Of a stretch of DNA of 64,000 bases, positions 1 through 64,000 are shown in pieces. Location of the stretch: positions 1-64,000 of the forward strand of contig NZ_FOMW01000010.1 of NCBI RefSeq assembly GCF_900112755.1, read 5' to 3'. This DNA comes from Sulfitobacter brevis. GTDB lineage: Bacteria > Pseudomonadota > Alphaproteobacteria > Rhodobacterales > Rhodobacteraceae. A program made the translations under genes and the position numbers. The notes below the pieces were generated by a model that worked only from the letters and a program-made list of their open reading frames with translations, ran no database searches and was not told the DNA's origin. Positions within the stretch are counted from its first letter, which is position 1. Each line of letters opens with the position of its first letter.

Positions 1-5
1 ACGAG

Positions 6-261
6 GTGCGTGATAACTTGATGGGCGGGCTGCTGGCTTTCGGAATTGCGACTCCGGTTGTGGTCGCGTGCTGCGGTGGTGGCACGGCTCTGCTGGCTGC
101 CACGTTCAGTAAATTTGGAGCCTGGCTGTCAGGTTTTTGGCGCACTTTCCATCGCGCTTTTGGCAGCGCTCGCCTTCCTTGTCGTTCGCGAAGTCCGGCG
201 ATCTGCCAAACGCCGCGCCCCGTATCCCAATAATTTTTCAGACAGAAAGAGTGTTACTTGA
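6..261 (+). pseudogene. Small Cys-Cys membrane protein of the mer operon, frameshifted
   Basis: The first half reads as a hydrophobic segment with a vicinal cysteine pair (VVACCGGGTALL) and ends around LSGF. The second half, a membrane helix (ALSIALLAALAFLVV) with a basic tail, lies in the next frame up to the TGA at 259-261. The frames join cleanly at the five-T run at 134-138: with one T fewer the protein is continuous, about 80-85 residues with two membrane segments. The start is uncertain (GTG at 6, ATG at 21, or outside the window). A membrane Cys pair and the place just ahead of the MerF-like gene suggest a role in mercury uptake, but I recognise no named family. A sequencing error in the T run would make it intact. 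Confidence 0.6.
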
Positions 262-644
262 CCCAGAATACTGAAAACCCCGACCGCATGCTGAAATGGG
301 GGCTGGGCGGCGCGCTTTTTGCTGCCCTGTGCTGCTTCACCCCGCTATTGGTCATCGTCGTGGCCGGTGTCGGACTGTCGGCTTTGACCGGCTGGCTCGA
401 CTACGCGCTGTTTCCCCTGCTGTTCTTTTGTCTCGCCGTTGTGTCGCAGGCGCTCTGGCTGCGTGCAGGCAAGCCGGGTCCGGCTCCAAAAATCTGGGCT
501 TCTGCGATTGCCGCTGCGCTGTCGTTCATAATCATCTGGATCGAGTTCCGCTTTGCTCTGCGGATCACGGCTGGCGCTTTTGTAGCTGTCGGGGTCTACG
601 CCCTTTTCCTCAATAAGGCGAAATCTAAAGGAGCTGCACGATGA
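258..644 (+). CDS. MerF-like mercuric ion membrane transporter
   Basis: The stretch ALCCFTPLLVIV followed by GLSALTGWLDYALFP matches the core of MerF, an inner-membrane protein that carries Hg(II) into the cytoplasm for MerA; the first Cys pair binds mercury. At 128 residues it is longer than classical MerF (about 80). It lacks the C-terminal Cys pair and instead has two further hydrophobic segments, so four membrane helices in all. Translation probably begins at TTG 258, overlapping the stop of the preceding gene (TTGA); an in-frame ATG at 288 is the alternative. Its stop overlaps the next start (ATGA at 641-644), indicating one operon with translational coupling. Confidence 0.75.
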   Translation: MTQNTENPDRMLKWGLGGALFAALCCFTPLLVIVVAGVGLSALTGWLDYALFPLLFFCLAVVSQALWLRAGKPGPAPKIWASAIAAALSFIIIWIEFRFALRITAGAFVAVGVYALFLNKAKSKGAAR

Positions 645-778
645 TGATGGGGTCTTGCACTGCGGTTGGCATGTTCTTCGGAATGCTTGGCATGTTGACG
701 CCGCTTATAGCCATTGGTGCGATCATTTATTTGGTCGTTGCCAAACGAAAAAACTCTGATCTGCACGAGGCACGCTGA
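641..778 (+). CDS. 45-residue Met-rich single-helix membrane peptide in the mer operon
   Basis: ATG 641 overlaps the previous stop, is preceded by an AAAGGAG ribosome site at 627-633, and opens 45 codons ending at TGA 776-778, two bases before the merA start. The protein begins MMMGSC, has one hydrophobic segment with several Met and Gly residues (MFFGMLGMLTPLIAIGAIIY), and ends in a basic, charged tail. A Cys and many Met residues in a membrane peptide fit soft-metal handling, but that is inference. The tight packing with both neighbours is the best sign that it is real. Confidence 0.65.
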   Translation: MMMGSCTAVGMFFGMLGMLTPLIAIGAIIYLVVAKRKNSDLHEAR

Positions 779-779
779 A

Positions 780-2210
780 ATGAAAGATATCAACATGAAT
801 GACGACGGTAACGGAAGCTATGATCTGATTGTCATCGGCGCAGGCTCGGCGGGTTTCTCCGCATCCATTACAGCCTCCGATGCTGGGAAGCGTGTCGCAC
901 TGGTCGGGCATGGCACCATCGGAGGTACTTGCGTGAACTTCGGGTGCGTGCCGTCCAAGGCGATGATCCGCGCGGCAGAGGCGATCCACGGCGCACAGGC
1001 GGCCAAGCGGTTCCCCGGTGTTTCAGGACAGGCCCAAGTTGATGACTGGAGCACCTTGGTGGAGTCAAAGGACGACTTGGTCGCAACCATGCGGCAGAAG
1101 AAATACGCAGACCTGCTGCCGGAGTATCCGGGTGTCGATTACATCGACGCTGGCCCGGCAAAACTGATCAAGGGCGGCGTGATGATTGGAAGCCGCACCC
1201 TGACTGCGCCCAAGATCATCATCGCGACGGGTGGCCACTCTATCTTGCCAACCATCGACGGTATTGCGGATGTAGGTGCTTTGGACAGCAAGAGCATGCT
1301 TGAGCTGAAAACCTTGCCCGAAAGCCTGATCTTCTTGGGGGCGGGCTACATCGGTGCGGAGCTGGCGCAAATGATGAGTCGGATGGGCGTGAAGGTTACG
1401 GTCGTCGCGCGCTCGCATCTGTTGCCGGGTGCCGAACCGGAAGTGTCTGAGGCTTTGGCAGATGCGTTCATGGCCGAGGGGATCACGCTGCTGACCGGCC
1501 TGAGCTACGATAGTGTGCGCCGTGATGCGGCGGGCGTAACCTTGCGCGTCATGCAGAGCGGGGAGCCTGTCGAGGTCACCGCGGATCATCTTGTCTCCAC
1601 CGCTGGCAGACGCGCCAATATCGAAGGAATGGGCTTGGATGAAATCGGCGTAGAAACCGACGTGCGCGGGTCCATCATGATTGGCGACGACATGCAGACG
1701 TCGGTGCCCGGCATCTATGCGGCGGGCGACGTGACCGACCGCGACCAATTCGTCTATATGGCAGCCTACGGGGCAAAGCTGGCCGTGAAAAACGCTGTTC
1801 TCGGCGATGATCAGCGCTATGAGAATGCCGCCATGCCTTGGGTCGTCTTCTCCGATCCGCAGGTTGCCGGCGTCGGGCTGAGCGAACAGCAGGCGCGGGA
1901 TGCGGGGTTTGACGTGAAAACCTCTGTCGTGCCGCTCGATCAGGTGCCGCGCGCACTTGCCGCCCGTGACCCACGTGGCTTGATTAAACTGGTGGCGGAT
2001 AGGGCTACAGATAAGCTGCTGGGTGGCCAGATCATCGCGCCTGAAGGGTCCGACACCATCCAGACGCTGGTCATGGCATTGAAGTTCGGCATGACAACCA
2101 AAGACCTCGGCGCAACGATCTTTCCGTATCTGACCACCGTAGAAGGCCTGAAGCTCGCGGCCCAGACCTTCGATATGGATGTCGCAAAACTGAGCTGCTG
2201 TGCAGGATAA
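780..2210 (+). CDS. merA: Mercuric reductase, core form without NmerA domain
   Basis: Cytoplasmic flavoenzyme that reduces Hg(II) to volatile Hg(0) with NADPH. Visible are the FAD-binding GAGSAG near residue 20, the redox-active pair Cys51/Cys56 in GGTCVNFGCVPSK, an NAD(P)-binding GAGYIG, and the diagnostic C-terminal vicinal cysteines (473-474, ending SCCAG) that separate MerA from dihydrolipoamide dehydrogenase. With 476 residues it consists of the catalytic core only; the N-terminal metallochaperone domain (NmerA, GMTCxxC) of many MerA proteins is absent. ATG 780 is chosen because it lies one base after the preceding stop with GAGG nine bases upstream; ATG 795 is possible. Followed directly by merB. 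Confidence 0.93.
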   Translation: MKDINMNDDGNGSYDLIVIGAGSAGFSASITASDAGKRVALVGHGTIGGTCVNFGCVPSKAMIRAAEAIHGAQAAKRFPGVSGQAQVDDWSTLVESKDDLVATMRQKKYADLLPEYPGVDYIDAGPAKLIKGGVMIGSRTLTAPKIIIATGGHSILPTIDGIADVGALDSKSMLELKTLPESLIFLGAGYIGAELAQMMSRMGVKVTVVARSHLLPGAEPEVSEALADAFMAEGITLLTGLSYDSVRRDAAGVTLRVMQSGEPVEVTADHLVSTAGRRANIEGMGLDEIGVETDVRGSIMIGDDMQTSVPGIYAAGDVTDRDQFVYMAAYGAKLAVKNAVLGDDQRYENAAMPWVVFSDPQVAGVGLSEQQARDAGFDVKTSVVPLDQVPRALAARDPRGLIKLVADRATDKLLGGQIIAPEGSDTIQTLVMALKFGMTTKDLGATIFPYLTTVEGLKLAAQTFDMDVAKLSCCAG

Positions 2211-2223
2211 ACGACAAAAAGTT

Positions 2224-2934
2224 ATGACCAATGATCCTCACACAATGAGCTTGGATATGTCAGTCGTGACCGATCCCGATGTTGCGAATGCCCTGCCGCA
2301 GTTGCTGACCGAATGGCGCGCGCGCAAGCAATGGGACACAATGTCCGTGCCAGCACGTGACCTGCATCTGGCGATCCTGAAGGCATTTTTGAACCACGGC
2401 CAACCGCCAAAGGTTGACCCGCAAGATAAGGCGTTGCTTGACGACCTTGAGGCGCGGAATCTGATCGTCATGGACGGTGAAACCATCCAGCACGCCTATT
2501 CTTTCTCCAACGGTGATATGCCGCATAGCGTGACAATAGCCGGCATAACCAATCATACGGTCTGCGCGATCGATGCGTTTGGCGCATCTGCGATGGTGGG
2601 CCTCCCGGGGGAGGTTCGGTTCGACTGCGGCGCGTGCGGCGATTGCGTTTCGGTCAAGATCGGGGATCAGGGGCTGACCCTGTTGGAGGCCGAACCGCAG
2701 GATGCACGGATCTGGGCCGGTATAGTCGAGGATGGCGGATGTGCAGCCTCCAGTCAGTGTCAGTCAATGATCGGGTTTTGCAGTGAAGCTCACCTTGAGA
2801 GCTGGCGGGGCCAACAGAGTGGCGACACCAATGGCTTTTCGTTCAGTGCAGCACAGGCGCTGCAAGCGGGCTCAGCGACATTCCGGCCGTTCATGGCACA
2901 TGACGCTAAGCCGATACAGCGGCCAAGCGAATAA
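2224..2934 (+). CDS. merB: Organomercurial lyase
   Basis: Breaks the carbon-mercury bond of organomercurials and passes Hg(II) to MerA. The catalytic triad is visible: Cys114 and Asp117 in TVCAIDAFG, and Cys186 in GFCSEAHLESW, matching Cys96, Asp99 and Cys159 of the well-studied MerB; the Cys-to-Asp spacing is identical. The protein (236 residues) has a helical N-terminal region and an extra Cys-rich patch (CGACGDC, 135-141). A GTG at 2200 overlapping merA would add eight residues; ATG 2224 is preferred on family length, though its ribosome site is poor. With merB the operon is broad-spectrum. Confidence 0.85.
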   Translation: MTNDPHTMSLDMSVVTDPDVANALPQLLTEWRARKQWDTMSVPARDLHLAILKAFLNHGQPPKVDPQDKALLDDLEARNLIVMDGETIQHAYSFSNGDMPHSVTIAGITNHTVCAIDAFGASAMVGLPGEVRFDCGACGDCVSVKIGDQGLTLLEAEPQDARIWAGIVEDGGCAASSQCQSMIGFCSEAHLESWRGQQSGDTNGFSFSAAQALQAGSATFRPFMAHDAKPIQRPSE

Positions 2935-2989
2935 CACGCCTGTCGTGCTGCGCAAACACTTGAGATGCCTTCAGCGAAAGAGACTAACC

Positions 2990-4348
2990 ATGAATAATTC
3001 AAATAAATACGACTTGATCGTCATCGGCGCAGGCATGGCTGGCGTCGCGGCCGCGAATAAATGCGGCGCGGCAGGCTGACGTGTGGCTATCGTTGATGCG
3101 TTGCCCTACGGCGGCACCTGCGCCTTGCGGGGCTGTGATCCCAAGAAAATCTTGCGGCGCGGCGCTGAAATCGTCGATGCCGCGCGGCTTATGGAGGGCA
3201 AAGGGATCGATCCCAGCGGGCTGAAGATCAACTGGTCGGATCTGATGGCCCACAAGCGCGGCTTTACCGACCCGGTCCCGGATAAGATGGAAAAGGGTCT
3301 GACCGGAAACGGTGTCGAAACACTGCACGGTGCTGCGCGGTTTACCGGCACCAACACGCTCGAAGTTGACGACCAGCCCTATCAGTCAAAACGTATCCTT
3401 GTCGCTGCTGGTGCGATTCCGAGACCGGTTAGCTTCACCGGTGCCGATTTGATGATCGACAGCACGGATTTTTTGAACCTCGAAGCCTTGCCCAAGCGTA
3501 TCTTGTTTGTCGGGGGTGGGTTCGTATCTTTTGAGTTTGCACATATCGCCGCACGTGCTGGGGCCGAGCCTATCATCATAGATCGCGGGGCCCGCCCGCT
3601 GAACGCTTTTGACCCCGATCTGGTCGAGATGCTCATCGCGCGCAGTGCCGCTGTCGGTGTGGACTTGCAACGCGAAACCGAGATCGTCTCGATCACAGCA
3701 TCTGAGGCGGGCTTTGCCGTTGAAGTGAAAACAGGCGACCAGACGACGACCATTGAGACCGATCTGGTCGTGCATGGCGCGGGTCGCATCGCCGCCCTTG
3801 CAGACCTGAACCTTGAGGCCGCTGGCGTCTCTTATGGCGACAAGGGCATTATCGTGGCCCCGCATCTGCAAAGTACGACGAACGACGCCGTGTTTGCCGC
3901 CGGAGATTCCGCCGACACGAAGGGCATGCCGCTGACGCCCGTTGCCGTAATCGAGGGCAAGGTCGCCGCATCGAACATGCTCAAGGAGCAGAAGATCGTG
4001 CCGGACTATTCGGGCATTCCAACGGCAGTGTTTACGGTACCCGAACTTGCCCGCGTCGGCATGTTAGAGGTCGAGGCCAAAGAGGCCGGTCACGATGTCG
4101 ACGTCCGATTCACTGATACTGGCGGCTGGTATTCGAACTACCGGATCGGGGAAACCTCAGCAGCTGCGAAGGTTTTAGTCGACAAGTCGGACGGTAAGAT
4201 CTTGGGCGCACACCTTTTTGGACCGGAATATGGCGAGTTGATCAACTTTTTCGGGCTGGCGATCAAAATGGGCCTGACTGCAAAACAGCTCAAGTCGATG
4301 ACGGCTGTCTATCCCAGCGTTGGATCTGATTTAGGATCACTAATCTAA
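2990..4348 (+). pseudogene. Pyridine nucleotide-disulfide oxidoreductase (MerA-like), interrupted by TGA
   Basis: A glutathione-reductase-fold flavoprotein with FAD motif GAGMAG, redox cysteines in GGTCALRGCDPKK (a CxxxxC pair), NAD-binding GGGFVS and a C-terminal dimerisation domain. An in-frame TGA at 3077-3079 lies between the first FAD helix and the next strand (AAG-stop-RVAIVD), where relatives commonly have Trp, so TGG to TGA is likely. GTG 3083 could restart translation, but the product would lack the FAD Rossmann motif. It lacks the C-terminal Cys pair of MerA, so it is not a second mercuric reductase; its substrate is unknown. Alternatives are a sequencing error or stop readthrough. 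It sits last in the mer operon. Confidence 0.8.
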
Positions 4349-4891
4349 CTGGGAGGGTATAGCCTTCCTACAACTTGGGGGCCGTTCATTCGCGCCTGAG
4401 TTTCTCAAAGCGGACCTTGGCATCTGGAAGGCCGAGGTCAATTTTTTTCCGCGAACTGAGAATTCGAATAATGCCAGATATTGCGCTTGCAGCGAAAGTC
4501 CGGTTTGAGGGGCCGCACCGCAGCATCGCTGAAGATGGTTGGAGGTCGGCTTTGGTGAAGGAATTCCGATGCGGGCCATTGTGTAAGATTTCCACACGGA
4601 CTGACTGTGGCCCGCGTTGGAAATCCTCCCAAGGTGGAAGCCGCGGGAGACTTGGATCAGGCTATGGGGAAAGTGCGCGTGCGGTCGAGGCCGCGGGTGC
4701 AACCTGCGCCCCGACAGAGGGGTCGCAGGCCTTGGATTCCGGTCTGGTCCTGCGCCTGACGTGTGGATTTCCCGGCGGTGAAGGTTGCCCAAGACCTTTC
4801 AGGCAGCAGCCGGAGGCATTGGGCGCATGGCTTCGTGACCGGGACTGCGGGAACAGCCGGTGGTTTGCGAAGGCGGTGAACGGGTGTTGCG
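4349..4891. other. Gene-poor stretch between the mer operon and the IS91 transposase
   Basis: No convincing gene. The 194-codon plus-strand frame here has no recognisable domain and runs over the element end. The first half (to about 4560) reads like degenerate host sequence; the second half belongs to the origin-side end of the IS91 element. Inverted repeats at 4571-4625 are described separately. Confidence 0.5.
4571..4625 (-). other. Candidate origin end (oriIS) of the IS91 element
   Basis: GCGGGCCA at 4571-4578 pairs with TGGCCCGC at 4608-4615. Nested inside are GTGT/ACAC arms, and GATTTCC (4587-4593) pairs with GGAAATC (4619-4625). Clustered hairpins downstream of the transposase stop are what an IS91 origin end looks like. 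No exact boundary or target tetranucleotide could be fixed. Confidence 0.3.
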
Positions 4892-6091
4892 TCATGCGGC
4901 ATGCTCCCTCGGTGGTGCGCGAGACATGGGTTTCTGACCGCGCCGAAAGATCTCGATGATGCGCATCGGGCCGCCGCAGCAGGGGCATGGTTCGCGCAGG
5001 GTGAGCGGGATGATCTCGGCTGCCGGTGTAGGCGGGGTGGCCTGTTCTGGATGCGGTGTCCCGAGCAATGTGCGGATATTTGCGATATTGACCTTGCGGG
5101 TCGCGCTGGCCAGCAGGCCATAGTGCCGGATACGATGGAAGCCATCGGGCAGAACATGGATCAGGAAACGGCGTATGAACTCGGGGGTGGCCAACCGCAT
5201 CACCTTTTGCCTGTCACCAGACTTGATGCGGTAGTCCTTCCATCGGAAGGAGACCGTCTCGGCATCAGCGCTGACCAGACGGGTGTTAGAGATCGCCACT
5301 CGGTGGGTGTAGCGGCTGAGATAGGCCAGCACCGCGTCAGGCCCGCCGAAGGGCGGTTTGGCATAGACCACCCAGTCGGTTTTACGGAATGGAGCGAGCC
5401 ATGCAGTGAAGGCGCGCGTGTCCGCCAGCCCAGCCAGATCGTTGAAGAAGACCAACTGCCCGGAGCGCTGCAGGCCCATCAATCCTTCCAGAAACAGACG
5501 TCTGAACAGACGCGACAGCACCCGCACGTGAAGAAAGAACCCCGGCTTGCAGGCGATCCATCTCGTGCCATCGGGCGACAGGCCGCCGCCCGGCACGATC
5601 ATGTGGATGTGAGGGTGGTGGGTCAGTGCTGACCCCCAAGTATGCAGGACGCTGGTGATGCCGACCCGTGCGCCGAGACGTTTGGGATCTACCGAGATAG
5701 TCATTACCGTTTCTGCCGACGCCCTGAACAACAATCCATAGATTGCTTTCTTGTTCCAATGGGCGATCCGGGCAATCTCCGCTGGCAGGGTAAAGACCAC
5801 GTGGAAATATTCCACCGGCAGCAGGTCCTCGGCGCGCGCTTCCATCCAGTCGCGCGCCGCTGGCCCCTGGCATTTGGGACAATGCCGGTTCTTGCAAGAG
5901 TTGTAAGAGATGTGATGGTGGCCGCATTTGGCACAGCCAGCCACGTGCCCGCCGAGCGCCTCGGTTCGGCAGGCCTCAATGGCTGACATCACCTTGAGCT
6001 GGGAGAGGCTGACATGCCCCGCATTGGCCTGCCGCCACGCAGGGCCATACTTGCGGAGGATGTCAGCAAGCTCCAGCTTTGGACGGGACAA
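4892..6091 (-). CDS. IS91-family HUH (rolling-circle) transposase
   Basis: 399 residues. The N-terminal zinc-binding part shows CAKCGHHH and SCKNRHCPKC. The HUH metal site lies in HPHIHMIVPGGG, and the catalytic Tyr region is YLSRYTHRVAISNTRL. A further Cys motif (PCPCCGG) sits near the C terminus. These are the hallmarks of single-strand transposases that nick, replicate and rejoin at oriIS. The length is normal for the family and no stop or frameshift is seen. Downstream of and probably co-transcribed with the recombinase at 6104-6991. Confidence 0.9.
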   Translation of the reverse strand: MSRPKLELADILRKYGPAWRQANAGHVSLSQLKVMSAIEACRTEALGGHVAGCAKCGHHHISYNSCKNRHCPKCQGPAARDWMEARAEDLLPVEYFHVVFTLPAEIARIAHWNKKAIYGLLFRASAETVMTISVDPKRLGARVGITSVLHTWGSALTHHPHIHMIVPGGGLSPDGTRWIACKPGFFLHVRVLSRLFRRLFLEGLMGLQRSGQLVFFNDLAGLADTRAFTAWLAPFRKTDWVVYAKPPFGGPDAVLAYLSRYTHRVAISNTRLVSADAETVSFRWKDYRIKSGDRQKVMRLATPEFIRRFLIHVLPDGFHRIRHYGLLASATRKVNIANIRTLLGTPHPEQATPPTPAAEIIPLTLREPCPCCGGPMRIIEIFRRGQKPMSRAPPREHAA

Positions 6092-6103
6092 CGTCCGCGC
6101 CTG

Positions 6104-6991
6104 TCATTCCAGACTTCGCTTCACCGTCTGATCCTGCAGCTTGGCCAGCATCTCGTAGGGGCTGATCGTGTCGCGGATCGTCTTGGTGGCCACATGGGTG
6201 TATCGCGCGGTGGTCGTCAGTTTGGCGTGGCCGAGCAGGACCTGTATCACGCGCACGTCCGTGTTGGCCTCCAGCAGATGCGTCGCAAAGCTGTGCCGCA
6301 ATGTGTGCAGCGTCGCGGCCTTCTTCACGCCTGCCATGTGCTTGGCCGATGTGAATGCGCGGTTCAATTGGCGTGGTGAGATCGGGTTAATCTTCGGCTT
6401 ACCCGGAAACAGCCACCCTTCCGGCCGCGCCTCGCGCCAATAGGTGCGCAGCAGCTCCAGCAATCCCGGCGAGAGCATAACCTTGCGGTCTTTCTGGCCC
6501 TTTCCCTGCTCAATATGGATCAGCATGCGGTCGCTGTCGATGTCGTCGATTTTGAGGTTACAGACCTCGGCGGCCCGCAGACCTGCGCCGTAGGAAATGC
6601 TCAGTGCAGCGCGATACTTCAATCCCGGCCCTGGCGTGGCCATCAGAATATCAGACACTTCCTCGACGCTGAACACCACGGGCAACCTGCGCGGCTGTGT
6701 GCGGAACTGCATGTAGCGCTTCATCTCCTCGCGCCCGCAGGTCATGCCGAAGAAAAACCTCAGCGCGACAATGCGCGCGTTGAAGGTCGTGGGCGTGATT
6801 CCGGCATCGGTCATATGGAGTTGATAGGCGCGCAGGTCCTCCGGTGAGGCCGTATCCGGTGATCGCCCGAGAAAAGCGGCGAAATCCTTGATTGCTCGAA
6901 TGTGGGCCTTCTGAGCTTTATCGCCCATCCCGCGAATGCGCATGTCTTCGATCATCCGCTCGCGCAGCGGCGTGGTTCTCTCCTCCGTCAT
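6104..6991 (-). CDS. Tyrosine recombinase of the IS91 element
   Basis: 295 residues with a SAM-like N-terminal DNA-binding domain (about 1-90) and a catalytic domain showing the Arg of GAGLRAAEVCNL, the HTLRHSFATHLL box (HxxR), the LLGHAKLTTT His and the nucleophile Tyr in ARYTH. This is the companion integrase found with IS91 transposases rather than a housekeeping XerC/D. A strong AGGAGGT ribosome site (minus strand, about 6995-7001) lies four bases before the ATG. Directly upstream is a 14-8-14 inverted repeat (7001-7036) with the architecture of a recombinase core site. Confidence 0.88.
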   Translation of the reverse strand: MTEERTTPLRERMIEDMRIRGMGDKAQKAHIRAIKDFAAFLGRSPDTASPEDLRAYQLHMTDAGITPTTFNARIVALRFFFGMTCGREEMKRYMQFRTQPRRLPVVFSVEEVSDILMATPGPGLKYRAALSISYGAGLRAAEVCNLKIDDIDSDRMLIHIEQGKGQKDRKVMLSPGLLELLRTYWREARPEGWLFPGKPKINPISPRQLNRAFTSAKHMAGVKKAATLHTLRHSFATHLLEANTDVRVIQVLLGHAKLTTTARYTHVATKTIRDTISPYEMLAKLQDQTVKRSLE

Positions 6992-7000
6992 TTGAACCTC

Positions 7001-7036
7001 CTGTCTGATGATTGAGAGGACCCAATCGTCAGGCAG
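7001..7036. repeat. lox-like 14-8-14 inverted repeat beside the tyrosine recombinase
   Basis: The left arm CTGTCTGATGATTG (7001-7014) and right arm CAATCGTCAGGCAG (7023-7036) are inverted copies agreeing at 12 of 14 positions, separated by exactly 8 bases (AGAGGACC). Tyrosine recombinases such as Cre, XerCD and Flp act on inverted arms of 11-14 bp around 6-8 bp spacers. It could instead be an operator or mRNA hairpin controlling the recombinase. Confidence 0.45.
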
Positions 7037-7237
7037 AATCGCCGGTTGCCAAATGCACAGATCTCAAATCAATGCTGAACGCCCGATACAGGCACCATTG
7101 CCGCGCGAGCGGCTTCGTCCATGGGCCGAGAGCGAGCCGGGAGAAGGTCGGCGAGAGGGCCTTCGCTGACTATCATGAGCCTTCCCAGATGAGTTCCAGC
7201 GCCGCACTATGTGGGGTCCACGGCGGCGCCGGTGAGG

Positions 7238-7618
7238 TTAATTCGTGCAGGTAATTGGAGCGCCTTCTTGAACGAGTTTTTGCCAATCAGCTCCGAGCGT
7301 CTGCCTCGCTGAGAGTGCATTCTTCGCTTCCGGCGAACGAGCATCTATCAATTGGACAACCATTCCTTGTTCATTGATGCCCGACCAGCCATCATAACCC
7401 GTCGTGTCACCTTGGATAATGAATAGATCATGGCCGCGACGGATCACTTCTACGGCAGCGGTGCGAAATGCCACGTTCCGAGTACCCGCTGAGCCGCAAG
7501 CGGGCGCTCCGCGAGTTGAAACCTTGAAGCTGGTCTGCGAAAGCTGCTGAACATCGGTGGTTGCACATGCCGAAAGAGTTAATGCAATCGCTGTGATCGA
7601 GAATAAAAGACGTCTCAA
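7238..7618 (-). CDS. Predicted lipoprotein, function unknown
   Basis: 126 residues with a signal peptide and lipobox (LTLSAC, Cys18), so probably anchored in the outer or inner membrane. The mature part contains VAFRTAAVEVIRRGHDLFII and two further Cys residues (in PACGSAG and ITCTN) that could form a disulfide. TTG 7618 is chosen because AAAGGA lies seven bases upstream; a TTG at 7636 would add six residues with no ribosome site. I recognise no characterised domain. It stands alone between the IS91 element and the urease genes. Confidence 0.65.
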   Translation of the reverse strand: MRRLLFSITAIALTLSACATTDVQQLSQTSFKVSTRGAPACGSAGTRNVAFRTAAVEVIRRGHDLFIIQGDTTGYDGWSGINEQGMVVQLIDARSPEAKNALSARQTLGADWQKLVQEGAPITCTN

Positions 7619-7636
7619 TTGGGTATCCTTTGTCAA

Positions 7637-8119
7637 AATGTAAGTTTCAAAAATCTACTGGCCAAGATAAATCGATACAACCATTGGGGGAAGCCGGGCT
7701 CAATCAGGGGCTATTTTGTTGCATTTGAGTTACGTCGCAACGCGATGGGCAATAACTTTAGACCTGCTATTCGCGGCACTTTCAACAGATTGCAGGACAA
7801 GGCTGGCAGCAACAGCCTTCATGAAGGGCGGATAGCGGACTTTTGCTGCAAGTGCGGACTGGTAGTGGGTCAACGGCAAGAGCTGACATGAAATAAGCCA
7901 CGGATTGAGAGTTCTTTCTGCGATGCGGAAGGCGGTTGTTAGTGCAAACTGCCGAACGGTGCAGAGGAGAGTTTTGCGGATGCAGCAAAGTCAGCCCCGA
8001 CGCGACCGTCCAACTGCGGACGGTCGCATTTGTGCACCAAACGAGTGTCCCATTGTCCATAAAGGACGGGGATAAAATATACCCTGCGGTTTCTCTCGCC
8101 ATTAGATTTCAGACTCACC
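7637..8119. other. Intergenic stretch between the lipoprotein and ureG
   Basis: Short frames on both strands lack domains and ribosome sites. The text resembles degenerate non-coding sequence common in roseobacters. No terminator, tRNA or repeat could be supported. Confidence 0.4.
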
Positions 8120-8737
8120 TTAGGCGGTAATGCCCCCAATTTCTGATAGATGCGCAAGGACCTCTGCGAGTCCCTCTCCAGATTTGAGTGAGCAGAATAC
8201 GGTCGGCAGTGAAGGTCTCATTCTGGCACTGTCGCGGACCATCACATCAAGCGACGCCCCGACATGGGGCGCGAGATCGGTTTTGTTGATCACCAGAATA
8301 TCGGACTTTGTAATTGCTGGCCCGCCTTTGCGCGGGATCTCTTCGCCGGCTGCGACGTCGATCACATACAAGGTTACGTCGGCCAGTTCGGGGCTGAAAG
8401 TAGCGGACAGATTGTCACCGCCACTTTCAATAAATACAATCTCAAGATCCGGATGGCGTGCCACCATTTCTGCCACCGCAGCCAGATTGATTGAGGCGTC
8501 TTCGCGAATCGCGGTATGGGGGCAACCGCCGGTTTCCACTCCGATGATGCGGTCCTGCGGCAGCACCTGCATGCGCATTAGGGCTTCTGCGTCCTCCTGC
8601 GTATAAATATCATTCGTGATCACCGCGATTGAAAGCTTGTCGCGCAAGGCTTTGCACATGGCGGCGGTCAGCGTCGTCTTGCCCGCCCCGACCGGACCAC
8701 CGATGCCCACCCGCAGAGGGCCATTCCTACCTGTCAT
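8120..8737 (-). CDS. ureG: Urease accessory GTPase UreG
   Basis: 205 residues, the normal size for UreG, the SIMIBI-class GTPase that powers nickel insertion into urease together with UreD, UreF and UreE. Walker A is GPVGAGKT (14-21). The nickel-binding motif of the family is present as [17 protein letters not shown], followed by the switch region ESGGDNL and NKTD for guanine recognition. It overlaps ureF by four bases (ATGA) as last gene of the urease operon. Confidence 0.97.
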
Positions 8738-9369
8738 GTGCGAAAAATCCTCGAATACTGGGTTTCGTGTCTCATTGAAGCGATGTCGCTCAGGAAGGCG
8801 GTGGAGGAGAGGTCTTCCAATGAGCCTTTCATGGCTGCGTCAGCGATTTCGATGCATGTTGCGGCGAGCTCTTTGATGACAATCTGCCCATCAGTCTGGC
8901 CCAAGGGGATAAGCCGCATCCCAGCCGCCGCCAGATTTGAGATGAAGCCGTGCAGAAAGACCTGCATTGTTTGATCAAGAGGCAGGCCGTGCAACCGCGC
9001 GGCGAATCCGACAGCGACCGGATAGGTCATCACGGGCATGTCGATATTCCAAATATCACGGGTGGCGCGGCTGAAGGCCTCGCCTTGCAGGACCGTTTCC
9101 CTCAACCGTTCGGCGGAGGGCGCGAAGGCACGGGCATGGGCATCAACGTCGGTTACGTCTTCAGTCCGATACGCGGCGCAGAGGAACAAAGCGTCGGTTC
9201 GACCTGCACCGTGACGCAGGACGGTCTCTAACCAAGCCTGCAGCGTTTCACGGTCGGTAACTTGCTGCGCATCCACCGCCCATTCCAGTCCGTGGCTATA
9301 GGCAAATGCCCCAATCGGATAGGAGGGTGAAAGCCACTGGACCAGCGTGAGAAATTGGTCAGTGCGCAT
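8734..9369 (-). CDS. ureF: Urease accessory protein UreF
   Basis: All-helical activator that joins UreD and UreG in the urease maturation complex and gates GTP hydrolysis. The family opening [21 protein letters not shown] is clear (shown split: [21 protein letters not shown]), as are GRTDA and the C-terminal [12 protein letters not shown] place the start at ATG 9369 (211 residues) because relatives begin a few residues before TLVQWLSP. Upstream ATGs at 9387, 9399 and 9423 lie within the His-rich tail of ureE and none has a good ribosome site, so the start is uncertain. Confidence 0.93.
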
Positions 9370-9832
9370 GGTCGTGAACGTGGCCATGATCGTGTCCATG
9401 TGTGCGCCCGTGACCATAGGCACCGCCCTCGGGTCGGAAGGGTTCCAAAATCTCGCGCACCTGCGCCCCGATCAGGTGCAGCATGTTTCGGATCACATGA
9501 TCGCGCTGGATCAACAGCCGGTCAGCCTCGATCTGGCAGGGGGCATGGCGGTTGCCCACATGCCACGCGATCCGCACCAGATCGGCGCCCGTGATCTCCA
9601 GCAGCTCCTCTTCCGCCGCGACAACTTCAATATGGCGACCATCCTCTAACTCAAACGCGTCTCCATGATCCAGGGAGGTCGTATGCGCCAGATCGACAAG
9701 AAAGCGGCTTCCTTGAGCCGTGGTCAGCACCTTGCGTCGCAGGAAACGGCCTTCATAGGTCAGCTCGATCGTGTCGAAGGCATCAGACCACTCGGCGGCG
9801 CGGCGGATATTATGGCTGGCAATAGGGGGCAT
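9359..9832 (-). CDS. ureE: Urease accessory metallochaperone UreE
   Basis: Nickel-binding chaperone that delivers Ni(II) to the urease maturation complex. It has the UreE N-terminal peptide-binding domain, the metal-binding core with GNRHAPCQIE, and a His-rich tail ([19 protein letters not shown]) that stores nickel. ATG 9832 gives 157 residues, nine bases after the ureC stop. The frame extends to 9892, but that would overlap ureC heavily. The coding sequence overlaps the start of ureF. Confidence 0.94.
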   Translation of the reverse strand: MPPIASHNIRRAAEWSDAFDTIELTYEGRFLRRKVLTTAQGSRFLVDLAHTTSLDHGDAFELEDGRHIEVVAAEEELLEITGADLVRIAWHVGNRHAPCQIEADRLLIQRDHVIRNMLHLIGAQVREILEPFRPEGGAYGHGRTHGHDHGHVHDHAH

Positions 9833-9840
9833 GATGTCTC

Positions 9841-11577
9841 TCAGAACAGGAAGTAGCGTTGGGCCATGGGCAGGACCGATGCGGGCTCGCAAGTTAGCAA
9901 CTCACCGTCGGCACGGACCTCGTAGGTCTCGGGGTTCACGTCGATTTTCGGGGTGGCCGTGTTGAGCAATAGATCCTTCTTGCCGATGTCACGGGTATTG
10001 CGCACCGCGATGGTCTGCTTGGCGAGGCCGAGGCTTTTGCCGATCCCCTCGGCTTGGGCCGCTTCGCTGACGAAAACCACTGCCGAGTTCTCTACGGACC
10101 GGCCGAACGCCCCGAACATCGGACGGGAGTAAACCGGCTGCGGTGTCGGGATCGACGCATTCGGGTCGCCCATCTGCGCCATGACAATGCTGCCGCCGAG
10201 CAAAACCATCTCGGGTTTCACCCCGAAAAACGCGGGGTTCCACAGCACCAGATCGGCGCGTTTGCCCTCTTCAATGCTACCGATCTCGCGAGAGATGCCG
10301 TGGGCAATCGCGGGGTTGATGGTGTATTTAGCGATGTAGCGGCGGACGCGGAAATTGTCATTGTCGCCGGCTTCCTCAGCCAGACGCCCGCGCTGTTTCT
10401 TCATCTTGTCGGCGGTTTGCCATGTGCGGATCAGCACCTCACCTACGCGACCCATGGCCTGACTGTCCGACGCGATGATACTGAACGCGCCCATGTCGTG
10501 CAAAATATCCTCGGCGGCGATGGTCTCACGCCGGATGCGGCTTTCGGCAAAGGCGACATCTTCGGGGATAGATTTATCAAGGTGGTGACAGACCATGAGC
10601 ATGTCGAGGTGCTCTTCAAGGGTGTTGACGGTGAACGGCCGCGTGGGGTTGGTAGAAGACGGCAGAACATGCTCTTCGCCGCAGATTTTGATGATGTCGG
10701 GCGCATGACCGCCGCCCGCGCCTTCGGTGTGAAAAGCATGGATCGTGCGGCCCTTGAGCGCCGCGACCGTATGTTCGACAAAGCCGGATTCGTTGAGCGT
10801 GTCGGTGTGGATCATCACTTGAACGTCCATTGCGTCGGCCACCGTCAAGCAGCAGTCGATGGCCGCAGGGGTGGTGCCCCAGTCCTCATGTAGTTTCAAC
10901 GCGCAGGCCCCTGCCTTCACCTGTTCCTCAAGCGCTGCTGGCAGCGAAGCGTTGCCCTTTCCGGCGAAGGCGAGATTCATCGGAAAGGCGTCAGCGGCCT
11001 GAAGCATGCGCCCGATGTGCCAGCCGCCGGGGGTGCAGGTGGTGGCCAGCGTACCGTGAGCGGGGCCAGTGCCGCCGCCGAGCATCGTGGTCAGACCCGA
11101 ATGCAGAGCATCTTCGATCTGCTGCGGGCAAATGAAATGGATGTGGCTGTCGAAACCGCCTGCGGTGAGGATGCGGCCTTCTCCGGCGATGATCTCGGTT
11201 CCTGGCCCGATGATGATGCTAACGGCCGGTTGGGTGTCGGGGTTGCCAGCTTTGCCGATTCTAGCGATCCGCCCGTCCTTGAGGCCGACATCCGCCTTGT
11301 AGATACCCGAGTGGTCGACGATTAGCGCGTTGGTAATCACGGTATCGACTGCCCCGCCTGCGCGGGTGACCTGAGACTGCCCCATGCCATCGCGGATCAC
11401 TTTGCCGCCCCCGAACTTGACTTCTTCGCCGTAGGTGAGCGTATTGCTCCCCGTCCTTTCGGCAGTCAGGTCTCGCTCGACCTCGATGACGAGTTCGGTA
11501 TCGGCCAGGCGCACCCTGTCGCCAGTTGTGGGGCCGAACATGGCGGCGTAATCACCGCGTTTGATGGATGCAGGCAT
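9841..11577 (-). CDS. ureC: Urease alpha subunit
   Basis: Catalytic subunit (578 residues) of the nickel amidohydrolase that splits urea to ammonia and carbamate. Active-site residues visible: His145 and His147 in DSHIHFICP, Lys228 in ALKLHEDWG (carbamylated, bridging both nickels), the His of [12 protein letters not shown], and the flap Cys330-His331-His332 in MVCHHLD. No key residue is missing. ATG 11577 overlaps the ureB stop by one base (TGATG). Cytoplasmic, assembled with UreA and UreB. Confidence 0.98.
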
Positions 11578-11882
11578 CAGAGGCCTCCCATTACGGCCTG
11601 ATTAAAGCCGAATATCCGGCGCGCTCCGGCGATTGGGATCAGGTGGACTTCACGACGCTGGCCGGGTTCGAACCGCACAGCAGTGCCCGCCGCAATATCG
11701 AGACGGCAGCCACGCGCCGCGTCACGGTCAAACGCCAGTGCCGGATTGCTTTCAGCAAAATGATAGTGGCTGCCGACCTGCACCGGACGGTCACCGGTAT
11801 TGGCGACCATCAGCGTGATCGCCTCGCGGTCGGGGTTTAGCGTCAGGGTCCCTGGGGCGGGAAAGACCTCGCCCGGGATCAT
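11577..11882 (-). CDS. ureB: Urease beta subunit
   Basis: 101 residues of typical UreB: opens [11 protein letters not shown] and contains [17 protein letters not shown], the classical beta-subunit signature, and GARRIFGFN near the end. It is a structural subunit packing around the UreC active site. Overlaps the small membrane protein upstream by four bases (ATGA) and ureC downstream by one base, so the three are translationally coupled. Confidence 0.97.
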
Positions 11883-12067
11883 GGCCGCGATACCGCTTTG
11901 CGGCGGCGCACTAAGACAACTGACACCACGCCTGCGGTGGCCAATGACGCAGCAAGCCAGTTGAACTCACCCGTATGTGCATGGGCCGATGGCTCGACAT
12001 GCGCCAGTGCGGGCGCGGCCGTAATAGCGGCGAAGGTGGCGAAAGCGAAAAGCTGTGAACGGATCAT
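11879..12067 (-). CDS. 62-residue exported/membrane protein inside the urease operon
   Basis: A signal peptide (cleavage likely after APALA) is followed by a His-containing segment ([13 protein letters not shown]), one membrane helix ([16 protein letters not shown]) and an arginine-rich end. It lies between ureA and ureB, overlapping ureB by four bases, and is co-transcribed. The His residues on the outside and the operon position suggest a link to nickel or urea at the envelope, but this is inference; I know no characterised homologue. A single-helix anchor topology is clear. Confidence 0.7.
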
Positions 12068-12079
12068 TGGGTAAGGTCC

Positions 12080-12382
12080 TTATCTGATCGGGTTGTGAAC
12101 CGTGACGAGTTTGGTCCCGTCAAGGAATGTGGCTTCTACCTGCACTTCGGGAATCATCTCGGAGATACCTTCCATGCATTGCGCGCGCGTGATGACATGG
12201 GCTCCTGCCTGCATCATATCCGCGACGCTGCGGCCATCACGCGCGCCCTCGACGACCGCGTCGGTGATCAGCGCGATGGCCTCTGGGTGGTTCAATTTGA
12301 CGCCGCGCGCGAGGCGCTTGCGGGCCACTTCGGCCGCCATGGAAATCAACAGTTTGTCGCGTTCACGAGGGGTTAGTTGCAT
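12080..12382 (-). CDS. ureA: Urease gamma subunit
   Basis: 100 residues. The family opening [13 protein letters not shown] and the tail [14 protein letters not shown] identify UreA, the small structural subunit of bacterial urease. The start ATG 12382 lies one base after the ureD stop (TGA C ATG). Separate ureA, ureB and ureC genes are normal outside Helicobacter. Confidence 0.97.
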
Positions 12383-12383
12383 G

Positions 12384-13286
12384 TCAGGTCATCCAGGATC
12401 GGGGAAGCGCATCAGCGCTGAGTTGGCGCAAGATTGGGATCAGCGAGCGCCGTAATTCAAAGCTGTCTGGCGCAAGTATACGCGCAACCAAGAGGTCGGC
12501 GCCGATCAGGCTTGCCCCTCCCGAAGCGGGCAGGAGTGCGCGGAGTCTGGGCAAATGCGCTTCGGCATCGGGGGCGACGTAGACGACTGTCGCCAAAGCG
12601 CCGGCCCCGCTAGCAATATTTGCTGAGGCCAGATGCGCGGTCACATCGCCTTGCAACGAGATGGCGTCGAGGTAAAGCGGCCGCCCCTCGCGCCGAACCT
12701 CGATGCGGTCTTTAAAGTTGATCGCGCGAAGTTCTTCCCCCATCGCAGCACGGCCAAAAACCAATGGCTCGACCAACAGCAGGGATGCTCCTTCGTCCAG
12801 ATCAATCGACAACCGCCGCTGCAATGCGCAGGCCTCATAGAGGATGGTCTCTTGCGGCAGCCAATGCAGCGTGGCTCCGCGTCTCACCATAAGCCGGTTG
12901 CGAATTTCGGCGACCTGATCCGGTTGGGCGCGGTAGGCGCGTTCGGCGGCCTGTGTGGTCAGAGTGAGAAAGGCATCTTCTTCGGCGCAGGCGTTCAGGG
13001 CGAAGTCATCGCCCCCCGTCACCCCGCCTGCCGTGTTGATCACAATGGCCTGCAAGGCGGCGCTGTCGGGCCTTGGAAAGAGCAACTTCATCGCGCCGGA
13101 CTGGTGCAGATCAGTAATGACCGAGTGCTCGGACAGCCGCTTGGCCCGCACCATAACGGCACCGATGGCACGCGGTTGTGCCGCGAGACTGGCCGCTCTG
13201 GGTATGATCGCCGCGCGTGTAATCTGTCGCATTCCAAAGATGGGTTGGGTTACCTGGTACCCACCACATGCATGGTGCCGTGTCAT
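12384..13286 (-). CDS. ureD: Urease accessory protein UreD
   Basis: Scaffold protein (300 residues if ATG 13286 is used) that binds apo-urease and forms the nickel tunnel with UreF. Family motifs include [26 protein letters not shown], a central [14 protein letters not shown] and a conserved C-terminal [14 protein letters not shown]. An in-frame ATG at 13232 ([14 protein letters not shown]) is an equally possible start; neither has a good ribosome site. First gene of the operon, diverging from urtA across an intergenic region holding a 21-bp dyad. Confidence 0.93.
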
Positions 13287-13610
13287 CGAATAGGCGCTTT
13301 TTACGCCTTGGCGCGTCTTGCGATGCTGAATGATTAAGCATCAATTTTGGCAGCAGATTAAATTTTAGGCGCAAGGCGACGAATATCTCCGGAGGGGCGA
13401 GATGTGGCTTGCCAGTTTCGCTGCGACGCAGAAACGATCACCTTGCCATCCCGACCGCGCACAGTGTCGGAATAGGTGTGTGGTAACCGGACGAAGTGAA
13501 GCCCGACCCGGCCACCACACGGATTGCAACACTTAAGTTGCGGGATTGACGTAGGACACTCAGCGCTGTCGCGCAAGATCGTCTGCGCTCGTCCTGCGAG
13601 GAGAAATATC
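13287..13610. other. Divergent control region between ureD and urtA
   Basis: 324 bases without a gene, feeding the urease operon leftward and the urea-transporter operon rightward. It contains the dyad at 13322-13342 and an imperfect hairpin at 13292-13309 (AGGCGC / ACGCCT arms) close to the ureD start. I could not identify a convincing -35/-10 or -24/-12 pair. Confidence 0.5.
13322..13342. promoter_or_regulatory. 21-bp dyad, candidate operator for urea genes
   Basis: GATGCT at 13322-13327 and AGCATC at 13337-13342 are perfect inverted arms. The inner bases AAT and ATT also pair around a central G, so nine of ten base pairs of the dyad match. The site lies about 36 bases upstream of the annotated ureD start and about 270 upstream of urtA. 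It resembles neither a standard NtrC site nor a sigma-54 promoter, so the regulator is unknown. Confidence 0.4.
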
Positions 13611-14891
13611 ATGAACACGCTTAATTCCGTACTGGCTGGCACGCTTGCCTTTTCCGGTTTGGCAGCACCCGCATTTGCCGCCAATTGCCCGATCAAAGTC
13701 GGCGTCCTGCACTCTCTCTCCGGCACCATGGCAATTTCCGAAACGACGCTGAAAGACACCATGCTAATGTTGATCGAACAGCAAAATGCCAAGGGTGGCT
13801 TGCTCGGCTGTGATCTTGAGGCGGTTGTGGTCGATCCGGCCTCTGACTGGCCGCTGTTTGCCGAAAAGGCACGGGAGCTTTTGTCGGTCCATGAGGTTGA
13901 TGTGATTTTCGGCAATTGGACCTCCGTCAGCCGCAAATCCGTTCTGCCGGTCATCGAAGAACTCAACGGACTGCTGTTCTATCCCGTGCAATACGAAGGC
14001 GAAGAAAGCTCCAAAAACGTATTCTACACCGGAGCTGCTCCAAACCAGCAGGCGATACCGGCGACCGACTATTTTCTTGAGGAACTGGGCGTCGAGAAGT
14101 TTGCGCTTCTGGGCACCGATTACGTCTATCCGCGAACAACAAATAACATCCTCGAAAGCTATCTGAAGTCCAAAGACATCGCCGACGCCGACATCTTTGT
14201 AAACTATACGCCTTTCGGCCATTCCGACTGGTCCAAGATCGTGGCTGATGTTGTGGCGCTGGGTGCGGACGGCAAGAAAGTCGGCGTGATCTCGACCATC
14301 AATGGCGACGCGAACATTGGTTTTTACAAAGAACTGGCCGCAGCAGGCATTTCCGCTGACGACATTCCCGTCATCGCCTTTTCGGTTGGCGAGGAAGAGC
14401 TTTCGGGCCTCGACACCTCCAACCTCGTCGGCCACCTCGCCGCTTGGAACTACTTCCAGTCTGCCGAAGCCGAAGCCAACACCAGCTTTATCGAAGCGTG
14501 GAAAGCCAAGATGGGTGAAGAGCGCGTAACCAACGATCCGATGGAGGCGCATTACATCGGCTTCAACATGTGGGTGAACGCGGCCACAGCTGCCGACTCC
14601 ACCGAGGTCGACGCCGTGCGTGCCAAGATGTACGGGCAGGAATTTCCCAATCTGACAGGCGGCACCGCCGTGATGCTGCCCAACCATCACCTCGCCAAGC
14701 CAGTGCTGATCGGGGAAATCCAGGCCGACGGGCAGTTCGATATTGTTAGCCAGACTGCTGAAGTGCCCGGCGATGCATGGACCGATTTCCTGCCGGAAAG
14801 CGCGCTGCTGACCTCGGATTGGAAAGATCTGGACTGCGGGATGTACAACACCGAGACCAAGACCTGTGTCCAGACATTGTCCAACTACTGA
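13611..14891 (+). CDS. urtA: Urea ABC transporter substrate-binding protein
   Basis: Periplasmic protein (426 residues) that binds urea for the UrtBCDE importer. A signal peptide ending in AAPAFA is followed by IKVGVLHSLSGTMAISET, the start typical of UrtA/AmiC-type binding proteins, and FGNWTSVSRKSVLPV, YPVQYEGEE and DPMEAHYIGFNMW further on. ATG 13611 is chosen for its strong GAGGAG ribosome site and the signal peptide. First gene of the urt operon. Confidence 0.95.
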   Translation: MNTLNSVLAGTLAFSGLAAPAFAANCPIKVGVLHSLSGTMAISETTLKDTMLMLIEQQNAKGGLLGCDLEAVVVDPASDWPLFAEKARELLSVHEVDVIFGNWTSVSRKSVLPVIEELNGLLFYPVQYEGEESSKNVFYTGAAPNQQAIPATDYFLEELGVEKFALLGTDYVYPRTTNNILESYLKSKDIADADIFVNYTPFGHSDWSKIVADVVALGADGKKVGVISTINGDANIGFYKELAAAGISADDIPVIAFSVGEEELSGLDTSNLVGHLAAWNYFQSAEAEANTSFIEAWKAKMGEERVTNDPMEAHYIGFNMWVNAATAADSTEVDAVRAKMYGQEFPNLTGGTAVMLPNHHLAKPVLIGEIQADGQFDIVSQTAEVPGDAWTDFLPESALLTSDWKDLDCGMYNTETKTCVQTLSNY

Positions 14892-14951
14892 TCACTGTCA
14901 CCGAGTAGCGGAAGGGGCGCGTTGTCCCTTCCGAACCTTACGGGATTTTAC

Positions 14952-16904
14952 ATGAAACACCTATTGATTGCGGCCCTTGCCCTGGCGATGACCAGTTCGC
15001 TTGCGCGCGCCCAAGAGGCTCCGATACAGGCGATCCTTCAGGCACAATCTGCGCTGATCATGGAGAATTCGCGCAGGACCATCGCCCCGGTAATCGCCGC
15101 GGTGTCGGGCAGCGGATTGCCTCAGGCGCAGGACGTTTTGCAGGCGTGGCAGGGCAAGAAGCTTTGGCAGCGCACTACCGACGGGCTGTTCTTTCGTGCC
15201 GAGAAGGCCGATGGCGCAACCTATAATCTCTATGATTTCGATACACGTGACGCTTCCGGTTCTGCCCCTGTTTCTGATTTGGAACAGATCAAACCCAATA
15301 GTGGTATCCGCGCATTGATTGGCTCAGCGCTGGTGCAATTTCAGTTACAGGATGCCGATCCCAAGCGGCGGCTTGCCGCACTCACGTCGGTGCAGCGCAA
15401 TCCCAGTGCGGATGTGCTGGAACCGCTCAGAGGATCGATTGCCGCAGAAAATGATCCGATGATCCGCGCCATGAAGGTCAGAGCCGAGCGGTTGCTAACC
15501 ATCGCCTATGATGCCGATGAAGCCGCGCGGATCAAGGCCATATCCGAGATGTCTGGCGACCTTGGTGTTGACGTCAGGGCGACGCTCAATCCTCTGCTCG
15601 TAACGCGCAGGGCTGTTTTTGTGGGCGCACCGCCAGCGACATTAAACATTGCCGAGATATTGGAGCCGGGCACCTCGATCGAGGTGACGAAGGCCTATGA
15701 CATGCTGGTAGAGGCTGACCTTGCGCCGCCGCGGGTGACGGAGGCGCAAGTGCGCAGCGCACTGGCAGAAAATGCCGAAGGTGGCAGGGTCGGGGGCATT
15801 CCGATCCGCCAATTGGATGATCCAGATATGCGGCTGCGTGCCTATGCCGCTTTGGCCGCCGCGGGTAGCGTGCCACCTGCGCCGGGCGCCGCGCAGATCG
15901 CACAGGCGCTGAAGGCACACAGCATTGCCGATATTTATTTGGAGCCCTCGCGGATAGTGACAGACGCCGTTTCCGAGGCGTTGGGTACCATTGCGCTTAC
16001 GGTTGGATTGAACCAGACGATTGATCTCGTTCTTGATGGTCTGTCGCTCACATCGATCTACTTTCTCGCGGCCATCGGGCTTGCCATCACCTTTGGCGTT
16101 ATGGGCGTCATCAACATGGCGCATGGCGAATTTATCATGATGGGCGCCTACACCGGTTATGTGGTGCAACAGATCATCCCAAACCACACCGCCAGCATTC
16201 TGGTCGCAATACCGGTGGCCTTTGCCGTGACATTCGCAGCGGGCGTGGTGATGGAGCGGCTGGTGATCCGCTGGCTTTACAATCGCCCCCTGGAGACCTT
16301 GCTGGCGACCTTTGGTGTCTCCATCGCGCTGCAGCAATTGGCCAAAAATATTTTCGGGACGCAGGCGCGACCGCTGACATCTCCGGCCTGGCTGGATGGT
16401 GCTTTGGTAATCAATGACGTGGTGGCGATCAGCTTTATCCGCATCGCTATCTTTGTGCTCGCCGTGTTTTTCCTCGGGGTTTATCTGTTCATCATGCGGC
16501 GCACGCGGTTGGGTTTGGAAACCCGCGCCGTGACGCAAAATCCGCGCATGGCTTCTTCGATGGGGATCAACCTGAACAAGGTGAACATGCTGACCTTTGG
16601 CCTCGGCTCCGGCATTGCCGGCGTTGCGGGCGTTGCCATCGGGCTTTTTGCCAAGGTCACCTCAGAGCTCGGCAGCGACTATATCGTGCAAAGCTTCATG
16701 ACGGTGGTTGTTGGCGGTGTCGGCAATATCTGGGGCACGCTCGCGGGGGCGGCGATGATCGGTTTCCTGCAAAAGGGCATCGAATGGTTCAATCCGTCCA
16801 ACACGCTGGCGGCGCAGACCTTCATGATTGTGTTCATCATCATATTCATTCAGTTCCGGCCCAGAGGCATCATCGCCCTCAAGGGCCGTGCGGCGGGGGA
16901 TTAA
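14952..16904 (+). CDS. urtB: Urea ABC transporter permease UrtB
   Basis: 650 residues. A signal peptide is followed by an exported helical domain of about 350 residues, then a LIV-type permease with multiple membrane helices (from about 370 on), including GVMGVINMAHGEFIMMGAY and VVVGGVGNIWGTLAGA. The long N-terminal extracytoplasmic extension is usual for UrtB and distinguishes it from LivH. ATG 14952 gives the signal peptide MKHLLIAALALAM. Partner of UrtC in the membrane channel. Confidence 0.94.
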   Translation: MKHLLIAALALAMTSSLARAQEAPIQAILQAQSALIMENSRRTIAPVIAAVSGSGLPQAQDVLQAWQGKKLWQRTTDGLFFRAEKADGATYNLYDFDTRDASGSAPVSDLEQIKPNSGIRALIGSALVQFQLQDADPKRRLAALTSVQRNPSADVLEPLRGSIAAENDPMIRAMKVRAERLLTIAYDADEAARIKAISEMSGDLGVDVRATLNPLLVTRRAVFVGAPPATLNIAEILEPGTSIEVTKAYDMLVEADLAPPRVTEAQVRSALAENAEGGRVGGIPIRQLDDPDMRLRAYAALAAAGSVPPAPGAAQIAQALKAHSIADIYLEPSRIVTDAVSEALGTIALTVGLNQTIDLVLDGLSLTSIYFLAAIGLAITFGVMGVINMAHGEFIMMGAYTGYVVQQIIPNHTASILVAIPVAFAVTFAAGVVMERLVIRWLYNRPLETLLATFGVSIALQQLAKNIFGTQARPLTSPAWLDGALVINDVVAISFIRIAIFVLAVFFLGVYLFIMRRTRLGLETRAVTQNPRMASSMGINLNKVNMLTFGLGSGIAGVAGVAIGLFAKVTSELGSDYIVQSFMTVVVGGVGNIWGTLAGAAMIGFLQKGIEWFNPSNTLAAQTFMIVFIIIFIQFRPRGIIALKGRAAGD

Positions 16905-16908
16905 CGCC

Positions 16909-18141
16909 ATGCAATCTGCTTTTCAAAAGCGCGGCGCCTCAACCGTGATCTTTCTGACCCTGCTGGTGGCCTTCACCCTCCTCGTGACGGTCTTGTCCGA
17001 AGGCATGGGAATCGGCGTGATCTCCACCAGCTTCGTCAAGACGCTGGGCAAGACCCTCTGTCTCGCGCTGGTTGCGATCTCGATGGATCTGGTCTGGGGC
17101 TACGCGGGGATCTTGAGCCTCGGGCATTTCGCCTTTTTCGGGCTGGGCGGTTACATGATCGGCATGTGGCTGATGTACGAGCGCACCCGCGAGATTGTCG
17201 TGAGCTCGCTCGCCGACGCGCCGATACCGCCCACAGCGCAGGAGGTGTCGGACGCCATTGCCAATCAGATTTTCGGCGTAGTTGGAAGCGCGGATTTCCC
17301 TTTGATCTGGGTCTTCGCCGACAGTCTGTTGGCGCAGCTTATGTTGGTGGTTCTGGTGCCGGGGGTGCTGGCAGGGGTGTTTGGCTGGTTGGCCTTTCGC
17401 AGCCGCGTGGCGGGTGTTTATCTGTCCATCCTGACGCAAGCGATGACGCTGGCACTGTCACTTTACCTGTTCCAGAATGACAACGGGTTGCGCGGCAATA
17501 ATGGTCTTTCCGGTTTGCAGAACTTGCCGGGATTGGCGGAAGTGTCCCAAGCCCTGGTCTCGGTTTGGTTCCTTTGGGGGGCCGCACTTGCGCTGGGGTT
17601 GGGCTATTTGCTGGCGGTCTGGGTCGTGTCTGGCAAATTCGGCTCGGTCCTGCGCGGGATCAGGGACGACGAGGCGCGGGTGCGTTTTCTTGGCTATCCG
17701 GTGGAGACCTACAAGTTGGTGCTTTTCACCGGCACCGCCTGCATGGCCGGCATCGCAGGGGCGCTCTATTATCCGCAGGCCGGCATCATCAACCCGGCAG
17801 AGATGGCGCCCATCGCCTCGATCTATCTTGCGGTCTGGGTCGCGATTGGCGGGCGGGGGCGGCTTTATGGCGCGGTGATCGGGGCGGCCTTTGTCAGCCT
17901 TGTGTCGTCGTGGTTTACGGGCGGGCAGGCCCCCAATGTGCCGCTGGGAGTCTACACGATCAAATGGGTCGACTGGTGGTTGGTGGTGCTCGGGTTGTCC
18001 TTCGTTCTGGTCACGTTGTTCGCGCCCAAAGGGATTGGCGGTCTGTTCGACCTGTTGGAACGGCGCACGGCGCCTGATCGGCACGGCGCCGATCTGGGCC
18101 CCGATCAAGGTGCGTTACGCGAGAAGGAGGCGAGCGAATGA
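16909..18141 (+). CDS. urtC: Urea ABC transporter permease UrtC
   Basis: 410-residue LivM-type inner-membrane permease. The conserved segment SMDLVWGYAGILSLGHFAFF (given at 20 residues) and the loop GSVLRGIRDDEARVRFLGYP that contacts the ATPases are clear, as is VAIGGRGRLYGAVIGA. The start ATG 16909 lies two bases after the urtB stop; the frame is open further upstream only within urtB. The end overlaps urtD by four bases (ATGA). Confidence 0.94.
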   Translation: MQSAFQKRGASTVIFLTLLVAFTLLVTVLSEGMGIGVISTSFVKTLGKTLCLALVAISMDLVWGYAGILSLGHFAFFGLGGYMIGMWLMYERTREIVVSSLADAPIPPTAQEVSDAIANQIFGVVGSADFPLIWVFADSLLAQLMLVVLVPGVLAGVFGWLAFRSRVAGVYLSILTQAMTLALSLYLFQNDNGLRGNNGLSGLQNLPGLAEVSQALVSVWFLWGAALALGLGYLLAVWVVSGKFGSVLRGIRDDEARVRFLGYPVETYKLVLFTGTACMAGIAGALYYPQAGIINPAEMAPIASIYLAVWVAIGGRGRLYGAVIGAAFVSLVSSWFTGGQAPNVPLGVYTIKWVDWWLVVLGLSFVLVTLFAPKGIGGLFDLLERRTAPDRHGADLGPDQGALREKEASE

Positions 18142-18878
18142 GCACATTGCTTGAAGTCTCCGATGTCACGGTCAGCTTTGACGGCTTCCGCGCCATTAAC
18201 AACCTGTCGTTCCACATCGGTCCGGCAGAGATGCGGGCGATCATCGGGCCGAATGGTGCTGGCAAAACCACGTTCATGGATATCGTGACCGGCAAAACCA
18301 AGCCGGACAAGGGACGGGTGATCTGGGGGGCGCGCCGTCTGTCATTGCTCGGGCTGTCCGAGGCCCGCATCGCCAGAGAAGGAATCGGGCGCAAGTTTCA
18401 AAAGCCGACCGTGTTCGAAGATCAAAGTGTGCAGGAAAACCTACTGATGGCGCTGAAGAACCGGCGCGGGCCGCTATCGGTGTTGTTCTACCGCCCGATG
18501 GCCGCACATCTGGCGCGCGTCGCGGCCCTGGCCGAAGAAATCGGGTTGGCAGATCAACTGCAACGCAAAGCGGGCGAGCTGAGCCATGGCCAGAAGCAAT
18601 GGCTGGAGATTGGCATGTTGCTCGCACAGGAGCCGAAGTTGCTGCTCGTCGATGAACCCGCCGCAGGGATGACGCCTGCGGAGCGCGAGCATACAACAAA
18701 TATACTGGTCGAAGCGGCGAAAACACGCGCCGTTGTGGTTGTCGAACACGACATGGAGTTTGTCCGCCGCCTTGGCTGCAAGGTCACCGTTCTGCACGAG
18801 GGTTCAGTGCTGGCAGAAGGCAGTCTTGATCACGTTACAGCCGATAAGGAAGTCATTGATGTCTATCTCGGGCGCTAA
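18138..18878 (+). CDS. urtD: Urea ABC transporter ATP-binding protein UrtD
   Basis: 246-residue LivG-type ATPase. Walker A GPNGAGKTT, signature LSHGQKQWLEIGM, Walker B KLLLVDEPAAGMT and the switch His in VVVEHDMEFV are intact. It pairs with UrtE to energise urea import. Start overlaps the urtC stop (ATGA). Confidence 0.95.
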   Translation: MSTLLEVSDVTVSFDGFRAINNLSFHIGPAEMRAIIGPNGAGKTTFMDIVTGKTKPDKGRVIWGARRLSLLGLSEARIAREGIGRKFQKPTVFEDQSVQENLLMALKNRRGPLSVLFYRPMAAHLARVAALAEEIGLADQLQRKAGELSHGQKQWLEIGMLLAQEPKLLLVDEPAAGMTPAEREHTTNILVEAAKTRAVVVVEHDMEFVRRLGCKVTVLHEGSVLAEGSLDHVTADKEVIDVYLGR

Positions 18879-18881
18879 ACC

Positions 18882-19577
18882 ATGCTGAGCGTGCAGGACC
18901 TGACCCTGCACTACGGTCGCTCTCAGATCCTCAACGGGATAAGTCTTATGGCGGCACGCGGCGAAGTCACCTGTGTGATGGGCACCGATGGCGTAGGCAA
19001 GACCAGCCTGATCAAGGCAATCTGCGGGACGCATGCCAGATCCGGCGGCACCGTATCGCTTGATGATGAGGTGCTGCCCGTTCTGCCACCACATTTGCTT
19101 GCCCGGCGCGGCATCGCCTGCGTGCCGCAGGGCCGTGAGATATTTCCTTTGCTAACGGTCAAAGAGAACCTCGAGACTGGTTTTGGCTGTTTGCCCGCTG
19201 CGGACCGGAGGGTGCCCGACGAGATATTCGAGCTCTTTCCAGTGTTGAACGAAATGAAATCACGTCGCGGGGGCGATCTCTCGGGTGGCCAGCAGCAACA
19301 GTTGGCGATTGCCCGCGCCTTGATCACCCGCCCCAAGCTTCTGTTGCTGGATGAACCGACCGAGGGCATTCAGCCCAACATCATCCAACAGATCGGGCGC
19401 GTGATCAGCCAGCTTCGCGAGGAAGGGCAGATGGCGATCATCCTGGTCGAGCAATATTTCGAGTTCGCCTACGAGCTGGCTGATAAATTCGTCGCGCTGC
19501 GGCGCGGAGAAGTGATTCTTTCAGGCAGGAAAGGTGAATTTTCGAAACGGGATTTGCTTTCGAAAGTCTCGATTTAG
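18882..19577 (+). CDS. urtE: Urea ABC transporter ATP-binding protein UrtE
   Basis: 231-residue LivF-type ATPase, last gene of the urt operon, three bases after urtD. Walker A reads GTDGVGKTS (most UrtE proteins have Arg-Asn where Thr-Asp stands here, but the catalytic Gly-Lys-Thr is kept). The signature LSGGQQQQLAIARAL, Walker B LLLLDEPTEGIQP and the switch His-equivalent region ILVEQYFEFA (Gln in place of His, as usual in LivF proteins) are present. Confidence 0.94.
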   Translation: MLSVQDLTLHYGRSQILNGISLMAARGEVTCVMGTDGVGKTSLIKAICGTHARSGGTVSLDDEVLPVLPPHLLARRGIACVPQGREIFPLLTVKENLETGFGCLPAADRRVPDEIFELFPVLNEMKSRRGGDLSGGQQQQLAIARALITRPKLLLLDEPTEGIQPNIIQQIGRVISQLREEGQMAIILVEQYFEFAYELADKFVALRRGEVILSGRKGEFSKRDLLSKVSI

Positions 19578-19611
19578 GATTGGCGGTTAGAAAACCCTGT
19601 GGCGATTTCTA

Positions 19612-19783
19612 TCGGCAGCGGCACTGAGCAACATAACCGGCGCAAAGGCGCGATGCGCCAAAAGCTGAAGGGCTACATGGCACGGTGCTGGTTGACGTTC
19701 CCCGCGACCGCGACGGTCGCTACAAGCCTGAGCTGATCAAAAAGGGCCAGACCCAATTCGACGGGTTTGATGCAAAATCATAA
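19612..19783 (+). pseudogene. IS256-family transposase fragment
   Basis: In one frame the stretch reads GTEQHNRRKGAMRQKLKGYM. After a frameshift near 19684 it continues VLVDVPRDRDGRYKPELI and KKGQTQFDGFDAKS to TAA 19781. This is the N-terminal third of mutator/IS256 transposases (HNRRNG..., then VPRDRDGSFEP, then GFDDK). The rest of the element is missing. It lies just behind urtE and abuts a second fragment on the other strand. Confidence 0.7.
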
Positions 19784-19969
19784 GTCTTGTTCGTCCCGAT
19801 TACCGACCAACTCCATGACGGCATAGGTATCCGCACCAGCAGGCTCCACGATGTCGAGTGCGCAATTAGCCTCCTGTGGGTTCGCGCCAGATTGCGCCTT
19901 GGGGTCTGCAATGTTCTCGGGGCGCACGCCGATGATCACATCCTCTGGCAGGCTGAGATTCTTGCGGGG
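19778..19969 (-). pseudogene. C-terminal fragment of a sugar ABC transporter ATPase (MalK/UgpC type)
   Basis: The minus strand reads SLPEDVIIGVRPENIADP, then ALDIVEPAGADTYAVMELVG and a short tail to TGA. IGVRPE...IADP and VVEP.GADT are the signature of the TOBE domain at the end of MalK/UgpC-type import ATPases. No start codon or nucleotide-binding domain is present. It is in the same frame as, and directly after, the stop of the exonuclease gene at 19970. Confidence 0.65.
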
Positions 19970-20494
19970 TCAGGATCCGTCTTTCTGTTTGCTCTTCATC
20001 ACTTTGCGCCATGCATATGCGTGTCCCGCGGCGTCAGGTCCGGCACGGTGCTGTGTGTGCTGTGATCGGATCACTTTATAGGCGAGCCCAAGCTTCCCTG
20101 GGTTGATCCTGCCGTTCTGCGCGAATGCCCATTCAAGTGCCACGTCCATCGAATGGACCCGACACCAGTCCTGAGGTCCTACCAGAAGCCTCAGCCACCT
20201 CTCATCGAAGGATAAAGCATCAGACACCAATGGTCTGCCATCAACCAGGTCTTCAAGCCATCGTGCTACTAAGTCGGCCTCTGGTGCGGCAATCAAATCG
20301 CGCTTAGGAATGTTGTGAATCTTCGCACTCCCCTCGTCCCATTCAGTACTGGACCAGTCGTGGCGAGGGCGGATCAGCGAACTGTGAGTGATAACACGCT
20401 TACCGTCGGTCCATGACATACCGACCTCAATGGGCCAGCTATCATCTGACAAGGACGAAGCCTCGAAGTCGATGAAGACGGGAGCGTCAAACAT
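19970..20494 (-). CDS. DEDDh-type 3'-5' exonuclease-like protein
   Basis: 174 residues of RNase H-fold exonuclease. ExoI is FIDFEASSL (Asp9, Glu11), ExoII Asp lies in VSDALSFDERWL, and ExoIII is HRAGPDAAGHAYAW (HxxxxD). These are the four metal-binding acids and the general-base His of the DnaQ/RNase T class. The size suits a small stand-alone nuclease; substrate (DNA or RNA) is unknown. The C terminus (KSKQKDGS) may be trimmed or altered by the rearrangement that joined the ABC fragment in the same frame behind its stop. Confidence 0.75.
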   Translation of the reverse strand: MFDAPVFIDFEASSLSDDSWPIEVGMSWTDGKRVITHSSLIRPRHDWSSTEWDEGSAKIHNIPKRDLIAAPEADLVARWLEDLVDGRPLVSDALSFDERWLRLLVGPQDWCRVHSMDVALEWAFAQNGRINPGKLGLAYKVIRSQHTQHRAGPDAAGHAYAWRKVMKSKQKDGS

Positions 20495-21166
20495 TAGGGA
20501 ACCTCGGGGCCGCCGCTCGTGGCAGTAGAAAAGCTAACGATGATCTGGCCGCGTCTAATCTTTTACAGGCCGTTCTCGCGGGATCAAAAGCCGGGAAACC
20601 GATTGGGTTCATGGGTTCTGTCTCGACATACTGGTTTATACACATAGCTATGTCAGCTAAATTCAATCAGTCTTGAAATGCACTTGCCGCGGGTCCTCGT
20701 AGTTTGATTTGCTGTTAGCGGAAAAGCTACTCCACTTGGGCCGACTTAAGTCACTGAAAGGTGGCATTAACAGCAGGGCGTAAGAAACATCCCCACTTTG
20801 TTTACAACTGCTCAGCCTCACGTTGCTCGCGTCAGCCGATCATCACCGATCGAGATGCGTCGGGCTCAGCATCACCAGATCTATCGTAAAAAGCGTTCTG
20901 AGATAACGGGTTAGAGAAAAACGCGCAAATAAGCTACGCGGTCGATGCATCGTCATGGGCGATGGCCATTTGTCGATAATGTTTTAATTTTAGATGCTGG
21001 GCGATCCAAGCTTGGACCTGGTAAAATCGCGCAAGCTCGCCATAAGTAGAATTATGCACGAAGCAGCGTAAGTATATGAATACAGGACGTTTTCAGAGAT
21101 TCAAGGCGCAGTGCGACGCGCAAAGTTATGCGCGCCACGCAATTTTATGTGCTTCCCTACAAATCC
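20495..21166. other. Gene-less stretch between the exonuclease and gyrB
   Basis: About 670 bases with no supportable gene, visibly more AT-rich than its surroundings. One perfect DnaA-box sequence, TTATACACA, occurs at 20636-20644, but there is no cluster of boxes. No clear terminator for gyrB could be drawn. Confidence 0.4.
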
Positions 21167-23593
<2,427 letters not shown>

Positions 23594-23659
23594 TTATCTT
23601 TTGCCCGTTTTATAGTGTTTTTCTGTGGGAGTGTCACGCGAATGGCACGAGATTTTGTG

Positions 23660-24280
23660 TCAGATGAACGGAATCGCCACGCCGACCACGATCAACAGCA
23701 CGCCAGAGACCAGATTGATCCGCCGCAGGGTCTTGGGATTGGTGATCAGGCCGCGCAGATGCCCTACAAAACCCGCCAATGCGAGGTTGCCCAGCAGCGG
23801 AATAATGGTCGAAACCCCGATGATGACCGCCACGTCGACCCATGTAATCTGGCGCAGGTCAAAAAAGCCGGGCAGCACGCCAATGTAGAATAGCACGGCT
23901 TTGGGATTGCCGAGAATTGCAATCAGCCCCGCGACAAAACCGGACCACATGCCGGGGCGGGTCAGGCGGCTGTTCTTGTCGATCTTGGCATCGGCATGGG
24001 CGATCAACAGGCCGCCCATCAACAAAAACACCCCGCAGGCGACCCAGCGCATGACGGCCATGAACATGTCGAACACCGATAGGATCCAGCTGATCCCCAG
24101 CACCGCTACCAACGGCCAGAGCATATCCCCGACCGAGACACCCAAAGCCAGCGGCTAGGCCGCGCGAAACCCGCCTGACATCGCCCGCGCCATCATCGCC
24201 AGCCAAACGGGGCCGGGGGTGATGAACAAGATCACCAAGGCCCCGCAATAGAGCAACAGATCGGGCAGCGAGAGCGTCAT
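23660..24280 (-). pseudogene. LysE/RhtB-family amino acid exporter, interrupted by TAG
   Basis: From ATG 24280 the frame reads MTLSLPDLLLYCGALVILF, ITPGPVWLAMMARAMSGG and FRAA, then TAG at 24155-24157, then PLALGVSVGDMLWPLVAVLG to the normal end at 23660. Together this is a full-length 206-residue LysE exporter with six membrane helices and the family ITPGP motif. Relatives have Trp where the stop lies (AAWPLALG), so TGG to TAG is likely. ATG 24145 could restart but would lose the first helix. The start overlaps recF by four bases. Confidence 0.85.
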
Positions 24281-25374
24281 GACGGCCCCTGCACGTGGGA
24301 AAGGCCCGCGGCCTCGGTAACTTCAAGCTGTTGGGCGCGATCCCCCAGCTCGGCAAAAAGCTCGGAGCCGGTGCCGGTCATCCATGCCTGTGCGCCCAAT
24401 GCTGCTATTTCATCGTATAGGGCGGCGCGGCGGGCTGCATCAAGATGGGCGGCAACCTCGTCGAGCAGCAAGATCGGCGGGGCGCCGAAGTCAGCCGCCA
24501 GCGCGCGGGCATTGGCCAGAATAAGCGAGACCAGCAGCGCCTTTTGTTCGCCGGTGGAGCAATCCTGCGCGGGCACATCCTTGGCGGCAAAGACCCCGTA
24601 AAGGTCCGCGCGGTGCGGCCCGATCAGGGTGCGACCTGCGGCCAGATCGCGCTTGCGGTTGTCGGCAAGGGCGGTACGCAAATCTTCGGTGCTTTCCGGC
24701 ATCTCGCTCAGCAGCGTGAGCGTCGCGGTTGGAAACGCGGTCTCGGCTTGATCCTGTGCGGCGGCAATGGCGTTAAGTGCCACAACTCTGTTTGCATGGA
24801 TCGCGGCACCGGTTTCGGCCATACGCGCCTCAAGCGCCGCATACCAAGACGGGTCGCGAACCATATCCTTCAGCAGCCGATTGCGTTGGCGCATTGCCTT
24901 CTCATAGGCCAGCGATACCTCGGCGTGGTCGGGCAGAAAACTGAGCGTCATACGGTCCAGAAACCGCCGCCGGCCTTCGGCACCTTCGATCCACAGCCGG
25001 TCCATTGCGGGGATAAGCCAAAGCACGCGGGTGATCCGCCCCAAGGTCGATTGGGCAGCAGCCTTGCCATCAATTTTGACCTGCCTTGCTGCGCCACCCT
25101 CGGACCAGACTTCAATCTCGTGGACCTGTTGCAGCGACCGTAAGACCGCTGTCAATTTCCACCCCAGAGCCTCGGGCCGCCGCGTCATTTCTTGGGCACT
25201 GGCACGGCGCAGACCCCTCCCGGGGGAGAGCAGGGAAACGGCTTCGAGAATGCTGGTTTTGCCAGTGCCATTCGGCCCGTGGATCGCAACAGGGCGCGGA
25301 TCGGTATCGATCACCGCACGCTTGTGCGACCTGAAATGCGACAGGGTCAGATTGGAAAGGTACAGGCTACCCAT
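24277..25374 (-). CDS. recF: DNA replication and repair protein RecF
   Basis: 365-residue SMC-like ATPase that loads RecA at single-strand gaps together with RecO and RecR. Opens LYLSNLTLSHFRSHKRA, then Walker A GPNGTGKTS, the RecF signature STGEQKALLVSLILA, and Walker B PILLLDEVAAHLD. ATG 25374 fits relatives that begin a few residues before LTLSHFR. Lies between dnaN and the LysE-type pseudogene. Confidence 0.96.
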   Translation of the reverse strand: MGSLYLSNLTLSHFRSHKRAVIDTDPRPVAIHGPNGTGKTSILEAVSLLSPGRGLRRASAQEMTRRPEALGWKLTAVLRSLQQVHEIEVWSEGGAARQVKIDGKAAAQSTLGRITRVLWLIPAMDRLWIEGAEGRRRFLDRMTLSFLPDHAEVSLAYEKAMRQRNRLLKDMVRDPSWYAALEARMAETGAAIHANRVVALNAIAAAQDQAETAFPTATLTLLSEMPESTEDLRTALADNRKRDLAAGRTLIGPHRADLYGVFAAKDVPAQDCSTGEQKALLVSLILANARALAADFGAPPILLLDEVAAHLDAARRAALYDEIAALGAQAWMTGTGSELFAELGDRAQQLEVTEAAGLSHVQGPS

Positions 25375-25433
25375 ATGCGCGTTCGATTTCCGGCGCGGAA
25401 AACGAGCGGAGTTTCAGAAAAACTCCGCTGCCC

Positions 25434-26552
25434 TCAGACACGCATCGGCATGACCACATAGACGGCGGACATGTCGTTGCCTTCGCGCATCAGGGTCGGA
25501 TCACCGGAGGAATTGAACAGGAATACCGCGTTTTCACGGTCCACCTGACTGGCGATTTCGAGCAGGTATTTGGCGTTAAAGCCGATCTCCAGCCGTTCGT
25601 CGCCATAGGCAACAGCAAGCTCTTCTTCGGCGGCACCGCTATCTGGTGCATTGACCGACAGGATCAAGCGGTCTTCGTCGAGCTGCAATTTCACAGCACG
25701 CGAACGTTCGGAGCTCACGGTCGCCACACGGTCGACGGCCATCGCGAAATCTTTGGCGTCCACTTCCATCCGGCGGGTGTTGCCCTGCGGAATAACGCGG
25801 GTGTAGTCGGGGAAAGTGCCATCAATGACCTTGGAGGTCAGGGTGATTTCTGGCGTGGCAAAGCGCACCTTGGTCTCGGAGACCGACACCGCGATGATCG
25901 CGTCGTCGTCGTCCAGCAATTTGCGCATTTCGCCCACAGTCTTGCGCGGCACAATCACGCCCGGCATATCCGCAGCGCCCTCGGGCATATCTGCATCAAT
26001 CCGCGCCAGACGGTGACCATCGGTGGCCACACAACGCAGAACCTTGCCGTTCTCGCCATCTGAAATATGCATATACACACCGTTCAGATAGTACCGCGTT
26101 TCTTCGGTCGAGATGGCAAATTTTGATTTATCAAACAGCCGCCGCAACACAGGCGCGGGCGCGCTGAAGTTAGAGGCGTATTCTGCCGTCGCCATCACCG
26201 GAAAGTCTTCCTTCGGCAGGGTGGCAAGACTGAAGTTCGAACGGCCTGCCTCAACAGTCAGACGTCCCGCAGCGCTATCAGCAGTAAGGTTGATCAACGC
26301 ACCATCAGGCAGTTTGCGCACGATCTCGTGCAGCATGGTTGCAGAGACGGTGGTAGAGCCTGCGCGCTCAACCATCGCGCCGATTTTATCGACAACTTCG
26401 ATATCAAGGTCGGTGGCGCGGAAGGAGACATCGCTGCCCTCGGCTTCGATCAGCACATTCGCGAGGATCGGAATGGTGTTGCGCCTTTCGACCACAGATT
26501 GGGCCTGTGACACTGCCTTGAGTAACGCTGCGCGTTCGATGCTGATTTTCAT
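25434..26552 (-). CDS. dnaN: DNA polymerase III beta sliding clamp
   Basis: 372 residues, normal for DnaN, whose dimer rings encircle DNA and tether the polymerase. It starts MKISIERAALLKAVSQAQ, has NTIPILANVLIEA and GVYMHI, and ends in YVVMPMRV. The start is ATG 26552, with GGGAGAAG upstream; the open frame to 26609 has no support. Follows dnaA. Confidence 0.97.
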   Translation of the reverse strand: MKISIERAALLKAVSQAQSVVERRNTIPILANVLIEAEGSDVSFRATDLDIEVVDKIGAMVERAGSTTVSATMLHEIVRKLPDGALINLTADSAAGRLTVEAGRSNFSLATLPKEDFPVMATAEYASNFSAPAPVLRRLFDKSKFAISTEETRYYLNGVYMHISDGENGKVLRCVATDGHRLARIDADMPEGAADMPGVIVPRKTVGEMRKLLDDDDAIIAVSVSETKVRFATPEITLTSKVIDGTFPDYTRVIPQGNTRRMEVDAKDFAMAVDRVATVSSERSRAVKLQLDEDRLILSVNAPDSGAAEEELAVAYGDERLEIGFNAKYLLEIASQVDRENAVFLFNSSGDPTLMREGNDMSAVYVVMPMRV

Positions 26553-26694
26553 GTGCTTCTCCCTACACAACGCCGGGAAAGGCAAACTACCCTGTTCCCC
26601 CGCTTTCACAAGACTTTTTGTTGATTAACCGGCCCAATTGCAAGGGGAGGGCGAGTGCGCCCTCCGGATCATTGCAAAGTGGGGCCGAAACGCC

Positions 26695-28047
26695 TCAGGA
26701 TTCGAGCGCGCGGCGCAGCAATTGCAGGTCTTCGGCAATCTGGTCGTCCGATTGCTTCAACTCTTCGATACGCCGCACCCCGTGCATCACGGTGGTGTGG
26801 TCACGCCCGCCAAAGCGACGGCCGATTTCAGGCAGCGAGCGGCTGGTCATCTGCTTGCACAGATACATCGCGACCTGACGTGGCCGGGCATAGCTGCGCA
26901 GACGCTTGGGGCCGATCATGTCGCTGAGTCGGATGTTGTAGTGGTCGCTGACCTTGCGCTGGATTTCCTCGACGGAGATCTTGCGCTCGGAATCGCGCAG
27001 CACATCAGCGAGACAATCCTGCGTCAGCTCCATGGTGATGCTGCGCCCGACAAGCGAGGCAAAGGCAAAAAGGCGTGTCAGCGCACCTTCAAGCACACGC
27101 ACGTTGGAGGTGATGCGGTGGGCCAGAAACTCCAGCACGCCATCGTCCATCTCAAGCTCGGGGTAGGAAACCATCTGGGCCTCGACCTTGGTTTGCAGGA
27201 TGCCGAGACGCAGCTCATAATCGGTTGGGTGCAGATCGACGACCAGACCGCATTGCAGGCGTGATTTCACCCGGTCTTCGAGGTCCTTGATCTCGCCCGG
27301 CGCACGGTCGGCCGAGATGATGATTTGTTTGTGCTGGTCCACGAGCGCATTGAATGTGTGAAAGAACTCTTCCTGCGTGCTGTCCTTGCCCGCAATGAAC
27401 TGGACGTCATCGACCATCAGCACGTCGACGGAACGGAAGATTTCCTTGAAGTCCATCATCTTGCGGTCGCGCAGCGCCTGCACAAAGCGGTACATGAACT
27501 GTTCTGCCGAAAGATAGAGCACGTTCATCTCTGGTTTGCGGATTTTCAGCTCTTGCGCGATCGCGTGCATCAGGTGGGTCTTGCCAAGACCGACACCGCC
27601 ATAAAGGAACAGCGGGTTAAAGGTGACAGGTCCACCCTCGGCCACACGGCGTGCAGCGGCATGGGCAAGCTCGTTGGGCTTACCGACCACGAAATTATCA
27701 AAGCTGAAGCGTGCTTCGAGCGGCGCTGTCTGCAGCACATTGGATTTGCTTGCAACGGGCTGGGCCGCCGGACGCGGGGCGGGGCGCGACGCTGCATTGG
27801 CTGCCTGAGGCGACAGTGTAAAATTCAGGCGCTCAACTTTGACGCCTTCGGATTTGATCTCATGCAGGATCAGGTCAGAGAAGTTCTGGCTGACGTAGTT
27901 TCCAAAGAAGTTTGTCGGCACATGCAGGGTCGCGATCCCTTCGGAGATTTTGCCCGCCGAGAGCGGCTCGATCCATGTGGTGTAGTTATTCTGCCCAACA
28001 GTCTTAAGTAATCGCTGCTGGATTTGGCCCCATTGTTCCTGTGTCAT
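26695..28047 (-). CDS. dnaA: Chromosomal replication initiator DnaA
   Basis: 450 residues. Domain I at the N terminus (WGQIQQRLLKTVGQNNYTTW), AAA+ domain with Walker A GGVGLGKTH and Walker B DVLMVDDVQFIAGK, and domain IV with the DnaA-box binding helix (GGRDHTTVMHGVRRIEEL). It opens the replication origin and acts as a transcription factor. First gene of dnaA-dnaN-recF-gyrB. Confidence 0.98.
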   Translation of the reverse strand: MTQEQWGQIQQRLLKTVGQNNYTTWIEPLSAGKISEGIATLHVPTNFFGNYVSQNFSDLILHEIKSEGVKVERLNFTLSPQAANAASRPAPRPAAQPVASKSNVLQTAPLEARFSFDNFVVGKPNELAHAAARRVAEGGPVTFNPLFLYGGVGLGKTHLMHAIAQELKIRKPEMNVLYLSAEQFMYRFVQALRDRKMMDFKEIFRSVDVLMVDDVQFIAGKDSTQEEFFHTFNALVDQHKQIIISADRAPGEIKDLEDRVKSRLQCGLVVDLHPTDYELRLGILQTKVEAQMVSYPELEMDDGVLEFLAHRITSNVRVLEGALTRLFAFASLVGRSITMELTQDCLADVLRDSERKISVEEIQRKVSDHYNIRLSDMIGPKRLRSYARPRQVAMYLCKQMTSRSLPEIGRRFGGRDHTTVMHGVRRIEELKQSDDQIAEDLQLLRRALES

Positions 28048-28591
28048 AAGTATCTTTGCCCCAACTTATTTTATACGTCCCGAAACACCGAATAAATCCC
28101 GGTGCACCGCTGTGCCCTGCCTTATGAATACAGGTCATCGCTCCGGTCCCCGCAGAGAAACCGACCTGTGTCCTTCGGACCTTTGTTTACAGAGTGACTC
28201 GATTCGGTATCCGGATGCCCAAAGGGCGCGCCTGATGACCCGAACGAAGTCGTCCGTGCTTATTCTCGACAGGGCAAAGAAGCCAAGGCTTCGTTCGCAG
28301 ACTTCCAGAAACCGCTATATATGCGGCATCTGTCTGTCCCTGAAATCCGGCGTCGACAAAGTTGTCGTACTTGGGCTTTCAGGGCCTGTCCCCCCGTGCG
28401 ATGTGAATCGCACTGCCTTGGTAGCAAGGACTGAGCGTTCGCTTCAACACATCTTCAAACTTGACTCGTTGATTGTCAGAAAAGAATCTCTGGGCAAATT
28501 TTCGCTGGTCAGATTCCATGAAAAAAGGCACCGCGAAGCGATGCCTTTCTAATCAATCAGCTAGCCATAAAGCAGGCTGCGGTCGTCGGGC
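28048..28591. other. Upstream region of dnaA and downstream region of rpsT
   Basis: About 540 bases. The 146-codon plus-strand frame at 28112-28552 runs antisense to the transcription direction, has no domain and crosses the rpsT terminator, so I do not accept it. The dnaA promoter should lie here. I searched by eye for TTATNCACA boxes and found no cluster, so an origin cannot be claimed. Confidence 0.5.
28521..28547 (-). terminator. Rho-independent terminator of rpsT
   Basis: On the minus strand AGGCATCGC and GCGGTGCCT form a nine-pair stem (one G-T pair) with a TTC loop, followed by six T residues (28521-28526 on the plus strand as A). It lies 45 bases after the rpsT stop. Confidence 0.85.
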
Positions 28592-28855
28592 TTAACCCAG
28601 CGATTTAACCCGCGATGCCAGGCGCGACATTTTCCGCGAGGCAGTGTTCTTGTGGAAAACGCCTTTTGTGACGCCGCGCATCAACTCAGGCTGGGCCGCC
28701 TGCAGAGCTTTTGCAGCTTCGTCTTTGTCGCCCGAAGCAATTGCTTCTTCGACTTTGCGCAGGAAAGTCCGGATCCGTGAGCGACGTGCTTTGTTGATCT
28801 GGAAACGCGTTTCGTTCTGACGTGCGCGTTTTTTTGATTGTGATGTATTTGCCAT
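28592..28855 (-). CDS. rpsT: 30S ribosomal protein S20
   Basis: 87 residues, strongly basic, opening [15 protein letters not shown] and ending [11 protein letters not shown] as in alphaproteobacterial S20. It binds 16S rRNA early in small-subunit assembly. Followed by a strong intrinsic terminator. Its place next to dnaA is conserved in Rhodobacterales. Confidence 0.97.
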
Positions 28856-28968
28856 GAGGATCAGCCTTCAGGTGGTTCGTTACGATTTAATAGCGTGACG
28901 CCAACCCCGTTCCGGCCTGAGTGCCGAGTAGGTGATTCTAGCCAGAGCGGGCTGCACGCGCATGTATG

Positions 28969-28993
28969 GGGCGGGCTATAGTCTAACCCGCCC
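28969..28993 (-). terminator. Possible stem-loop terminator after the enoyl-CoA hydratase gene
   Basis: GGGCGGG (28969-28975) pairs with CCCGCCC (28987-28993) over an 11-base loop, just after the stop at 29012. There is no T run on the minus strand, so it may act as a transcript-stabilising hairpin or a factor-dependent stop. Confidence 0.4.
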
Positions 28994-29011
28994 GTCTTTG
29001 CAAACCCTCGA

Positions 29012-29788
29012 TTATTTATCGCGGAATTGCGCTTCGCGTTTTTCGACAAAGGCAGACATGCCTTCTTTTTGGTCTTCTGTGGCGAAAAGCGCGTGGAACA
29101 TCCGCCGCTCGAACAACAGACCTTCGCGCAGCGGCACCTCATAGGAGCGATTGACCGCTTCTTTGACGACCATCACGGAAATAGTGGATTTCTCCGCGAT
29201 CTTGCCCGCCGCGCTCAGCGCTTCTTCCATCAGCTTTTTGACAGGCACCACACGGCTGACGAGGCCGGAGCGTTCTGCCTCGGTCGCATCCATGAACCGA
29301 CCCGTGAGGTTCATGTCCATCGCTTTGGACTTGCCGACCAGTCGTGTCAGCCGCTGGGTGCCGCCAATACCCGCAACCACACCAAGGTTGATCTCGGGCT
29401 GGCCGAATTTGGCGGTTTCCGAGCAGATGATGAAGTCACACATCATCGCCAATTCACAGCCGCCACCCAGAGCATAGCCGGAAACAGCCGCGATGATCGG
29501 TTTGCGCACCCGCATGATCTGGTCGGTTTCGGGAGTGAAGAGGTCCTCTGAAAAGGCCTCGACAAATGTCTTGTCGCGCATCATCGCGATATCGGCGCCA
29601 GCAGCGAATGCCTTTTCCGATCCGGTGATAACGATGCAGCGCACCTTGTCATTTTCCTGTGCGGCTTTCAGCGCATCAGCCAGTTCGCCCAGCAGATGGT
29701 CATTCAGCGCGTTGAGCGCATCAGGGCGGTTTAGCGTGATCAGGGATACATGGTTATCCACGTCCACAATGATCGTTTCGTAAGCCAT
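29012..29788 (-). CDS. Enoyl-CoA hydratase/isomerase family protein
   Basis: 258-residue crotonase-fold enzyme adding water to trans-2-enoyl-CoA in fatty-acid oxidation. The oxyanion-hole segments FAAGADIAMM and SGYALGGGCELAMMCD are intact, and both catalytic acids are visible (Glu of GGCELAM and Glu in GQPEINLGVVAGIGGTQRL). ATG 29788 (MAYETIIVDV) matches family starts better than the upstream codons at 29827. Short-chain specificity is likely but not provable here. Confidence 0.93.
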   Translation of the reverse strand: MAYETIIVDVDNHVSLITLNRPDALNALNDHLLGELADALKAAQENDKVRCIVITGSEKAFAAGADIAMMRDKTFVEAFSEDLFTPETDQIMRVRKPIIAAVSGYALGGGCELAMMCDFIICSETAKFGQPEINLGVVAGIGGTQRLTRLVGKSKAMDMNLTGRFMDATEAERSGLVSRVVPVKKLMEEALSAAGKIAEKSTISVMVVKEAVNRSYEVPLREGLLFERRMFHALFATEDQKEGMSAFVEKREAQFRDK

Positions 29789-29851
29789 CAAGTATGCTTT
29801 CATTGTTGCGCTCAGAACGTTGTGCATACCACGAGCACAGATCGTTTCAAG

Positions 29852-30703
29852 TTATCTTTGGCAGGACGCGCAATAGAAGGACGACCGTCCTGACTGTACA
29901 ATCCGCTCGATGGCCTTTGTGCAATCAGGGGTGCGGCAGGGTGCGCCCTCACGGCCATAGACATCAAAGCTGTGCTGGAAGTAGCCCAATTCGCCATCAG
30001 CGCGGCGAAAGTCTTTCAAGGACGACCCGCCCGCCTCGATCGCTTCTGACAGCACTTGACGAATGATCGGCACGAGGGAGGCGACGCGGCGGGCCGAGAT
30101 CTGCCCCGCTTTGCGCGCGGGGTGAATGCCTGCACGGTAAAGGGCCTCACAGACATAGATATTTCCCAGCCCAGCAATAATACGTTGGTCCAGCAACGCG
30201 GATTTCACCGGCATGTTTCGCCCTTTAAAAGCCGCCACCAAATGCGCTTCGTGAAAATCGTTGCCAAAAGGTTCCGGCCCCAATGCGGCCAGCAGCTTGT
30301 GATCCTCTGCGGTTGCGGTGTCCAACAGGTCCATAGCGCCGAAACGGCGCGGATCGTTGAAGGTGATCCGCGCGCCCGTGGCCATATGCAGAACCACATG
30401 ATCATGCTTTTCCGCCGCCGGATGGTCGTGCAAGAATTGCCCCAACGGATCGCCCGAAATCAGCATCCGCCCCGACATTCCCAAATGGATCAACAGCGAT
30501 TCGCCACTGGCCAGATCAACGAGAATGTATTTCGACCGCCGCCTCAGCGCGATCACCTGCTGGCCGCTCAATCGCTCTGCCATCCGTTCGGGGAAGGGCC
30601 AGCGCAGGTCGGGTCGGTTCACATCGGCGCGCGCAATCACCGCGCCTTCCATTACTGGCGCAAGGCCGCGCCGCACGGTTTCGACCTCGGGAAGTTCGGG
30701 CAT
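29852..30703 (-). CDS. mutM: Formamidopyrimidine-DNA glycosylase
   Basis: Base-excision repair enzyme that removes 8-oxoguanine and nicks the site. It starts [14 protein letters not shown], with Pro2 the catalytic nucleophile and Glu3 next to it. The conserved Lys lies in [11 protein letters not shown], and the C-terminal zinc finger is CRTPDC...FYCASCQ. 283 residues. The first ATG (30706) would place an extra Met before Met-Pro, which would destroy the nucleophile, so ATG 30703 is chosen. Diverges from ubiE. Confidence 0.96.
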
Positions 30704-30796
30704 CATGCCTCCTTTGCACCATTCTGCGTCAAATGGCGGTTTGTATCCGCGGTTCTGAGGCTATATCCCCACAAAGACAATATCAGGACGCATGCC

Positions 30797-31540
30797 ATGA
30801 CAGACAAGACCACCCATTTCGGTGCCCGCACCGTGCGTGAAGATGAAAAGGCCGGTATGGTCCGTTCGCTGTTCTCTGATGTGGCCAATAAATACGACAT
30901 TATGAACGATGTGATGAGCATGGGCATCCATCGCATCTGGAAAGAAGCGATGATGGACTGGCTCGCCCCGCGCCCCGGTCAAAAGCTGTTGGATGTGGCG
31001 GGCGGCACCGGTGATGTATCGTTCAAGTTTCTCGCCCGCGCCGGTTCGGGCCATGCCACCGTGCTTGATCTGACTGAAGGCATGTTGGTCGAGGGCCGCA
31101 AACGCGCCGAAGCCACCAGCCTTGCCGACAGCCTGACTTGGGTCTCGGGCGACGCGATGGCGCTGCCCTTTGAGGACAACAGCTTTGACGTTTATACAAT
31201 CAGCTTTGGCATCCGCAACGTCACCCGCCCGCAGGAAGCGCTGAACGAAGCTTATCGCGTCTTGCGCCCCGGTGGCCGTCTGATGGTGCTGGAATTCAGC
31301 CAATTGCCTAATCCCGCGATGCAAAAAGCCTATGACCTCTATAGCTTTAACGTGATCCCCCGCATGGGGCAGATCATCGCCAATGACTACGACAGCTATC
31401 AGTATCTGGTCGAATCAATCCGTAATTTCCCCGACCAAGAAACCTTCCTCGGCATGGTGCGTGCCGCCGGATTCGCCAATGCGAAGTATCGCAACCTCAC
31501 GATGGGCGTTGCCGCCCTGCACTCTGGTTGGAAGATATAA
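30797..31540 (+). CDS. ubiE: Ubiquinone/menaquinone biosynthesis C-methyltransferase UbiE
   Basis: 247-residue SAM-dependent methyltransferase that methylates the quinone ring in ubiquinone synthesis. Motifs: [23 protein letters not shown]-binding [13 protein letters not shown], and [19 protein letters not shown] with [12 protein letters not shown]. The end [17 protein letters not shown] ([14 protein letters not shown]) is typical. ATG 30797 was chosen on family starts (MTDKTTHFG). One base separates it from ubiB. Confidence 0.96.
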
Positions 31541-31541
31541 G

Positions 31542-33074
31542 ATGCGCGGTCCTCACAACCTTTGGCGGTTGATCCGCACCGGCGCGACGCTTGAACGCAC
31601 CGGCGCGATGAACGTCGTACTCGATGCCTTTGATGCAACGCCGGCATTGCGTTTCGTCGCACGGGCGCTGGGCCTGCCGTTCAAATTTCTGGGCTATAAA
31701 GGCGACCCCGCCATGCCTCCCGCCACCCGTGCGCTGACTGCGCTGGGCCCTGCCTATATCAAGTTCGGTCAGGTGCTTTCGACCCGCCCCGATGTGGTCG
31801 GTGACGAACTCGCTGTGCAACTGCGCGTGTTGCAAGACAAACTGCCGCCCTTCCCGCTCGAAGTGGCACGCAAGGCGGTCGAATACGAACTCGGTTTGCC
31901 GATAGCCGAGATGTACTCCGAATTTAGCGAACCGGTCGCTGCCGCCTCCATTGCGCAGGTGCACCACGCACGGCTCGCCGAAACCGGCGAAGAGGTCGCG
32001 GTCAAAGTCCTGCGGCCCGGAATCGAGAGAGCGTTTCAGAAAGACATCGACGCCTTCTACCTCGCCGCCCGCATGGTGGAAATATTCTCGCCCGGGTCGC
32101 GCCGCCTGCGTCCGATGGAGGTCATCGACCACTTTAACGGCGTCGTGCAGGGCGAACTTGACCTGCGCCTCGAAAGCGCCGCAGCTTCCGAATTTGCCGC
32201 GAATACAGTCAACGATGCAGGCTTCCAACTGCCCGACATCAAATGGAACTACTCGGCACGCCGCGTGATGACGCTGGGCTGGGCCGATGGCGCGCCGATG
32301 GGCGATAACGACGCCATTGATGCCGCAGGTCATGACCGTGTGGCCCTGTCAGAGCGTGTCCTGCAACTCTTTTTACAACACGCCCTGCGCGACGGCTATT
32401 TTCACGCCGACATGCATCAAGGCAATCTCAAGGTCGCCCCGAACGGTGACATCATCGCTTACGACTTCGGCATTATGGGCCATATCGACGAATACACCCG
32501 CCGCGTTTATGCCGAAATCCTATTTGGCTTCATCCGCCGTGATTACCAGCGTGTCGCCGAGGTCCATTTTGAGGCTGGCTATGTCCCTGCCGACAAGAAC
32601 GTCGATGAATTTGCCCGCGCCCTGCGCGCCGTGGGAGAGCCGATCTTTGGCATGGATGCCACCCGCATTTCCATGGCCCGCCTGCTCACCTATCTCTTTG
32701 AGGTCACCGAACGCTTCGGCATGGAAACCCGCACCGAGCTGATCTTGCTCCAGCGCACCATGGTTGTGGTCGAAGGTGTGGCCCGTTCGCTCAACCCCCA
32801 TATCAACATCTGGGAAGTCGCGAGCCCGATTGTCACCGATTACATCAAGCAATCTATTGGCCCGAAGGCAATGATCAGAGATCTGGGCAAAACTGCCATG
32901 GTGCTCGCCCGCTTTGGCCCGCGCCTGCCTGCGCTCGTCGAGGCAGCGTTGGTCCGGCAAAGCAACGAAGTCTACATCGACCGCCGCCCCCGCAAACGCT
33001 GGATCGCAGTCTCCGCCGCGTTGGGGTCGGTCTTCACTCTCGGTCTGATCGCTCTCATCGAAGCGCTGACCTAG
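31542..33074 (+). CDS. ubiB: Ubiquinone biosynthesis atypical kinase UbiB
   Basis: 510-residue ADCK/UbiB-family protein needed for coenzyme Q synthesis, with an atypical kinase fold and two C-terminal membrane helices (WIAVSAALGSVFTLGLIALI). The family KxGQ motif is in YIKFGQVLSTRPD, the Ala-rich loop is EPVAAASIAQVHHA, the ATP Lys is in VAVKVLRPG, and the catalytic Asp lies in HADMHQGN and YDFGIMG. It follows ubiE by one base; the pair forms an operon. Confidence 0.96.
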   Translation: MRGPHNLWRLIRTGATLERTGAMNVVLDAFDATPALRFVARALGLPFKFLGYKGDPAMPPATRALTALGPAYIKFGQVLSTRPDVVGDELAVQLRVLQDKLPPFPLEVARKAVEYELGLPIAEMYSEFSEPVAAASIAQVHHARLAETGEEVAVKVLRPGIERAFQKDIDAFYLAARMVEIFSPGSRRLRPMEVIDHFNGVVQGELDLRLESAAASEFAANTVNDAGFQLPDIKWNYSARRVMTLGWADGAPMGDNDAIDAAGHDRVALSERVLQLFLQHALRDGYFHADMHQGNLKVAPNGDIIAYDFGIMGHIDEYTRRVYAEILFGFIRRDYQRVAEVHFEAGYVPADKNVDEFARALRAVGEPIFGMDATRISMARLLTYLFEVTERFGMETRTELILLQRTMVVVEGVARSLNPHINIWEVASPIVTDYIKQSIGPKAMIRDLGKTAMVLARFGPRLPALVEAALVRQSNEVYIDRRPRKRWIAVSAALGSVFTLGLIALIEALT

Positions 33075-33108
33075 ACCTTCTCTCTTTGCAGAAAAATATC
33101 CTGCGGGG

Positions 33109-33131
33109 GCCGGGGGCGGTGAACCCCCGGC
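33109..33131. terminator. Stem-loop between the convergent ubiB and thiolase genes
   Basis: GCCGGGGG (33109-33116) pairs perfectly with CCCCCGGC (33124-33131) over a seven-base loop. It sits 34 bases after ubiB and 8 bases from the thiolase stop, so it can serve both strands. No T run follows. Confidence 0.6.
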
Positions 33132-33138
33132 GCCAACC

Positions 33139-34320
33139 TCAGGACATACGTTCAATCGCCAAAGCAATCCCCTGACCACCACCAATGCACATGGTGATCA
33201 ACGCCCGTTTGCCACCAATCCGCTCCAGCTCGTAAAGCGCCTTGATGGTGATGATCGCACCAGTCGCCCCGACAGGGTGCCCCAGCGCAATCGCCCCGCC
33301 ATTGGGGTTCACAATCGCCGGATCAAATCCAAGCTCCTTGGACACCGCCAAGGCCTGCGAGGCAAAAGCCTCGTTGCTTTCGATCACGTCAAAGTCGCTG
33401 GCTTTCAAGCCCGTCCGCTCCAGCAAACGCTGCACAGCGGGTACCGGACCGATCCCCATCACTTCAGGCCGCACACCGGCATGAGCATAGCCAATGATCC
33501 GCGCCCGAGGGGTCAGACCCGCAGCCTCGGCAGCATTCGCTGTCGACATAACGATCGCAGCGGCACCGTCGTTAATGCCACTGGCATTACCTGCTGTGAC
33601 GCTGCCATCTTTCTGGAAAACCGCCCGCAGGCCAGCCAGTGCTTCGGCGGTGGTCGCTTTGGGGTGTTCGTCGACCTCAAATGCTACCATGTCGCGCTTG
33701 ACCCGTACTTCCACCGGCACGATCTGGTCTTTGAAATAGCCCGCCTTGATCGCCGCTGCCGCACGTTCCTGGCTATGCAGGGCAAAGGCATCCTGATCGG
33801 CACGGCTCACACCATTCTCTGCCGCAACATTCTCGGCCGTAACGCCCATGTGGCCGGTGCCGAATGGGCAGTTCAACGTGCCCAACAACATATCCAGTGT
33901 TCGCACATCGCCCATCTTTTGGCCCCAACGGGCGTCAGGCATAATGTAAGGCGCGCGCGACATGCTCTCGGCACCCCCGGCGAGCGCAAAATCCGCATCC
34001 CCCAGCATCAGGTTCTGCGCGGCAGAGATAATTGCCTGCACGCCAGATCCGCAAAGCCGGTTCACGTTCATCGCAGGCACCTCATCAGGCACACCCGCAT
34101 CCCGCGCTGCAACGCGGCTGAGGTACATATCGCGCGGTTCAGTATTGATCACATTGCCAAACACGACATGGCCGATCTGGGCAGGGTCGACACCAGCACG
34201 GGCCATGGCTGCCTTGGCCACTACGGTGCCAAGTGCGGTCGGCGGTGTGCCCGCCAAGGCGCCCCCGAAGGTCCCGATTGCGGTGCGTGCACCCCCGAGG
34301 ATAACAATTTCATTACTCAT
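33139..34320 (-). CDS. Acetyl-CoA C-acetyltransferase (thiolase)
   Basis: 393 residues. It condenses two acetyl-CoA or cleaves 3-ketoacyl-CoA. The nucleophile Cys is in NRLCGSGVQAI, the active-site His in GGAIALGHPVGATG and the second Cys in MCIGGGQG. ATG 34320 is preceded by GGAG six bases upstream; the ATG at 34332 is not. Sequence alone does not separate a biosynthetic PhaA/AtoB from a BktB-like enzyme; no phaB gene is next to it. Confidence 0.92.
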   Translation of the reverse strand: MSNEIVILGGARTAIGTFGGALAGTPPTALGTVVAKAAMARAGVDPAQIGHVVFGNVINTEPRDMYLSRVAARDAGVPDEVPAMNVNRLCGSGVQAIISAAQNLMLGDADFALAGGAESMSRAPYIMPDARWGQKMGDVRTLDMLLGTLNCPFGTGHMGVTAENVAAENGVSRADQDAFALHSQERAAAAIKAGYFKDQIVPVEVRVKRDMVAFEVDEHPKATTAEALAGLRAVFQKDGSVTAGNASGINDGAAAIVMSTANAAEAAGLTPRARIIGYAHAGVRPEVMGIGPVPAVQRLLERTGLKASDFDVIESNEAFASQALAVSKELGFDPAIVNPNGGAIALGHPVGATGAIITIKALYELERIGGKRALITMCIGGGQGIALAIERMS

Positions 34321-34477
34321 ATCCGGCTCCATGCTGATTTGGCGCCACTATGCAAAGATGCACCGGCATTGTCAGTACGAACGCCCCGTCATTTGCGCCA
34401 AATTAACCATGCCGTTTGTGACGCCCTTCGGTCGCGGTGTTGACAGCACCCCGCGCGCACGCGCAGATGTCTGCAAC

Positions 34478-35044
34478 ATGACCGACCCGCACGATATCAT
34501 TCTTTCGCAATTGCCCGCCCGCCTGAAAGAGGCGCGTCAGGGGCAGGGGCTGTCGCTCGAAGCGGTGGCCAAGCTTTCGGGCGTCTCACGCTCGATGGTC
34601 AGCCAGATCGAGCGGGGCGAATCCTCTCCCACCATTGCAACGCTCTGGAACCTCACCCGCGCTCTTCAGGTCGATTTTGCGGGCCTGCTGGATGGCGCAA
34701 GCTCCGCCGCGCAAATCGAAGTGTTGCGCAGTAACGCGGTGCCGACGATCTCCAACCTTGGTACAGGCTGCAAAGTACGCATTCTGTCCCCGCCCGAAGA
34801 AGCAGGGCGGCATGAGGTTTACGAGCTGATCTTCTCTGCTGGGGGTATGCTCGACAGCCAACCACATACCCGTGGCGCGCGTGAACATCTGACGGTTATC
34901 GAAGGGACGGTCGAATTGCGCAGCGCCGAAGCGGTTGAACTCCTCGCGCAGGGGGATACCGCGCGCTATGCCGCCGATGTGCCGCACCGGATCGCCGCCA
35001 CAAACGGTGCCGCGCGGGCCTTTCTTGTGGTACAGGACTCCTAA
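34478..35044 (+). CDS. XRE-family regulator with cupin sensor domain
   Basis: 188 residues: a helix-turn-helix of the Cro/CI type (about 10-66; LSLEAVAKLSGVSRSMVSQI, then ERGESSPTIATLW) followed by a cupin domain (about 105-185; GGMLDSQPHTRGAREHLTVI). Such proteins usually sense a small metabolite and control the adjoining catabolic genes. It lies immediately ahead of kbl-tdh in the same direction, with repeated ATCCG-N6-CGGA elements between, so threonine breakdown is the likely target. The start ATG 34478 lacks a good ribosome site. Confidence 0.88.
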   Translation: MTDPHDIILSQLPARLKEARQGQGLSLEAVAKLSGVSRSMVSQIERGESSPTIATLWNLTRALQVDFAGLLDGASSAAQIEVLRSNAVPTISNLGTGCKVRILSPPEEAGRHEVYELIFSAGGMLDSQPHTRGAREHLTVIEGTVELRSAEAVELLAQGDTARYAADVPHRIAATNGAARAFLVVQDS

Positions 35045-35059
35045 AGCAATTTACCTGAA

Positions 35060-35109
35060 ATCCGGAGTATCGGAAAATTTCCGCTATACAGGAATCCGGT
35101 ATTTCGGAT
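35060..35109. promoter_or_regulatory. Operator candidates upstream of kbl
   Basis: Two inverted-repeat sites ATCCG-N6-CGGA occur at 35060-35074 and 35094-35109, 34 bases apart (about three helical turns). A third palindrome, CGGAAAATTTCCG (35071-35083), overlaps the first. The block ends 43 bases before the kbl start. The regular spacing and the adjacent XRE-cupin gene make this the probable binding region of that regulator. Confidence 0.5.
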
Positions 35110-35152
35110 ATCTATCCTTTATGGTAGACGTTCGCGTAAAAGGAGCCCTGAT

Positions 35153-36340
35153 ATGACCCAAGCCTATCTGACCCATGTCACCGAAACCCTCGCCCAGATC
35201 GAGGCCGAAGGCATGATGAAACGCGAACGGATGATCACCTCCCCACAGGCGGGCCAGATCACCGTGGGCGAACATCAGGTTATCAACCTGTGTGCCAATA
35301 ACTACCTCGGTCTCGCCGACCACCCCGAGCTTATTGCTGCCGCCCGTGGCGCGATGGAGCCTAAGGGATTTGGCATGGCCTCGGTCCGGTTCATTTGCGG
35401 CACACAGGATATTCACCGCGAGCTTGAACAAAAGCTGGCAGCCTTCCTGAACAAAGACGACTCGATCCTCTTTGCCGCGTGCTTTGATGCCAATGGCGGG
35501 CTGTTCGAGCCGCTGTTCGGGCCCGAAGATGCCATCGTTTCCGACGCACTTAACCACGCCTCGATCATTGACGGCATCCGGCTTTGCAAAGCCAAGCGCT
35601 ACCGCTACGCCAACTCCGATATGGCCGACCTTGAAGGCCAGTTGAAGCTTGCGCGTGACGAGGGCGCACGCTTTATCCTGATCGCGACCGACGGCGTGTT
35701 CAGCATGGACGGCTATCTCGCCAAACTGCCGGAAATTACCGCATTGGCCCAGAAGTACGACGCCATGGTGATGGTCGATGATTGCCACTCGACCGGCTTC
35801 ATGGGGCCGAAAGGGGCAGGCACGCCCGCGCATCACGGTGTCGATGTCGACCTGCTGACCGGCACGCTTGGCAAGGCGCTTGGCGGGGCGATTGGCGGTT
35901 ATATCGCGGGACCACAGGCGGTGATTGATCTGCTGCGCCAGCGCGCGCGGCCCTATCTGTTCTCCAACTCGCTGCCGCCCTCCATCGTCATGGCGGGGAT
36001 TAAGGCGCTGGAACTGGTGGCGCAGGGCGACGATCTGCGCGCGCAACTGTTTGAGAATACCCGCTACTGGCGGGCAGGGCTGGAGAGGCTCGGCTTTGAT
36101 CTGCTGCCCGGCGAACACCCCATCGTGCCGGTGATGCTGGGCGAGGCGCAATTGGCGCAAGATATGGCCGCGCGGCTCTTCGATGAAGGCGTTTACGTTA
36201 GCGGCTTTTTCTTTCCCGTCGTGCCGCGCGGACAGGCGCGCATCCGCACCCAGATGAACGCAGCCTTGACCCGCGAGCAACTAGACCGCGCATTGGCGGC
36301 CTTCGAGGTCGCGGGCAAAGCTTGCGGTGTGCTGTCATGA
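35153..36340 (+). CDS. kbl: 2-Amino-3-ketobutyrate CoA ligase
   Basis: 395-residue PLP enzyme of the alpha-oxoamine synthase family. It cleaves 2-amino-3-oxobutyrate, the Tdh product, with CoA to glycine and acetyl-CoA. The PLP Lys lies in [17 protein letters not shown], with [16 protein letters not shown] and [11 protein letters not shown] also typical. An AGGAG ribosome site precedes ATG 35153. It overlaps tdh by four bases (ATGA), so the product is passed on within one operon. Confidence 0.96.
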
Positions 36341-37377
36341 CCAACGAAATGAAAGCCCTGTCCAAACTGCACCCGCGCGAAGGGCTGTGGATGACCCATG
36401 CGCCAGTGCCGGAAATCGGACCGGATGATGTGCTGATCAAGATCAACAAAACCGGCATTTGCGGCACCGATATCCACATCTGGAACTGGGACGACTGGGC
36501 GGCGAAAACCGTGCCGGTGCCGATGATAACCGGCCATGAATTTGCCGGAGAGATTGTCGAGATCGGGCGCAATGTCGAAGGGTTGGAGATTGGCCAGCGC
36601 TGTTCGGGCGAGGGGCATCTGATCGGCAAGAACTCGCGCCAGTCACGGGCGGGCAAGTTCCACCTTGATCCGGCGACACGCGGCATTGGGGTCAACGAAC
36701 AGGGGGCGTTCGCGCAGTACCTCAAGTTGCCTGCCTTCAACGTGGTGCCGCTACCCGACGAGATCAGCGATGACATCGGTGCGATTCTCGATCCGCTTGG
36801 CAATGCCGTGCACACCGCGCTGAGCTTTGATTTGGTCGGAGAGGATGTGCTGATCACTGGCGCGGGGCCAATCGGCATCATGGCTGCGGCTGTCGCCCGT
36901 CACGTCGGCGCCCGACATGTGGTAATCACCGATGTGAATCCTGACCGTCTGACGCTGGCACAGAATGTCGTGCCGGATGTGGTGACTGTCGATGTCAGCC
37001 GCGAGGATTTGGGCGATGTGATTCCACGTTTGAAAATGAAACAAGGCTTTGACGTCGGGCTGGAGATGTCGGGCAACCAGCGAGCACTCGATCAGATGGT
37101 CGAGGCGATGACGATGGGCGGGCGGATTGCCATGCTCGGCATCCCTCCGGGCAAATCGCCGGTAGACTGGTCGCGGATCGTGTTCAAGGCGATCACCATT
37201 AAAGGCGTCTATGGCCGAGAGATCTTCGAGACGTGGTACAAGATGATTGCCATGCTGGAGAATGGGCTCGATGTGTCGCGCATCATCACCCACCGTTTTG
37301 CGGTCGATGATTTCGAGGCCGGTTTTGCCGCCATGCGTTCGGGACAGTCGGGTAAAGTCGTGCTCGACTGGACGTGA
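36337..37377 (+). CDS. tdh: L-Threonine 3-dehydrogenase without structural zinc cysteines
   Basis: 346-residue zinc-dependent dehydrogenase oxidising threonine to 2-amino-3-oxobutyrate with NAD. The catalytic zinc ligands Cys42 (ICGTD) and His67-Glu68 (TGHEFAG) are present, and the Rossmann motif is [10 protein letters not shown]. The lobe that in E. coli Tdh holds four structural-zinc cysteines (GHITCGHCRNCR...HLC) here reads [12 protein letters not shown]...HLD, with every Cys replaced (about residues 94-111). The rest aligns closely with E. coli Tdh, so activity is expected with a zinc-free lobe. Start overlaps the kbl stop. Confidence 0.94.
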
Positions 37378-37467
37378 TGTGCAGACCGCCTGACAACCTG
37401 TCATAACGCTGCCAATATGCGGGCACGGCACAAGGCCACGCGGCGGCGGATGAAGGACGGAACACTC

Positions 37468-39630
37468 ATGCAGGCGGACATACCCCTGACGCGCGATCTG
37501 GTTTTGGTCGGCGGTGGCCACGCCCATGCGCTGGTGCTGAAAGCTTGGGGCATGAAGCCGCTGGCGGGCGCGCGGCTGACGGTCATTAACCCCGGCCCGA
37601 CGGCCCCCTATACCGGCATGTTACCCGGTCATGTGGCGGGCCATTACGGGCGAGACGATCTTGAGATTGATCTGGTCCGGCTGTGCCATTTCGCTGGGGC
37701 GCGGCTGATCCTCGGTAAAGCCACTGCCATTGACCGCGCCGCACGGCAAATCACGGTGACGGGGCGCGGCCCTGTCGGCTATGACGTCGCTTCCATCGAC
37801 ATCGGCATTACCGCGCGCATGGACCTCGCAGGCTTTGCAGAACATGCCGTCGCCGCGAAACCGCTGGATGTCTATGCTGCGCGGTGGCGGGGGTTTCTGG
37901 AGCAGGTCGCACGTGGTGAGATGCCGCCTGAGGTTGCAGTGATCGGGGGCGGAGTCGCGGGCTGTGAGTTGGCCATGGCGATGGCGCACGCTTTACAGAG
38001 CGCAGGCAGCGCCCCGCAGGTGACGGTCATTGAGCAGGGGCCCGAAATTTCAGGCGTCGGACCGCGTGCCCGCGCCCGCTTGTTACGCGAGATGGCGCGG
38101 CTCGGTATCACCTTGCGGCTCAATGCGACAGTGACGGGTATCGAGGCCACGCGCGTGCAGATTGATGGACAGGCCGCGGTTCCTGCCGCACTCTGTGTCG
38201 GGGCGGCGGGGGCGTTCGCCCATGAGTGGATCCGTCAGACCGATCTGCCGCATAATGATGGGTTTATCGAGGTCGGCCCCGATCTGGGGGTCATTGGCGA
38301 CCCGAATCTCTTTGCCGTCGGGGATTGCGCCCATATGGGTTTTGCCCCGCGCCCCAAGGCGGGCGTATTTGCCGTACGTGCCGCGCCGGTGTTGCATAAA
38401 AATCTGCGTGCAGCGCTTTCGGGTGGGCGGCGGCGGGCGTTTAAACCGCAGAAACATTACCTCAAACTCATTTCCTTGGGCGGCAGATCCGCCTTGGCCG
38501 AGAAATTTGGTTTTGCCCTCGCCGCGCCTGTGCTCTGGCGTTGGAAGGACCGTATCGACCGCGCCTTCATGGACAAGCTGGGCGATCTGCCGGTGATGCA
38601 GTCCGCAGCCATTCCGGCGGAGGTTGCGGAAGGCGTGCATGAGATCATGCGCGACCGCCCGCTATGCGGAGGCTGCGGGGCCAAGGTTGGTGGCGGTGTG
38701 TTGGCAGAGGCGCTTTGCGCATTGCCCGAAGCCACGGGCGATCTGGTCACAGGTGCGGGCGATGATGCGGCGATCCTGCGTCAGCCCGGCGGCGGCTTTC
38801 AGGTGCTCAGTACCGACCATTTGCGCGCGTTGATTCCCGATCCGGTGCAGATGACCCGCATCGCGGCGGTGCATGCCTTGGGGGATGTCTGGTCGATGGG
38901 GGCGGCCCCGCAAACGGCACTGGCGACGGTGATTCTGCCGCGCCTGTCACCCACACTGCAGGCCCGCACCTTGGCCGAGATCATGGCAGCCGCCCGGGAT
39001 GTGTTCGGGCAAGCGGGCGCACAGCTGGTGGGCGGGCATACGACGATGGGCGCAGAGTTGACGATCGGCTTTACCGTCACAGGCACCCGCGCAACCATGC
39101 CAATCACTCAATCCGGTGCACAGGCGGGAGACGTGCTGCTGCTGACGCGGCCCATTGGCGCGGGCGTGATCATGGCAGCGCATATGCAGGGTCTAGCACC
39201 GGGCCGAGTGGTCGCTGCGACATTGGAGCGAATGCAAACCGCGCAACACCGCGAGGCGGATATTCTCGCACAGGCCCATGCTATGACCGACGTGACAGGT
39301 TTCGGCCTCGCCGGGCATATCCAGATGATGTGCCGCGCCTCCAAGCTATGTGCGGTGCTCGATCATGCGGCGATTCCGATTTATGACGGCGCACGAGCCC
39401 TCTCCGACCAAGGAATTGCCTCGATCCTGCTGCCCACCAATCAGGCCGATGCGCCTGTCGAGGGGCAGAGCGACCCGCTGTTGCATGATCCACAAACCGC
39501 AGGCGGCTTGCTGGCAGCCTTGCCTCGGGATGCCGCCGAGCGCGCCCTGACGGCCCTAGAGGCGGCGGGCTGCTCGGGTCATATCATCGGCGCTCTGGAA
39601 GCCGGAGACGGGCCGATCCGGCTTAGGTAA
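37468..39630 (+). CDS. selD: Selenide, water dikinase fused to an NADH dehydrogenase-like domain
   Basis: 720 residues in two parts. Residues 1 to about 380 form an FAD/NAD-binding module (LVLVGGGHAHALVL, VIGGGVAGCELAMA, AVGDCAHMGF) like type II NADH dehydrogenase. The rest is SelD, which makes selenophosphate from selenide and ATP: LCGGCGAKVGGG holds the catalytic Cys (where some organisms have selenocysteine) and Lys, followed by DDAAI, STDHLRALIPDP and GGHTTMGAEL. The fusion is known in several proteobacteria; the flavin part may reduce a selenium precursor. ATG 37468 has AAGGA ten bases upstream; ATG 37450 is possible. The 3' end overlaps mnmH. Confidence 0.93.
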   Translation: MQADIPLTRDLVLVGGGHAHALVLKAWGMKPLAGARLTVINPGPTAPYTGMLPGHVAGHYGRDDLEIDLVRLCHFAGARLILGKATAIDRAARQITVTGRGPVGYDVASIDIGITARMDLAGFAEHAVAAKPLDVYAARWRGFLEQVARGEMPPEVAVIGGGVAGCELAMAMAHALQSAGSAPQVTVIEQGPEISGVGPRARARLLREMARLGITLRLNATVTGIEATRVQIDGQAAVPAALCVGAAGAFAHEWIRQTDLPHNDGFIEVGPDLGVIGDPNLFAVGDCAHMGFAPRPKAGVFAVRAAPVLHKNLRAALSGGRRRAFKPQKHYLKLISLGGRSALAEKFGFALAAPVLWRWKDRIDRAFMDKLGDLPVMQSAAIPAEVAEGVHEIMRDRPLCGGCGAKVGGGVLAEALCALPEATGDLVTGAGDDAAILRQPGGGFQVLSTDHLRALIPDPVQMTRIAAVHALGDVWSMGAAPQTALATVILPRLSPTLQARTLAEIMAAARDVFGQAGAQLVGGHTTMGAELTIGFTVTGTRATMPITQSGAQAGDVLLLTRPIGAGVIMAAHMQGLAPGRVVAATLERMQTAQHREADILAQAHAMTDVTGFGLAGHIQMMCRASKLCAVLDHAAIPIYDGARALSDQGIASILLPTNQADAPVEGQSDPLLHDPQTAGGLLAALPRDAAERALTALEAAGCSGHIIGALEAGDGPIRLR

Positions 39631-40669
39631 ACTCTTTGCTCCACTGCGCGGCGGTGGCCGCAAGGGTAGCTTCGTCAAGATCAGGCAAATCGAAAACCGA
39701 GGCATCCTCGGCCATTCGGGCGAAGGACTTGGCATAGCGCGGGTCGTAGTGTTCCGAGATCAAGGCGCTGGCCAAGGTCGCGTAGGTGCCCGACTGTGCC
39801 ATTGCGTGCCAATCGGCGATCTTTCCAGCGGGGTGATAGGGGCGCAGATGGCCGATCTGTTCGGTCAATTGAGCGTCATTGCGGGTCAACTCGTCATAGG
39901 CGCGGCACAGAAACTGCGCGCGGGCCTCCAGCGGAGCTTGCACCGAAACGCGAGGCGCCGCGCACATCGAGGTCCACAGCGAGGGCGGCAGGATGCGCGC
40001 GCCGATCTTGCTACTTTCAGCCTCCACCCACGTCAGGCGGGCAGGGTCGAGCGCGGCCAGTTGTGCAGCGAGCCGCGATTCGAACATTTTCTGGCTGGGT
40101 TGCTCTCCCGCCATGCCGCCAAACAGCGATCCGCGATGCTGGGCCAACCCTTCGAGGTCGAGCACCTGTGCGCCGGATTCCGACAGATGGTGCAGCAGGC
40201 GGGTTTTGGCAGTACCCGTGCCGCCTTCGATCACCCGCAAGCGGTGGGGCAGCGGCGTGTCATAGAGCAGCCCCACCACCAGCCGCCGATAGCTGCGATA
40301 GCCGCCCTGTAGCAAACGCACCCGCCAGCCGACCTGATCGAGAATCGTGGCAAACGCCCCCGAACGCTGCCCGCCGCGCCAGCAATAGACCAGCGGCTGC
40401 CAATCGCCCTGCTTGTCCTTCAGCGGCCCTTGCAAGTGCATTGCCGTGTTCTGCGCAACCAAAGCGCCGCCAATTTTGCGAGCCTCAAATGGCGCGACCT
40501 GTTTGTAGATCGTCCCGACCTCGGCCCGCTGCGCGTCTGATAGGACTGGCAGATTGATCGCCCCCGGCACATGGTCTTCGGCAAATTCTGCTGGCGCACG
40601 CACGTCGATGATGGTGTCCACCCCAAGCTGCGCGAGATCATTCAAAGAGGTCAGGGAAGTAGGGGTCAT
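39623..40669 (-). CDS. mnmH: tRNA 2-selenouridine synthase
   Basis: 348 residues (also called SelU/YbbB). It converts 2-thiouridine at the wobble position of Lys, Glu and Gln tRNAs to 2-selenouridine using selenophosphate. The N-terminal rhodanese domain has catalytic Cys96 in VYCWRGGQRSG, and the P-loop is GGTGTAKT (149-156). Convergent with selD and overlapping it by eight bases, so the two act in one pathway and share termination. Its presence shows selenium is used for tRNA here; selenoprotein use is not shown by this window. Confidence 0.95.
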   Translation of the reverse strand: MTPTSLTSLNDLAQLGVDTIIDVRAPAEFAEDHVPGAINLPVLSDAQRAEVGTIYKQVAPFEARKIGGALVAQNTAMHLQGPLKDKQGDWQPLVYCWRGGQRSGAFATILDQVGWRVRLLQGGYRSYRRLVVGLLYDTPLPHRLRVIEGGTGTAKTRLLHHLSESGAQVLDLEGLAQHRGSLFGGMAGEQPSQKMFESRLAAQLAALDPARLTWVEAESSKIGARILPPSLWTSMCAAPRVSVQAPLEARAQFLCRAYDELTRNDAQLTEQIGHLRPYHPAGKIADWHAMAQSGTYATLASALISEHYDPRYAKSFARMAEDASVFDLPDLDEATLAATAAQWSKEFT

Positions 40670-40808
40670 GAGCTACCTTCGGCCAGCGTGTCGCCCTTGT
40701 AGCGGGTGTTTAGGCCGGTGGGTAGGGGAGGTGCGCCGCAGGGGCGATAGAGGTGGATCAAACTAGCCGTGCCGCTTAGGGTAGAGGAAATAAACGAAAG
40801 GGATCGGC

Positions 40809-41222
40809 ATGCGCGCAACAATCTGGAGTGGTCTCGTCTTGGGGCTTGGCACCGTGGGGCTCGTCGCCTGCACAGAGCCGTCGATGCCTGATCGCACGGA
40901 CGGGGCGGCGTTTTTTGCAGATAATTGCACCTCTTGCCACGGTGGGCAGGGGCGCGGCGATGGCCCGCTGGCGGCAGGGCTGCCCGTTGCGCCTGCGGAT
41001 CTGACAGTGCTGAGCCGTCGCAATGGCGGCACTTTCCCATCTGCCCGCGCGCTGAGCTATATCTACGGTGACCCCGAGCAGGCCCACCTCGCGCGGGTTA
41101 TGCCGCAGTTTGGCGGCGCGATGGCAGAGGATTTGGTGCCGGTCCAGTTTGACGGCATCATGACGCCGACGCCGCGCGTTCTGGCCGGGCTGCTGGCCTA
41201 TCTTGAAAGCGTTCAGGAGTAG
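40809..41222 (+). CDS. Lipoprotein c-type cytochrome
   Basis: 137 residues. A signal peptide with lipobox LVAC (Cys21) anchors it to the membrane. One heme c site is seen, CTSCH at 40-44, with Met in RVMPQFGGAM as probable sixth ligand. It is a class I monoheme cytochrome, likely an electron carrier in the periplasm; its partners are unknown. AAGGGATC provides a modest ribosome site. Last core gene before the tRNA-Ala accessory region. Confidence 0.9.
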   Translation: MRATIWSGLVLGLGTVGLVACTEPSMPDRTDGAAFFADNCTSCHGGQGRGDGPLAAGLPVAPADLTVLSRRNGGTFPSARALSYIYGDPEQAHLARVMPQFGGAMAEDLVPVQFDGIMTPTPRVLAGLLAYLESVQE

Positions 41223-41361
41223 TCGTTTCGGCAATGCCGGCTGAAAAGCAGGCTTCGTCGCACAAACACGGCTGAGAACCTTCCAACTTGGCGTTCACCG
41301 ACAAGCGGCAAGTAGCGAGCGCCTGCCGGCTCTCAGGGCGCGGCTGCGTAAATCTAATGCC

Positions 41362-41393
41362 GGGAACAAAGAAAATGGGGGAGCATAGCGGGA
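41362..41393. repeat. Distal attachment-site copy (tRNA-Ala 3' end)
   Basis: Matches 46297-46328 at 30 of 32 positions by hand alignment; the core GGAGCATAGCGGGA equals the reverse complement of the tRNA T-arm and acceptor 3' end. Mismatches are at 41367 and 41379, plus a C/T at the left edge base 41361. It lies 140 bases behind the cytochrome gene. Confidence 0.65.
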
Positions 41394-41493
41394 ACTCCAC
41401 CAAATTTTTAAACTATTGATAAGGCTTAGCAAACTGATGTGCGGCTGTTGGTACGTCACACCTCAGTGTCACACTTGGCAAGGCTGCAAGGAT
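41384..41493 (+). repeat. Repeat C, copy 1 (left end of element 1)
   Basis: Starts CATAGCGGGAACTCCACC and ends TTGGCAAGGCTGCAAGGA. The second copy is at 44647-44756, starting CATAGCGTGAACTCCACC and ending TTGGCATGGTTTGCAAGGA. The copies are diverged but clearly related along about 110 bases. Immediately downstream here is the IS3 transposase remnant. Confidence 0.6.
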
Positions 41494-42081
41494 AACCTTC
41501 AAGTTCATCGGGTGGGGTTGGTATTATCTCAGCACGATCCTGGATGATTACAGCCGCTACATTATCGCTTGGAAGCTTTGCAACCGCAGCCCGACAGAGT
41601 ATTTCGCAGCAATGCACGAGAGGGAAGCATGCGAGCTGAAGACGTAACAGACACGATCGAACTGGCGCTGATGGCATCGGGGTGCGACCCAGCCACCGTG
41701 CGTCACAAGCCACGCCTGCTCAGCGACAACGAGTCTTGTTACATCTCAGGTGATCTGGCGGAGTGGCTTGAGGGGCAAAGCATGGAGCATGTCCGCGGCG
41801 CGCCATTCCACCCGCAAACGCGGGGCAAAATAGAACGCTGGCACCAGACCATGAAAAACCGCGTTCTGTCGGAAAACGACTATCTGCCCGGCGACCTTGA
41901 GCGCCAGATCGGCGCATTCGTCGAGTAGTACAACAATCAGCGTTACCACGAGAGCCTGAACAACGTCACACCCGCAGACGTTTACTTTGGACGCGATAAA
42001 GCAATTCTCAAAGAAAGGGAAAGGATCAAGAAACGGACAATCCAGCAACGCCGCTTGCAACATCAAAAACAAGCAGCATAA
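41494..42081 (+). pseudogene. IS3-family transposase (orfB) remnant
   Basis: One frame gives TFKFIGWGWYYLSTILDDYS and RYIIAWKLC; after an insertion of about 46 bases and a frame change the integrase core continues MRAEDVTDTIELALMASG, HPQTRGKIERWHQTMKNR and DLERQIGAFVE. It then meets TAG at 41926-41928, and resumes [20 protein letters not shown] to TAA 42079. The Asp of LLSDN and Glu of KIERW from the DDE triad are visible. No intact terminal repeats were found. The remnant is dead in several ways. Confidence 0.8.
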
Positions 42082-42254
42082 TCAATCAGTCAAACGATCC
42101 AGACCCTCCAATGCTCAAGCCGCTCTGATGTCCAACTTTATATGACGACGGACAGCATTCGTAGTTTCGCTCCAGATAGCTGCCTGCTTGAGCCAGCGCG
42201 GAGTAATTCTGGGATCTGGCAAGCCGATGGTTTCGATGTTCGTCGTCACGCGCA

Positions 42255-43364
42255 TTATATCTGAGCGCCGCACCCGCGGAAAAAGGCAAGCATCTCGTCG
42301 CTCAGCAATCCTTTTCCTGTGGCCATCTGCATTAACTCAAAGGCACAACTGTTGTTTACCTCAACGACAACGGGTCCATCCTCGGTCAACGCAATATCGG
42401 TTGAGCCATACCTGTTCGCCCCATGCAGAAGCGCAACCTTTTTGTTCAGCTCCCTCAATTCCGACCACATGGGCAGTTGCTCACCAATCAGCTTGCGTGC
42501 GGAATTTGGCAGGCTGTCGAATTCAATACGGGTTCCGTCCTGCGTGTCTACAATCGTCAAGACCGTTCCGGTCTCAGGGTCCAGCTGACACAGTAGGTTG
42601 CCAGGCCGCCAGAAATTATCAGCCACGTTGCTCTGCATTGGAAGCTTCAGCGCCGTGAAAGGTACATTCAACCCGTCCTTTCCAATCAGGTTTAGCGATC
42701 GCACAGTACCAATTGCATCTGTGAGGCCATCAAAAAAACTGTGCGGGGTTAGGCACTTTTGAATAAGGTAACTCTGGTCACTAAAGATCGTTTCCGCCAA
42801 TTCCACGAAGGTGACCGGGTCCTGACCGTCAATCAAAATATGAGATTCGGTACAGCCAATGATGCGGAAGGCCCCAGCGCTCCACATGCCCCTCAACGGC
42901 TTGGCGAAAAGTGGAAAAGCTGGTCCTGCGTCAAAGAAAGACTTGAGCTCTTCCGCCGTTTCCAACTTCGGCACATCAGGAAAGCTACGCGGCCCTTGGT
43001 CGAAAACAGCGGCGATTGTAGGAACGGGCAGATCGTGATGGCTCAAAAAGCTTGAGGACAACCATTTGTCTTCAGTGACTGCCCACCAGCTTGTGTCATT
43101 GCAGGCATTGGAGATCGGCCAGTGGATGTGTGCGGAAACAAACCGGTTGCGCTCATCGTCGCTCCAGCGATTTCTGTCATAGAGTTCATATAGCATGTAT
43201 TCGTAGAATTGAAGCTTACCCTGGCCACGTTTTAGCTTTCGGTAGTCAAACCAAATAGCTACCGGGTTTTTCCCACACCGGCGAGCAGCTTTGACGAGAG
43301 CCGGAGCGACCTCGATTTGCTGCTTGGTGCCGATCATGCCAATATCTTTTGCCTGTGCGTTCAT
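42255..43364 (-). CDS. ATP-grasp protein (sugar-transfer-associated type)
   Basis: 369 residues. The C-terminal ATP-grasp features are FPLFAKPLRGMWSAGAFRI (ATP-binding Lys), GTVRSLNLIGKDG and YGSTDIALTEDGPVVVEVNN (metal-binding Asp/Glu/Asn). The family resembles proteins found in polysaccharide and teichoic-like gene clusters (sugar-transfer-associated ATP-grasp), which link carboxylates to amines or sugars; the substrate here is unknown. ATG 43364 has a GAGGG ribosome site; the frame to 43421 lacks one. Cargo of element 1, without the glycosyltransferases usually found nearby. Confidence 0.75.
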   Translation of the reverse strand: MNAQAKDIGMIGTKQQIEVAPALVKAARRCGKNPVAIWFDYRKLKRGQGKLQFYEYMLYELYDRNRWSDDERNRFVSAHIHWPISNACNDTSWWAVTEDKWLSSSFLSHHDLPVPTIAAVFDQGPRSFPDVPKLETAEELKSFFDAGPAFPLFAKPLRGMWSAGAFRIIGCTESHILIDGQDPVTFVELAETIFSDQSYLIQKCLTPHSFFDGLTDAIGTVRSLNLIGKDGLNVPFTALKLPMQSNVADNFWRPGNLLCQLDPETGTVLTIVDTQDGTRIEFDSLPNSARKLIGEQLPMWSELRELNKKVALLHGANRYGSTDIALTEDGPVVVEVNNSCAFELMQMATGKGLLSDEMLAFFRGCGAQI

Positions 43365-43644
43365 ATTTCCCTCATGCCTCTGATAGTATTGATTGATAGA
43401 AATTAAATTAAACTGAGCCAATCAGAAAATTATGTAAACAGTTTGGCCTGATTGTGGCATGCGAGGCTCCTTGAATCGACAACCATTATCTGCTTCGCCC
43501 TATGTCGAGCCAAGCGGGCTGAGGCCTTTGATAACGGCGCTATGTCTGGGCGATGGAGGGGGCAGCGGAGGTATTGGCGTGATAGCGCGAGGGCAGACAA
43601 TCCTTAAGTGACCCGGTAGGGGAGATCCCTTCTTACAGTACCCT

Positions 43645-44510
43645 CTAAATCTGCTTCCATAAGGTCTTGATTGCTACCGTAGGGAACTGTCCGAACTGTT
43701 CTTTGAATGTGGCTTTCGTAACGTCTTGGAGTTCTACAATACGGTCCAGCTGTATTATGAAGCGGTCGTGTATTGGTAGGGCTGGCACTCCCTGCTCCAC
43801 AAAATGCAGCATGATGCGCTCTGCCATCTCGCTGTCTTTGCGCTGCAATACCCAACCGGCTTCCGAATCAAGGGCTCCCGGCAGCATTGAATAGGCGTCG
43901 ATCACCGTTTGCCGGAACTTCTCTGCGGTCATGCCATGCTTGGCACAGTGGAAGTCACTCGGCTCATTGTGTCGCATCGATTTAGCGTTCAGCAACGCAA
44001 TAAACGTATTCTTTGTGTGGCCTCGCAGCGTTTTGTTTCCATGTACCCCGGTAACCAAGGCGTATGGGTCGTCAGGGTTGGTCAGCCCTCGCCCTGAAGA
44101 AAGTATGGCCGCGTGTAAGCCCGTGAAGTCTGCTTCAACTGTCGGTAGGCCATTTATGGTGGTGTACTTTCTTGGTGTTTGTTCTCGAGCTGCCACCAGC
44201 CGCCATAATATCTACCGCCGTGTCCGAAGGTGTTATTGTTGAAGACGCGATAAAGTCCGGTGGCCTGCCAATACGTCTATCTTCGAGGCTAACGTCTTTT
44301 ATGGTGTAACCGGTAACGCTCAGCTGCAAGCTCCAGATCGGACATCGGGCCATCATCGTTGATCTGGTCTATCCGCATCGACAGCGTTTTTTTGAAAACT
44401 TGGTGGATCAAGGCTCTGAGTTCGTCCTGACGCAACTCCGACAGAACCATGCTGTACCGCTGGGGCAGCACCACATGATGTAAGGTGACGTGCCAGTTGG
44501 CCTGCGAATT
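43645..44510 (-). pseudogene. Decayed mobile-element gene, replication/polymerase-like
   Basis: The 183-codon 3' part (43645-44196) reads INGLPTVEADFTGLHAAI, KNTFIALLNAKS and LPIHDRFIIQLDR. Upstream in a second frame lie ELRALIHQVFKKTL, ERYRLHHKRR, two TAG stops, then LYRVFNNNTFGHGGRYYGGW and WQ; a frameshift near 44185 joins the two. The order RxYGGWWQ, then INGxPTVExDF.GLH, then a late HD motif is one I associate with phage and plasmid replication-type proteins, but the family assignment is from memory and weak. The gene is broken by at least two stops and one shift. Confidence 0.55.
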
Positions 44511-44561
44511 TGTATACCGTGTTCCTGACGACGGGCGAATGAAAGCACGAATCGGGCTGCG

Positions 44562-44648
44562 TGGGGCTTTGGAAAGGGGCCAGCGAAAGTAGAAGGGGAT
44601 GTGCCCCAAACGGAATAAGTACGCATCAAGATGCCGTTTTGAGCCTCA
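44562..44648 (+). repeat. Repeat A, copy 1 (right end of element 1)
   Basis: 87 bases starting TGGGGCTTTGGAAAGGGGCC and containing TACGCATCAAGATGC near the end. It aligns without gaps to 46171-46257, about 73 of 87 identical by hand count. It runs straight into repeat C copy 2 through a degenerate attachment core (CTCATAGCGTGA at 44645-44656). Confidence 0.65.
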
Positions 44649-44756
44649 TAGCGTGAACTCCACCACAATTTTAAGCTATTAAGAAGACGTAGAAAACTGT
44701 TGTGCGTTTATTCTTGTGTGACACCCTGGCGTTACACTTGGCATGGTTTGCAAGGA
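44647..44756 (+). repeat. Repeat C, copy 2 (left end of element 2)
   Basis: Second copy of the 41384-41493 sequence, directly abutting repeat A copy 1. It marks the start of the second, smaller element, which carries the acidic protein gene at 44885-45853. Confidence 0.6.
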
Positions 44757-44884
44757 CGCAGGTTGGGTATGTTGATCAGCTTGGCCACGGGCTGCCCTCC
44801 GAATTTAGAAGACTCCGGCGCGATTCGCTCCTACGCTAATTGAATTACCTGCGATTGTCCGTTTCTAATAGAAGGATTTTTATC

Positions 44885-45853
44885 ATGGGCAAACCCAAGC
44901 TTAAAAAGTTCAAAGGTGACAACGACAATAATATCTTCGATATCGATATCCCGGACGTCAAAGTGGATGGCAAGAAGGGTTTCGACGCGGTGATACTACC
45001 CGGCGAGATCGGGGACTACACAATCGAGCAGAAAGGCAAGAAGTTCACTCTGACCGACGACGATGGTGGCATCTACAAGCTGAAGAAAATTGAAAGTGTG
45101 GTCTTCGACGGCGACACCGTCGGGACCGCCGACGACATGGTCTTCAACACAAGCCTTGGCACTGTCATGAGCCCGGACACCTCTATCGATCTTTCCGGTC
45201 AAACCACCGGTGGCAACCTCCTAGTTGGCTCCGGTATCCCCGCCAGTGATTTTGTCGTCGTCCGCAGCGAGGCCGACGGGCTGGAACTCGGACTTAGCAT
45301 CATCTATCGGCAAGGTCCCTCGGTCGATCCGGTCTCGGTCGATCCCGACGGCACGGTGCACTTCCTAGTCAATGACGGTAGCCAGTCAACGGTGAACGGT
45401 TCCTCTGACGATAATGCAGGCCGGGCCGCTTGGAGTTTCCAATACTCCGCCATTACCGGTTTGAACGGCGAAACCACCGATCTTGGCGATTTCACATTTA
45501 TGCTTAAGATCGACGTGGATGTGACGGAAGGTGTCGATTACCGCACCTTCACCATGGTCGACCCTGGCTTTGCCATTCCCAATGCCACCGGCATGTACTG
45601 GGTTGATGAAGACAATACCCCTGTCATCGGCGACGACGGTGGCAACACCAATGTCGCGCAAAATTCTGAGAACTTCGCTTTTGGCTTTATTAACAATTAC
45701 ATTGATGCCGATCCTGACACGCCCGGCATGCAATCCTATACGGGAGACGGCTTCCCTGAGGGCGAGTTCGATATCGTGCTGGAAGCCTACAATGCGGGGG
45801 GCGATCTAATTGCGTCGAACCACATCGTGGTGGATGTTTTCGATTTTATCTAG
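44885..45853 (+). CDS. Acidic secreted-type protein, function unknown
   Basis: 322 residues, very rich in Asp and Gly and free of Cys. The N-terminal region (KGFDAVILPGEIGDYTIEQK, KGKKFTLTDDDGG, VVFDGDTV) resembles the linker found next to RTX repeats in type I-secreted proteins. The rest looks beta-rich with no GGxGxDxxx repeats. There is no classical signal peptide, and the C terminus (VVDVFDFI) is hydrophobic-acidic, as in some type I substrates. ATG 44885 follows AGAAGGATT; the codon at 44840 is unsupported. Cargo of element 2, followed by hairpins. Confidence 0.7.
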   Translation: MGKPKLKKFKGDNDNNIFDIDIPDVKVDGKKGFDAVILPGEIGDYTIEQKGKKFTLTDDDGGIYKLKKIESVVFDGDTVGTADDMVFNTSLGTVMSPDTSIDLSGQTTGGNLLVGSGIPASDFVVVRSEADGLELGLSIIYRQGPSVDPVSVDPDGTVHFLVNDGSQSTVNGSSDDNAGRAAWSFQYSAITGLNGETTDLGDFTFMLKIDVDVTEGVDYRTFTMVDPGFAIPNATGMYWVDEDNTPVIGDDGGNTNVAQNSENFAFGFINNYIDADPDTPGMQSYTGDGFPEGEFDIVLEAYNAGGDLIASNHIVVDVFDFI

Positions 45854-45862
45854 AACGCATCA

Positions 45863-45884
45863 AGGGGCGGTTTACGCCGCCCCT
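45863..45884 (+). terminator. Stem-loop terminator after the acidic protein gene
   Basis: AGGGGCGG (45863-45870) pairs perfectly with CCGCCCCT (45877-45884) over a six-base loop, nine bases after the stop. No T run. A second perfect eight-pair hairpin (GTGCTGAC / GTCAGCAC, 45926-45949) follows. Confidence 0.6.
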
Positions 45885-46170
45885 AACCCTGATTATCAGC
45901 CTTCGGCCTGTCCGAAGAATAAGGCGTGCTGACACCCTTGAGTCAGCACTCTTCGGGCAAGTCGCCGATCACCAGACCACTGCACTGCATGGCGCTGGGT
46001 CACCGGCAACGGCTCCTCTGCCAATATCGGTCTACTTTGTACGGCACTATTTTTGCGGCGAATTTTTGTGATGGGGTATCAATGGACGGTCTCGTTCTTG
46101 TTTCCCCCAAAGTACCCTAAGGGCACCGTGTTCCTAACGAGAGGTAAATGGAAGCCCGTTCTGGGCTATT
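45885..46170. other. Gene-less stretch in element 2
   Basis: No supportable gene. It contains the hairpin at 45926-45949 and a shorter one at 45902-45916 (TTCGG / CCGAA). The region leads into repeat A copy 2. Confidence 0.4.
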
Positions 46171-46257
46171 TGGGGCTTTGGAAAAGGGCCAGCGGAAGGA
46201 GATGATGCTGTGCCGCGAACGGTATAGGTACGCATCAAGATGCATTTTTGTGCCTCA
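46171..46257 (+). repeat. Repeat A, copy 2 (right end of element 2)
   Basis: Partner of 44562-44648, same length, about 84 percent identical by hand count. It lies 40 bases from the attachment-site copy in the tRNA gene, where the right end of an integrated element is expected. Confidence 0.65.
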
Positions 46258-46296
46258 CGCGTGCGGCACACCGTTACAATGCTTTTCTAAGATGCT

Positions 46297-46328
46297 GGGA
46301 AGAAAGAAAATGGTGGAGCATAGCGGGA
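46297..46328. repeat. Proximal attachment-site copy overlapping tRNA-Ala
   Basis: Partner of 41362-41393. Bases 46311-46328 are the last 18 bases of the tRNA-Ala gene, so integration leaves the tRNA functional. Confidence 0.65.
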
Positions 46329-46386
46329 TCGAACCGCTGACCTCCTGCATGCCATGCAGGCGCTCTCCCAGCTGAGCTAATGCCCC
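46311..46386 (-). tRNA. tRNA-Ala (anticodon GGC)
   Basis: Read on the minus strand the 76 bases start GGGGCATTAGCTCAGC and end GCTATGCTCCACCA, with encoded CCA. The anticodon stem CCTGC/GCAGG encloses the loop ATGGCAT, giving anticodon GGC (reads GCC). The T loop GGTTCGATCC and the D stem are standard, and the acceptor stem GGGGCAT/ATGCTCC pairs with one G-T. Its 3' end is the integration target of the elements on its left. Confidence 0.95.
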
Positions 46387-46502
46387 ATTCCAGATCAGTT
46401 GACCTGTTGTGGTGGCGCGTAGTTATGCGCAAGCGGGGGCGGGATCAAGCGGAAAAATCCATTCCGCTGTGATTGTTTGGAAAACGATCCCGCCCCTGTC
46501 GA

Positions 46503-46826
46503 TCAATCGTCGTCGTTGGTTGTGACGTCTGCGATATCGTCCAACGGAACAGTATCATCGTCATCGTCGTCGTCGTCCAGAATGTCGTCGTCGAGATCCA
46601 CATCGACATCGTCATCATCAAGGATCTCGTCATCCTCCACCTCGGCCTTTTTGGCCTTGGCTGTTACCGCGTCCTCGGCGTCAGCGGCAATCATCCGCGA
46701 CTTGGAGCTGTCGAGCTCCAGCGTCTCGCCGGTATAAGGGCTAACGATCGGGTTCTTGTTGAGGTCGTAGAAGCGCTTGCCCGTAGTGGGGCACAGGCGC
46801 TTGGTTCCCCAGTCTTCATTGGGCAT
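46503..46826 (-). CDS. TIGR02300 (FYDLN acid) family protein
   Basis: 107 residues in two parts: a conserved N-terminal half (WGTKRLCPTTGKRFYDLNKN, then PIVSPYTGE) and a C-terminal half of almost pure Asp with Glu (runs such as DDDDDDDD). The family is restricted largely to alphaproteobacteria and its function is unknown. AAGGGG stands ahead of ATG 46826; the long upstream frame to 47207 is antisense to the next gene and not used. The Asp tract is coded by GAC/GAT repeats. Confidence 0.88.
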   Translation of the reverse strand: MPNEDWGTKRLCPTTGKRFYDLNKNPIVSPYTGETLELDSSKSRMIAADAEDAVTAKAKKAEVEDDEILDDDDVDVDLDDDILDDDDDDDDTVPLDDIADVTTNDDD

Positions 46827-46937
46827 GAAACACCCCTTCTTGAAATTGCTGTTGCGTATAGATGATTCAGGGCAAGTGCCATATGAGGTAGGCACTGTCA
46901 AAGCTTTTAGCCACCCCAGCACTGCGTGAGCCCCCAG

Positions 46938-47627
46938 ATGACCGACCCTGTCTTGCACGGAAATCCGCCAATACCGCTTTTGTTGCGGCGTTCTGCACGC
47001 GCTCGGCGCATCTCGTTGCGGATTTCCCAACTCGACGGGCGCGTGACTCTGACCATGCCAAGCAAGCTCGCCGAGGGCGAAGCGATGGCCTTTGCGCGCA
47101 GTAAAGAGGATTGGATTCGCCAGCATCTTGAGGCGCGCGGCGCGGATGTGGCAATGCATCTCGGTGCGGAATTCCCGTTGGGCGGGCAGATGCTTAGGAT
47201 CGTGCAAGGCGCGGGCAGGCGGGTCATAATCGGAGAGGACAGCATCAGCGTGCCAGGCCCTGCGGACCGCGTGCCCGCGCGTCTAGGCGCCTATCTGCGC
47301 GAAGTCGCCCGCGACCGACTCGCCGGCGCCTGCGACGATTATGCGGCGCGTCTGGGTCGCTCCTACGCTCGGCTGACCCTGCGCGACACGCGGTCGCGAT
47401 GGGGCTCCTGCACCAGTGATGGCGGGCTGATGTTTTCCTGGCGGTTGATCATGACGCCACCTGAAGTGCTGGATTATGTCGCCGCCCATGAGGTCGCGCA
47501 TCTGGCCCAGATGAACCACTCCGCCGCGTTCTGGAACGAAGTGGAGCGCATCTACGGCGACTATAGACAGCCACGTCTTTGGCTAAAGAAAAACGGCAGC
47601 GACTTGCATCGCTACCGTTTTGACTGA
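46938..47627 (+). CDS. YgjP-type (DUF45/M48-like) zinc metallopeptidase
   Basis: 229 residues. Zinc motif HEVAHLAQMNHSAAFW (HExxH plus a downstream His) and the upstream signature TRSRWGSCTSDG define this family, a SprT/WLM-like group. Probably cytoplasmic, as no signal peptide is present; the substrate is unknown. ATG 46938 is used; the extension to 46926 is unsupported. Confidence 0.88.
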   Translation: MTDPVLHGNPPIPLLLRRSARARRISLRISQLDGRVTLTMPSKLAEGEAMAFARSKEDWIRQHLEARGADVAMHLGAEFPLGGQMLRIVQGAGRRVIIGEDSISVPGPADRVPARLGAYLREVARDRLAGACDDYAARLGRSYARLTLRDTRSRWGSCTSDGGLMFSWRLIMTPPEVLDYVAAHEVAHLAQMNHSAAFWNEVERIYGDYRQPRLWLKKNGSDLHRYRFD

Positions 47628-47668
47628 TTCTACTGGTGCTCTAAGGGCGTTGCCCCAAGCCGACCCGC

Positions 47669-48220
47669 TTACTGCGGATAGATAAACCCGTTGATCGGAT
47701 ATACGCTACCGAAAGTCTCGGGGCGGCTTTCCACCCGTACCGCAGACCAATCACCTTGTTTAGAAACATCGACTACCGCCATTTTGAGCGAAACCTTGTT
47801 GCGCTCCCAATTGGCGTGGTCGACGCGGATCTCGCGGTCGGAGACGACTTCGGAAACCACGGCGACATGGCCCATCGGCATGGACCCTGTTGCACTAAAC
47901 GCCATCACAGCGCCCACCACAGGCTCGGTCCCGCGGTCATAGATGCCTTTGGCCTTGCCCCACCATGTTTCGGCATTGCCGCGGATTTCGACGCCACTCA
48001 CGTTGCGGGCGAAAGGCACACACCAAACGCGCTGGCCCTTGGCTTGGAGCGTTCTGACCTCACGCAACGCCATCTGCTGGCGCGACGGATCAAGCTCGAC
48101 CGATGACAGTGTCTGCAGTTCCATCTCCGGCACGGTGCGCGCACAGGCTGAGACCAGCAAAAGCGCGGCCAGAAGAAATGGTATGCGAAAAAAAGTGCCC
48201 GCGGCGTGTTTCACGCTCAT
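47669..48220 (-). CDS. CHAP-domain lipoprotein (probable peptidoglycan amidase)
   Basis: 183 residues with a signal peptide and lipobox (LLLVSAC, Cys26). The CHAP domain follows: catalytic Cys in VWCVPFAR, His in PMGHVAVVSEV and Asn/Asp in RVDHANWER. Such proteins cut peptide cross-links or amide bonds in the cell wall. AGGC upstream of ATG 48220 serves as a weak ribosome site. Stands alone, converging with the metallopeptidase gene. Confidence 0.88.
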   Translation of the reverse strand: MSVKHAAGTFFRIPFLLAALLLVSACARTVPEMELQTLSSVELDPSRQQMALREVRTLQAKGQRVWCVPFARNVSGVEIRGNAETWWGKAKGIYDRGTEPVVGAVMAFSATGSMPMGHVAVVSEVVSDREIRVDHANWERNKVSLKMAVVDVSKQGDWSAVRVESRPETFGSVYPINGFIYPQ

Positions 48221-48411
48221 ATGTGCCTCAAAAGCTGTTGATATTTAGCGGCGCTGCCACGCCAAGTCCCGCAAAAGACATCGCCGATTCCCGCTTCAAA
48301 ACAAAGCGCCTCATCGAGCCGTGGGCGAAATCTTGCCACTTGCATATAATTTCGGGAACCGCTGAAGGGGTGAAATGCCCTTGTTACATATGAACTTGAC
48401 GCGCAGCCCGC

Positions 48412-48423
48412 TTGTGATCACAA
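48412..48423. promoter_or_regulatory. Palindrome TTGTGATCACAA ahead of the GntR gene
   Basis: A perfect 12-bp palindrome ending seven bases before the start codon of the regulator at 48431. GntR/FCD proteins often bind GT-N-AC dyads and repress their own gene, so autoregulation is likely. CRP-type half sites (TGTGA) are also contained but overlapped. Confidence 0.5.
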
Positions 48424-48430
48424 ACCCCAC

Positions 48431-49081
48431 ATGAACCTTTCGCCCCGCCCTAGCGACGCCACCATGCTGGCGCATGACCGCGTTTATCGCCGTCTGCGCA
48501 CTCGAATCATGCATGGTGATCTGCCGCCCGGACACCCGCTTACCCTACGCGGCATCGGCACCGAATACGGCGTCTCGATGACACCTGCGCGCGAAGCGGT
48601 GCGCCGTCTGGCCGCCGAAGGGGCGCTGACAATGTCGACCTCGGGGCGCATTTCCACCCCCGCACTCAGCAACGACCGCATTGAGGAACTGGCGGCGCTA
48701 CGGGCCTTGATCGAGGTGGAACTGGCCAGCCGCGCCCTGCCGCGCGCGCACCTCGCCCTGATCGAGCGGCTGCAATCCATCAATGCTTCGGTCGGGGAGG
48801 CGGTCGCACAGCGCGATGCTGTGGCCTATATCCGCACAAATCTGGAGTTCCACAGAACGCTCTACCTGCGGGCGCAAGCACCAGCGATGCTCGCAATGGC
48901 CGAAACAGTCTGGCTGCAAATGGGGCCGACCATGCGGGCGCTCTATGGACGTCTGCGCCGCACCGAAGCCCCGCAATTTCACCGCTTGATCATCGCAGCC
49001 CTGCGCGCCGGAGACGAACCCGGCCTGCGCCTCGCCGTCCGCTCGGATGTCACCCAAGGTCTACGCATGCTGGTCGGCTAG
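48431..49081 (+). CDS. GntR-family regulator (FCD type)
   Basis: 216 residues: an N-terminal winged helix (about 12-78; LRGIGTEYGVSMTPAREAVR, then RLAAEGAL) and a helical FCD ligand-binding domain (about 85-210) with the metal/ligand residues in FHRTLYLRA and FHRLIIAAL. FCD regulators sense carboxylic acids. No target operon is directly adjacent apart from its own operator-like palindrome. No ribosome site is evident; the transcript may be leaderless or nearly so. Confidence 0.88.
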   Translation: MNLSPRPSDATMLAHDRVYRRLRTRIMHGDLPPGHPLTLRGIGTEYGVSMTPAREAVRRLAAEGALTMSTSGRISTPALSNDRIEELAALRALIEVELASRALPRAHLALIERLQSINASVGEAVAQRDAVAYIRTNLEFHRTLYLRAQAPAMLAMAETVWLQMGPTMRALYGRLRRTEAPQFHRLIIAALRAGDEPGLRLAVRSDVTQGLRMLVG

Positions 49082-49154
49082 CCGCGTCCAGCACTTATTT
49101 TGACTATAATTTGGGGGTCTGGAGCAAAGCCCCCGATCTGACCTAGCGGAGCGA

Positions 49155-50117
49155 TCAGGCCGCCAAACCTTTACCGCCGATATCAAGATACTTCTGGCGA
49201 CGGTCCGCCACCAAAGCAGCAGCGTTCTTGCCATCAAGTTCTTTCAACATCGCCGCGATCGCCTCGCCTACCGACGCAATCGCCTGCGCCGCGTTGCGGT
49301 GCGCCCCGCCCTTGGGCTCCGGAATAATCCGGTCGGTCACACCTAGCTTGAACAGATCGTCCGCCGTCAGGCGCATTGCCTCGGCCGCTTCGCGCATTTT
49401 CTCACTGTCTTTCCACAGGATCGACGCGCAGCCCTCCGGTGTGATCACCGAATAGACAGCATGTTCCAGCATCGCGACACGGTTTGCTGTGGCAAAGGCC
49501 ACCGCGCCGCCCGAGCCGCCTTCGCCAATAATCACACTGATCAGCGGCACCCCGATCTGGAGGCACTTTTCGGTGGAACGGGCAATCGCCTCGGACTGTC
49601 CGCGCTCTTCCGCCCCCTTGCCCGGGTAGGCGCCGGGAGTGTCGACCAGCGTTATCACCGGCAAATTGAATTTGCCCGCCAGTTCCATCAAACGCACGGC
49701 TTTGCGGTAGCCCTCGGGCCGCGCCATGCCAAAATTACGCTCAATACGCGATTTGGTGTCATTGCCCTTCTCATGGCCGATCACCATTACCGGCTGGTCG
49801 TTGAACCGCGCCAAGCCACCCATGACGGCCAAATCGTCGGCAAAGTTCCGGTCGCCCGCCAGCGGCGTATATTCCTGAAACAGTGCCTCGATGTAATCTT
49901 TGCAGTGCGGGCGCTCGGCGTGCCGGGCTACCTGACATTTGCGCCAAGGGGTCAGATTTTTATAAAGCTCGTCGAGCATGGAGGCCGCTTTGGCATCCAG
50001 CGCCTTGGCCTCCGTTGTCACATCCATCTCGTCATTGGCCCGCGCCATGGCGCGCAGCTCTTCTGCCTTGCCTTCAATTTCGGCCAAGGGTTTTTCAAAT
50101 TCAAGGTACTGGGTCAT
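49155..50117 (-). CDS. accA: Acetyl-CoA carboxylase carboxyltransferase subunit alpha
   Basis: 320 residues. Half of the carboxyltransferase (with AccD) that makes malonyl-CoA. Typical segments: [59 protein letters not shown] and [12 protein letters not shown]. Normal length and no defect. Single gene, diverging from the small membrane protein at 50399. Confidence 0.97.
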
Positions 50118-50398
50118 GACATGCTCCGGCTGACGTGGGGCCTATATGGCGCTCATTTGCCTGCTTTGCAACGCATCCGACCACCCGCAGACAGCCTGCA
50201 AACCCCCTGTGCAGAGCGCAAGCGGATTAGCGCGCGGTGCAGGGCGATTTTCGCAATCACTTTTGTCGTTTTGTTTCTCAAGAGAAAACAGTGTCGAGAA
50301 TGAGGCGTAATTGCGGCGCGAACCCTAGCGGAAACACATTGTTTCCACCGGAAAACTTGCGTTTCGCCCTTGGGTTGCGCCAGGAAGGGAAGAGAACA

Positions 50399-50575
50399 AT
50401 GGCAATTTCGTGTCCAGAAGGGGCAACCAATATGGCGCTACTGAATTATACGATGGCTGGTGTCCTGGGCGCGATGGTCGCTCTGATCATCTTTGATGCA
50501 CAGCTAAATGTCAGTCAGAAAACGCCTGCGATGCACCCCGTAGAGGCGACACCAAGCCCCGCTAAAACGGCCTGA
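50399..50575 (+). CDS. Small membrane protein, 58 residues
   Basis: ATG 50399 follows a GGAAGGGAAGAG purine-rich ribosome site. The protein has one hydrophobic segment (YTMAGVLGAMVALIIFDAQL) and a Pro/Thr-rich tail. A second ATG at 50432 would give 47 residues. No family recognised; composition and ribosome site are the only evidence. Confidence 0.5.
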   Translation: MAISCPEGATNMALLNYTMAGVLGAMVALIIFDAQLNVSQKTPAMHPVEATPSPAKTA

Positions 50576-50661
50576 ATCTCTGCAGCTACTTTTTGACCTC
50601 AAATATCCCGGAGGTAAGGGGGGCATTGCCCCCCGCCTTTTGCAAACGCGCCAAATCCGAC

Positions 50662-51621
50662 CTAGCTGCCGCTGATCATCTCTGATTGCCGCACAATCAC
50701 CTCGGCCTGTTTAATGCTGGCGATATCAACCAACCGCCCTTTGTAAACGGTGGCGCCTTCGCCGCTCTCCTTGGCTGCGGCCATGGCTGCTAAAATCTCG
50801 CGGGCTTCGGCCACTGCTGCGTCCGAAGGGGTGAACACCTCGTTTGCCAAGCCAATCTGCTTGGGGTGGATCGCCCATTTACCGACCATGCCCAAAGTTG
50901 CCGAACGGCGTGCCTGCGCCCGGAAACCTTCGTCATCGGAGAAGTCGCCAAAGGGGCCATCGACTGGTAGCACTCCGTGGGTGCGACACGCCGCGACAAT
51001 CGCCGCCTGCGCCCAGTGCCAAGGGTCAGACCAATGCTTTTGGCCATCGCGGTACATATAGTAATCTTCCTGCGTGCCGCCGATGCCGGTGGTCTGCATC
51101 CCCATTGATGCTGCGAAATCTGCTGCACCAAGGCTCATCGCCTGCAAGCGCGGGCTGGAGGCCGCAATCTCTTCGACATGAGCAATACCCGCCGCCGATT
51201 CGATGATGACTTCAAAACTGATCTTTTTGGTCCGGCCTTTGGCGGCTTCGACTGCTGTGACGAGCGCATCGACCGCATAAACATCTGCTGCGCAGCCGAC
51301 CTTGGGGATCATGATCTGATCAAGCCGATCGCCTGCCTGCTCCAGCAAATCAACAACATCCCGATACCACCAAGGCGTATCAAGCCCGTTAATCCGCACT
51401 GATAGGGTCTTGGTGCCCCAATCTACATCCGAGATTGCCGCGATGACATTGGCGCGCGCTGTGTCTTTGTCGCTGGGGGCCACGCTATCTTCGAGGTCCA
51501 GATTAACGACATCCGCCGCACTCGCCGCCATCTTTTCAAAAAGCGCTGGCCGCGATCCAGGTCCGAACAGTTGGCAGCGGTTGGGGCGGGCAATGGGCGT
51601 GGGTTGAATGCGAAAGCTCAT
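50662..51621 (-). CDS. mcl1: L-malyl-CoA/beta-methylmalyl-CoA lyase
   Basis: 319 residues of the HpcH/CitE aldolase family, nearly identical to my memory of Rhodobacter Mcl1 over long stretches (CQLFGPGSRPALFEKMAASA, INGLDTPWWYRDVVDLLEQA, GIGGTQEDYYMYRDGQKHWS). The enzyme interconverts L-malyl-CoA and acetyl-CoA plus glyoxylate, and beta-methylmalyl-CoA and propionyl-CoA plus glyoxylate, in the ethylmalonyl-CoA pathway. Metal ligands Glu (IIESAAG) and Asp (LDLEDSV) are present. Diverges from dgcN. Confidence 0.94.
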   Translation of the reverse strand: MSFRIQPTPIARPNRCQLFGPGSRPALFEKMAASAADVVNLDLEDSVAPSDKDTARANVIAAISDVDWGTKTLSVRINGLDTPWWYRDVVDLLEQAGDRLDQIMIPKVGCAADVYAVDALVTAVEAAKGRTKKISFEVIIESAAGIAHVEEIAASSPRLQAMSLGAADFAASMGMQTTGIGGTQEDYYMYRDGQKHWSDPWHWAQAAIVAACRTHGVLPVDGPFGDFSDDEGFRAQARRSATLGMVGKWAIHPKQIGLANEVFTPSDAAVAEAREILAAMAAAKESGEGATVYKGRLVDIASIKQAEVIVRQSEMISGS

Positions 51622-51877
51622 AACGTCTCCGGGTAATAAAGTTGCGATTTACGTTTGCTGCGGGATATTAAGTTACGCGGCCTTTCGCAAGGTTATTCTG
51701 CATTGCAGCGGAACGCCGAGGCTTGGGTTCAAGCACGCCCGCGCAAGATTTTTGCGCTGAACGAGCCCCCTGCATACTTTCTTCGCGCAGAAAGCCGTTC
51801 GAGTGTTGGATTTGCAATGCGCATGCAGCATGCTGCGCCTAAACTGACCCAAAGCCCCCCTATCCGGAGATATCCCC

Positions 51878-52879
51878 ATGATCGAAACCCCGTATCTGTT
51901 GTTCTTGGGCGATGCCCCAGACCCGCTTGCCGCGAAAGTCGCACAAGGCATCAAGGATTGGCGTCCGGAAAATGCAGTGGGCCAGTTCCGGATGGCGGGC
52001 TGTAAGGCCGACCTCGGTCTCAAAGATCTGACACTTGCCGAGGGGAAAGAGGCCGGAGCACGCACTTTGGTAATCGGCGTTGCCAACCGTGGCGGGGTAA
52101 TTTCGCAGGCTTGGAAAGATGTGCTCATCGAAGCGCTGCAGATGGGGTTCGATCTTGCTTCGGGTCTGCATAATCTTCTGGCGAACGAAGGCGACCTCGT
52201 TGCGGCCTCGCAGGTTAGTGGCAGCACCCTGCATGACGTGCGGGTGCCAAACGTTCAGTACCCGATTGCCGATGGCACCAAACGGGCGGGCAAGCGCGTG
52301 CTGGCCGTGGGGACAGATTGCTCCGTCGGCAAGATGTACACTGCACTGGCGCTGGACGAGGCGATGCGCGCACGGGGCATGAACAGCACCTTCCGCGCCA
52401 CTGGCCAGACCGGTATTCTGATCACCGGATCGGGCGTGCCGCTGGATGCGGTGGTGGCCGATTTCATGGCCGGAGCTGTTGAGTATTTGACGCCTGCCAA
52501 CGATCCCGATCACTGGGACATCATCGAGGGGCAGGGCAGCCTGTTTCACGTGAGCTATTCTGGTGTGACCTTGGCATTGATCCACGGAGGCCAGCCGGAT
52601 GCATTGATCCTGTGCCACGAGCCGACCCGCGAACATATGCGCGGTCTGCCTGGCTATAAACTTCCAACACTGGAAGCAGTGCGGGATATGGCGCTGACGC
52701 TGGCGCAGGTCGCGAACCCCGCGTGCAAGGTTGTCGGTATCTCGATCAACACGCAGCATTTGTCGGAGGCGGATGCCAAAAGCTATCTGGCCGAGGTGGA
52801 AGCGCGTTTGGGTCTGCCAGCAGTTGATCCGTACCGCGAGGGTGCCGCGCGGTTGGCCGAAGCACTTGCAGAATTGTAA
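51878..52879 (+). CDS. dgcN: DUF1611 protein, D-glutamate N-acetyltransferase DgcN
   Basis: 333 residues: an N-terminal Rossmann-like domain and a P-loop domain with GTDCSVGKMYTALAL and IEGQGSLFH, the DUF1611 signature. DgcN proteins of marine bacteria acetylate D-glutamate, and the partner DgcA racemises the acetyl product; this pairing is known from published work on marine D-amino acid use. The next gene is a dipeptide-epimerase-like enolase, matching that pair. GGAG ahead of ATG 51878. Confidence 0.85.
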   Translation: MIETPYLLFLGDAPDPLAAKVAQGIKDWRPENAVGQFRMAGCKADLGLKDLTLAEGKEAGARTLVIGVANRGGVISQAWKDVLIEALQMGFDLASGLHNLLANEGDLVAASQVSGSTLHDVRVPNVQYPIADGTKRAGKRVLAVGTDCSVGKMYTALALDEAMRARGMNSTFRATGQTGILITGSGVPLDAVVADFMAGAVEYLTPANDPDHWDIIEGQGSLFHVSYSGVTLALIHGGQPDALILCHEPTREHMRGLPGYKLPTLEAVRDMALTLAQVANPACKVVGISINTQHLSEADAKSYLAEVEARLGLPAVDPYREGAARLAEALAEL

Positions 52880-52937
52880 GCGCAGTGGTTTTTGCGCAGG
52901 TGGATTTGAGTTTTCTTAGCCAAATGAAGGATGAGCG

Positions 52938-53903
52938 ATGCGCTTGGAAGTAAGTCGGGATGTGTTCAAGCTGGCGCAGGTTTTTACGATCTCGCGCGGG
53001 TCGCGGACCGAGGCGCAGGTTTTGACGGTGCGGATTGACGACGGGGCGCATCAGGGCTGGGGCGAATGTGTGCCCTATGCCCGCTATGGCGAAACCTTGG
53101 AAAGTGTGACGGCGCAGATCGAGGCTTTGGCCGGTGATCCGTCGCGGGAGGCGCTTTACGATCTTTTGCCTGCGGGGGCCGCGCGTAATGCCGTTGATTG
53201 TGCGCTGTGGGACCTGGCGGCAAAGCAGCAGGGCAAGCGGGTGTGGGAGTTGGCCGGATTGGCAGCGCCAAAGCCGATGGTGACCGCCTATACCCTGTCG
53301 CTAGACACACCCGAGGCAATGCAGACGCAGGCGGCAAAGAACGCGTTTCGGCCCTTGTTGAAGATTAAATTGGGCACCCCCGATGACATGCCGCGGCTTG
53401 AGGCGGTACGGGCGGGGGCGCCCAATGCGACAATCATCGTGGATGCCAACGAGGGTTGGTCTGCTGAAGTTTATGCCGATCTCGCGCCGCATCTGGTGCG
53501 GCTCGGGGTGACGTTGGTTGAGCAGCCTTTGCCAGCGGGTGAGGATGATGCCCTGCTCGGCATGGCGCGGCCTGTGCCTGTCTGTGCCGACGAATCCTGC
53601 CATGATCGCGACAGTTTGGCCAAATTGAAGGGCAAGTATGACGTCATTAACATCAAGCTGGATAAGACCGGTGGTCTGACCGAGGCGCTGGCCTTACGCG
53701 ATGCGGCGCGGGCCGAGGGGTTTGGCGTGATGGTCGGCTGTATGGTCGGGTCGTCACTGGCGATGGCGCCGGCAGTTCTGGTGGCGCAGGGGGCCGAGGT
53801 CGTCGATCTGGATGGCCCGTTGTTGCTGGCCGAGGACCGTGAAAATCCTTTGACATTTGACGGTGCGGGGGTGCATCCACCTGCCAAGGAATTGTGGGGT
53901 TGA
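52938..53903 (+). CDS. dgcA: Enolase-superfamily racemase DgcA (dipeptide epimerase-like)
   Basis: 321 residues. The catalytic and metal motifs of the muconate-lactonising/epimerase subgroup are complete: KIKLG (Lys pair), DANEGW, EQPLP, CADES, and INIKLDKTGG with the opposite Lys. Related proteins epimerise L-Ala-D/L-Glu; the pairing with DgcN makes N-acetyl-D-glutamate racemase the better call. GGATGAG ribosome site. Four bases before the aminotransferase gene. Confidence 0.82.
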   Translation: MRLEVSRDVFKLAQVFTISRGSRTEAQVLTVRIDDGAHQGWGECVPYARYGETLESVTAQIEALAGDPSREALYDLLPAGAARNAVDCALWDLAAKQQGKRVWELAGLAAPKPMVTAYTLSLDTPEAMQTQAAKNAFRPLLKIKLGTPDDMPRLEAVRAGAPNATIIVDANEGWSAEVYADLAPHLVRLGVTLVEQPLPAGEDDALLGMARPVPVCADESCHDRDSLAKLKGKYDVINIKLDKTGGLTEALALRDAARAEGFGVMVGCMVGSSLAMAPAVLVAQGAEVVDLDGPLLLAEDRENPLTFDGAGVHPPAKELWG

Positions 53904-53907
53904 TGCG

Positions 53908-54765
53908 ATGCGCACTGTTTATGTGAACGGGGACTATCTGCCGGAAACCGAAGCCAAGGTCTCGATCTTTGACCGCGGGTTTTTGATGGCCGACGGCGTC
54001 TATGAAGTGACCAGCGTGCTGGATGGCAAGCTGATTGATTTCGACGGCCATGCGGTACGGTTGCAGCGTTCGCTTGAGGCGCTGGAAATGCGTAACCCGA
54101 TCAGCAAGGACGATCTGCTGGAGGTGCATCGCGAGTTGGTGCGCGCTAATGAAATTACCGAAGGGCTGATCTATTTACAGATTACCCGCGGCTCGGACGG
54201 CGATCGCGACTTTGCCTATCCGGCGCCCGAAACTGAGCCGACCATCGTGCTCTTTACCCAGAACAAGCCCGGATTGGCCGATAATCCTGTTGCCAAAAAG
54301 GGCATCAAAATCATCTCGATCGAGGATATCCGCTGGGGCCGTCGCGACATTAAGACTGTACAGCTTTTGTATCCGTCGATGGGCAAGATGATGGCCAAAA
54401 AAGCGGGCTGTGATGATGCGTGGATGGTTGAGGAGGGCTTCGTGACCGAAGGTACTTCGAACAACGCCTATATCGTTAAAGACAACAAGATCATCACCCG
54501 CGCGCTGTCGAACGACATCCTGCATGGCATTACCCGCGCCGCTGTTTTGCGGTTCGCGAATGAGGCGCAGATGGTCGTTGAGGAGCGCAACTTCACGATC
54601 GATGAGGCGCAGCAAGCTGATGAAGCATTTACGACGTCGGCCAGTGCATTTGTAATGCCCGTGGTCGAGATTGATGGCGTGGCTTTGGGCGATGGCACAC
54701 CGGGTCGTGTCGCACCGCGGTTGCGCGAGATATACCTCGACGAGATGCGCAAAGCGGCTGTCTGA
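53908..54765 (+). CDS. D-amino acid aminotransferase
   Basis: 285-residue class IV PLP aminotransferase. FDRGFLMADGVYEVTSV is the D-alanine transaminase signature, the PLP Lys is in RRDIKTVQLLYPSMGK, and VTEGTSNNAYIV binds the cofactor phosphate. Deaminates D-amino acids to 2-oxo acids. ATG 53908 is four bases after the dgcA stop; the open frame upstream lies inside dgcA. It completes a D-amino acid catabolic operon. Confidence 0.9.
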   Translation: MRTVYVNGDYLPETEAKVSIFDRGFLMADGVYEVTSVLDGKLIDFDGHAVRLQRSLEALEMRNPISKDDLLEVHRELVRANEITEGLIYLQITRGSDGDRDFAYPAPETEPTIVLFTQNKPGLADNPVAKKGIKIISIEDIRWGRRDIKTVQLLYPSMGKMMAKKAGCDDAWMVEEGFVTEGTSNNAYIVKDNKIITRALSNDILHGITRAAVLRFANEAQMVVEERNFTIDEAQQADEAFTTSASAFVMPVVEIDGVALGDGTPGRVAPRLREIYLDEMRKAAV

Positions 54766-54777
54766 GTTTAGAAAATC

Positions 54778-54808
54778 CTGCACCAGCTCGAACAACGGGC
54801 TGGTGCAG
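54778..54808 (+). terminator. Terminator of the dgc operon
   Basis: CTGCACCAGC (54778-54787) pairs perfectly with GCTGGTGCAG (54799-54808) over an 11-base loop, 12 bases after the aminotransferase stop and before the convergent RTX gene. It is followed by a T-rich CGTTGTTT. Confidence 0.7.
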
Positions 54809-54831
54809 CGTTGTTTGCACCCGTTGCTTCG

Positions 54832-55857
54832 CTAGTTCCTGAAGCCGGTCGTTAAGACGGCGAATTCTATGTCGGGGACATCTGCTGCTGTAAGACCAGC
54901 GAGCGTGGCGACAACCTCTGACCCGATGGTGATTTGCACAGTTTCGGTTTTGGCGTCAAAGACCACCGCCACATCGCCAATGGATTCGTCGTCATATTCG
55001 ACCAACAGGGTGTCTTCGGCAGTGTCGAAATCGCGGATATCGACTGCGTTTTGCAGGCCGATATAGCTGCGTTGGATGTGAAACAGATCCTCGCCCGCAC
55101 CGCCGATCACTATATCCCCGTCATCGATCTGCAAGGTGTCATTGCCTGCACCGCCAAAGACGTCATCCGACCCGATCAAATTTCTTTGAAATACGGGATT
55201 GTGTCCATCAATAGCGCGGATCAGATCGTCGCCCGCTCCGCCATCGAGCACGTCTCGTCCTTCGCCTTCGATCAGCGTGTCATTGCCCGCGCCTCCCAAG
55301 ACCGTATCGTCCCCCTGTGACGCATAGCCGTAAAGCTGGCTGGTATCGTCGCCATCGCCCATGTCAACGTAATCGTTGCCATAATTGCCGCTGATCGTAT
55401 CGTCGCCATCGCCACCAAAAACCTGGTCGTCACCTTCTTGACCGCGCACCAGATCGTTTCCTGCGCCGCCATAAAGTTTGTCCTGGCCATCGTTGCCAAG
55501 GAGATTGTCGTTGCCGCTCCCGCCTTCAAGCAGATCGTCGCCTGCGCCGCCGTGAACTTCGTCATCGCCGCCGCCAGTGCTGACCTGATCATTTCCGTCG
55601 CCGCCAAAGACCAGATCGATGGCGGTGTCACTGCCGGTAACAAGGTCATCGCCCCCGCCACTGCGGATGGTGCCGCCGGCTTCCCGCGCCGTTATGGTAT
55701 CTGCGCCGGTGGTCCCCCTGAATTCGGCGATGTCATCCGCAACCTGAACCGGCTCATCCGGCAAGGCGTTGGGGGTTTCACTGTCATCATCATCGGAAAT
55801 GTAGTCGACAATCAAAACGAGACCCAGAAGGGCGGGGAGCAGCGCAAAGGCCAACAT
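54832..55857 (-). CDS. RTX calcium-binding repeat protein with N-terminal membrane anchor
   Basis: 341 residues. One N-terminal helix (MLAFALLPALLGLVLIVDYI) and an acidic spacer are followed by about ten glycine-rich nonapeptide repeats (GGxGxDxxx; for example GGAGDDLLEGGSGNDNLLG), then a C-terminal DxLLVEYD domain. RTX repeats fold as a calcium-loaded beta roll. The hydrophobic N terminus is unusual for a type I-secreted protein and suggests a membrane-tethered form. No transporter genes nearby. Confidence 0.85.
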   Translation of the reverse strand: MLAFALLPALLGLVLIVDYISDDDDSETPNALPDEPVQVADDIAEFRGTTGADTITAREAGGTIRSGGGDDLVTGSDTAIDLVFGGDGNDQVSTGGGDDEVHGGAGDDLLEGGSGNDNLLGNDGQDKLYGGAGNDLVRGQEGDDQVFGGDGDDTISGNYGNDYVDMGDGDDTSQLYGYASQGDDTVLGGAGNDTLIEGEGRDVLDGGAGDDLIRAIDGHNPVFQRNLIGSDDVFGGAGNDTLQIDDGDIVIGGAGEDLFHIQRSYIGLQNAVDIRDFDTAEDTLLVEYDDESIGDVAVVFDAKTETVQITIGSEVVATLAGLTAADVPDIEFAVLTTGFRN

Positions 55858-55997
55858 AAATCACCAGTTTTTGGACAAAAATCTTCAAAAACGTTAACCG
55901 AAGAAAGCCTGATCGCCAAACCTTTAGCGGCAACAATTACGCGCTACTGTTTCCAAAATCGCACCAATGCGCCCTTGCCGCCGCGATTGCGGACGGC

Positions 55998-56312
55998 TCA
56001 GCCTTTGTCTTCGACGTTTTCCTTGAACGCGGTTTTGAACGCTTCTTTCTGTGCGTCCCCCGCGTCGGTCTGATGCTGGGCCTTCCACGCGTCCATTGTC
56101 ATTCCGTAGAAAAGCTCGCGGGCTTCGTCCTTGTCCATTTCAATGCCACGTTCGTTGGCGGCTTCTTGATACCAGCGGCTCAGGCAGTTGCGGCAAAATC
56201 CGGCGAGGTTCATCATATCGATGTTCTGCACATCGGTGCGGTGTTGCATCAAATGCTGTTGCAGGCGGCGAAAGGCAGCGGCTTGCAATTCAATTACTGT
56301 CTGGTTGTCCAT
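55998..56312 (-). CDS. DUF1244 family protein
   Basis: 104 residues, starting MDNQTVIELQAAAFRRLQQH and containing MNLAGFCRNCLSRWY and GMTMDAWKAQHQ, the signature of DUF1244, a small helical protein of unknown role in proteobacteria. A perfect AAGGAGGT ribosome site lies six bases before ATG 56312; the long frame beyond it is antisense to pyk and rejected. Confidence 0.9.
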   Translation of the reverse strand: MDNQTVIELQAAAFRRLQQHLMQHRTDVQNIDMMNLAGFCRNCLSRWYQEAANERGIEMDKDEARELFYGMTMDAWKAQHQTDAGDAQKEAFKTAFKENVEDKG

Positions 56313-56477
56313 CGGGACCTCCTTGGGGGATTGATCGGGCGGTGAGGGCAGGTCACACTTGAGAAACCGTAAATATGTTCTACTGCAGGAGTGGAGCCGG
56401 TAGCAAACATGTGTTACCGCTAACACCAACCGCAAAGTAACGGCACAGCGCCAATCCGCCAAACGAGGACGCACCAT

Positions 56478-57923
56478 ATGAGACGCAGTCGCAACGTAAA
56501 GATCGTGGCAACCCTTGGGCCTTCTTCCGAAACGCTTGAGATGATCGAGGCGTTGCATCGCGCGGGGGCGGATGTGTTCCGGCTGAATATGAGCCACGGC
56601 AGCCATGCCGAGATTGCCCAGAAACATGCGATTATCCGCGAAGTCGAAAAGCGCACTGGCTCGACCATCGGCATTCTGGCTGACTTGCAGGGGCCGAAAT
56701 TGCGGGTTGGGGTGTTTTCGGGCGATAGCGAGTTGCTGTCCGAAGGCGCTGACTTCCGGCTCGATCTTGATCCGGCAGAGGGCAATTCCGCTCGGGTCTG
56801 TCTGCCGCACCCCGAGATTTTTGCAGCCCTTGAGGTTGGGGCGAGCTTGCTGGTCAATGACGGCAAGATCAGGCTTAAAGTCAAGGAATGTGGTTCCGAT
56901 TTCGCCAATTGTGAGGTAATCACTGGCGGCACTATCTCCAACCGCAAGGGCGTGAACGTACCGGATGTCGAGCTGCCTTTGGCCGCGCTGTCGGAAAAGG
57001 ACCGCGCCGATCTGGAGTTTGCCTGTGAGCTGGGTGTCGATTGGCTGGCCCTGTCTTTCGTCCAGCGCCCCGCAGATGTGTTGGAAGCGCGTGATCTGGT
57101 CCGCGGGCGTGCGGCGATCATGTCCAAAATTGAAAAACCAAATGCCGTTGAGCGGTTCGAGGAGATCCTCGCTGTGAGTGATGGCATCATGGTCGCGCGT
57201 GGCGATCTGGGGGTGGAACTGCCGGTGCAGAATGTGCCGCCGATCCAGAAGCGTCTGGTGCGCCGCTGCCGTGCCGCTGCCAAGCCGGTGATCGTCGCGA
57301 CACAGATGCTCGAATCGATGATCGAAAGCCCGATGCCGACCCGCGCTGAGGTCAGCGATGTGGCCACAGCGATCTATGAAGGGGCTGATGCAGTGATGCT
57401 CAGCGCCGAGTCCGCTGCGGGCGATTACCCGATCGAGGCCGTGACCACGATGGACAAGGTCGCCACCGAGGTCGAGCTGGACCCGACCTATACGGAAATT
57501 ATTGAATCCTCCCGTAAGGCCGACCGTGAAACCGTGGCCGATGGCATCGTCGCCGCCGCGCGAGAAATTGCGGAAACCACCGACATCAAGGCGATCTGTT
57601 GTTTCACCCAAAGTGGCACAACCGCCCTTTTAACCGCGCGGGAGCGGCCTCGTGTGCCGATCATTGCGCTGACCCCGCTGGTGGGCACCGCGCGGCGTCT
57701 CGCGCTGAGCTGGGGCTGCAACTGCGTGATCACCGATCCACATGATCGCTTCAAGCTCGCCGTGGTCAGCGCCGTGCTCGCCGCCCGCTCCGAAGGCTTC
57801 GCAAGCGAGGACGATCATATTGTTGTCACCGCAGGCGTGCCCTTCAATGTGCCGGGCAGTACCAATATTTTGCGGGTTGCCCCCTGCGACGAACGTTTGA
57901 TTTACGCTTCTGATCCAGAGTAG
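56478..57923 (+). CDS. pyk: Pyruvate kinase
   Basis: 481 residues. Converts phosphoenolpyruvate and ADP to pyruvate and ATP. Active-site segments: FRLNMSHGSH, KIVATLGPSS, SKIEKPNAVERFEEIL (catalytic Lys and Glu), VARGDLGVELP, and IVATQMLESMI. The C-terminal regulatory domain ends in PGSTNILRV. Complete and of normal length. Diverges from DUF1244. Confidence 0.97.
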   Translation: MRRSRNVKIVATLGPSSETLEMIEALHRAGADVFRLNMSHGSHAEIAQKHAIIREVEKRTGSTIGILADLQGPKLRVGVFSGDSELLSEGADFRLDLDPAEGNSARVCLPHPEIFAALEVGASLLVNDGKIRLKVKECGSDFANCEVITGGTISNRKGVNVPDVELPLAALSEKDRADLEFACELGVDWLALSFVQRPADVLEARDLVRGRAAIMSKIEKPNAVERFEEILAVSDGIMVARGDLGVELPVQNVPPIQKRLVRRCRAAAKPVIVATQMLESMIESPMPTRAEVSDVATAIYEGADAVMLSAESAAGDYPIEAVTTMDKVATEVELDPTYTEIIESSRKADRETVADGIVAAAREIAETTDIKAICCFTQSGTTALLTARERPRVPIIALTPLVGTARRLALSWGCNCVITDPHDRFKLAVVSAVLAARSEGFASEDDHIVVTAGVPFNVPGSTNILRVAPCDERLIYASDPE

Positions 57924-57953
57924 GCTGCACTTGCACCTACGAAGGAGGGCCCT

Positions 57954-58178
57954 ATGGACCCTGATCTGGCATTGGTACTCGGGGTCGTGATCGCGGCTTT
58001 CTCGATCCCGTCCATCATGTCCGCCCTGTCGGACAAACGCGCGCCACGGGCGTCGGCCCTGACAGTTTTGATCGCTGGCGGGCTGATCCTATACGCTGCG
58101 CAGTCCAAGCCGGGCGGCATTCAACTTGATGAGGTGCCTGACGTGTTTGTCAGTGTGGTCGCACGGTATATGCCTTGA
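57954..58178 (+). CDS. Small conserved membrane protein, 74 residues
   Basis: Two hydrophobic segments (LALVLGVVIAAFSIPSIMSA and ALTVLIAGGLILYAA) joined by a basic loop, followed by a short acidic-hydrophobic tail. AAGGAGG precedes ATG 57954 by seven bases. It lies 30 bases behind pyk in the same direction and may share its transcript. I recognise no functional family. Confidence 0.75.
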   Translation: MDPDLALVLGVVIAAFSIPSIMSALSDKRAPRASALTVLIAGGLILYAAQSKPGGIQLDEVPDVFVSVVARYMP

Positions 58179-58181
58179 GGG

Positions 58182-58553
58182 TCAGTCCTTGGGCGAGTCC
58201 TGGCTAAAGATATTGAGCCACCCCGTCGCGGTCTGCTCCCAGATCGAGCTGACGTACATGGTCTCGGTGCCGGTCTCGTCGGGGCGCCGGAAATCGGCAC
58301 GGTAGCTGATCAACGCATGATCCGTGCCGAGGCGGCGCACCTGAACGCTTTCAAATTCATACCACGCGACCGAGGGGCCATCAGCCAACTGGCTGGTGTG
58401 ATCTTGCTTGGTGGCAAAACCATCTGAATGCACGCCAAGAAAATCCGAGGCCAGCAGGGCATGATCGGCTTTTGTATTGGCCTCAACCAGCGCATTCCAA
58501 ACGGCGCGCTCAAGGGCGGTGATGGTTTCTTTGGTATCGTTGGTGTCATTCAT
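58182..58553 (-). CDS. SnoaL/NTF2-like (DUF4440-type) protein
   Basis: 123 residues forming a cone-fold domain: LERAVWNALVEANTKADHAL, then LLASDFLGVHSDGF and a beta sheet ending RVSSIWEQTATGW-type (YVSSIWEQTATGWLNIFSQD). Proteins of this fold are small enzymes or binding proteins with no predictable substrate. ATG 58553 is used; the frame up to 58610 is unsupported. Stands alone. Confidence 0.75.
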   Translation of the reverse strand: MNDTNDTKETITALERAVWNALVEANTKADHALLASDFLGVHSDGFATKQDHTSQLADGPSVAWYEFESVQVRRLGTDHALISYRADFRRPDETGTETMYVSSIWEQTATGWLNIFSQDSPKD

Positions 58554-58631
58554 GGTGTAGATCCTTGGCAAAGGCAGTGTCACATTAGCGCTTAACCAGA
58601 CAGATAGCACGGCACCGCGTATTTCACCCCC

Positions 58632-58660
58632 TTGTCAAACCACCATAACACCCATATACG
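58632..58660 (+). promoter_or_regulatory. Sigma-70 promoter of rpmI-rplT
   Basis: TTGTCA (58632-58637) and TATACG (58655-58660) are separated by 17 bases, close to consensus. Transcription would start about 70 bases before rpmI. Confidence 0.6.
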
Positions 58661-58736
58661 GCGCATCTTAACCGCGCGTCCGGCCAATGTGGCATGCCGA
58701 GTCGCGCGTAAACCGAACCAAAAGTAGGAGACGGAA

Positions 58737-58937
58737 ATGCCCAAGATGAAGACGAAATCGAGCGCCAAAAAGCGCTTCAAGATCTCGGCGACCGGCAAAG
58801 TCATCGGCAGCCAGGCTGGCAAACAGCACGGCATGATCAAGCGGAGCAACAAATTCATCCGTAACGCACGCGGCACGACAACACTGTCAGCGCCCGATGC
58901 AAAGATCATCAAGGGCTTTATGCCCTACGACCGCTGA
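58737..58937 (+). CDS. rpmI: 50S ribosomal protein L35
   Basis: 66 residues, highly basic: [20 protein letters not shown], then [20 protein letters not shown] and a tail FMPYDR. Typical L35. AGGAGA ribosome site before ATG 58737. Followed by rplT 15 bases on; infC, often upstream, is not here. Confidence 0.97.
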
Positions 58938-58952
58938 TAGAGGAGAGCTGAT

Positions 58953-59318
58953 ATGTCCCGAGTAAAAGGTGGTACAGTCACCCACGCCCGCCACAAGAAG
59001 ATCATCAAAGCCGCAAAAGGCTATTATGGTCGTCGTTCCAATGTATTCAAGGTCGCCACTCAGGCGGTCGACAAGGCCAACCAGTACGCCACGCGCGACC
59101 GGAAGAACCGCAAGCGGAATTTCCGCGCTCTGTGGATCCAGCGGATCAACGCGGCTGTGCGTAGCCACGATGCCGAGCTGACATACAGCCGTTTCATCAA
59201 TGGTCTGTCGCTGGCTGGCATCGAAGTGGACCGTAAGGTTCTGGCCGATCTCGCCGTACACGAGCCCGATGCTTTCGGTGCGATCGTGAAGCAGGCACAG
59301 GACGCGCTGGCCGCGTAA
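58953..59318 (+). CDS. rplT: 50S ribosomal protein L20
   Basis: 121 residues: [57 protein letters not shown] and [18 protein letters not shown] are classical L20. It binds 23S rRNA and in some bacteria represses its own operon. Ends ahead of an intrinsic terminator. Confidence 0.97.
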
Positions 59319-59346
59319 ACCGCGCCACGACGTTTGACATTCGATC

Positions 59347-59376
59347 AAGCCGCTCCGGTCTCGGGGCGGCTTTTTC
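59347..59376 (+). terminator. Rho-independent terminator of rpmI-rplT
   Basis: AAGCCGCTCC and GGGGCGGCTT form a ten-pair stem (one T-G pair) with a GGTCTC loop, ending in a TTTTTC run. Confidence 0.85.
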
Positions 59377-59400
59377 TTTGGGCGGGGCGGATCGCAGGCA

Positions 59401-59461
59401 CGGCCCCCCGTGCAGGGCGCAAACGACCCCCCGCGCAGGGCGCAAACGACCCCCTGTGCCC
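59401..59461. repeat. 23-bp tandem repeat, 2.6 units
   Basis: Units begin at 59401, 59424 and 59447. The first two are CGGCCCCCCGTGCAGGGC... and CGACCCCCCGCGCAGGGC..., each ending GCAAA; the third is cut after 15 bases. It lies between the rplT terminator and pheS, outside any gene. Confidence 0.7.
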
Positions 59462-59519
59462 TTGTATTTAACAAGTTTTCTGGTAGCACCGCAGCGACAC
59501 CAGCAAGGACGACGTGACT

Positions 59520-60593
59520 ATGGATGATCTCAAGCAAAAATACCTCAGCCAGATTGCCGATGCGCGTGACGAATCCGCGCTGGAGGACATCCGCCTCGCT
59601 GCTGTTGGCAAAAAGGGTGAGGTGGCGCTGAAAATGCGTGAGTTGGGCAAGATGAGCCCCGAGGAACGGCAGACTGCTGGCCCCGCGCTCAATGCCCTCA
59701 AGGACGAAATCAACTCGGCGTTGGGCGCGAAAAAGGCCGCCCTTGGCGATGCCGCACTCGACGAGCGTCTGCGTACCGAATGGCTCGACGTGACCCTGCC
59801 CAATCGCAGCCGCCGCCAAGGCACCATTCATCCGGTAAGCCAGGTCACCGAAGAGCTGACCGCGATCTTTGCCGAAATGGGTTTTTCGGTTGCCGAAGGC
59901 CCGCGCATCGACACCGATTGGTATAACTTCGACGCGCTTAACATCCCCGGCCACCACCCCGCCCGCGCCGAGATGGACACCTTCTATATGGCCCGCGCCG
60001 AGGGCGACGAGCGCCCGCCGCATGTGCTGCGCACCCATACGTCACCAGTGCAGATCCGCACGATGGAGGCCGAAGGCGCGCCGCTGCGCATCATCTGCCC
60101 CGGCGGTGTGTACCGCGCCGACTACGACCAGACGCACACGCCGATGTTCCATCAGGTCGAAGGGCTGGCGATCGACAAGGATATCTCCATGGCGAACCTC
60201 AAGTGGACGCTTGAGGAATTCTTCGCCGCGTTCTTCGAGATCGACGGAATCAAAACCCGTTTCCGCGCGTCGCACTTTCCCTTCACCGAGCCTTCGGCTG
60301 AGGTCGATATCCAGTGTTCATGGGTCGACGGCCAGCTGCGCATCGGCGAGGGCGACGGCTGGATGGAAGTGCTCGGCTCCGGCATGGTGCACCCCAAGGT
60401 GTTGCAGGCAGGCGGCGTGGACCCCGACAAATGGCAGGGCTTCGCCTTTGGCATGGGCATCGACCGCATCGCGATGTTGAAATACGGCATCCCTGATTTG
60501 CGGGCGTTCTTTGATTCAGACCTGCGTTGGTTGCGGCACTACGGGTTCGCGAGCTTGGATCAGCCGAATTTGCATGGTGGGTTGAGTAGGTAG
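59520..60593 (+). CDS. pheS: Phenylalanine-tRNA ligase alpha subunit
   Basis: 357 residues. N-terminal coiled coil that grips tRNA (1 to about 90), then the class II catalytic core: [30 protein letters not shown] (motif 2 region), [19 protein letters not shown] and [18 protein letters not shown] (motif 3). ATG 59520 or GTG 59514; AAGGA sits upstream of both. The stop at 60591-60593 is followed at once by the ATG of an unrelated gene rather than pheT. Confidence 0.96.
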
Positions 60594-61124
60594 ATGTGGT
60601 GGACACTTGCTGCTGCGTCAATCGCATCCGCGACGGCGCTGCTCGTTGCTTTTGTGGCCTATCCGTATCAAAAAAAGAAAGATCGGAATTTAAAGGAGCA
60701 CAGTGAAAAGCTAGCCGCTTATCAGCGGTTCGTGACATCCATTACCGCTCACCACTCTTTACTCGCCAGCAGCCTCTATGAAGGAGAGGACGCCGGTATT
60801 TTGGATGCATACCCGAAAGTAGTAGCGTCAAGTTACGAGGTCATCTTCTACGGACCGCCATATGTTATTTCTGCATGCCAACAATACCTTAAATCGTTGT
60901 TGGAATATCAGAACTTCGTATTGGGCAAACTTGGTTCCAAGAAACACGCATCGGCAAGTGTAGGCCACCCAGAAGGTCGCGACGCTTTCAAACCCTCTCA
61001 AAAGGCAAGACGTGCAGCCATTCTGTCTATACGCAAAGATATTACTAATGAGACTGAACAGGCGGCTCAAGAAGCGATAAACGCCTTTTTCACAATGACT
61101 CCAGTGGAGGAGAAACCACAATGA
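60594..61124 (+). CDS. Membrane-anchored protein inserted between pheS and pheT
   Basis: 176 residues: an N-terminal membrane helix (WTLAAASIASATALLVAFVA), a basic stop-transfer sequence (YQKKKDR) and a largely helical cytoplasmic domain without recognised motifs. Base composition is visibly more AT-rich than pheS and pheT. It begins directly after the pheS stop and ends overlapping the pheT start by four bases (ATGA); the pheT ribosome site GGAGGAG lies in its last codons. It thus fits the operon translationally while looking foreign. Confidence 0.75.
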   Translation: MWWTLAAASIASATALLVAFVAYPYQKKKDRNLKEHSEKLAAYQRFVTSITAHHSLLASSLYEGEDAGILDAYPKVVASSYEVIFYGPPYVISACQQYLKSLLEYQNFVLGKLGSKKHASASVGHPEGRDAFKPSQKARRAAILSIRKDITNETEQAAQEAINAFFTMTPVEEKPQ

Positions 61125-63520
61125 AATTCACTCTCTCCTGGCTCAAGGACCATCTCGACACCACGGCGTCGATTGATGAAATCACCTATGCCCTCACCGA
61201 CCTCGGTCTCGAAGTCGAAGGCGTCGAGAACCCCGGCGCCAAGCTGGCGGATTTTACCCTCGGCTATGTCAAATCGGCGGAAAAGCACCCCGACGCCGAC
61301 CGTCTGCGCGTCTGCCAAGTGGACACCGACGAAGGCGTGCAGCAGATCATCTGTGGCGCACCAAATGCCCGCGAAGGCATCACCGTCGTGGTCGCCAAGC
61401 CGGGCGTTTACGTGCCGGGGATCGACACCACCATTGGCGTCGGAACTATCCGTGGCATCGAAAGCTTCGGCATGATGGCCTCTGAGCGCGAGTTGGAGCT
61501 TTCCGAAGAGCACGACGGCATCATCGAACTGCCCTCGGGCGAGGTTGGCGAGCGCTTCATCGACTGGCTGGCCAAGAACGACCCTGCCAAGGTCGATCCG
61601 GTGATCGAGATCGCCATCACCCCCAACCGCCCCGATGCGCTTGGCGTGCGCGGCATTGCCCGCGATCTGGCGGCACGCGGTTTGGGCAAGCTGAAAAACC
61701 GCGATACGGCAGCGGTGGAGGGGGCCTTTGCCTCTCCGATCAAGGTCACCATCGACGACGACACACTTGAGCAGTGTCCGGTGTTTTATGGCCGTCTGAT
61801 CCGAGGCGTGAAAAACGCCCCGTCGCCGGTGTGGTTGCAGGATGTGCTGCGCGCCATCGGGCTGCGTCCGATCTCCTTCCTCGTCGATGTAACCAACTTC
61901 TTCACCTATGACCGCAACCGCCCGCTGCATGTGTTCGACGCGGATAAAATCGCGGGTGATACCTTGCGCGTGCACCGCGCCAAGGGTGGCGAGGAAATGA
62001 TGGGTCTCGACGACAAGAGCTATACGTTTCAGGCCGACATGACCGTAATCTCTGACGCGAATGGCGTGCAGAGTATTGGCGGCGTGATGGGCGGGCTGGA
62101 GACTGGCGTGACCGAAGAGACCACCAACGTCTTCATCGAGGCGGCTTATTTCGACACGATCCGCACCGCCTATACCGGCCGCGCGCTCAAGATCAACTCC
62201 GACGCGCGTTACCGTTTCGAGCGCGGGATTGACCCTGAGTGGACGCCTTACGGCATCGAGCACGCGACGCGGATGATCCTTGATCACGCGGGCGGCGAGG
62301 CTTCCGAGGTGGTGATCGCGGGCAAGGTGCCGGATACGTCGCGGGCCTATAAACTTGACGTCGCGCGGGTGCAGTCGCTGGTCGGCATGACCATCCCCGA
62401 GAATGAACAACGCCAGACGCTGACCGCGCTCGGCTTCCGGCTGGAGGGCAATATGGCCCATGTGCCCAGCTGGCGCCCCGATGTTCAGGGCGAGGCCGAT
62501 CTGGTCGAAGAAGTCGCACGGATTGCGTCCCTCACCAAGCTTGAGGGGCGTCCTTTGCCGCGTCTGTCGGCAGGCGTGCCGCGCCCCGTGCTGTCGCAAA
62601 TGCAGCGCCGTGAGGTAAATGCACGGCGGACCTGTGCCGCACTCGGCTATAACGAATGCGTTAGCTATAGCTTCATTGATCAAGCCTCGGCAGCGCTGTT
62701 CGGGGGGGGCACCGATGCGACGCGGCTGGAAAACCCGATCAGCAGCGACATGAGCCATATGCGGCCCGCCTTGTTGCCCGGTCTGTTGCAGGCAGCGGCC
62801 CGCAATCAGGCACGCGGCATCGCCGATATGGCGCTGTTTGAGGTCGGCCCCGCGTTCCACGGCGGTGAGCCGGGGGAGCAGGTGGCGATGGTCAGCGGTT
62901 TGCTGGTTGGTCGCACAGGGCCCAAGGATGTGCACGGTGCTGCGCGGGCTGTCGATGTCTATGACGTTAAGGCCGACGCCGAGGCGGTGCTTGCCGCGAT
63001 GGGTGCGCCTGCCAAGGTGCAGATCCTGCGCGGCGGCGATGCGTGGTGGCATCCGGGCCGTCACGGGCTGATTTGCTTGGGCCCGAAGAAGGTCTTGGGC
63101 GTCTTTGGCGAAATTCACCCCAAGGTGCTGGCCGCGATGGATGTCAAAGGTCCGGCAATGGGCTTTACCCTGTGGCCTGCCGAGGTGCCATTGCCGCGCA
63201 GCAAGGGCGCAACCCGTCCGGCGCTGAACGTCAGTGATTTACAGGCGGTAGAGCGTGACTTTGCCTTTGTCGTAGATGAAGCTGTCGAGGCGCTGACGCT
63301 GGTGAATGCCGCGATGGGGGCCGACAAGGCACTGATCGAAGACGTCCGCGTGTTTGATGAATTTATCGGCGGCAGCCTTGGCGAGGGCAAGAAATCCCTC
63401 GCGATCACGGTGCGGATGCAACCTGTCGACAAGACGCTCAAGGATGCCGATATCGAAGCCGTAGGTGCCAAGGTTGTCGAGAAAGTCACCAAGGCGACAG
63501 GCGGCGTACTGCGCGGCTGA
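61121..63520 (+). CDS. pheT: Phenylalanine-tRNA ligase beta subunit
   Basis: 799 residues, usual length. Domains in order: N-terminal part and OB-fold tRNA-binding domain (about 40-150; HPDADRLRVCQVDT), B3/B4 editing domain (about 215-390), B5 (about 400-470), the catalytic-like core (RPALLPGLLQAAARNQ), and the C-terminal FDX-ACB anticodon-binding domain (SDLQAVERDFAFVVDE, then LKDADIEAVGAKVVEKV). The start overlaps the membrane protein gene by four bases. Confidence 0.97.
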   Translation: MKFTLSWLKDHLDTTASIDEITYALTDLGLEVEGVENPGAKLADFTLGYVKSAEKHPDADRLRVCQVDTDEGVQQIICGAPNAREGITVVVAKPGVYVPGIDTTIGVGTIRGIESFGMMASERELELSEEHDGIIELPSGEVGERFIDWLAKNDPAKVDPVIEIAITPNRPDALGVRGIARDLAARGLGKLKNRDTAAVEGAFASPIKVTIDDDTLEQCPVFYGRLIRGVKNAPSPVWLQDVLRAIGLRPISFLVDVTNFFTYDRNRPLHVFDADKIAGDTLRVHRAKGGEEMMGLDDKSYTFQADMTVISDANGVQSIGGVMGGLETGVTEETTNVFIEAAYFDTIRTAYTGRALKINSDARYRFERGIDPEWTPYGIEHATRMILDHAGGEASEVVIAGKVPDTSRAYKLDVARVQSLVGMTIPENEQRQTLTALGFRLEGNMAHVPSWRPDVQGEADLVEEVARIASLTKLEGRPLPRLSAGVPRPVLSQMQRREVNARRTCAALGYNECVSYSFIDQASAALFGGGTDATRLENPISSDMSHMRPALLPGLLQAAARNQARGIADMALFEVGPAFHGGEPGEQVAMVSGLLVGRTGPKDVHGAARAVDVYDVKADAEAVLAAMGAPAKVQILRGGDAWWHPGRHGLICLGPKKVLGVFGEIHPKVLAAMDVKGPAMGFTLWPAEVPLPRSKGATRPALNVSDLQAVERDFAFVVDEAVEALTLVNAAMGADKALIEDVRVFDEFIGGSLGEGKKSLAITVRMQPVDKTLKDADIEAVGAKVVEKVTKATGGVLRG

Positions 63521-63541
63521 AACGAAGGCGAAAGGACCGTT

Positions 63542-63991
63542 ATGACCCTCAAGGTATATCTCTCCGGCGAAATCCACACCGATTGGCGCGAACAGATCAC
63601 GCAAGGCGCGACTGGGCTGGATGTGGTGTTTAGCGGCCCTGTCACCGACCACGCCGCCAGCGATGATTGCGGCGTGGCGATCCTCGGGGCCGAGGACAAC
63701 AAGTTCTGGCATGACCGCAAAGGCGCGCAGATCAACGCAATCCGTACCCGCAAGGGTATTGCGGAAGCCGATGTGGTCGTGGTGCGCTTTGGCGAGCAGT
63801 ACAAGCAGTGGAACGCGGCCTTTGACGCGGGCTATGCGGCTGCTCTGGGCAAGTCGTTGATCATTCTGCACGGGGCTGAGCATGCCCATGCTTTGAAAGA
63901 GGTGGATGCCGCCGCTCTCGCCGTGGCGACGGAGCCGCGTCAGGTCGTAGAAATCCTGCGCTATGTGCTGTCAGGCAGCCTGCCTGCGTAA
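63542..63991 (+). CDS. YtoQ family protein
   Basis: 149 residues, opening LKVYLSGEIHTDWREQI, with GAEDNKFWHDRKGAQINAIR, DVVVVRFGEQYKQWNAAFDA and GYAAALGKSLIILH. This is the YtoQ group of nucleoside 2-deoxyribosyltransferase-like folds; the biochemical role is unknown. GCGAAAGGA precedes the ATG. Follows pheT by 21 bases and is likely co-transcribed. Confidence 0.85.
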   Translation: MTLKVYLSGEIHTDWREQITQGATGLDVVFSGPVTDHAASDDCGVAILGAEDNKFWHDRKGAQINAIRTRKGIAEADVVVVRFGEQYKQWNAAFDAGYAAALGKSLIILHGAEHAHALKEVDAAALAVATEPRQVVEILRYVLSGSLPA

Positions 63992-64000
63992 TGCGGGCTG

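Follow-up and report, generated by a model that had tools for sequence, protein, structure and literature searches.

Two decayed tandem islands with truncated integrase genes are the probable origin of a 4.9-kb compound at tRNA-Ala(GGC) in Sulfitobacter brevis

Are two short tandem elements at the end of a tRNA gene mobile units that never had an integrase, or the remains of islands that once encoded one? This question is raised by a 64-kb stretch of Sulfitobacter brevis DNA (contig NZ_FOMW01000010.1, positions 1 to 64,000; the window), in which a first-pass annotation had described two mini-elements without an integrase, mobilised in trans. We favor another origin: judged from sequence comparison, we give a probability of about 0.9 that the compound is what is left of two autonomous genomic islands from one family, inserted in tandem at tRNA-Ala(GGC).

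The compound (41357-46328) is flanked by a direct repeat of 37 nt (41357-41393 and 46292-46328; 34/37, 92%) in our self repeat search, where 32 bp (30/32) around about 4.9 kb had been noted before. As claimed, the right copy contains the tRNA 3' end: it consists of 18 nt of tRNA-Ala(GGC) and 19 nt of trailer, and the left copy matches the tRNA end at 17 of 18 nt. This long trailer match is a point against the two-island reading, since in most of the intact islands described below only 2-7 of 10 trailer nt are repeated. Two further repeats lie at the positions reported earlier, C (41384-41483 and 44647-44746, 100 nt, 76%) and A (44516-44648 and 46125-46257, 133 nt, 79%), and delimit the units C1-A1 (island 1) and C2-A2 (island 2). 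The repeat search detected no common interior, and the picture of two related tandem elements at the tRNA 3' end with common ends and different cargo stands. Nor are A and C scattered over the genome. Against its own genome the A1-C2 junction matched itself, A2 and C1, plus one 21-bp match at E 0.59, and both repeats are confined to the locus. Between selU and the tRNA gene lie 5.6 kb here; relatives have near-empty tRNA-Ala sites of the kind the annotation anticipated, where this distance is about 117 bp in L071 and 193 bp in L067.

Table 1. Features of the tandem compound and its target gene, in window coordinates.
Feature	Positions	Strand	Evidence
Outer attL of the tandem	41376-41402	+	direct reading; 37-nt repeat; same layout in intact tRNA-Ala islands
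Outer attL half-site TGGGGGAG, one mismatch to tRNA copy	41376-41383	+	direct reading
Outer attL overlap CATAGCGGGA, identical to tRNA copy	41384-41393	+	direct reading
Outer attL inverted half-site ACTCCACCA	41394-41402	+	direct reading
C1, island 1 attL arm, contains GTCACACCTCAGTGTCACAC repeats	41394-41490	+	nhmmer, E 2.4e-9
IS3-family transposase remnant, island 1	41497-42154	+	blastn matches to plasmid-borne IS3 transposases, up to about 78%
ATP-grasp protein gene, 369 aa, intact frame, island 1	42255-43364	-	PF14397, 2.1e-28
phrog_4756 gene, C-terminal remnant, N-terminal part lost or out of frame, island 1	43645-44196	-	E 3.5e-25, profile positions 244-430 of 440
Integrase stub 1, overlaps A1; L083 integrase residues 2-105 (about 104 codons), start codon lost	44322-44633	-	tblastn 55%, 1.6e-24
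Inner att relic at A1/C2 junction, CATAGCGTGA + ACTCCACCA, reads CATAGCGTGAACTCCACCA	44647-44665	+	comparison with attR 46256-46318
C2, attL arm of island 2	44657-44750	+	nhmmer, E 3e-7
Acidic protein gene, 322 aa, intact frame, island 2	44885-45853	+	no domain above curated cut-off
Integrase stub 2, overlaps A2; L083 residues 1-43 (about 42 codons)	46117-46245	-	tblastn 81% over 42 aa, 1.9e-16
R arm, 65 bp, TGTGCC/GGCACACC repeats, from integrase start codon to tRNA 3' end	46246-46310	+	similarity to L083; equivalent position in intact islands
tRNA-Ala(GGC), target gene; 3' 18 nt = attR core	46311-46386	-	ARAGORN

The nature of the A end is seen at the same tRNA in another genus (locus L083), where the A repeat forms the start of a tyrosine integrase gene. 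Protein searches of the host's own genome also recovered both window stubs, at 3.0e-24 for stub 1 and 6.9e-16 for stub 2. The latter retains its start codon and has one stop at its end; its start relative to the tRNA 3' end (46311) fits the integrase position of the family, about 65-70 bp from the tRNA, with only a stub in that place. A1 and A2 are each slightly closer to the copy of the other genus (80% and 86%) than to one another. Differences from L083 at first, second and third codon positions number 7/2/9 in A2 and 7/10/7 in A1 (40 codons only), as expected if A1 had been a pseudogene for longer than A2. The earlier description 'without an integrase' thus holds for an intact gene and fails for the stubs. 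In the genome that contains the window, the search for a full-length relative of the L083 integrase gave no match at E<=1e-30, and relaxing to E<=1e-15 yields the two stubs only; the full-length gene is likewise absent at the locus, where the window copies are decayed relatives and not working members. We do not regard the integrase encoded at 6104-6991 as a helper, because it adjoins a transposase, which we take to be IS91-like, and matches the island integrase family weakly. The A end was found in one other of 394 family genomes, with the integrase attached (two candidates scored per genome; the family searches in general scored only 2-3).

For the C ends we used an nhmmer profile of the distal arms of 11 intact islands, with the window itself left out. 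Across the 64 kb it hit C1 and C2 only, the next match being at E 0.9. Because this profile hits exactly C1 and C2, and A is an integrase 5' end in another genus, we take C as the attL arm and A as the integrase start beside attR. The profile, which draws on elements of other genera only, scores the two copies at 32.3 and 25.6 bits; the best of 100 dinucleotide-shuffled windows reached 10.5 bits. In a further 120 loci (together 1.49 Mb, with some overlap) it matched L074 alone. Counting against the two-island reading, C2 scores lower with two of three retrained profiles: retraining on the eight Cys/Ser islands found C1 at 2.4e-5 and missed C2, which drops to E 0.0085 once the half-site is left out. 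The R-arm region (46261-46390, tRNA included) is 90% identical to L083; on the negative side, an R-arm profile scored nothing at A2 and the window's R arm, its best window match (E 0.013) lying in the C1 arm.

The intact islands that serve as reference span 5.6-14.5 kb at tRNA-Ala, -Cys or -Ser genes of family genomes. An integrase start lies beside an intact tRNA of these three kinds in 13 of 20 fetched loci, and a distal core copy was present in 11 of 12 loci scanned for one. Three loci (L167, L168, L176) have an integrase with no intact tRNA adjoining, one (L178) has an adjoining tRNA-Ser on a contig that ends before the far end, and L179-L182 hold partial integrase matches, with tRNA-Cys near two of the four. 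Restriction, methylase or Hachiman-type domains occur in 7 of the 11 islands, and no relaxase or transfer domain was seen in the 30 Pfam-scanned of their 60 non-integrase ORFs. The integrase-bearing relative at the same tRNA, which the first reading had proposed to look for, exists several times over: besides L083, the islands L163, L164, L172 and L074 at tRNA-Ala(GGC) share target, core layout, arm repeats and integrase family with the window, but carry a full-length integrase and other cargo. L074 is in the same genus and encodes a 578-aa integrase. In phages and plasmids the A-C junction gave no blastn hit at E<=0.01. The integrase found no plasmid by tblastn at E<=1e-30 and three phage records at 26-32%, and no relatives were confirmed in viral contigs scanned with phrog_4756, ATP-grasp, acidic protein and integrase.

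The cargo noted before (IS3 remnant, ATP-grasp gene, acidic-protein gene) is present. The IS3 remnant reaches 2.9e-5 with rve_3, just short of the cut-off. The ATP-grasp protein has eight relatives at 79-91% identity, and DNA similarity to a same-genus genome (G001) is limited to 42153-43497. At 48 loci of ATP-grasp relatives (genome contig scan) no A or C match occurred at E<=0.01, and the 13 of these scanned for tRNAs had no tRNA-Ala. The phrog_4756 remnant is 52% identical to a gene on a Thioclava plasmid and found no match in the PDB. For the acidic protein there are seven relatives at 56-66% identity, and RTX or cadherin-type domains occur in weaker matches; no relative was detected in the other 61 genomes of the genus at E<=1e-20, nor in plasmids. 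Neither the ATP-grasp nor the acidic-protein gene was seen in an intact island, and no defence gene was recognised in the window copies.

End homology to intact islands, integrase stubs, the target site and the 63 bp missing relative to attR suggest the following history. An intact island encodes a tyrosine integrase whose N-terminus is DUF6538-like. Its core of two inverted half-sites (TGGTGGAG - CATAGCGGGA - ACTCCACCA) would recombine with the tRNA 3' end and restore the tRNA, leaving the integrase gene next to it, while the far end bears another arm, with repeats of the TGTGTCACACC type; half-sites and arm repeats presumably bind the enzyme. Island 1 may have been the earlier arrival; most of its integrase was lost, and it now contains the IS3 fragment, ATP-grasp gene and phrog_4756 remnant. 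Island 2 would then have entered the regenerated tRNA end, after which its integrase shrank to the present stub. The order of integration was not observed, because none of the genomes searched has the identical tandem or either island alone. The degenerate att core claimed for the A1/C2 junction is there as a relic; compared with attR it lacks 63 bp, which comprised island 1's R arm and the half-site TGGTGGAG, probably through a deletion at CA microhomology. With the inner site so shortened, neither element alone should be excisable. Loss of integration genes with attL and attR kept is true, by sequence, of the outer pair and not of either unit. Since only this pair survives, the most that the 4.9-kb compound could be is a CIME-like relic; presumably no att pair but the outer one could still be used.

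A satellite-like origin, in which units that as a rule carry no integrase share C and A ends and are mobilised from elsewhere, would account for ends conserved in both units around different cargo and for the identical overlap of the outer cores. However, the A end codes for part of an integrase and is no bare end motif, the one other genome in which an A end was found has the integrase attached, the own genome yielded no full-length relative of the L083 integrase at E<=1e-15 and the inner att is short of 63 bp. We regard such an origin as extremely improbable, and the claim of elements integrase-less by design gives way to that of elements ending in their own truncated integrase genes. Unequal recombination could have duplicated a single island that then diverged, and both ends are indeed common to the units; with no common interior in the repeat search, and with A copies each slightly nearer the other genus than one another, two separate integrations are preferred and duplication seems very unlikely. 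To mere interspersed repeats or insertion-sequence debris that lie beside the tRNA by chance we give next to no credence: the IS3 remnant inside would suit them, but A and C occur nowhere else in the genome and C matches the attL arms of other islands.

A variant compatible with the two-island origin is that family integrases acting in trans recognise attL1 and attR2 and excise or move the compound whole, as a working CIME. The identical outer overlap CATAGCGGGA, the presence of the C1 and R arms and the intact island at the same tRNA in a same-genus genome speak for it. Against it stand the left half-site, TGGGGGAG instead of TGGTGGAG, and the G062 integrase, 36% identical to that of L083 and with a core reading CCTAGCGGG; nor did we see a copy that had been excised or had moved. 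We consider this variant doubtful. It is unlikely that the outer pair makes the compound an integrase-less 4.9-kb cassette, excisable and carried by an incoming family island, which would spread the ATP-grasp and acidic-protein genes. If true, decayed neighbours at tRNA sites in this family would be a cargo reservoir for defence islands.

The case shows that common att arms together with an integrase stub can mimic an integrase-free mobile element. The anatomy of core, two arms and integrase position is now given for the DUF6538 integrase family, and with it the limits of such islands at tRNA-Ala, -Cys and -Ser genes can be found by profile search. In the literature searched (5.39 million papers) we found no mention of the DUF6538 name and no paper on integrase genomic islands at tRNA-Ala in Rhodobacteraceae.

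The part of PMC5704250 considered here describes CIME accretion as a three-step scheme, in which integration genes are lost with att sites kept, another element enters the restored gene end and a tandem results. The window resembles this. However, its inner att site is broken, unlike in that scheme, and the CIMEs treated there derive from ICEs or IMEs, whereas the intact relatives here showed no transfer genes in the 30 scanned proteins. The small tmRNA/tRNA islands I23, I44 and I55, as described in PMC12595487, have in common with the present family a tyrosine integrase at a tRNA or tmRNA end, direct repeats, variable cargo with phage-defence systems and no recognised transfer genes. The hosts, the DUF6538-like integrase and the tRNA-Ala, -Cys and -Ser targets are different here, and the window copies are decayed, with no recognised defence gene. 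The window islands belong to an already known type of mobile element and are no new integrase-free one, because stubs of their integrase genes persist and intact relatives, several of them with anti-phage genes, occupy tRNA genes elsewhere in the family.

The locus beside tRNA-Ala(GGC) holds two islands in tandem, island 1 running from C1 to A1 and island 2 from C2 to A2. The direct, C and A repeats reported by the first-pass annotation are present in the sequence, and scattering of them over the genome was not found. With the A1-C2 junction as query, the window's genome returned the junction itself, A2, C1 and one 21-bp match at E 0.59. Across 60 genomes (the window's own, 35 others of the genus and 24 of the class) matches at E<=0.1 occurred in seven, the window's genome counted, the other six being marginal (21-32 bp). 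Since only local copies and marginal matches were obtained, these are not ordinary interspersed repeats.

Features of the window and of loci fetched from relatives (L plus number)
Sequence	Position	Strand	Feature	Remark
Window	4892-6991	minus	Transposase beside tyrosine recombinase	
Window	40809-41222		Cytochrome c-like gene (label by reading)	between selU and left att copy
Window	41357-41393; 46292-46328		Direct repeat, 37 nt	34/37 identical
Window	starts 41384; 44647		C repeat, 100 nt	76%
Window	starts 44516; 46125		A repeat, 133 nt	79%
Window	46311-46386	minus	tRNA-Ala(GGC)	3' end + trailer = right copy of direct repeat
L045; L046	14409-14522; 13980-14094 (reoriented)		Altered tRNA-Ala 3'-half copies	similar in L026, L028, L033
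L074	4920-5582		Serine resolvase ORF	by reading
L173	4022-18534 (reoriented)		14.5-kb island at tRNA-Cys	same integrase family
L176	18919-19476 (reoriented)		Serine resolvase	
L163			BamHI-like enzyme + methylase	Pfam
L166			Methylase + weak HNH	Pfam
L169			EcoRII enzyme + methylase	Pfam
L170			HSDR_N/N6-methylase + specificity subunit	Pfam
L172			MmeI_N piece + AAA_21	Pfam
L175			ResIII + methylase pieces	Pfam
L177			HamA adjoining DEAD helicase	Pfam

The A end is the start of an integrase gene. Among 394 family genomes, evenly drawn from a larger group and with two candidates scored per genome, A-end matches at E<=0.001 occurred in three: the window's genome, one with a 27-bp match, and G296, from another genus, with the complete 133-bp A end (E 6.8e-29). 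This copy, too, is at tRNA-Ala(GGC) and has FYDLN_acid and SprT-like genes on the opposite side, as in the window; similarity continues across the R arm (integrase start to tRNA) and the tRNA (90% over 130 bp). It opens a reading frame that is still open after 504 codons, where the contig ends, and that matches Phage_integrase (1.7e-8, above cut-off) and DUF6538 (5.5e-5, under cut-off); PF20172 (DUF6538) is assigned outright in several listed homologues. Compared with this integrase (locus L083), stub 1 in A1 covers residues 2-105 (55%, 1.6e-24; start codon gone) and stub 2 in A2 residues 1-42 or 43 (81%, 1.9e-16; start codon retained). The description of the elements as lacking an integrase was thus not borne out; as both stubs of the gene are kept, its absence is due to decay. 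Codon-position differences from L083, over 40 codons only, are 7/10/7 for A1 and 7/2/9 for A2 and are consistent with stub 1 having become a pseudogene first. The tyrosine recombinase elsewhere in the window is only weakly similar to the island integrases; the transposase beside it we take, also by reading, to be IS91-like.

Integrase relatives at E<=1e-30 were found in 29 of the 394 family genomes, the window's own giving none. In 13 of 20 loci taken from this set an intact tRNA stands 65-70 bp from the codon aligned with integrase residue 1; it is Ala(GGC) in three, Cys(GCA) in eight and Ser(CGA) in two. L167, L168 and L176 have an integrase without an intact tRNA at that position, and L179-L182 are partial matches, two with tRNA-Cys nearby. 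A second core copy (17 or 18 of 18 nt) was present in 11 of 12 loci scanned, giving islands of 5.6-14.5 kb; none was found in the short stretch of L174. Shared by the distal ends are a half-site in inverted orientation, which in L163 and L164 reads ACTCCACCA and is complementary to the TGGTGGAG of the tRNA end, a block resembling TAAGCCATTGA, and repeats resembling TGTGTCACAC.

A distal-arm profile was built from these 11 islands after trimming 16 nt from the start of the core. Its two best matches in the 64-kb window are C1 (2.4e-9) and C2 (3e-7), followed by one at 0.91; C1 and C2 score 32.3 and 25.6 bits, against a best of 10.5 in 100 dinucleotide-shuffled windows. The three alanine islands alone gave 3.1e-9 and 1.8e-8, the eight Cys/Ser islands detected C1 (2.4e-5) and not C2, and omitting the half-site left 7.9e-5 and 0.0085. 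Searched at E<=0.05 over another 120 loci (1.49 Mb, overlapping in part), the profile matched only L074, twice; in this same-genus locus the integrase, of 578 aa, lies at the same tRNA, and the core recurs 5.0 kb off. An R-arm profile missed the window's R arm, its top window match (0.013) lying inside C1. The distal-arm matches thus identify the C end as an attL arm.

Within the genus, integrase matches at E<=1e-15 occur in 17 of 62 genomes, the window's genome with nothing but its stubs. In four, the match begins at residue 1 and spans nearly the full length (36-44%): G062, adjoining tRNA-Ala(GGC), and G002, G063 and G030, adjoining a further target, tRNA-Ser(GCT) (L183, L184, L185). The tRNA and flank were found in 60 of the 62. 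Among 40 of these loci, selU lies across the gap, as in the window, in 15, with no selU match in the other 25. In those 15 the gap holds varied genes and reaches up to 8.6 kb, the shortest gaps being near-empty sites (L071, about 117 bp; L067, about 193 bp). In the window the gap measures 5.6 kb; it includes the small cytochrome c-like gene, located outside the att repeats and without a tblastn relative in the 40 loci. In several genus genomes the tRNA-Ala 3' half and trailer also recur in altered form, 111-114 bp away from the real tRNA; this second copy may be a tRNA pseudogene or an att remnant.

Cargo differs between islands. In island 1 an ATP-grasp gene lies between an IS3 remnant and the remnant of a phrog_4756 gene. 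Island 2 encodes an acidic protein of 322 aa, for which the other 61 genomes of the genus gave no relative at E<=1e-20. ATP-grasp matches at E<=1e-80 occur in 3 of 62 genus genomes, the window's counted; the relative in same-genus G001 is 89% identical, with DNA similarity (85%) over the gene plus short flanks (42153-43497), and its 4.1-kb locus has no significant C-arm match and no tRNA. In L084 similarity ends at the gene, so the ATP-grasp gene looks, by these limits, like a cassette of its own. No restriction, methylase or defence-type gene was recognised in the window's two islands, which were outside the PADLOC scan. In the 11 intact islands, 71 ORFs of at least 80 aa were called mechanically, 11 being integrases, and 30 of the 60 others were scanned with Pfam. 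Seven islands carry restriction, methylase or HamA-type cargo (see table), L163 also a second, weak integrase-like protein. The 30 scanned proteins yielded neither a relaxase nor a transfer domain. With PADLOC on 36 cargo proteins, methyltransferase or specificity models made up 24 of 25 families listed (of 385). All four intact tRNA-Ala(GGC) islands have a serine resolvase (L163 and L164 by Pfam, L172 at 72% to L164, and L074), and three resolvase queries found none by tblastn in the delimited Cys/Ser islands. The L173 island seems, by reading, to have genes for cytochrome bd oxidase and for ABC transporters.

Most likely, island 1 inserted first, at the 3' end of the tRNA gene, and degenerated there; island 2 then entered at the restored tRNA end and degenerated in turn. 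The inner junction lacks 63 bp found in attR between CCT(CA) and CATAGCG, with CA microhomology; what is missing corresponds to island 1's R arm plus the half-site TGGTGGAG. Judged by sequence, the outer att pair alone could still recombine. The tandem is real and is explained. The name DUF6538, searched as that single name, was absent from the papers searched, and this integrase family, with its att anatomy, may not have been described before. The accretion scheme of PMC5704250 matches the history proposed here, and the locus is a decayed tandem of an already-known kind of island, such as the tRNA/tmRNA islands of PMC12595487.
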